This document shows, one piece after another, positions 1 through 23,003 of a DNA stretch of 23,003 bases. Source of the DNA: a virus; IMG/VR virus record IMGVR_UViG_3300002514_000097, positions 10,198 through 33,200 of that record. One strand, given 5' to 3'. The notes below the pieces were generated by a model, which had not been told where the DNA came from, ran no database searches, and worked only from the letters and a program-made list of their open reading frames with translations. Both the position numbers and the translations under genes were made by a program. Each line of letters begins with the position of its first letter. Position 1 is the first letter of the stretch.

Positions 1-1
1 A

Positions 2-964
2 ATTACTGAATATTCATCACAAGTAAATCAATTCAATATAAGAGAAAACCTTTTAAATCTAAAAGGACATTCGACAAGTTCAAACTTATCACAAACGGAA
101 TTGAATGCCAATCTTGGTGGATTAGTATCACTTGCTAAAGATTATGGTAGTGAAGCTGGAAGTGGTGGTAGAGTAACTTATTATACGGGTTCATTTACTT
201 TAACAGCAGGTCAGCAAGTTTACGATTTGAGTGATTCATCAACTGTATCATTTGAAAGTGGTACGCCTGGAACTGATAATATAGAGGTAAAAAAAGTTTT
301 ACATTTTGCACCACCTGCAATGACACGATATTTTGACCCATTCGTGGGAAGTGGTGTTAGTTCAGACCAAATGTTAGATACGTTTGGATTTGGTAATTAT
401 TCACCAGGTGTAACATTTATGATGCAACCTCTTTATGATGACTTACTTAGAGTTCAAGCAATTGAATTTAATGATATGATGAGAAAATCACAATACGGAT
501 TTCACATACAAAATAATAGAATACGAATATTTCCACAACCGTTAACTGCAGACAATGGTAATAAAATTCATTTTCATTATATTAAATTGGAAGATAGAAG
601 TAATCCAATAGTGTCATATGGTATTTCAGATTTCTCAAATGCACCGTTTGATAGAATTATATACAAACAGATAAATCACGTTGGGAAGAGGTGGATACAG
701 AAATACACGTTAGCATTGGCAAAAGAAATGTTAGGCGCAGTACGAGCTAAGTTTTCATCAATACCAATACCAAACGCAGATGTTACATTAGACGGTTCGG
801 ATTTGAGAGCAGAAGCTGCAACTGAAAAAGAAATTTTAATAACTGAATTGAGAGAAAATTTAGAAGCAACATCAAGAAAGGCATTACTCCAAGCTCAACA
901 AGAAGAGTCTGATGCAATGGAATCAACATTAAATAAAGTACCAAGAGCAATTTATATAGGATAA
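2..964 (+). CDS. 13: Neck protein, T4 gp13-like (5' partial)
   Basis: Head-tail connector (neck) protein that with gp14 closes the filled T4-type head and accepts the tail. The frame is open from base 2 with no stop, so the start lies outside the window. A TTG at 101 is the first possible start inside, but the residues before it read as ordinary protein, so I do not use it. The C-terminal part (from about base 680) matches my memory of T4 gp13: KRWIQKYTLALAKEMLG resembles T4 NRWVKDYATALAKELNG, followed by a V-T-L-D-G-x-x-L motif, an acidic helix rich in E-K-E, and a final hydrophobic-G end. It is followed after 4 nt by the gp14-like gene, the same order as in T4. The match is from memory, not from a search. 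Confidence 0.85.
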   Translation: MTEYSSQVNQFNIRENLLNLKGHSTSSNLSQTELNANLGGLVSLAKDYGSEAGSGGRVTYYTGSFTLTAGQQVYDLSDSSTVSFESGTPGTDNIEVKKVLHFAPPAMTRYFDPFVGSGVSSDQMLDTFGFGNYSPGVTFMMQPLYDDLLRVQAIEFNDMMRKSQYGFHIQNNRIRIFPQPLTADNGNKIHFHYIKLEDRSNPIVSYGISDFSNAPFDRIIYKQINHVGKRWIQKYTLALAKEMLGAVRAKFSSIPIPNADVTLDGSDLRAEAATEKEILITELRENLEATSRKALLQAQQEESDAMESTLNKVPRAIYIG

Positions 965-968
965 GAAA

Positions 969-1496
969 ATGGCATTATTTGGTGGACATAGAGATGCATC
1001 GTTATTTAGACACGTAAATAAAGAACTAATTAATGATATAATCGATACTGAAATTTATTATTACAAGGTGATAATAGACGAGAGTAATATTAACCTTTAT
1101 GGTGAAGGTAAAGATAAGGTATATTACAACCCAGTTAAAATGCCATCATTAATCACAAGGAACGAGTCTGAAGAAACATTTGACGAGTTTGGTACATCAT
1201 ATAACAGAACAGTAACCTTTGCATTCCTACGAGATACATTGGTGGATAAAAATATATTTCCAGAAATTGGTGATGTAATTGAATGGAATGATGAACACCA
1301 CATAGTAGATTCAGATTTAGAAAATCAATTCTTTGCAGGTAAAAATCCAGATACTTGGGATGGTGGTGATACACAAGGATATAATGTATCAATAACAGTA
1401 TCAACTCACGTTGCAAGAAGAAGTCAGTTAAAACTAAAAGATGACTTTAGAGTTGGTATCAACAAAGATAATAACGATTTACCAATGGGAATATAA
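969..1496 (+). CDS. 14: Neck protein, T4 gp14-like
   Basis: Probable second neck protein, partner of gp13 at the head-tail joint. It has 175 residues, shorter than T4 gp14 (about 256). Family-like features are an aromatic stretch IYYYKV near residue 30 followed by N-x-Y-G-E, a central mixed alpha/beta part, and the motif EIGDVIEWNDEHHIVD near residues 100-115, like the 'P-K-E-G-D-L-I-Y-F...F-E-I' part of gp14. The start ATG lies 4 nt after the upstream stop with only a weak purine leader (ATAAGAAA), so it is probably translated by coupling. Position between gp13 and gp15 homologues supports the call. Sequence similarity alone would leave some doubt. Confidence 0.78.
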   Translation: MALFGGHRDASLFRHVNKELINDIIDTEIYYYKVIIDESNINLYGEGKDKVYYNPVKMPSLITRNESEETFDEFGTSYNRTVTFAFLRDTLVDKNIFPEIGDVIEWNDEHHIVDSDLENQFFAGKNPDTWDGGDTQGYNVSITVSTHVARRSQLKLKDDFRVGINKDNNDLPMGI

Positions 1497-1497
1497 T

Positions 1498-2301
1498 ATG
1501 GCTAGGAAATTTAGAATTGATAGAGATGATAAAGTTGATTTGAAAAGAACCCAAAGTTCATTTTCAGATGACCCCAAGTTGAACAAAGCTAAACAAATAA
1601 GTAGAAAAAATGATGATGTAAAAAATCTTTCAGTTGGAATATATGATATTGATTTAGCATTCAAAGATTTTTTAGAGAAGGATGTTAAACCAACAATAAA
1701 AGAAGATGGTAAATTCATAACTGTTCCAGTTTTATATGCATCACCAGAAAATTGGGTATCTGCTCAAAAACAAGGGTATATAAGAGATAAGAATGGTAAG
1801 ATAATTACACCACTAATAACTTTCAAAAGAAATTCATTAGATGTAAATACAGATTTAGCAAAACTAAAAGTTCTAACAGACGAAGATACATCACGAGTAT
1901 TTGTAAAGAAATATAGTCAAGAAAATAAGTACGATGCATTCTCACAACTAATAGACCAAAAACCAGTACAAGAGCGATATGTAGTTGATACACCTGATTA
2001 TGTAAATATATCATATGATGTAATTATTTGGTGTGATTTTATGCAAGACTTAAATAAATTAGTAGAACAAGTAATATACTTTCAAGGTAAGTGTTTCGGT
2101 CAGAGATATAAATTTGAAATTAGAGGGGAATCTTATTCTTTTGAAACAACAAATGGCGTTGGTGAAGAACGAATAGTACGGAGTAATGTAACCCTAACCG
2201 CAAAAGCATATCTCATACCAGAACACGTAGGTCGAACCATAAATACTCAAAAAGCTTTTGGTTTTTCAAAAGTGGTGTATAAAACTAAATTAGATACATA
2301 G
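1498..2301 (+). CDS. 15: Tail terminator / sheath stabiliser, T4 gp15-like
   Basis: Probable tail completion protein that caps the finished tube and sheath and binds the neck. I choose the ATG at 1498 (267 aa), one base after the gp14 stop at 1496. The longer frame from 1441 would overlap gp14 by 56 nt and has no ribosome site. T4 gp15 is 272 aa, so the length fits. Features shared with gp15 as I recall it are an N-terminal F-I-T-V-P-V-x-Y-A-S strand (T4: F-I-R-V-P-I-T-Y-A-S) and a late V-x-I-S-Y-D-V-I-I-W-C-D-F-M-Q-D-L-N-K-L-V-E-Q segment, the counterpart of 'YELSIFTRYEDDMFQIVEQ'. Gene order 13-14-15 supports this strongly. T4 gp3 is a related tail terminator, but the position argues for gp15. 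Confidence 0.82.
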   Translation: MARKFRIDRDDKVDLKRTQSSFSDDPKLNKAKQISRKNDDVKNLSVGIYDIDLAFKDFLEKDVKPTIKEDGKFITVPVLYASPENWVSAQKQGYIRDKNGKIITPLITFKRNSLDVNTDLAKLKVLTDEDTSRVFVKKYSQENKYDAFSQLIDQKPVQERYVVDTPDYVNISYDVIIWCDFMQDLNKLVEQVIYFQGKCFGQRYKFEIRGESYSFETTNGVGEERIVRSNVTLTAKAYLIPEHVGRTINTQKAFGFSKVVYKTKLDT

Positions 2302-2320
2302 TTTTTGAAAAATATTTACA

Positions 2321-2328
2321 TATTTATA
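2321..2328 (+). promoter_or_regulatory. Putative late promoter element TATTTATA
   Basis: TATTTATA lies 42 nt before the ATG at 2363. The same octamer sits 38-47 nt before four other structural genes (2731, 5290, 5910, 7033). It is the reverse complement of the T4 late promoter box TATAAATA. That it works on this strand is inferred from its repeated position. No consistent -35 element precedes the five copies. Confidence 0.5.
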
Positions 2329-2362
2329 TAAAGTGATTATTTAACCATATAAATATAATAAA

Positions 2363-2662
2363 ATGGCAGAAGTACAAAAAGTTTCAGAAACACAAGTTAT
2401 CAAGTTTGAAGAATTAGAAATTCAAAAAATCCAAAAATTTAAAGACGATTTTTCAGAAATTACCGCTAGATTAGGTGAAGTGGAAATTGAGATTACTTTA
2501 TTAAATTCCCAATTTAAACATATCGATGGCATTAAACAGAGTCTCAAAGAAAAATATATCAAACTAAGAGAGTCAGAAGTTGAATTAGCCGCAGAGTTAA
2601 GACAGAAGTATGGTGAGGGTGAATTTGATATTGATTCAGGTGTATTCACTCCTAAGAAATAA
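2363..2662 (+). CDS. Small coiled-coil protein, unknown function
   Basis: A 99-residue protein I do not recognise. It is almost entirely charged alpha helix with hydrophobic residues at heptad spacing (residues about 10-85), so a coiled coil is likely. There is no signal peptide or membrane segment. It sits between the tail terminator and the tail sheath genes, with its own TATTTATA element at 2321 but no SD; the leader is only A/T. Placement in a late structural block suggests a minor virion component or an assembly factor. It begins M-A-E like the sheath gene that follows, but I do not read that as homology. Confidence 0.75.
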   Translation: MAEVQKVSETQVIKFEELEIQKIQKFKDDFSEITARLGEVEIEITLLNSQFKHIDGIKQSLKEKYIKLRESEVELAAELRQKYGEGEFDIDSGVFTPKK

Positions 2663-2687
2663 ATATATCGTTTTGAATTTTTAGAGG

Positions 2688-2695
2688 TATTTATA
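2688..2695 (+). promoter_or_regulatory. Putative late promoter element TATTTATA
   Basis: Second copy of the octamer, 43 nt before the sheath ATG at 2731. It is followed by an AT-rich leader and a good ribosome site AGGAG at 2720-2724. Having its own promoter fits the high demand for sheath protein. Confidence 0.5.
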
Positions 2696-2730
2696 AACAT
2701 ATAAACCATAGAAATTAATAGGAGAAATAA

Positions 2731-5190
2731 ATGGCAGAAAGAATAGTAAGTCCAGGTGTATTTACACGAGAAAAGGACTTGTCATTTTTACCACAAGGAA
2801 TAGGAGAGATTGGAGCAGTACTAATAGGTCAAACAATAAAAGGGCCTGCATTCGTTCCAACTAAAGTTGATTCATTTCAAGACTTTCAACAACAGTTCGG
2901 TGGATTGACAGAAGAATCATATTTACCATATACCGCACAAGCATATTTAGAAGATGCAGGAACGGCAACAATCATTAGAGTATTAGGCGCAAGTGGATAT
3001 ACATTGGAATGTCCCGTTGCATTAACAATTTCATCTTCACAAGGACAAAGACTAGCAGGAATAATTCACCCGACAGTTAATGTAACATCTGATGTAGATG
3101 TGTTTTGTCAGACACAGCTTTCACAGCCTGGTGTGATAGGTGTTAAGAACCAACCAGCATCTGGGTCAAACTTTGGACTACTATTATCTGGGTCAACTAT
3201 AACTAAAACCGCGTATACAACATCGTTAGACCCAACAAGTGTTAATTACTGGACTAAAATATTTGGATATTCACCCAAAGGTGCGGAACAAGGATATATA
3301 TATACAAACTTCCAAACGTACCAATCATCCTCATTCTCCGCCGCAACAACAACACAAAACGTGTATACGACTACTAGTATAGCTACAGTTAGTACAGCAT
3401 CTTGGACAACTAAAGATATCGATTATAGTAAAGCATATACTGCAGCAAGTACACCATACATAACATCACAGAAAGTTGGTGGAAATGTTACTAATTTATT
3501 TAAGTTCCATACACTTTCACATGGTACTGCAACAAACTACGAGTTTAAAATCGGTATTAGAGACATTAAAGCAGCAGGAACAGTAGCAGGTTCGGAATAT
3601 GGTTCATTTACAGTTTTACTTAGAAGAGTTGACCAAGACAAACCGGTAGCTAGAAAAGGTAGTCCATTTGTAGGTGTAACCGATTCAGATATTCAACCAA
3701 ATCTTGTAGAAGTATGGCAGAATGTTAATTTAGACCCAGACTCACCAAATTATATCGCAAGAGTAATTGGTGATGAATACATTACAGTTGACGCTGATGG
3801 TAAACTTACATACAATGGTGATTATAAAAACAATTCTAAAAATATTAGAGTTGAAATGACAAGCCTTGTTACTAATAAAGCGGTAGAAACATCACTTGTA
3901 CCATTTGGATTTGCCGCATTAGTAAATCCATATGGACCAGACCTTACACCACCAAACCCAACTTATGTAAGTAACCAACAAATAAATGATAATTTTAACG
4001 CTAAAAAGTATTGGGGATATGATTTCAGTTTTACAAAAACTGATAATCTTGAGTTCTTAATGCCAACCCCCGACTCCGATAGTTCACCAGGTACAGTTGG
4101 TTCAGCATTCTACTTAGGGGATTATTCCCAAGAAGCGGGTTATAATTGGCCATCATCCACAAACCCATATAGTGGTTCAATAGATTTAACAACAAATACT
4201 GGAATACAATCTAAAAAATTCTTAGTACCATTCCAAGGTGGGTTTGATGGATATAAACCACATAGAATTGTATATGTTGGTTCAAGTATAATCGAAGGAA
4301 ATACACAAGGATGGGATTGTTCATCTGCAACTGCCGATGGAACGGTGGCATTTAGAAAAGCAATTAACGCAATATCAAATCCAGATGAGTTTGATATTAA
4401 TATGTTAGTAATACCAGGACTTATCCATAGACTACATTCATCAGTAACAACATTCGCTAAAGATATGTGCGAAGATAGACAAGACGCGTTCTTTGTAATG
4501 GATGCATCAACTAAGGGTGACAGTATTTCAGTCGCAAAAACAGCTGTTGAAGCATTTGATTCAAATTACGTAGCAACATACTATCCTTGGGTTAAGATTT
4601 TAGACTCAGATAAAAATAAACCAGTATGGGTGCCGCCATCGGTAGTATTACCAGGTGTTATCGCATTTAACGATAGTGTAGCCGCAGAATGGTTTGCGCC
4701 TGCAGGATTAAATCGTGGTGGTTTAACGAATGTTATTAAAGCAGAAACAAGATTAACAAGAACTGAAAGAGATGATTTATACGAAGGTAGAGTTAATCCA
4801 ATAGCAACATTCCCAGGGCAAGGTGTAACGGTGTTTGGACAGAAAACATTACAAGCCAAACCATCGGCATTAGATAGAATCAACGTAAGAAGATTATTGA
4901 TAGCAGTTAAGAAATTCATTGCATCATCTACTCGTTACTTGGTGTTCGAACAAAATTCATCAGCAACAAGAAACAGATTCTTATCAATTGTCAATCCTTA
5001 TTTAGAATCAATCCAACAACGACAAGGATTATATGCATTTAAGGTGGTGATGGATGAATCGAACAATACACCAGACATAATAGATAGAAATATCTTACTT
5101 GGTGAGATATACTTACAACCAACGAAAACAGCTGAGTTTATTGTTCTTGACTTTAACATATTACCAACTGGAGCAGCATTTCCAGAATAA
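2731..5190 (+). CDS. 18: Tail sheath protein, T4 gp18-like
   Basis: Contractile tail sheath subunit of 819 residues, against 659 in T4. The N-terminus (SPGVFTREKDLS, then GAVLIGQTIKGPAFVPTKV and YTAQAYLEDAGTATIIRVLG, residues about 7-85) is a classic sheath start. The C-terminal domain (about 640-819) is the conserved core: PGVIAFNDSVAAEWFAPAG, then GLTNV, LNPIATFPGQG-like and RLLIAVKKFIASSTRYLVFE elements, and a final ILLGEIYLQPTKTAEFIVLDF strand pair that links neighbouring subunits. The extra length lies in the variable middle (about 130-480), Ser/Thr-rich and probably exposed on the tail surface. It has a strong SD AGGAG 6 nt before the ATG, its own late promoter element, and a terminator just after. 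Confidence 0.96.
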   Translation: MAERIVSPGVFTREKDLSFLPQGIGEIGAVLIGQTIKGPAFVPTKVDSFQDFQQQFGGLTEESYLPYTAQAYLEDAGTATIIRVLGASGYTLECPVALTISSSQGQRLAGIIHPTVNVTSDVDVFCQTQLSQPGVIGVKNQPASGSNFGLLLSGSTITKTAYTTSLDPTSVNYWTKIFGYSPKGAEQGYIYTNFQTYQSSSFSAATTTQNVYTTTSIATVSTASWTTKDIDYSKAYTAASTPYITSQKVGGNVTNLFKFHTLSHGTATNYEFKIGIRDIKAAGTVAGSEYGSFTVLLRRVDQDKPVARKGSPFVGVTDSDIQPNLVEVWQNVNLDPDSPNYIARVIGDEYITVDADGKLTYNGDYKNNSKNIRVEMTSLVTNKAVETSLVPFGFAALVNPYGPDLTPPNPTYVSNQQINDNFNAKKYWGYDFSFTKTDNLEFLMPTPDSDSSPGTVGSAFYLGDYSQEAGYNWPSSTNPYSGSIDLTTNTGIQSKKFLVPFQGGFDGYKPHRIVYVGSSIIEGNTQGWDCSSATADGTVAFRKAINAISNPDEFDINMLVIPGLIHRLHSSVTTFAKDMCEDRQDAFFVMDASTKGDSISVAKTAVEAFDSNYVATYYPWVKILDSDKNKPVWVPPSVVLPGVIAFNDSVAAEWFAPAGLNRGGLTNVIKAETRLTRTERDDLYEGRVNPIATFPGQGVTVFGQKTLQAKPSALDRINVRRLLIAVKKFIASSTRYLVFEQNSSATRNRFLSIVNPYLESIQQRQGLYAFKVVMDESNNTPDIIDRNILLGEIYLQPTKTAEFIVLDFNILPTGAAFPE

Positions 5191-5203
5191 TATATAAGTA
5201 TTT

Positions 5204-5239
5204 AACCTCTCTTTAATTAGAGGGGTTGAATATTTTTTT
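5204..5239 (+). terminator. Rho-independent terminator after sheath gene
   Basis: AACCTCTC (5204-5211) pairs with GAGGGGTT (5220-5227) over 8 bp with one G-T wobble and an 8-nt loop. Seven T follow at 5233-5239, five bases past the stem. It lies 14 nt after the sheath stop, so it should limit readthrough into the tube gene. Confidence 0.8.
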
Positions 5240-5248
5240 AAATGATAA

Positions 5249-5256
5249 TATTTATA
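5249..5256 (+). promoter_or_regulatory. Putative late promoter element TATTTATA
   Basis: Third copy, 41 nt before the tube ATG at 5290 and just after the sheath terminator. A terminator followed at once by a promoter-like box supports independent transcription of the tube gene. Confidence 0.52.
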
Positions 5257-5289
5257 ATAAAGAATAGAAACAACAATGGAGAAATATAA

Positions 5290-5781
5290 ATGGCACAATT
5301 AATAACCCCGAATGAAATAATGTTTACATCGTTTGAACCTAAACAAGCGAATAGGTTCATCATGTATATAGAGGGTATACCCGCATATTTAATAAAATCG
5401 GCTAACAGACCAAACTACTCAGCTGGAAAAGTAACTATTGACCATGTAAATGTATCCCGATACGTAAAAGGGAAAAGTACTTGGGCAGATGTAACAATTT
5501 CACTTTATGACCCAGTAGTTCCTTCAGCAGCACAAGCAGTAATGGAGTGGGTAAGACTACACCACGAATCAGTAACAGGTCGAGATGGATATTCTGATTT
5601 TTACAAAAAGGACATAACATTTAACAGTTTAGGTCCAGTTGGTGATAAGGTAGAGGAATGGACATTGAAAGGTTCATTCATAACAGGTGCAACATTTTCT
5701 GATATGGATTATGGTACAGCAGATACAGCAGCAACAGTAGACCTTACATTATCATACGATTACGCCATTCTACAATACTAA
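5290..5781 (+). CDS. 19: Tail tube protein, T4 gp19-like
   Basis: Tail tube subunit, 163 residues, the same length as T4 gp19. It forms the inner hexameric rings through which DNA passes. Recognisable features are ANRFIMYIEGIPAYLIKSANRP at residues 20-41 (a tube beta-strand ending in the K-x-x-x-R-P turn), VTISLYDPVVPSAAQAVMEW at about 68-87, and a C-terminal strand pair EEWTLKGSFIT...DLTLSYDYAIL. SD GGAGA lies 7 nt before the ATG. The gene is isolated by terminators on both sides and has its own TATTTATA element, matching the need for many copies. Directly following the sheath gene is the usual order. Confidence 0.95.
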   Translation: MAQLITPNEIMFTSFEPKQANRFIMYIEGIPAYLIKSANRPNYSAGKVTIDHVNVSRYVKGKSTWADVTISLYDPVVPSAAQAVMEWVRLHHESVTGRDGYSDFYKKDITFNSLGPVGDKVEEWTLKGSFITGATFSDMDYGTADTAATVDLTLSYDYAILQY

Positions 5782-5812
5782 ATTCAAATTGATTAAATAT
5801 AAATTGAAAGTT

Positions 5813-5845
5813 AAAACCCCAACCTTATGTTGGGGTTTTTGTTTT
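5813..5845 (+). terminator. Rho-independent terminator after tube gene
   Basis: AAAACCCCAAC (5813-5823) and GTTGGGGTTTT (5829-5839) form a perfect 11-bp stem with a CTTAT loop, followed by TGTTTT. This is the strongest terminator in the window. Both arms contain A/T runs, so it could also act on the opposite strand. Confidence 0.9.
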
Positions 5846-5862
5846 ATAAATAAAAATTTTCA

Positions 5863-5870
5863 TATTTATA
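5863..5870 (+). promoter_or_regulatory. Putative late promoter element TATTTATA
   Basis: Fourth copy, 47 nt before the ATG at 5910 and 18 nt after the tube terminator ends. The following leader carries SD AAGGAG at 5895-5900. Confidence 0.5.
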
Positions 5871-5909
5871 TATGGTTAACCAATAAGTTTTAAAAAGGAG
5901 AAAATAACT

Positions 5910-6788
5910 ATGAGTAACGAGTTACAAGATGACTACAAAAGTCCAGTGTCCAATGAAGAAATGGTTCGTATCGCAGCCCAACAATACGAACATAAAAAAG
6001 TATCTGAATATAAATTCCCTACGGAAATCGTAGAATTACCATCCAAAGGGTTAGTTTATTCAATCGATAATCCATTATCAAGTGGTAAAGTTGAAATGAA
6101 GTATATGACTGCCAAGGAGGAAGATATTCTAACTACACAATCATACATCAAAGATGGTAGTGTTTTAGATAGACTATTAAAATCATTAATTATAAGTAAT
6201 GGAGATGGCCATCATATTAAGTATGATGATTTAGTAGTGGGTGATAAAAATGCAATAATGATTGCGGCACGGATATTAGGGTATGGTAAAGATTATAAAG
6301 TAAATATAAACGACCCATTCTCTGGTGAAAAACAAGAAGAGGTAATTGATTTAACTGAATTTGAAAATAAACCATATGATGGTTCAAGTCAAGTGGAATT
6401 AAACAAAAATGAATTTGAATTTACATTACCTAATTCTAACAGAGAGATAATTTTCCAATTAATTACAGAATCAAAGGAAAAATACATCAAACGCCAAATA
6501 AAAAATCTAACAAAAGCAAGTAGGAAGTTGGGGGATAAAACATCAAAAGAATTAACAACTCGTTTGAAAACGATGATACTATCCGTTGATGGTGAAACTG
6601 ATAAAAAATATATAAGTAGTTTTGTTGAAAATGAGTTATTCGCAGTAGATTCTCGTGCAATACGAAGTCATGTCAAGGAAGTATCACCCGATATTGATTT
6701 GATGTTTGAATTTGTATCAGAAGAAACTGGGGAAAGGAGGGAAATGTCTATGCCTATGGGCACTAACTTTTTTTGGCCTGAAAGTTGA
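5910..6788 (+). CDS. 26: Baseplate hub / tail assembly chaperone, T4 gp26-like (0-frame product)
   Basis: A 292-residue protein of the T4 baseplate-assembly type (gp26/gp51-like). Signs are KFPTEIVELPSKGLVYSIDN at residues 35-54, a strand-turn VEMKYMTAKEEDILT at 61-75, then VLDRLLKSLI, an ILGYG turn, and a segment near 130-150 where relatives often carry Cys-x-x-Cys but this one has N-D-P-F-S-G-E. It ends ...MPMGTNFFWPES. SD AAGGAG lies 9 nt before the ATG. It lies between the tube and tape measure genes, where other phages encode tail assembly chaperones. A long open frame continues in +1 from the T7 run at 6768, so a frameshifted longer product of about 357 residues is likely (see 6768-6984). 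The exact T4 counterpart (26 or 51) is uncertain. Confidence 0.75.
   Translation: MSNELQDDYKSPVSNEEMVRIAAQQYEHKKVSEYKFPTEIVELPSKGLVYSIDNPLSSGKVEMKYMTAKEEDILTTQSYIKDGSVLDRLLKSLIISNGDGHHIKYDDLVVGDKNAIMIAARILGYGKDYKVNINDPFSGEKQEEVIDLTEFENKPYDGSSQVELNKNEFEFTLPNSNREIIFQLITESKEKYIKRQIKNLTKASRKLGDKTSKELTTRLKTMILSVDGETDKKYISSFVENELFAVDSRAIRSHVKEVSPDIDLMFEFVSEETGERREMSMPMGTNFFWPES
6768..6774 (+). other. Candidate ribosomal frameshift or slippage site (T7 run)
   Basis: Zero-frame codons read AAC TTT TTT TGG CCT GAA AGT TGA. Skipping one T (+1), slipping back two (-2), or losing one U by transcriptional slippage joins the frame to GGC CTG AAA GTT GAT, which stays open to 6984. A perfect SD (AGGAGG, 6735-6740) lies 27 nt upstream inside the gene, followed by three in-frame ATGs (6744, 6750, 6756). 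That distance is too long for the usual stimulatory SD of -1 or +1 sites. Confidence 0.5.
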
Positions 6789-6984
6789 TGACAAACCATT
6801 AATACATAGTCAAATATTTGACTTGATATATCATGGAAATGGAGGTTTCACTTTTTCAGATGTATACAATATGCCGATATGGGCTAGAAAATACTATATC
6901 AAAAAAATTGTTGAATTTAAACAACAAGAACAGAAGTCATATGAGAAACAAGTTAAAAAAACCAAAGGGGGGATTAGAAAATAA
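6775..6984 (+). CDS. Frameshifted C-terminal extension of the chaperone (T-like part)
   Basis: A 69-residue segment in the +1 frame relative to the gp26-like gene. It reads as real protein: PLIHSQIFDLIYHGNGGFTF, then DVYNMPIWARKYYIKKIVEF, then a lysine/glutamine-rich tail. I recall similar H-x-x-I-F...G-G-F...V-Y-x-M-P-I-x-x-R-x-Y-Y-I patterns in small proteins next to gp26-type genes in marine T4-like phages. No ATG, GTG or TTG occurs in this frame between the internal SD and this segment. The only upstream ATG in frame (6706) has no SD and would add a Cys/Leu/Lys-rich stretch that is just the shadow of the other frame. Fusion by frameshift is therefore the simplest reading; a sequencing indel in the T run is the alternative. 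Confidence 0.6.
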   Translation, partial: GLKVDDKPLIHSQIFDLIYHGNGGFTFSDVYNMPIWARKYYIKKIVEFKQQEQKSYEKQVKKTKGGIRK

Positions 6985-6990
6985 TCCCTC
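6968..6990 (+). terminator. Stem-loop at chaperone gene end, weak terminator
   Basis: GGGATTA (6970-6976) pairs with TAATCCC (6982-6988), with G-C and G-T extensions to 6968/6990 and a GAAAA loop. The stop codon TAA (6982-6984) lies in the 3' arm. It is followed by TTACTATTT rather than a clean U run, so termination may be partial. It ends 5 nt before the next TATTTATA box. Confidence 0.4.
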
Positions 6991-6994
6991 TTAC

Positions 6995-7002
6995 TATTTA
7001 TA
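6995..7002 (+). promoter_or_regulatory. Putative late promoter element TATTTATA
   Basis: Fifth copy, 38 nt before the ATG at 7033. I see no further copy before the genes from 7232 to 17233, so this element may drive the whole tape measure and baseplate operon. Confidence 0.5.
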
Positions 7003-7032
7003 TATACATAACAAACTAAAGTGAGGAACACT

Positions 7033-7212
7033 ATGAATTTTTTAAGAAAGTTAATATCACATAAAATTCTTAAATCTATAGAAAAGTTAGCTACTACAGA
7101 CCCCGTACTACGTAAGAAGTTTGACGAATTGGGTAAGGATGCTGATGACTTAGCAAAATTAATTGCAGCATCTAGGGAGCGTAAAAAACATTCTTCCTTA
7201 TATAAAAAATAA
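7033..7212 (+). CDS. Small helical protein before tape measure, unknown
   Basis: A 59-residue protein I do not recognise. The ATG at 7033 has SD GAGG (7023-7026) at 6-nt spacing, so I prefer it to the GTG at 7021, which overlaps that SD. The sequence is amphipathic and basic at the end (RERKKHSSLYKK), with predicted helices around residues 5-22 and 25-50 and no membrane segment. It lies between the chaperone and tape measure genes, 19 nt before the latter, and shares their transcript. Proteins of this size and place may help tape measure folding or cap the tape measure end; that is a guess from position only. Confidence 0.65.
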   Translation: MNFLRKLISHKILKSIEKLATTDPVLRKKFDELGKDADDLAKLIAASRERKKHSSLYKK

Positions 7213-7231
7213 TCAAGTACAGAGATAGTCA

Positions 7232-9670
7232 ATGAAAAAAAATGACGATAATAAGAAAAACCTGACGCCTGCAGAAAAAACCGCGGCTAAACTCGCAGCA
7301 GAAAAAGTTAAAGCCGCAAAAGAACTTGCTGATGCTAAAAAAAGAGAAGCTGCCATTGAAAAGCAAAGAGCTAAAGTCGCCGAAGAGGATAGGAATAAAG
7401 AAATCAAGGACAGTGAATTTCTTAGAGATATCCAGTTTGAACTTACGGAGTTGACAAAAGAAGATTTAGAATACAAAGACGAGATAAATAAATTACGTGA
7501 TGACACGATGGTTAAGATGGTCAAGGAAAAAGAAAACCAAGACCAACAACTCAAAACCTTATCCGCATATAAATTAGAGATGAGAGCACTTGTAGATATA
7601 AAGTCTAAGGAAGGTGTGGAGTTAATGAAAGACATTGATGTAATGGAAGCTCTTATTAAATACGAGAAAAAACGAGTCACCATAACAGATGAGTTAAAAT
7701 CCAAATCGGATGGTTTATTAAATGGATTGGAAAGTCAAATTAAAAAAGTTCCATTTATAGGTGATTTGTTAGCAAAATCAATAGATTTCGGTAGTTTGAA
7801 AGAAGAAATGGGAGTTATTTTAAGTGGTATTACTACACAGTTTTTTTCCTTGAAGACAACAGGTATGTCATCAGGCCTAGCGATTAAAACGGCATTTAAG
7901 TCTGCAATACCAAGTATTGCAACATTTGGTGCAACACTTGTACCATTATTACCAATTATATTGCCAATAGTAGCAACGATGGTACTCCTAAAAAAAGCAT
8001 TCAACCTTGATAAAGAAGTAACTGAACTATCAAGAAATTTAGGAATCGCAAAAGACGTAGCACGAGAAATGAATTATGAATTTAAACAGATGGCGGCATC
8101 TGATATATCAGTTACATCTAAAGAGTTACTATCGGCCCAAACAGAATTAGCAGAAGCCACTGGTATGTCGGCTCAATTCTCAGAGGATATGTTAAAGACT
8201 CAAGTAAAACTCGTTAAGTTTATGGGTATGACTGGAGCAAAAGCCGCAGAACTCGGTGTATATTCTAAGTCTATTGGTATGGACGCTAGAGACCTTCAAT
8301 TAGAAGTAGTTGGGGTAGTTCATCAATTTAATGAACTTACTGGTACATCAGTAAAATATAAAGATGTATTAAACGATATAACTGAGTTAAGCTCAAGCCT
8401 AAGAGCGAATTTTAAAGGTAATGTAGAGGAAATGGCTAAAGCTGTAACATTAGCTAGAAGTATGGGTATTAGTTTAACAGAATCAAATGCGGCTGCCGAA
8501 GGAACATTATCAATATCATCATCAATAAAAAAAGAAATGACAGCCATGATGGTAGCGGGTGTTAACATTAATAACAATGCAATTAGACGAGCAAAATTAG
8601 AAGGAAAACCTGAGGAAGTTTTACGGTTACAAAAAGAACAACTGTTAGAGATGGGTGATTTAAACAACAAATCAGAATTCCAAAACCAAGCAATTGCAGA
8701 TGCTATGCATTTGAGTCTTGACAAACTAATGGATATGAATGAACACGCTAATTTTCAAAGAGAAATGAATGTGGATATTTCCAAAGCAACTATAGACCAG
8801 ATAAACAACTCAAAAACACTAGGTGAAGAAAAAAAGAAAGAATTAATAGCATCAATAGAACAAGCATCAATGCAAGAAAAAATAGCTGGGTTAGCTGACA
8901 AACTTGGTAAAATATTTCTAGGATTCGAACCTGTATTAAATGTGGTTGTTGATGTACTATCTGTAATAGCAGATGGAGTTAATTTGCTATTAACTCCATT
9001 TACCTTTATATACGATATAATCAGGCAATCAGGAGCGGCCCTTATTACTTTTTACGGCACGTTGGGATTAATATGGGCAAGAAAGAAGGGCATACTGACT
9101 ACTGACAAGGCGAAAGCAGCATGGGAACTTATTCAAAATGGGTATTTATCGGCTCGTAAGGGAATTATAGCAACAAACGCAGCTATGGAAAAAAAGGGTA
9201 TGCTTGCAAGTGTTTGGTCTATGGCCATAGAAGCTGCAAAATCTGTCGTGAAGACTCCAATCATCGGGCCTCTTTTAATGGCGGCAGCAGCGGGGTCGGC
9301 CGTAGCATTTGGTATGTCATTATTTTCAAAAGCAGGAGACATCATGTCACCCGCGGATGGTAAAACACAAGTATCAACAAAAGAGGGTGGTTTATTTGAA
9401 TTATCCCCTAATGATGATGTAGTCGCAGCACCAGGGTTACTTAACAATAATAGGGGGCGTGGTGAGGATAGTGGGCGTGGTGAGGATAGTGGGCGTGGTA
9501 AAACGGGCGGTGGAATAGACCTAAGTGGTTTAATAAATGAAATAAAAGGATTAAGAAGTGATATACAAGCACAACCAATACAGATTACAGTTGATGGTCG
9601 TGTAGTTTCTGAAATAAGTAAAATAGCAAGACAACAAGATAGCGTACGAACAACTGGATATGGGAGATAA
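7232..9670 (+). CDS. Tape measure protein (T4 gp29 equivalent)
   Basis: An 812-residue tape measure protein that sets tail length and sits inside the tube. The N-terminal 165 residues are a highly charged Ala/Lys/Glu coiled coil. A Gly/Ser-rich stretch and a strongly hydrophobic segment follow at about 226-254 (VPLLPIILPIVATMVLL), then a long helical body (255-550). Further hydrophobic segments lie at about 565-600 and in TPIIGPLLMAAAAGSAVAFG, before a Gly/Arg-rich linker with GRGEDS repeats and a short C-terminal domain. T4 gp29 is 590 aa. At the usual ratio of about 0.15 nm per residue, this length would suggest a tail near 120 nm. SD is weak (GAGAT). I recognise the class from composition and position, not close sequence identity to gp29. 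Confidence 0.85.
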   Translation: MKKNDDNKKNLTPAEKTAAKLAAEKVKAAKELADAKKREAAIEKQRAKVAEEDRNKEIKDSEFLRDIQFELTELTKEDLEYKDEINKLRDDTMVKMVKEKENQDQQLKTLSAYKLEMRALVDIKSKEGVELMKDIDVMEALIKYEKKRVTITDELKSKSDGLLNGLESQIKKVPFIGDLLAKSIDFGSLKEEMGVILSGITTQFFSLKTTGMSSGLAIKTAFKSAIPSIATFGATLVPLLPIILPIVATMVLLKKAFNLDKEVTELSRNLGIAKDVAREMNYEFKQMAASDISVTSKELLSAQTELAEATGMSAQFSEDMLKTQVKLVKFMGMTGAKAAELGVYSKSIGMDARDLQLEVVGVVHQFNELTGTSVKYKDVLNDITELSSSLRANFKGNVEEMAKAVTLARSMGISLTESNAAAEGTLSISSSIKKEMTAMMVAGVNINNNAIRRAKLEGKPEEVLRLQKEQLLEMGDLNNKSEFQNQAIADAMHLSLDKLMDMNEHANFQREMNVDISKATIDQINNSKTLGEEKKKELIASIEQASMQEKIAGLADKLGKIFLGFEPVLNVVVDVLSVIADGVNLLLTPFTFIYDIIRQSGAALITFYGTLGLIWARKKGILTTDKAKAAWELIQNGYLSARKGIIATNAAMEKKGMLASVWSMAIEAAKSVVKTPIIGPLLMAAAAGSAVAFGMSLFSKAGDIMSPADGKTQVSTKEGGLFELSPNDDVVAAPGLLNNNRGRGEDSGRGEDSGRGKTGGGIDLSGLINEIKGLRSDIQAQPIQITVDGRVVSEISKIARQQDSVRTTGYGR
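9455..9499 (+). repeat. 18-nt tandem repeat in tape measure gene
   Basis: Two identical copies of GGGCGTGGTGAGGATAGT (9455-9472, 9473-9490) and a half copy (9491-9499). They encode GRGEDS units in the flexible linker before the C-terminal domain. The G-rich composition differs from the AT-rich surroundings. Confidence 0.9.
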
Positions 9671-9674
9671 CTAA

Positions 9675-12600
9675 ATGGCTTTAAAAGATTTAAAATCGGA
9701 TTTATCAAAGTTTAGAATGCCAACGAAAGACCCCTTGGTTAATAAACAACGTGAATCTATAAAGAAGAAACAAAATCAAACTCCGTTGAGCTCAATGTTA
9801 AAGTCAAAACCTAATTTAGAAACATCAGACAAGACACCTACTAAACAAGGAACAAAAGTAAACAAGTTTGATAATTCATCTAACTTTTTAGGTGAGACAG
9901 ACCCATCTGCATTTGATAATTCATCTAACTTTTTAGGTGAGACTAGTCCAACTAAATTTGATAATAGTTCTAACTTTTTAGGTGAGACTAGTCCAACTAA
10001 ATTTGATAATTCATCTAACTTTTTAGGTGAGACAGACCCATCTGCATTTGATAATTCATCTAACTTTTTAGGTGAGACTAGTCCAACTAAATTTGATAAT
10101 TCATCTAACTTTTTAGGTGAGACAGACCCATCTGCATTTGATAATTCAACCAGATTCTTAGGAGAAACTTGTCCAACTGATTTTACATTTAACCCCAATC
10201 ATAGTAGTACAGCTAAAACACCAGGTGAAGTAAATTATTTTTCTGATATTCATGCAACGGGGTTTACATCTAACTTTAATGATGTAGATGCTACTAAATT
10301 TGTTGGTATAAATCCAAGTAATACTATATTTGATACAACAACATCTGCATATGGAAACTTCGGTAATTCCTACACAGGCCTAGGGTTCTCGGCGGGCTAC
10401 GAAGCATATAAACCAGTCGGTTCTTTTACGGGAGATACACCAAGATATCAACCTGATATAAAATATTCTACTAATTCTTTTAAGGAATTGTCAATACCAT
10501 CAAATGGTATACTAATTGGACAAGATGGAACGGGATTCCTTCATCACCAGTGGTTTTCTCGTGCAAGTTATGCAATGATGAATGGGGTGATGTTTAGACC
10601 AGGTTATGGTATTTTTAAATCTAATTTAGCATTAATGGCGCCTAAATATAAGGGCCTAAACCCTGGTGATACTGACCATTATACTACAGATACACATATA
10701 CCACAATTAAAACAAATTGACAGGGGAATATTTCATTTACAAGATGGAACAGGTTTCCTTGATATCTATTGGGGATATCAAGTATTGAGTTCTACTACGG
10801 GGAATCCAGACCAGTCTACAACTTTTAGACCAGGTTATGGTAGTTACAAGACATTAACCAACGCACCACTATTGGGTAGTATATATAAGGGGTTAAACGT
10901 GGGGGATACTGACCACTATACCACAGATACACATATACCAGAATTAAAACAACTTAATAGAGGAATATTCAATTTACAAGATGGTACGGGTTTCCTTGAT
11001 ACCTATTGGGCAAATCTCGTATCAAGTTACACTATAATAAATCCAGACCAGTCTACAACTTTTAGACCAGGTTATGGTAGCTACACATTTAATAATACAC
11101 CGTTATTAGGTAGTATATATAAGGGTCTAAATACAGGTGACACAGACCATTATACTACTGATGCACATATACCAGAATTAAAGAAACTTGATAGAGGGAT
11201 ATTCCATTTACAAACCGACCCCGTTAATGGTCTCCCATTCAATAGACAACATTGGGCAACCCATGCATTTAGTGGATTCTACTCTGGTATGACTCGTGTC
11301 AGACCTGGTTACGCTAGTTTAAAGTTTACCATAACCGACAGTCTTGTTGGTTCTGCATATACTGGTTTGAATCCAAGTGATGATGGTTGGTATACCACAG
11401 AAGAATCAAGACTATCGTTAAAACCAAAATTAAAACAAGTTGGTAGAGGGATACAGAACTTACAAGAACCAAGCTTTATTCAAGATTTATATAATAGAGA
11501 TATAAATTTGGCTAAATTCGATTTCCCAGAATGGAATTTCAAATTTAGACCAGGTTATCAAAATTTTAAATCATCTGATTATATAGCAGAGGTATCGCCA
11601 AGGTTTAACTATACCGATACTTATACTACCGATGGATACTCTACAGTACCAGAATTAACAAGTGACAGTATACAAACTTTACATCAGAAAGCAAATTCAA
11701 AATCTTTCTTGGATAAGATGTATGATAAGTATAATCTAAAAGATGATGCATATAATACGGGTTTCGATATACCATTATTAAAACATCCTCTAATCCTAAG
11801 AGGTATACAGAGACCAGGTGGAGAACCTGATAATTTCGGTATTGCAGGAGTAACTTTTGATGATGGGTTCATTAGAGGTGGTGCAATTACATCTACTGTA
11901 AGAGCAGGAATAGATGTCGCAAGAATAGCTAAATGGATGGCGTCGCCAAAAGGAATTGTATGGGCAGGTAGACAATTTCTATCACAACTCGGTAACAAGT
12001 ATAGTCGAATTTGGACACCCATAAATCTATTAATGGCAGTAGGTGGTCAACATATTGGGTTGAAACCGATGAGGGGTGGGTTAATACCACTACGTGACGC
12101 CCGAAGTCTATACTTCCCCAACAAAATCCTAGACAAAGAAGGAAATTTCAAAAATCTGAGGGATAAATTAAAAGAAATATACACAGGTGTTGAAATGAAA
12201 GCCACTGGTGTTTCACCCGCCAAGGGTAAAGGTATAAAAAACCTACCATTCGAATCACAAACTTATTTTGGTGGCCCGATGTCATTCTATGGAATTGGGG
12301 TGACAAGAACGAAACGACATGAAGATACATTTGCCGCGGCATTCGATACCTCAGATAACTCTGCAAATTATGAGGCAGGCACCCCATATACCACACTTGA
12401 AACAGCACCACCCGTTTATAATCTCGCGCATGTAGGAGTGGGAACACAAGGCGTTCGAATGACAAGTACACCCTCAGGTGCACCACCGAGAGAAAAATCT
12501 TCAAAAAAACCATACCAACAAAAATATAATCCATTTGATAAAAACCAAAATAAAAAAGCTTTTTCAACATCTATATTCGAAAATACATACCAGAACGATG

Positions 12601-14279
12601 TAGGTATCATAACAGATGACAACCGACCAACATTTGGGTTAGCAGGAATACAAGATAAATTTAAAGTAGTACCAAAAGATAAGAATGCAAGTGGAGTCAG
12701 TGACGAGTTTGGGAAACAAAAAATAAACCCATTCAAACCCGATGATAATGATGGCACGAGTCCTGATGAGACTACTAAGGTGTATAGTCCATCAGATTCT
12801 AGAAACAAAAAAGCAAAAGGTAAAGATGATGTTAGTGTACCATCCCACATTTTCGACAAAATGAAGTTTGGTTTGGCCGGAGAGTCCGAGGATAGAACAG
12901 ATGATAAGGGTTATAATAAAGTAGATGAACATAATCCAAGTAAATACCCTTATAGTTGGAGTGAAAGTGATATCGTTACGGATATAAAAAATCAGCCTAT
13001 AAACCCATTCAAAACAGATGATGATGAGAAAGTATACAGTCCAAGAGATGCTGTTTACCCAGGTTCTAGTGGTAAAAAAGATGGTGTTAGTGTTCCAACA
13101 GATATTGATGAGAGAAGTGCCTTTGGATTAACAACAGACTCAGTCGCACGTACAACAAGTGATGGAACTTATAAAGTAGATGAAACTAATCCAGATATTA
13201 AAAAAGATATTCAAAACCAGAAACTTAATCCATTCAAAACGGATGATGTATATAAGGTCTATAGCCCAGCACATTCCAAACACAAAGTTGCAACACATAA
13301 AGATGATGTCAGTGTACCAACTGATGTTTATGAATTAGCATCTTTCGGGTTGGGTGGAACACAGCATATTATAGAAGATATAGATGGCGTTAAAACTGAT
13401 AATCATGGTAATTCACTATCAATGAAATCGGCCACAGTACCAGGTAGTATGTATCCAAGTCCAATAGAAGCGTATGAAACAATCGCATACGGTAAGATAC
13501 CAAATACACGACTGACACCCGGAATAGTAACACATGATTTCAGAACTTTACTATCAGCCACAAATGAAAATAAATTGATAGCCGACAACAGAGCAGACAA
13601 TCATCACAAAAGAACTGAATTTGGCCACCCAGGAAACGTAGGAGCTGACAAGGAGAAATGGTGGTTAACTGGAGCAGCTGCCATTTCTGCAGAAGGTACT
13701 GTGACTCGACATGATAAGATAAACGCCAACCCCATAAGCTCAACTGCTCCACTCAATGATTTAATACATTTATGGTTTAAAAATGATGGTGAATATATAC
13801 AGTTTAGGGGAGTTGTAAGTTCAATTCAAGAAACATTTTCACCAGGTTGGTCTCCGGTTAAGTATAGTGGCCGTGCTGATTCTGGATATAAGTACGATTC
13901 ATTTGATAGGTCATTAAGTTTTAATTTTCAAGTAACCGCTACATCAAGAATTGAAATGAAAAATATTTGGTTAAAATTAGAACACTTATCAACATTAACA
14001 ATGCCCTCGTATTACACAGATGGTAATGGTTATAAGGGTAACTTAATAGAATTTAGATTGGGTTCTTTATATAATGATAAACTAGCATTTTTCAAATCTT
14101 TCAGTTACACCATGAAAACAGATGTACCTTGGGAAATATCACCATTAGGTTCAAATAAGTCTATTGGTGAACTACCACGTAGTATAGATGTGTCAGTTGG
14201 TTTACAGATACTTGATGGTGTTAAGCAACACGCTGGTGCTAAAATTTACGATTTCGCCGAGCTCAGAACAAATGGTTAA
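9675..14279 (+). CDS. Giant repeat-containing baseplate protein
   Basis: A 1534-residue protein with, in order: a basic N-terminus (1-64); seven 15-aa repeats FDNSSNFLGET-x-P-x-x (65-169) with degenerate copies to about 220; about five copies of a 77-82-aa unit with 'RGIFHLQDGTGFLD' and 'FRPGYGSY' motifs (275-660); a Gly-rich helical part (700-930); three units of 75-90 aa with 'NPFKxDD...KVYSP...DDVSVP...FGL' (985-1228); and a C-terminal domain (about 1345-1520). The last begins LIHLWFKNDGEYIQFRGVV and includes the patterns GRADxxYxYDSFDRSLSFNF and ELPRSIDVSV. That domain resembles, from memory, the C-terminal part of T4-like baseplate/tube-initiator proteins of marine phages. Position after the tape measure and before gp53-like and hub genes fits a baseplate role. 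SD GGGAGA lies inside the end of the tape measure gene. The repeats may form a fibrous or expanded extension; that is inferred. Confidence 0.72.
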   Translation: MALKDLKSDLSKFRMPTKDPLVNKQRESIKKKQNQTPLSSMLKSKPNLETSDKTPTKQGTKVNKFDNSSNFLGETDPSAFDNSSNFLGETSPTKFDNSSNFLGETSPTKFDNSSNFLGETDPSAFDNSSNFLGETSPTKFDNSSNFLGETDPSAFDNSTRFLGETCPTDFTFNPNHSSTAKTPGEVNYFSDIHATGFTSNFNDVDATKFVGINPSNTIFDTTTSAYGNFGNSYTGLGFSAGYEAYKPVGSFTGDTPRYQPDIKYSTNSFKELSIPSNGILIGQDGTGFLHHQWFSRASYAMMNGVMFRPGYGIFKSNLALMAPKYKGLNPGDTDHYTTDTHIPQLKQIDRGIFHLQDGTGFLDIYWGYQVLSSTTGNPDQSTTFRPGYGSYKTLTNAPLLGSIYKGLNVGDTDHYTTDTHIPELKQLNRGIFNLQDGTGFLDTYWANLVSSYTIINPDQSTTFRPGYGSYTFNNTPLLGSIYKGLNTGDTDHYTTDAHIPELKKLDRGIFHLQTDPVNGLPFNRQHWATHAFSGFYSGMTRVRPGYASLKFTITDSLVGSAYTGLNPSDDGWYTTEESRLSLKPKLKQVGRGIQNLQEPSFIQDLYNRDINLAKFDFPEWNFKFRPGYQNFKSSDYIAEVSPRFNYTDTYTTDGYSTVPELTSDSIQTLHQKANSKSFLDKMYDKYNLKDDAYNTGFDIPLLKHPLILRGIQRPGGEPDNFGIAGVTFDDGFIRGGAITSTVRAGIDVARIAKWMASPKGIVWAGRQFLSQLGNKYSRIWTPINLLMAVGGQHIGLKPMRGGLIPLRDARSLYFPNKILDKEGNFKNLRDKLKEIYTGVEMKATGVSPAKGKGIKNLPFESQTYFGGPMSFYGIGVTRTKRHEDTFAAAFDTSDNSANYEAGTPYTTLETAPPVYNLAHVGVGTQGVRMTSTPSGAPPREKSSKKPYQQKYNPFDKNQNKKAFSTSIFENTYQNDVGIITDDNRPTFGLAGIQDKFKVVPKDKNASGVSDEFGKQKINPFKPDDNDGTSPDETTKVYSPSDSRNKKAKGKDDVSVPSHIFDKMKFGLAGESEDRTDDKGYNKVDEHNPSKYPYSWSESDIVTDIKNQPINPFKTDDDEKVYSPRDAVYPGSSGKKDGVSVPTDIDERSAFGLTTDSVARTTSDGTYKVDETNPDIKKDIQNQKLNPFKTDDVYKVYSPAHSKHKVATHKDDVSVPTDVYELASFGLGGTQHIIEDIDGVKTDNHGNSLSMKSATVPGSMYPSPIEAYETIAYGKIPNTRLTPGIVTHDFRTLLSATNENKLIADNRADNHHKRTEFGHPGNVGADKEKWWLTGAAAISAEGTVTRHDKINANPISSTAPLNDLIHLWFKNDGEYIQFRGVVSSIQETFSPGWSPVKYSGRADSGYKYDSFDRSLSFNFQVTATSRIEMKNIWLKLEHLSTLTMPSYYTDGNGYKGNLIEFRLGSLYNDKLAFFKSFSYTMKTDVPWEISPLGSNKSIGELPRSIDVSVGLQILDGVKQHAGAKIYDFAELRTNG
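9867..10181 (+). repeat. Seven 45-bp tandem repeats (15-aa coding repeat)
   Basis: Units start at 9867, 9912, 9957, 10002, 10047, 10092 and 10137. Each encodes FDNSSNFLGET plus a variable tail, DPSA (type A) or SPTK (type B), in the order A-B-B-A-B-A followed by a diverged copy ending CPTD. Copies 1+2 and 4+5 look identical in DNA. Copy 3 differs only by synonymous changes in the Ser codons (AATAGTTCT against AATTCATCT). The array encodes protein and is not CRISPR. Confidence 0.97.
10503..11654 (+). repeat. About five ~240-bp coding repeats
   Basis: Imperfect protein repeats of 77-82 residues within the giant baseplate protein. FRPGYG-like motifs start near residues 307, 384, 463, 542 and 624, and D-T-D-H-Y-T-T-D motifs near 332, 411 and 489. 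Copies 2 and 3 are close in DNA; the outer copies are diverged, which suggests old duplication with recent exchange in the middle. Confidence 0.85.
12627..13358 (+). repeat. Three ~75-90-residue coding repeats
   Basis: Third repeat family in the same gene, with NPFK-x-D-D near residues 1018, 1110 and 1185, KVYSP 15-20 residues later in each, and D-(D/G)-VSVP followed by FGL. It is diverged at DNA level. It is polar and Lys/Asp-rich, probably extended or poorly folded. Confidence 0.8.
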
Positions 14280-14296
14280 ACAAAAATTAAATAATT

Positions 14297-14593
14297 ATGA
14301 GTAGATATAACAATATACAAATAAGAAATACCAAAAGTGGTAAAAGATACTTTAAAACAGTTAAATACCCAGTAATTGAAAGAAATTTAAATGATAGATA
14401 TATAATAGGTCAACAACATGACCGATTAGATAATCTTGCAAACCAGTACTATCAAGACTCAAGTTTATGGTGGATAATCGCAAGAGCAAATAATATTGGG
14501 AAGGGTGACTTAACAGTACCACTTGGTGTACAGTTACGAATACCATTTGAGTATATTACAATAGTTGATATGTTTAATGAATTAAATAAATAA
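14297..14593 (+). CDS. 53: LysM-like baseplate wedge protein, T4 gp53-like
   Basis: A 98-residue protein whose residues about 35-85 read as a LysM fold: YIIGQQHDRLDNLANQYYQDSSLWWIIARANNI...VPLGVQLRIP, with the typical 'D-x-L-x-x-L-A...Y-x-D-x-x-x-W-W-x-I-A-x-x-N...L-x-x-G-x-x-L-x-I-P' spacing. T4 gp53 contains a LysM-like domain and joins baseplate wedges around the hub. Here the domain makes up nearly the whole protein, with an N-terminal arm of 30 residues. The gene is 17 nt after the giant baseplate gene and 2 nt before the hub-like gene. It has no SD; the leader is AAATTAAATAATT. Confidence 0.82.
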   Translation: MSRYNNIQIRNTKSGKRYFKTVKYPVIERNLNDRYIIGQQHDRLDNLANQYYQDSSLWWIIARANNIGKGDLTVPLGVQLRIPFEYITIVDMFNELNK

Positions 14594-14595
14594 TT

Positions 14596-16599
14596 ATGGC
14601 AACACTAAATTTAGACCCCAATTTCGGTGACCTTTCTAGTACAGGAACAACGAATGTTAAAACTACTTTAAAAGACCGACGGGATTGGGTAGAAACTAGA
14701 AACAAGAAATGGAACTATGAAAAGTACGCATATTTCAAACTTTCCTCAACTAAGGGTAGTGACAATAATAATGATATCAACGGGACTATCAAAGATGATA
14801 ACGAATCCATATTCTACATCTCATCAGAACATAATTTTGGTGATGGTTCAGGCGTTCTGCCTGCAATTGGGGAATCATATTCTGGTGGTTTTTTAACAGC
14901 ATTTCATGGTGATACTAACGATATAAGAACTTTAAAACCAACACTGAAATCAGCTACAATTACTGTTCGTGGTGGTCAGCGTTTATATGACGCATTTTTA
15001 AGAGAAGTGGATGTGAAATTTAAAGTATATACACTTCTAGACTTAGATAGAGTAGAAAAGTCCTTTTTTCTACCAGGGGCGAAAGCTTTCGTAGACTATG
15101 GATGGGCGGGTTATAGCGGTGACTCAAATCTAAAAGGTAAGTTGGAAATCAGAATAACAAATTTTGGGTTCACTATGAGTAGTGATGGTTCTTTTGATTG
15201 TTTTATCAAAGGATTAACACCTGGATTTTTTATAGAAAGTCAAGCAGTAAGTGATACGATACTACTATCTACAGATGAAAAAAACGCGTTAGGACAAGGT
15301 ACTGCCAACCCAGCTACATTACCACAAGCTCTTTTAGCTAAAGCAACGCACACATTCAAACCTGGCGTGGGTAGTCCTGTTGGCAGTCTCCCTCCACTCG
15401 TCCCAGGTTGGATGATAAAAAAGTCAGTTCCATGGATAGGCATTGACTTCTATATCGCGATGCTCCGTACTGAACCCCCATCCGCTGTTTTCGGTCTGGC
15501 AGACACAACAACCCATTTTTATTGTAGACTTAATACTTTAATTGGATTTATACAAGATAATACGGTATCTGAACAATTTGAATTTGGTACACTTACCCAA
15601 TGTACAATGGTTCCCGGTCGTGGCCCAACCGAACTATATGGCTCAGCTGACCCACGTAAATATATATTTCCGGGTAAAATGGCATACTATGGAGACCTTG
15701 GTACTTTAGGTGCTTGGCTTTTCGGCCCGGCACCGGAAGCCTTCACAGCTGTATTGGCGGACGCCACCCACGGGTCCTATATACAAAACATATTAGTTTC
15801 AATGGATGCCGTTAAATTATTTTATACCCAAGTATTTGGACAAGATACTAAAACCAATGATAAATCAACAACATCATCAACTCTTTCTTTCTTACGTGCG
15901 TTATCAAACGATATACGGAGATTATCGGGGGGTTTAGCAGATATTCAATTTATAAAATCAGAGGATGACCCTAATAAATTTATAATTTTTAATCAAACTA
16001 TAGTTGAACAAAAACTAGTGCACAAAACACCAGAAACATTTTCAGTATTGAATGAAAATAGTATAGTAAAAGATTTTAGTTTAGATAGTGATTTGGATGT
16101 AGACAAAATGTTAGCTATGACCATAGGCCGGGTAAAAGCGGGTGAGGTTAGTATAGCGCCATTCAAAGCGCTAAATGGAAATATACCAGACATAAAGGTC
16201 AAACCAGACACAACTAGTATACTTGATGATTTAATAAATGCATCGGTGGCCTACGGGGAAACCGCTAAATATTCCATACTCTGGGATGGTATGGACGACA
16301 GTAAAGTAACCTCCATAGCTGATAATATGAGAAAATTACTTACAACCGAAAGTGATGTAGCAGGTAATGACGCAGGAACCCAAGTATCATTACCATTTAA
16401 TCTTAAATTAGGACTAACATTAGATGGTGTAGAAAACATTGGATTTATGGAGCCAATTACAATTGATAGATTACCCGATAATTATAAAAATCACGATGGT
16501 ATGAGATTTTTAGTTGATGGTCTAGAACATTCATTTGATGGTAAAGGTGGGTGGACTACCAAGATTTCTACTGTAATGAAAATAGGTAAAGTTAAGTAA
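14596..16599 (+). CDS. Probable baseplate hub protein
   Basis: A 667-residue protein that I place as a baseplate hub component with moderate confidence. The N-terminal half holds VTVRGGQRL-like and FFLPGAKAFVDYGWAG motifs (about 155-172) followed by beta-strands KLEIRITNFGFTMSSDGSFDCFIKGLTPG, a pattern I associate with structural hub-type domains of marine phages. The last 60 residues (GLTLDGVENIGFMEPITIDRLP, then MRFLVDGLEHSFDGKGGWTTKIST) resemble the end of gp27/gp44-type hub proteins, where a membrane-facing barrel closes with 'F-x-V-x-x-x-x-H-x-x-x-x-G-G-W-T-T'. The middle (about 380-520) is helical and variable. No lysozyme or peptidase active site is visible, so any cell-wall enzyme must be encoded elsewhere. 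Start is 2 nt after the gp53-like stop, without SD. Confidence 0.6.
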   Translation: MATLNLDPNFGDLSSTGTTNVKTTLKDRRDWVETRNKKWNYEKYAYFKLSSTKGSDNNNDINGTIKDDNESIFYISSEHNFGDGSGVLPAIGESYSGGFLTAFHGDTNDIRTLKPTLKSATITVRGGQRLYDAFLREVDVKFKVYTLLDLDRVEKSFFLPGAKAFVDYGWAGYSGDSNLKGKLEIRITNFGFTMSSDGSFDCFIKGLTPGFFIESQAVSDTILLSTDEKNALGQGTANPATLPQALLAKATHTFKPGVGSPVGSLPPLVPGWMIKKSVPWIGIDFYIAMLRTEPPSAVFGLADTTTHFYCRLNTLIGFIQDNTVSEQFEFGTLTQCTMVPGRGPTELYGSADPRKYIFPGKMAYYGDLGTLGAWLFGPAPEAFTAVLADATHGSYIQNILVSMDAVKLFYTQVFGQDTKTNDKSTTSSTLSFLRALSNDIRRLSGGLADIQFIKSEDDPNKFIIFNQTIVEQKLVHKTPETFSVLNENSIVKDFSLDSDLDVDKMLAMTIGRVKAGEVSIAPFKALNGNIPDIKVKPDTTSILDDLINASVAYGETAKYSILWDGMDDSKVTSIADNMRKLLTTESDVAGNDAGTQVSLPFNLKLGLTLDGVENIGFMEPITIDRLPDNYKNHDGMRFLVDGLEHSFDGKGGWTTKISTVMKIGKVK

Positions 16600-16609
16600 A
16601 AATTTTAAA

Positions 16610-17233
16610 ATGGCAGATAAAAGACAAAGAGTATATTATACAAAAGCACAAATAACCAAAGGATTAGAAACCGCTGGTGGTCAGTGGATGCTCGTGGATG
16701 GAACTGAATACATCGGTCAATACCATACCTATACAACTGGTGAAGTTTTCACTCAAGCCTCATTTGTTAATGGTGTATCAAAAATACTAATACCATATGT
16801 TGATTTAGAATCAGTATCCAACCTTGGGGTGGACTTTGCAAAAAACTTTGAGTATGATAATATAAAAAGAATAACTATATACGAAAGTGGAACACCGAAT
16901 TCAAAATTCATACAACCAACAGATAAAGATAGGATAAATGGGTACATGGTAAGATTATTTGCTCAAAAAGTAAATACCGCGGATGTTTTAATAGAAATAA
17001 ATAAAGATGATATTAAAAACATTGGCAAACCAGATGGTATGGATAAAAACTTATATAAAACGTTTTCATTAAGATGGAAAGTATCAGGCCCTATGAATGA
17101 TGTATTGGATTCGGCAGGAAACATAGTGGAATCTGGGATAGAACCTACAAACAGAAGAACAAGAGACTTAAAATCAGAAGAATTTCCCGCACTTAAAAAA
17201 TATTTAAAAGATTTAACTGAATTTTCTTTTTAA
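16610..17233 (+). CDS. Probable virion structural protein, unknown
   Basis: A 207-residue protein, last of the late block. The N-terminal part has VYYTKAQITKGLETAGGQWM and DGTEYIGQYHTYTTGEVFT (residues about 7-50), a 'Y-I-G-x-Y-H-x-Y-x-x-G-x-x-x-T' pattern I have seen in unnamed structural proteins of aquatic phages. The rest is a mix of strands and helices ending in a basic helix and SFF-like tail. There is no membrane segment or recognised enzyme motif. It follows the hub-like gene by 10 nt with an A/T leader (AAAATTTTAAA), so it is probably co-transcribed and likely a baseplate or tail part. Confidence 0.7.
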   Translation: MADKRQRVYYTKAQITKGLETAGGQWMLVDGTEYIGQYHTYTTGEVFTQASFVNGVSKILIPYVDLESVSNLGVDFAKNFEYDNIKRITIYESGTPNSKFIQPTDKDRINGYMVRLFAQKVNTADVLIEINKDDIKNIGKPDGMDKNLYKTFSLRWKVSGPMNDVLDSAGNIVESGIEPTNRRTRDLKSEEFPALKKYLKDLTEFSF

Positions 17234-17297
17234 TTTGAAAAATTATACTTATATTAGTTAAGACATTTTATTAAACAAAAAAATAATTGGATTTATT

Positions 17298-17477
17298 ATG
17301 AAATTTATTAGATTGGTATTATTGTTTGCAACATTAACTGTTACATCTTGTAGTGAAGATGCATCTATGCATATTGATATGGATGTTTTACACATCACAA
17401 GAAGTACTGATTCAGTTGCAGTTCAAAAAGTAGATACTACAGAGTTAGATAGTGTAATTGTGGATACTATTAAGTAA
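17298..17477 (+). CDS. Small phage-encoded lipoprotein
   Basis: A 59-residue protein. Residues 1-17 form a lipoprotein signal peptide: M-K-F-I-R, a hydrophobic LVLLFATLTV core, then lipobox V-T-S-C with Cys18 as the lipid-anchored residue. Directly after it come S-E-D, which resembles the acidic surface-export signal known for Bacteroidota lipoproteins. The mature part (42 residues) is acidic and Ser/Thr/Val-rich, with two 'D-S-V' motifs (residues 38-40 and 51-53), and has no Cys besides the anchor. Codon use looks normal. A terminator follows 21 nt later. Possible roles are superinfection exclusion at the receptor or an outer-membrane lysis protein (spanin-like); neither is shown by the sequence. 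Confidence 0.75.
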   Translation: MKFIRLVLLFATLTVTSCSEDASMHIDMDVLHITRSTDSVAVQKVDTTELDSVIVDTIK

Positions 17478-17498
17478 TCAAACAAGTACTGACTTACG

Positions 17499-17537
17499 AC
17501 CACACTTCATTTATTTGGGGTGTGGTTTTTTATTTTA
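17499..17537 (+). terminator. Rho-independent terminator after lipoprotein gene
   Basis: ACCACACTTC (17499-17508) pairs with GGGGTGTGGT (17517-17526), 10 bp with two G-T pairs and an 8-nt loop, followed by TTTTTATTTT. It closes the late transcript block. Confidence 0.87.
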
Positions 17538-17555
17538 AAAAAAGTTCCCAAAAAA

Positions 17556-17587
17556 TTTGGAATTGTCAAATAAATTTCTTATTTTAT
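17556..17587 (+). promoter_or_regulatory. Bacteroidota-like promoter P1
   Basis: TTTG (17556-17559), a 20-nt spacer, then TATTTTAT (17580-17587). It shares AATTTGGAATT at the -33 side and the exact spacing with P2 (18004). The expected transcript start is near 17593, about 30 nt before the ATG at 17622. Confidence 0.6.
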
Positions 17588-17621
17588 AGTAGAGATAGTA
17601 GTTAAATTAAATAATATAATT

Positions 17622-17975
17622 ATGAAAGAAGATAGTTTTAAGTTCCCATTTAACCCAACACTTATATACCAGACCGCAATGAGTGTATCTGGATATGGGG
17701 TTATACACAACGCATTCCCAACGAATGATGGAATGTGTCATACCACTGCAGTAATACTCGCATTAGAGGATTTATTTGAAGAATATGAACATTATGGAAA
17801 GACTGTTAGTAGAAATAACATAACCCACGTTATAAGAGACTTCCTTGACAATCTGCTGGTATATGCTGAAATAGATGAGTTCTACCAAACCAAACTTGAT
17901 AGGTTTTTACAAATTGTAGAAAAATCAGAGTGTATGTCAGATATAATAAATAATGTACATTTTTGTTTAAATTAA
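17622..17975 (+). CDS. Hypothetical protein (117 aa)
   Basis: A 117-residue soluble, mainly helical protein I do not recognise. It has an N-terminal F-x-F-P-F-N-P-T-L-I-Y segment, three cysteines (near 39, 104 and 115) without metal-site spacing, and an acidic helix LALEDLFEEYEHYGK near 46-60. It is a single-gene unit between promoter P1 and promoter P2, with no clear terminator after it. It is probably an early or middle gene because of its promoter type. No function can be inferred. Confidence 0.72.
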   Translation: MKEDSFKFPFNPTLIYQTAMSVSGYGVIHNAFPTNDGMCHTTAVILALEDLFEEYEHYGKTVSRNNITHVIRDFLDNLLVYAEIDEFYQTKLDRFLQIVEKSECMSDIINNVHFCLN

Positions 17976-18003
17976 AACTTTAACAAAATCTTAACACTTT
18001 AAA

Positions 18004-18035
18004 TTTGGAATTTTCATACAATTATCGTATCTTTA
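18004..18035 (+). promoter_or_regulatory. Bacteroidota-like promoter P2
   Basis: TTTG (18004-18007), a 20-nt spacer, then TATCTTTA (18028-18035), which matches TAnnTTTG at 7 of 8 positions. It is the best of the three copies. It heads the five-gene cassette 18090-19325, whose gaps show no further promoter. Confidence 0.68.
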
Positions 18036-18089
18036 TATTGTAGGGTTGATGAGGGGAGAATGACTTAAAAAATATAAAAATTGAAAAAA

Positions 18090-18332
18090 ATGAATATGAC
18101 CGAATTAGAATTACAAGTTTTAAAAGCTGTTATTAAATCTGACTACCAAGATGATGAAATTGTTGACAACCCAATATGGTTGATTGAGGAATGTGATGTT
18201 GATATGACCAAAGGTCAGTTGGCTGGTGCAGTTAGTTCTTGTGTTAAGAAAGGTTTCATTGGTCACGATGATGAAACGATGTGGGTGACAGAAAATGGTA
18301 TGATTGAATACATTAGAAATTTAATAAAATAA
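18090..18332 (+). CDS. Small winged-helix-like protein
   Basis: An 80-residue protein from the ATG at 18090. The TTG at 18081 would add M-K-K, but the leader TAAAAATTGAAAAAA before 18090 matches the A-rich leaders of the next four genes. The layout suggests a winged helix-turn-helix: helix MTELELQVLKAVIKS (4-18), helix IWLIEECD, helix TKGQLAGAVSSCVKKG (40-55), then a strand-turn-strand FIGHDDETMWVTENG and a last helix. The 'Q-L-x-G-x-V-x-S-x-x-x-K-K-G-x-I' recognition-helix pattern followed by '(V/L)-T-E-x-G' is common in MarR-like and phage regulatory proteins. First gene of its operon, it could regulate P1-P3 or host genes; this is inferred. Confidence 0.7.
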   Translation: MNMTELELQVLKAVIKSDYQDDEIVDNPIWLIEECDVDMTKGQLAGAVSSCVKKGFIGHDDETMWVTENGMIEYIRNLIK

Positions 18333-18346
18333 TTAAAAATTAAAAA

Positions 18347-18547
18347 ATGAAAGAAATTATTAAAGTTGGAATACAAATCATAGATAGAGGAATTTCATAC
18401 CCATTATCAAGTGGACTTGAGGTTCATAGACCAGTTGAGAAAAATGTTGAAAAGTTCTTAACTGAAAATGCTCATGCTATGGACTTATCATCCAAGTTTG
18501 AATTTGAAATAACAAGTGAAAAATCTGTTGGATTTGGAACTATATAA
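18347..18547 (+). CDS. Hypothetical protein (66 aa)
   Basis: A 66-residue protein of unknown function, second in the small-gene cassette, 14 nt after the first. It is short and mixed: beta-strand IIKVGIQII, a polar loop, an amphipathic helix VEKNVEKFLTENA, and a strand KFEFEITSE. It has no cysteine and no membrane segment. The leader AATTAAAAATTAAAAA has no SD. Confidence 0.65.
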   Translation: MKEIIKVGIQIIDRGISYPLSSGLEVHRPVEKNVEKFLTENAHAMDLSSKFEFEITSEKSVGFGTI

Positions 18548-18561
18548 AAATTAGAAAAATT

Positions 18562-18882
18562 ATGAAAAAACCACAAGTAACAAAACCTTGGTCAAATGAA
18601 ATGTATGAATGGAATAATGGGGTTGCTGACCAAATGAAAACGGAGATTAAAATCCAAATTAAAACTGCTTACATAAACACAGATTGGGATAAACTCAATG
18701 AATTGATGGATTTATGTGGTGGTATTAAATATGGTGAGGGATATGACATCCAAGATTTATACGAAGGTTGTATAAACGAATTGGAACGAGTTCCAAACTA
18801 TTGGTTGAATGATGAATGGGGGTATGCAGTTACACAAGGTATAGTTTCAGATTGTGTTAAAATAAATTTTGTTGGATATTAA
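18562..18882 (+). CDS. Hypothetical protein (106 aa)
   Basis: A 106-residue acidic soluble protein rich in Trp (residues 10, 17, 44, 80 and 86) with three spread cysteines. Predicted helices cover most of it. Residues 65-75 (DIQDLYEGCINELE) form the clearest amphipathic helix. I recognise no family. The leader AAAAATTAGAAAAATT lacks SD. Third gene of the cassette. Confidence 0.65.
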   Translation: MKKPQVTKPWSNEMYEWNNGVADQMKTEIKIQIKTAYINTDWDKLNELMDLCGGIKYGEGYDIQDLYEGCINELERVPNYWLNDEWGYAVTQGIVSDCVKINFVGY

Positions 18883-18895
18883 AAATTAAAAAATT

Positions 18896-19105
18896 ATGGA
18901 GATTTTCATTAAAAAAGATTTCAAAATTAAAAAGTACAATTGGGGTATTGAATACCTAACAAAGAAAACAAAACTATTAGGTCGTAAACCAGATAAAATC
19001 CGTATTGGTGATGAGGTGTTCAAATACTACCGTACTGAACGGATGCCGCTAACTGGTGACAAGTATGTTTATATGAATAAAAATAAAATTGCAGTTTTTT
19101 GGTAA
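18896..19105 (+). CDS. Small basic protein (69 aa)
   Basis: A 69-residue, strongly basic protein (many Lys, few acids), mainly strands: MEIFIKKDFKIKKY, then KIRIGDEVFKYYRTERM and KYVYMNKNKIAVFW. A small beta-barrel that binds nucleic acid would fit the charge, but no specific family is seen. Fourth gene of the cassette, with leader ATTAAAAATTAAAAAATT. Confidence 0.62.
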   Translation: MEIFIKKDFKIKKYNWGIEYLTKKTKLLGRKPDKIRIGDEVFKYYRTERMPLTGDKYVYMNKNKIAVFW

Positions 19106-19127
19106 TAAAATATAAAAATTAAGAGTT

Positions 19128-19325
19128 ATGGATAGAGTTACAGCAAATGACCTTAAAGGTTGGGATGGTTACGGTAAACGTGGAGAAGCAATCTACGATG
19201 CTATGTTTGAACAAGAAAAAAATGAGATGATTGAATTGGGGTTAGAGTGCAAATGTGGACTTCCTAAATGGCAAAAAGAAGATAAATACTGTGAGGGTGA
19301 CTATTGCACATACGATTATGTATAA
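19128..19325 (+). CDS. Small putative metal-binding protein (65 aa)
   Basis: A 65-residue protein with an amphipathic N-terminal helix region and four cysteines in the last 25 residues: C41-x-C43, then C55 and C60 (C-x-C-x11-C-x4-C). This could hold one zinc ion, though spacing is not that of a standard ribbon. The leader AAAATATAAAAATTAAGAGTT contains a weak GAG. Last gene before promoter P3. Its role is unknown. Confidence 0.65.
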   Translation: MDRVTANDLKGWDGYGKRGEAIYDAMFEQEKNEMIELGLECKCGLPKWQKEDKYCEGDYCTYDYV

Positions 19326-19327
19326 AA

Positions 19328-19359
19328 TTTGGATAATTCAAAATAATTTAGTATATTAT
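19328..19359 (+). promoter_or_regulatory. Bacteroidota-like promoter P3
   Basis: TTTG (19328-19331), a 20-nt spacer, then TATATTAT (19352-19359). The -33 flank AAATTTGGATAATTCA matches P1 and P2. The expected transcript start is about 19364-19366, at the first possible ATG of the polymerase, so that ATG would be leaderless. Confidence 0.52.
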
Positions 19360-19363
19360 CTAA

Positions 19364-20632
19364 ATGATAGAATTTATAGAAAAAGGAAAAGTTGATATGG
19401 AAGTAGTGTATATCCATCCTATATGGGCGGATATACACTCCCACTATATTAATAATAAATTATCATTAATATATATTTATGATATACAGAGTGGCAGGGA
19501 GCTTGTAGTAAATATTGGAAATACAGACCATCATACAACACATATAAACCATCTCACCTTTGATTTCAAGGAAGCGTTTGTGTTTGGTAAAAAGTCGTTC
19601 TTAAATTTGATTCAACTTCCTTATATGTATGATGCCGACCTAATAAAGTATCTACAAGTGAACGAGCAACTAAAACGGAATCAAACTCCTTGTCACTCTT
19701 TTTTTTATAGAAAATTCCACAATGTTAGAGGTGTAAATAATTTAATTCCGATTGGCAAACATATAGAATCCATCAGAAAAACAAAAGATGAGTTTCTTCA
19801 GCATTATGATAGTGAAAATGGTATTACAGAAGAAGCAAAGAAATTTGATAATTTCTATATAAAATCATTACACGACATAGAGAAAAATGGATTATACACT
19901 TCCAACGGCTTTGAACACTCACAATACAATATATATACAACAACATCAAGACCATCCAATACATTCAATGGAGTAAACTATGCAGCCTTAAACAAAGAGG
20001 ATGGTAGTAGGTCAAGGTTTATATCAAGATTCGATGGTGGCAAGTTAATACAGTTTGATTACGATGCATATCACCCACGAATAATTGGTAAGATGGTTGG
20101 AGAACCCATTTCAAATGAGGTCTCTGGTCACCAAGTATTAGCCGATATGTATGGAGTATCTTATGATGAATCAAAAGCAATTACATTTAGACAATTATAT
20201 GGTGGTGTACAAGATGAATATTTACATATACCACTATTTCAAAAAACATCACATTGGATTGATTTGAATTGGATGGAGTTTAATCGTAATGGGTATGTTA
20301 AAACTCCATTAGGTAGAAAGTTAAAAAAAGGTAACTTTAGAAACATGAATGCCAACAAATTATTTAACTATATGTTACAAGCAACAGAGACCGAGTTGAA
20401 TGTACGCATTATATCCAAAATAAATGGGTTTTTAAAGGATAAAAAGTCAAAATTGATGTTATACACATATGACTCATATTTATTAGATATACACCCACAA
20501 GAATTTAGTTTATTAAATCAATTAAAGATACTTATAGAAGGTAATGGTTTTAAATCTAAAGTGGAAATTGGTGATAATTATTCAGAGATGAAACCAATTG
20601 AAATAGAAAACAAGCAGGAAAATATTATATGA
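19364..20632 (+). CDS. Compact family A DNA polymerase
   Basis: PolI-type DNA polymerase of 422 residues, about 411 if translation starts at the ATG at 19397, which has AAGGA 9-10 nt before it. Visible motifs are a TxxRPSNTFNGVNYAAL strand-binding region (about 194-209); motif A LIQFDYDAYHPRI with catalytic D232 (228-240); motif B SKAITFRQLYGG with K271, F275 and Y279 (270-281); NYMLQATETELN (335-346); and motif C YTYDSYLLDI with catalytic D370 (367-376). Unusual residues are His237 where E. coli has E710, Tyr at the R754 position, and Y-D-S in place of H-D-E. The first 110 residues look like a worn RNase-H/exonuclease fold without DEDD residues. There is no 5'-nuclease domain. T4 itself uses a family B polymerase, so this is a different replicase type or an accessory enzyme. 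Confidence 0.82.
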   Translation: MIEFIEKGKVDMEVVYIHPIWADIHSHYINNKLSLIYIYDIQSGRELVVNIGNTDHHTTHINHLTFDFKEAFVFGKKSFLNLIQLPYMYDADLIKYLQVNEQLKRNQTPCHSFFYRKFHNVRGVNNLIPIGKHIESIRKTKDEFLQHYDSENGITEEAKKFDNFYIKSLHDIEKNGLYTSNGFEHSQYNIYTTTSRPSNTFNGVNYAALNKEDGSRSRFISRFDGGKLIQFDYDAYHPRIIGKMVGEPISNEVSGHQVLADMYGVSYDESKAITFRQLYGGVQDEYLHIPLFQKTSHWIDLNWMEFNRNGYVKTPLGRKLKKGNFRNMNANKLFNYMLQATETELNVRIISKINGFLKDKKSKLMLYTYDSYLLDIHPQEFSLLNQLKILIEGNGFKSKVEIGDNYSEMKPIEIENKQENII

Positions 20633-22848
20633 AAAATCTTATTGAAACTATATCCAGATTATGGTGGATAAAAGTTAGGGGTGAGTTAACAAATCCTCAC
20701 TCAGAAAAATCAATGAAAGCATTAGAAGAAGTTCTTGTAGAGGATTTGTGTTTTGATGACTTTGTGGTTGATTATGTTATGGAAGCTATAGGTGATGAAC
20801 CCAAAGATTCAGAAGAAGAAAAGGAAGACTCCGAAGAAACGGAAGATGAGACACCTGACGAAGAAGAAGATGGTGATAAGGCTGTAGCCATAAAGAATAT
20901 AAAACATGGTTCACTTACTCAATTGGAGAAAGATAGATTAAAAGAAGTCTCTACTATCAAATTTCAAGAATTCTGTGTAGAAGTTGGTAAAATTATTAGT
21001 GATGGAACATTATTAACTGAAGCGTCTGTTTGGGATAAATCACCAGGTACAGAAATGTTATGGACAAAAAATACCCCAGTCAACTGGGTGAAGGGCAAAC
21101 ATGGAGTACCATTACCCAAAGGGCCATATATAGTAGTATCTCCTACTGATGATGCTATAGATGTTGACCTTGGTAGTTCTGGAGAAGTATTCACTGCATA
21201 TATTAAAGCTAGTGGTAAAGTATATAAGATGCATGGTTCAAGTAATAAAATGAAAAATGTGTTTGTTAACTCAACATCTAAAAAGTCACCATACAAAATA
21301 AAATGGGGTGAAAATGAATTTGAATCAGCCGCATGTACTGGTTTATATTTTGACCCAAAGACACACTACAAAAACCTAACGGCGGCCGGTGAGCTTCCAA
21401 ACCAAAAAGTTTTAGATGATGCAATATCTGCTTTTAAGTCGGCATTAAAAGCCGAATCGGCGGGGAAAGCCGCATTAGACTCAATATCTGGTATACCCGA
21501 TGTACTTCTTGCACTTGAACTTGCAATGGGTGTTCAAAACTTCGCAACCGCCCACAATTGCGTAGGTTGGAACTTTATTCATAAAAGTATACAAAAGTAT
21601 TATGATGCCGAAAAGGCAAATGGTCTTTTAATTAAACCTGATAATCCTGGTAAGAAGGACAATACTGCAGATACTATTATTTTTTCTAAAAATTCATCAG
21701 TAACAGCCCTCCTTAAAAGTGTAGAAGAAGATAAAGTTACATTTGATAGTTCAGGTAAGTGTACAACGGCATCTGGTGTTGAATTTTATCAAATAAGTAA
21801 TAAAAAGTCAGAATCGGGAGCTCAACTGGGAAGAATCCAGAAAGCTTTTCAAGAAAAGTATGGTTTAGGTGCACCATTAGATACGTGGAGGGTACGTTTA
21901 ACAATAGAAGCTATAGAACATGGTGACAGTGCATTTTTACTTAATGAAGGTTTAATGGATTATTTCAAACAAGGTTTAAAATATATTAAAGACACATTCG
22001 TGGATATACTTGATAAAATAAAAAGTAAAGTGAGTTCATTTAGTAAAACTCTATTAGGAAAATTCAGAAAAACATTCAAAAAGCCATCTCCTTCATTGGA
22101 TAATTTCATGAAAGGAAGATTTAATCAAATGGTAAAACAACTTAACGAAGCCAGTAAACCTCGTTACTCCTATCAAGAATATTCAACCATGGTTGGAAAA
22201 GATGCGGCAGACGGAAAAATGAAAGAAATAAATGAGTTGAAAAAAAAGGCGGTGGACGAGTGGGATAAATTAGAAAAATTATTAGATGTACCAGACGATG
22301 GTATAGATAAAACAAAAACTTCTACGGGTCCGATTGTTCCAGGAACACTAACAGCCGAGTCGGGTCGAGCTCTTGTTCTCAAGTTGATGGTAAACTATAT
22401 GGCATACGAGCATGTCATTGCAATGTTAAAATCCGAATCGGGTAGCATACGAGGTGTATCTAATGTTTTAGATGACTTTGTAGAATTAGAAAAAGAGATG
22501 TATTTCGGCCGAACTGAATTACCACTATTTAAGGTATATGGTATAACCCCTTCAAGTGGTACTGCATGGCACTACTTAAAGAGCGGGAAGGAGTTTACAG
22601 AGCAAAGAAAATTGGCTATGAATATGGATATAGTTAAGGATGGAAAATACATACCTGGTATAGTAGTACAATCATCAAGACAAGGAGCAGGTCACGCGAC
22701 TATAGCTGCATGGATATTACATTCGGTAACAGAGGAAGGAACGGAATATACAAAGCTTGATTTTAGGTCTAGTGACAAATACACATTAACGTTTTCAGTG
22801 CAAGGTAATGATGTCGTTAATGGTGTCGGAGTATTAAAAATGCTATAA
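20629..22848 (+). CDS. Large multidomain protein, unknown (possible nuclease-like core)
   Basis: A 739-residue protein whose ATG overlaps the polymerase stop (ATGA, 20629-20632), so the two are translationally coupled. Parts: a small helical N-domain (1-52); a very acidic linker (55-84, runs of Glu/Asp); a large alpha/beta domain (100-435); a basic amphipathic helix pair (441-485); a helical segment (495-555); and a C-terminal alpha/beta domain (570-739). In the core, NTADTIIFS (345-353) followed by FYQISNKKS (386-394) resembles the D...(E/Q)-x-K layout of PD-(D/E)XK nucleases, with Q or S in place of the Glu. This is weak evidence. I recall similar 'AD-I-x-x...S-x-K-K...A-x-L-G' proteins in marine phages without an assigned function. 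Confidence 0.72.
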   Translation: MKNLIETISRLWWIKVRGELTNPHSEKSMKALEEVLVEDLCFDDFVVDYVMEAIGDEPKDSEEEKEDSEETEDETPDEEEDGDKAVAIKNIKHGSLTQLEKDRLKEVSTIKFQEFCVEVGKIISDGTLLTEASVWDKSPGTEMLWTKNTPVNWVKGKHGVPLPKGPYIVVSPTDDAIDVDLGSSGEVFTAYIKASGKVYKMHGSSNKMKNVFVNSTSKKSPYKIKWGENEFESAACTGLYFDPKTHYKNLTAAGELPNQKVLDDAISAFKSALKAESAGKAALDSISGIPDVLLALELAMGVQNFATAHNCVGWNFIHKSIQKYYDAEKANGLLIKPDNPGKKDNTADTIIFSKNSSVTALLKSVEEDKVTFDSSGKCTTASGVEFYQISNKKSESGAQLGRIQKAFQEKYGLGAPLDTWRVRLTIEAIEHGDSAFLLNEGLMDYFKQGLKYIKDTFVDILDKIKSKVSSFSKTLLGKFRKTFKKPSPSLDNFMKGRFNQMVKQLNEASKPRYSYQEYSTMVGKDAADGKMKEINELKKKAVDEWDKLEKLLDVPDDGIDKTKTSTGPIVPGTLTAESGRALVLKLMVNYMAYEHVIAMLKSESGSIRGVSNVLDDFVELEKEMYFGRTELPLFKVYGITPSSGTAWHYLKSGKEFTEQRKLAMNMDIVKDGKYIPGIVVQSSRQGAGHATIAAWILHSVTEEGTEYTKLDFRSSDKYTLTFSVQGNDVVNGVGVLKML

Positions 22849-22869
22849 TCAATAATACGGAGACAATGA

Positions 22870-23003
22870 TTGAAAACACAACTACTATGTAGCTTTACAA
22901 CTGAAGAGTCCTTTGAACAAACACTTAAAACTATATTTGAATCATATGACCTATTCAGTAGAAAGATTTTTATATTAAAATTAGAACCATCAAAAGAATT
23001 GGT
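22870..23003 (+). CDS. Hypothetical protein, 3' partial
   Basis: An open frame running off the window end, from a TTG at 22870 with SD GGAG (22859-22862) at 7-nt spacing. The nearby ATG at 22866 is out of frame and stops after eight codons, so the TTG is the better start. The 44 visible residues begin MKTQLLCSFTTEESFEQTLK and read as a compact alpha/beta N-terminus (strand, acidic helix, then a KIFILKLEP strand). I do not recognise the family. It lies 21 nt after the 739-aa protein gene and probably shares its transcript. Confidence 0.6.
   Translation, partial: MKTQLLCSFTTEESFEQTLKTIFESYDLFSRKIFILKLEPSKEL

Follow-up and report, generated by a model that had tools for sequence, protein, structure and literature searches.

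In the viral DNA described here, a tail assembly chaperone gene located 5' of the tape measure gene very probably uses programmed +1 frameshifting by tRNA-Phe at a UUU_Y site to produce a short form (TAC-N) and an extended form (TAC-NC), as judged by comparison of related sequences. The analysed DNA (the window) is a stretch of 23,003 nucleotides from an IMG/VR virus record of 36,567 bases. A first-pass annotation, made from the letters of the window, had proposed a programmed frameshift that extends a gp26-family gene product to a G/GT-like chaperone, and the comparison with relatives strongly supports this proposal. The relevant features of the window are all on the plus strand:

5290..5781, plus strand: tail tube protein, upstream neighbour (phrog_4542 tail tube, E 2.1e-23)
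5910..6788, plus strand: ORF1, predicted short chaperone form TAC-N of the T4 gp26 family, 292 amino acids, frame 0 (PF12322, phrog_150, relatives)
6735..6740, plus strand: AGGAGG, Shine-Dalgarno-like tract; its end is 27 nt upstream of the first Phe codon in the slip site
6744..6758, plus strand: three in-frame ATGs (6744, 6750, 6756) 3' of AGGAGG, kept in close relatives only
6765..6767, plus strand: AAC codon 5' of the slip site; in the +1 branch the codon here never ends in T if TTT comes next
6768..6776, plus strand: putative slip site TTT TTT TGG (UUU_Y in 146 of 146 distinct +1 junctions)
6775..6984, plus strand: T domain (TAC-C), +1 frame, 69 codons and stop, kept in relatives and linked to gp51 via the -1 branch
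6786..6788, plus strand: TGA, frame 0 stop and end of TAC-N (from the sequence)
7232..9670, plus strand: probable tape measure protein, downstream neighbour (similarity to the tape measure protein of phage immuto)

ORF1 is a member of the T4 gp26 family: it matches PF12322 (T4_baseplate) with 30.2 bits, above the curated cut-off of 24.5, and phrog_150 (baseplate hub) with an E-value of 5.6e-10. The ORF at 7232-9670 is similar to a protein that is annotated as tape measure in Flavobacterium phage immuto (25% identity over 321 amino acids, E 2e-19), and an ORF of 63 amino acids (7021-7212) is found between this probable tape measure gene and the T domain. The order tail tube, chaperone, tape measure is that of the G/GT-type genes, and the earlier placement of the gene between tube and tape measure holds, with phrog_4542 upstream and the relative of the immuto protein downstream. 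The gap between the tail tube and chaperone genes has a terminator-like hairpin with a T tract (5810-5845; ACCCCAACCTTATGTTGGGGTTTTTG), and the SP-15 record has a terminator annotated at the matching place (L005, 2918-2950).

From the run of seven Ts (6768-6774), frame 0 reads TTT TTT TGG CCT GAA AGT TGA and ORF1 ends with ..NFFWPES. The +1 frame is free of stops from 6703 to 6984 and encodes 69 residues when counted from the GGC at 6775; a +1 fusion would give a TAC-NC of 357 amino acids with the junction ..NFFGLK... All elements of this layout as first described (ORF1, T run, 69-codon +1 continuation and 357-residue product) were recomputed and confirmed. The second frame (ORF2) alone has no good match in Pfam or PHROGs.

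Scans of IMG/VR yielded 249 usable loci, which represent 150 distinct junctions: 146 with the T domain in the +1 frame and four with it in the -1 frame. Each of the 146 distinct +1 junctions has, at one of two adjacent codons, a UUU with U or C as the next base. This is the arrangement of +1 shifting at UUU_Y, with UUU in the P-site, U or C next and the second ORF in +1 (146/146); UUU_Ynn is especially prone to +1 shifting in bacteria (PMC5009743). A heptamer of the type X_XXY_YYZ, as used for -1 shifting, is not found in the window: the second ORF is in +1, and AAC TTT TTT TGG has no U before the UUU. In a phage collection, both parts of the gene match Microcystis phage Mel-JY01, Flavobacterium phage immuto and the huge phage LR756508, always adjacent and always in +1 offset. 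The comparison of homologues that had been suggested at the outset finds the frames adjacent and offset by the same shift, the conserved site being UUU_Y (146 of 150 in +1). A conserved C-terminal extension in another frame is here combined with a conserved slip site near the 3' end, as in G/GT-type genes. The T domain has one strong match per genome in seven other records, two of which are phages deposited as complete, and the T-domain search of these seven records gave no sign of a separate long-form gene. On this sequence evidence, the fixed offset of the two frames is more than chance.

The T run of the window would offer other routes into the +1 frame, and -2 shifting and transcript slippage had initially been listed next to a +1 shift. 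On seven Ts alone, -2 re-pairing is as good as +1 re-pairing, T runs permit slipping of the RNA polymerase, and -2 ribosomal slippage is the established mode of phage Mu (PMC5009743). However, the slip sites of the +1 junctions vary: TTT TTT is followed by TGG, TAC or TTC and TTT CTT by TGG or TAC, and TTT CTA TGG and TTC TTT TGG are found as well. Relatives with TTT CTT TGG (21 distinct junctions), TTC TTT TGG (8), TTT CTA TGG (3) and TTT CTT TAC (2) hold the offset without a long T run or -2 re-pairing, and these CTT, CTA and TTC variants remove both polymerase slippage and -2 slippage as general explanations. Of the three routes the +1 shift is kept; that one of the other two reaches the +1 frame is very unlikely.

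ORF2 could also be a separate small gene, with translation starting internally or restarting at the ORF1 stop. Two relatives (L204 and L209) have an ORF2 with its own ATG, 5-8 nt downstream of the base that begins the ORF1 stop, several phages of the -1 branch described below have TAATG or TGATG overlaps (L093, L094, L097, L099), and a Shine-Dalgarno-like tract is present upstream of the slip site. However, 44 of the 146 +1 junctions have no ATG, GTG or TTG for ORF2 between the last upstream stop in the same frame and ten codons into the domain, and in the window the sole start codons of the +1 frame upstream of the T domain are two distant TTGs, 80 and 74 nt before the ORF1 stop, consistent with the early description of an extension without a usable start of its own. 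UUU_Y is invariant in the +1 branch even where any start is missing and is gone in both relatives with their own ATG, which also have a -1-frame stop in between: to go by their sequences, L204 and L209, with an own ATG for ORF2 and no need of the shift, have lost the slip site. Independent initiation of ORF2 is therefore extremely unlikely. The first-pass annotation had also considered relatives with a single continuous gene, or with an extension that has its own start; no continuous ORF was found among relatives of the window clade, and the own-ATG relatives are the two that lack the slip site.

The place of the proposed +1 shift is narrowly bounded. In at least 20 of the 146 +1 junctions there is a +1-frame stop 2 nt before the first Phe codon, and from this codon to the ORF1 stop the distance is 15-27 nt; the absence of a start and the closeness of the flanking stops mean that the frames must join within about TTT TTT TGG CCT NNN. 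Across 51 close relatives, TTT TTT TGG CCT is codon-invariant. Of the 105 invariant ORF1 residues in these relatives (Met and Trp left out), seven have a single codon throughout, and three of these seven are the neighbouring F287, F288 and P290. Upstream of the site in frame 0, and downstream of it in the +1 frame, variation is low at codon positions 1 and 2 and high at position 3 (entropy at the 5' to 3' codon positions of the +1 frame downstream of the site: 0.36/0.29/0.99). The chance of an indel error or a decayed gene is negligible: single-base changes in homopolymers are the commonest type of sequencing error, but the same offset is present in 146 distinct junctions from many samples as well as in the cultured phages Mel-JY01 and immuto, both frames show coding-type constraint, and the number of independent samples excludes a sequencing indel.

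What the comparison yields is two conserved frames in +1 offset, a UUU_Y site, no usable ORF2 start and a confined shift site; a +1 shift by the ribosome in vivo, its rate and the roles of both products are what we infer. Most ribosomes would translate frame 0 up to the TGA at 6786 and produce TAC-N (292 amino acids), while a minority would slip by +1 at TTT TTT TGG (6768-6776). In these, the peptidyl-tRNA-Phe on UUU would re-pair one base downstream (UUU_U) while the next codon waits, GGC would be read in place of UGG, and the T domain would be added to give TAC-NC (357 amino acids). If lambda gpG and gpGT are a guide, TAC-N would coat the tape measure protein, while tail tube subunits would be recruited by the T domain of TAC-NC.

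The base in front of the slip site is a simple and testable rule for the direction of the shift. In the +1 branch, T as last base of the codon before the slip TTT is found in 0 of 138 cases, where codon use predicts 66.5, and in 0 of 18 (9.1 expected) when the sequences are clustered at 60% identity; as a control, other TTT codons of these genes have a preceding T in 232 cases versus 286.6 expected. Where the first Phe codon of a +1 site is TTC, a preceding T is tolerated (4/8). In the -1 branch, which consists of relatives of P-SSM2 (cyanophages), all 55 loci have the preceding T, giving U_UUU_UUC, and in all 55 the -1 frame stays open for 50 codons or more. The counts of both branches come from related sequences and are not independent events. 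A tendency to avoid longer homopolymers could add to the avoidance of U in the +1 branch but leaves the TTT CTT sites unexplained. A tree of TAC-N from 26 records separates a mainly +1 branch from a -1 branch with 100/100 support: the former has the window, Mel-JY01, immuto, LR756508, SP-15 and SagM-GXN1 (in the last two the T domain was recognised by eye only) together with LR756511, which is -1 and has a long branch; the latter has T4, the cyanophages and Rhizobium, Vibrio, Stenotrophomonas, Acidovorax and Ackermannviridae phages.

The two branches also differ in the spacing of a Shine-Dalgarno-like tract. In +1 junctions, such a tract lies 20-31 nt upstream of the slip site in 109 of 146 cases versus 31.7 expected from synonymous shuffling, in most relatives without a start codon behind it; no enrichment was found at RF2-like or dnaX-like distances of 0-14 nt upstream (4 versus 5.5 expected). 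In the -1 branch, the tract is at 10-11 nt in 52 of 55 loci (27 expected), and 10-11 nt is the spacing of the Shine-Dalgarno-like stimulator of the dnaX type. We know of no frameshift stimulator that acts at a distance of 20-31 nt upstream. It is possible, as a tentative reading, that the family holds opposite and mutually exclusive cassettes, one for -1 (tract at 10-11 nt and U_UUU_UUC, in the T4/cyanophage branch) and one for +1 (UUU_Y, U avoided and a tract at about 27 nt, in the window branch), and that the far tract is a +1 stimulator of a kind not described before. Around or after the slip site, no conserved RNA structure that could stimulate the shift was detected (mean z near 0). The internal AGGAGG with its three ATGs, noticed at the start as a possible origin of a short C-terminal product, is present in the window; AGGAGG with ATG is kept among close relatives (31/38) and is found in only 2 of 108 loci elsewhere, so such a product is unlikely to be its general purpose.

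The relation to T4 is seen through the -1 branch. HHalign aligns the window fusion with the -1 fusions across the junction (E 5.9e-9); the -1 fusions align with both domains of T4 gp51 (E 1.1e-10) and with T4 gp26 (E 7e-23) in an alignment that ends at FF. The homology of the T domain to the C-terminal part of gp51 thus runs through the -1 fusions, and direct HHalign comparison of the window family with T4 gp26 or gp51 alone gave no match. As gp26 aligns only up to FF and gp51 over both domains, gp26 is the counterpart of the short form and gp51 that of the long form, in agreement with the claim, as cited in PMC10885494, that some T4-like phages have a short gene together with a fused one. Both T4 proteins are given as chaperones of hub assembly in PMC3004832.

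An AlphaFold2 model of the 357-residue product has a mean pLDDT of 85 with an alignment of 60 sequences (an earlier model from a shallow alignment had 54); the link and the start of the T domain are of low confidence, and a long helix forms the end. Among predicted viral structures, the fusion model matches hub proteins of the gp26 family, from both branches. A Foldseek search of the model against the PDB found nothing at E 0.001, with the HK97 tail assembly chaperone 2ob9 at E 3.1; 2ob9 was also the top solved structure in a second look (Z 4.9, rmsd 4.3, 90 of 107 residues), below the secure level, and a likeness of the predicted fusion to this fold is suggestive only. When separate fragments of ORF1 and ORF2 were aligned jointly with the fusion by MAFFT, the fragments came out in the wrong place, and these alignments were set aside.

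T4-like tail assembly chaperones are known, as is -1 frameshifting in T4-like TAC-N genes. Vladimirov, Gautam and Davidson 2022 (Virology 566:9-15) reportedly describe frameshifting as conserved in several T4-like groups, with T4 itself using genes 26 and 51. The first-pass annotation had known of no established case in the gp26 family, which is outdated: according to PMC12846349 (its reference 76), frameshifting in T4-like TAC-N genes has been reported in the -1 direction. An older statement has G-T frameshifting conserved in long-tailed phages 'except T4', and the same source gives the shift of tail chaperones as -1, -2 or +1 depending on the phage, with +1 very likely in the archaeal virus HSTV-2 (PMC5009743). 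As far as these sources go, the window branch and the T4-like phages have in common the TAC-N family PF12322 and the C-terminal domain, the need for a short and a long form, and frameshifting; in contrast, the known T4-like signals are -1 (U_UUU_UUC in the cyanophages here) and T4 has two genes, whereas the window branch is +1 at UUU_Y and avoids the -1 heptamer. Searches of the open-access literature found no publication on the +1 branch. This branch, the clean split in direction and the Shine-Dalgarno-like tract about 27 nt upstream are apparently new.

Several other systems share parts of the arrangement. Lambda gpG/gpGT and other long-tailed phages (Xu, Hendrix and Duda 2004) have the same location between tube and tape measure and the same pair of a short and a frameshift-extended product, but lambda shifts by -1 and the window branch by +1. 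The chaperone of Vandenendeviridae (Pseudomonas phage Adele) likewise has TAC-N and TAC-NC and, ahead of the tape measure gene, a T-rich slip site that is conserved, but shifts by -1 at GTTTTT (PMC12846349). In influenza A PA-X (UCC_UUU_CGU) and Yersinia YopN-TyeA, P-site tRNA-Phe slips from UUU to UUY, as is proposed here; these are other genes, and the site of the window branch is usually UUU_UUU_UGG, although Streptococcus phage SagM-GXN1, a member of the window branch whose T domain was recognised by eye only, has UUU_CGU as in PA-X. The site TTT CTT TGG of the immuto type contains CUU_U, the site of RF2 (prfB; PMC5009743); unlike RF2, the window branch has no stop codon in the A-site and no enriched Shine-Dalgarno-like element close by.

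Within the family, the need for two products is met in at least four ways, by a -1 slip, a +1 slip, an own start of ORF2 and two genes (T4), making it a natural experiment on the evolution of frameshift direction. Single relatives add some detail: L193 and LR756511 have U_UUU_UUC with the T domain in -1, and L180 has TTC TTC with the T domain in -1 and matches no clear slip site. L204 and L209 suggest that a free-standing T domain can work. In Ackermannviridae and kin (L097, L098, L099), the T domain is in -1 without a canonical heptamer; the sites are GTT TTT CGC, ATT TTC ATT and CTT TTC AAG, and two have a TAATG stop-start overlap.

The finding also concerns how several hundred phage sequences of marine and freshwater origin are annotated, since their T domain is absent from the annotation, cut short or given as a hypothetical protein. 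The cyanophage records L004, L089, L090 and L091, for example, label it a truncated 'gp51' (hub assembly catalyst) or a hypothetical protein, although it is open in -1 back to U_UUU_UUC. Elsewhere in the window, an ORF of 1534 amino acids (9675-14279) begins with several near-identical copies of a 15-residue repeat (FDNSSNFLGETSPTK / FDNSSNFLGETDPSA), and an ORF of 422 amino acids (19364-20632) resembles, by eye, the C-terminal part of a family A DNA polymerase (QFDYDAYHPRIIGKM).
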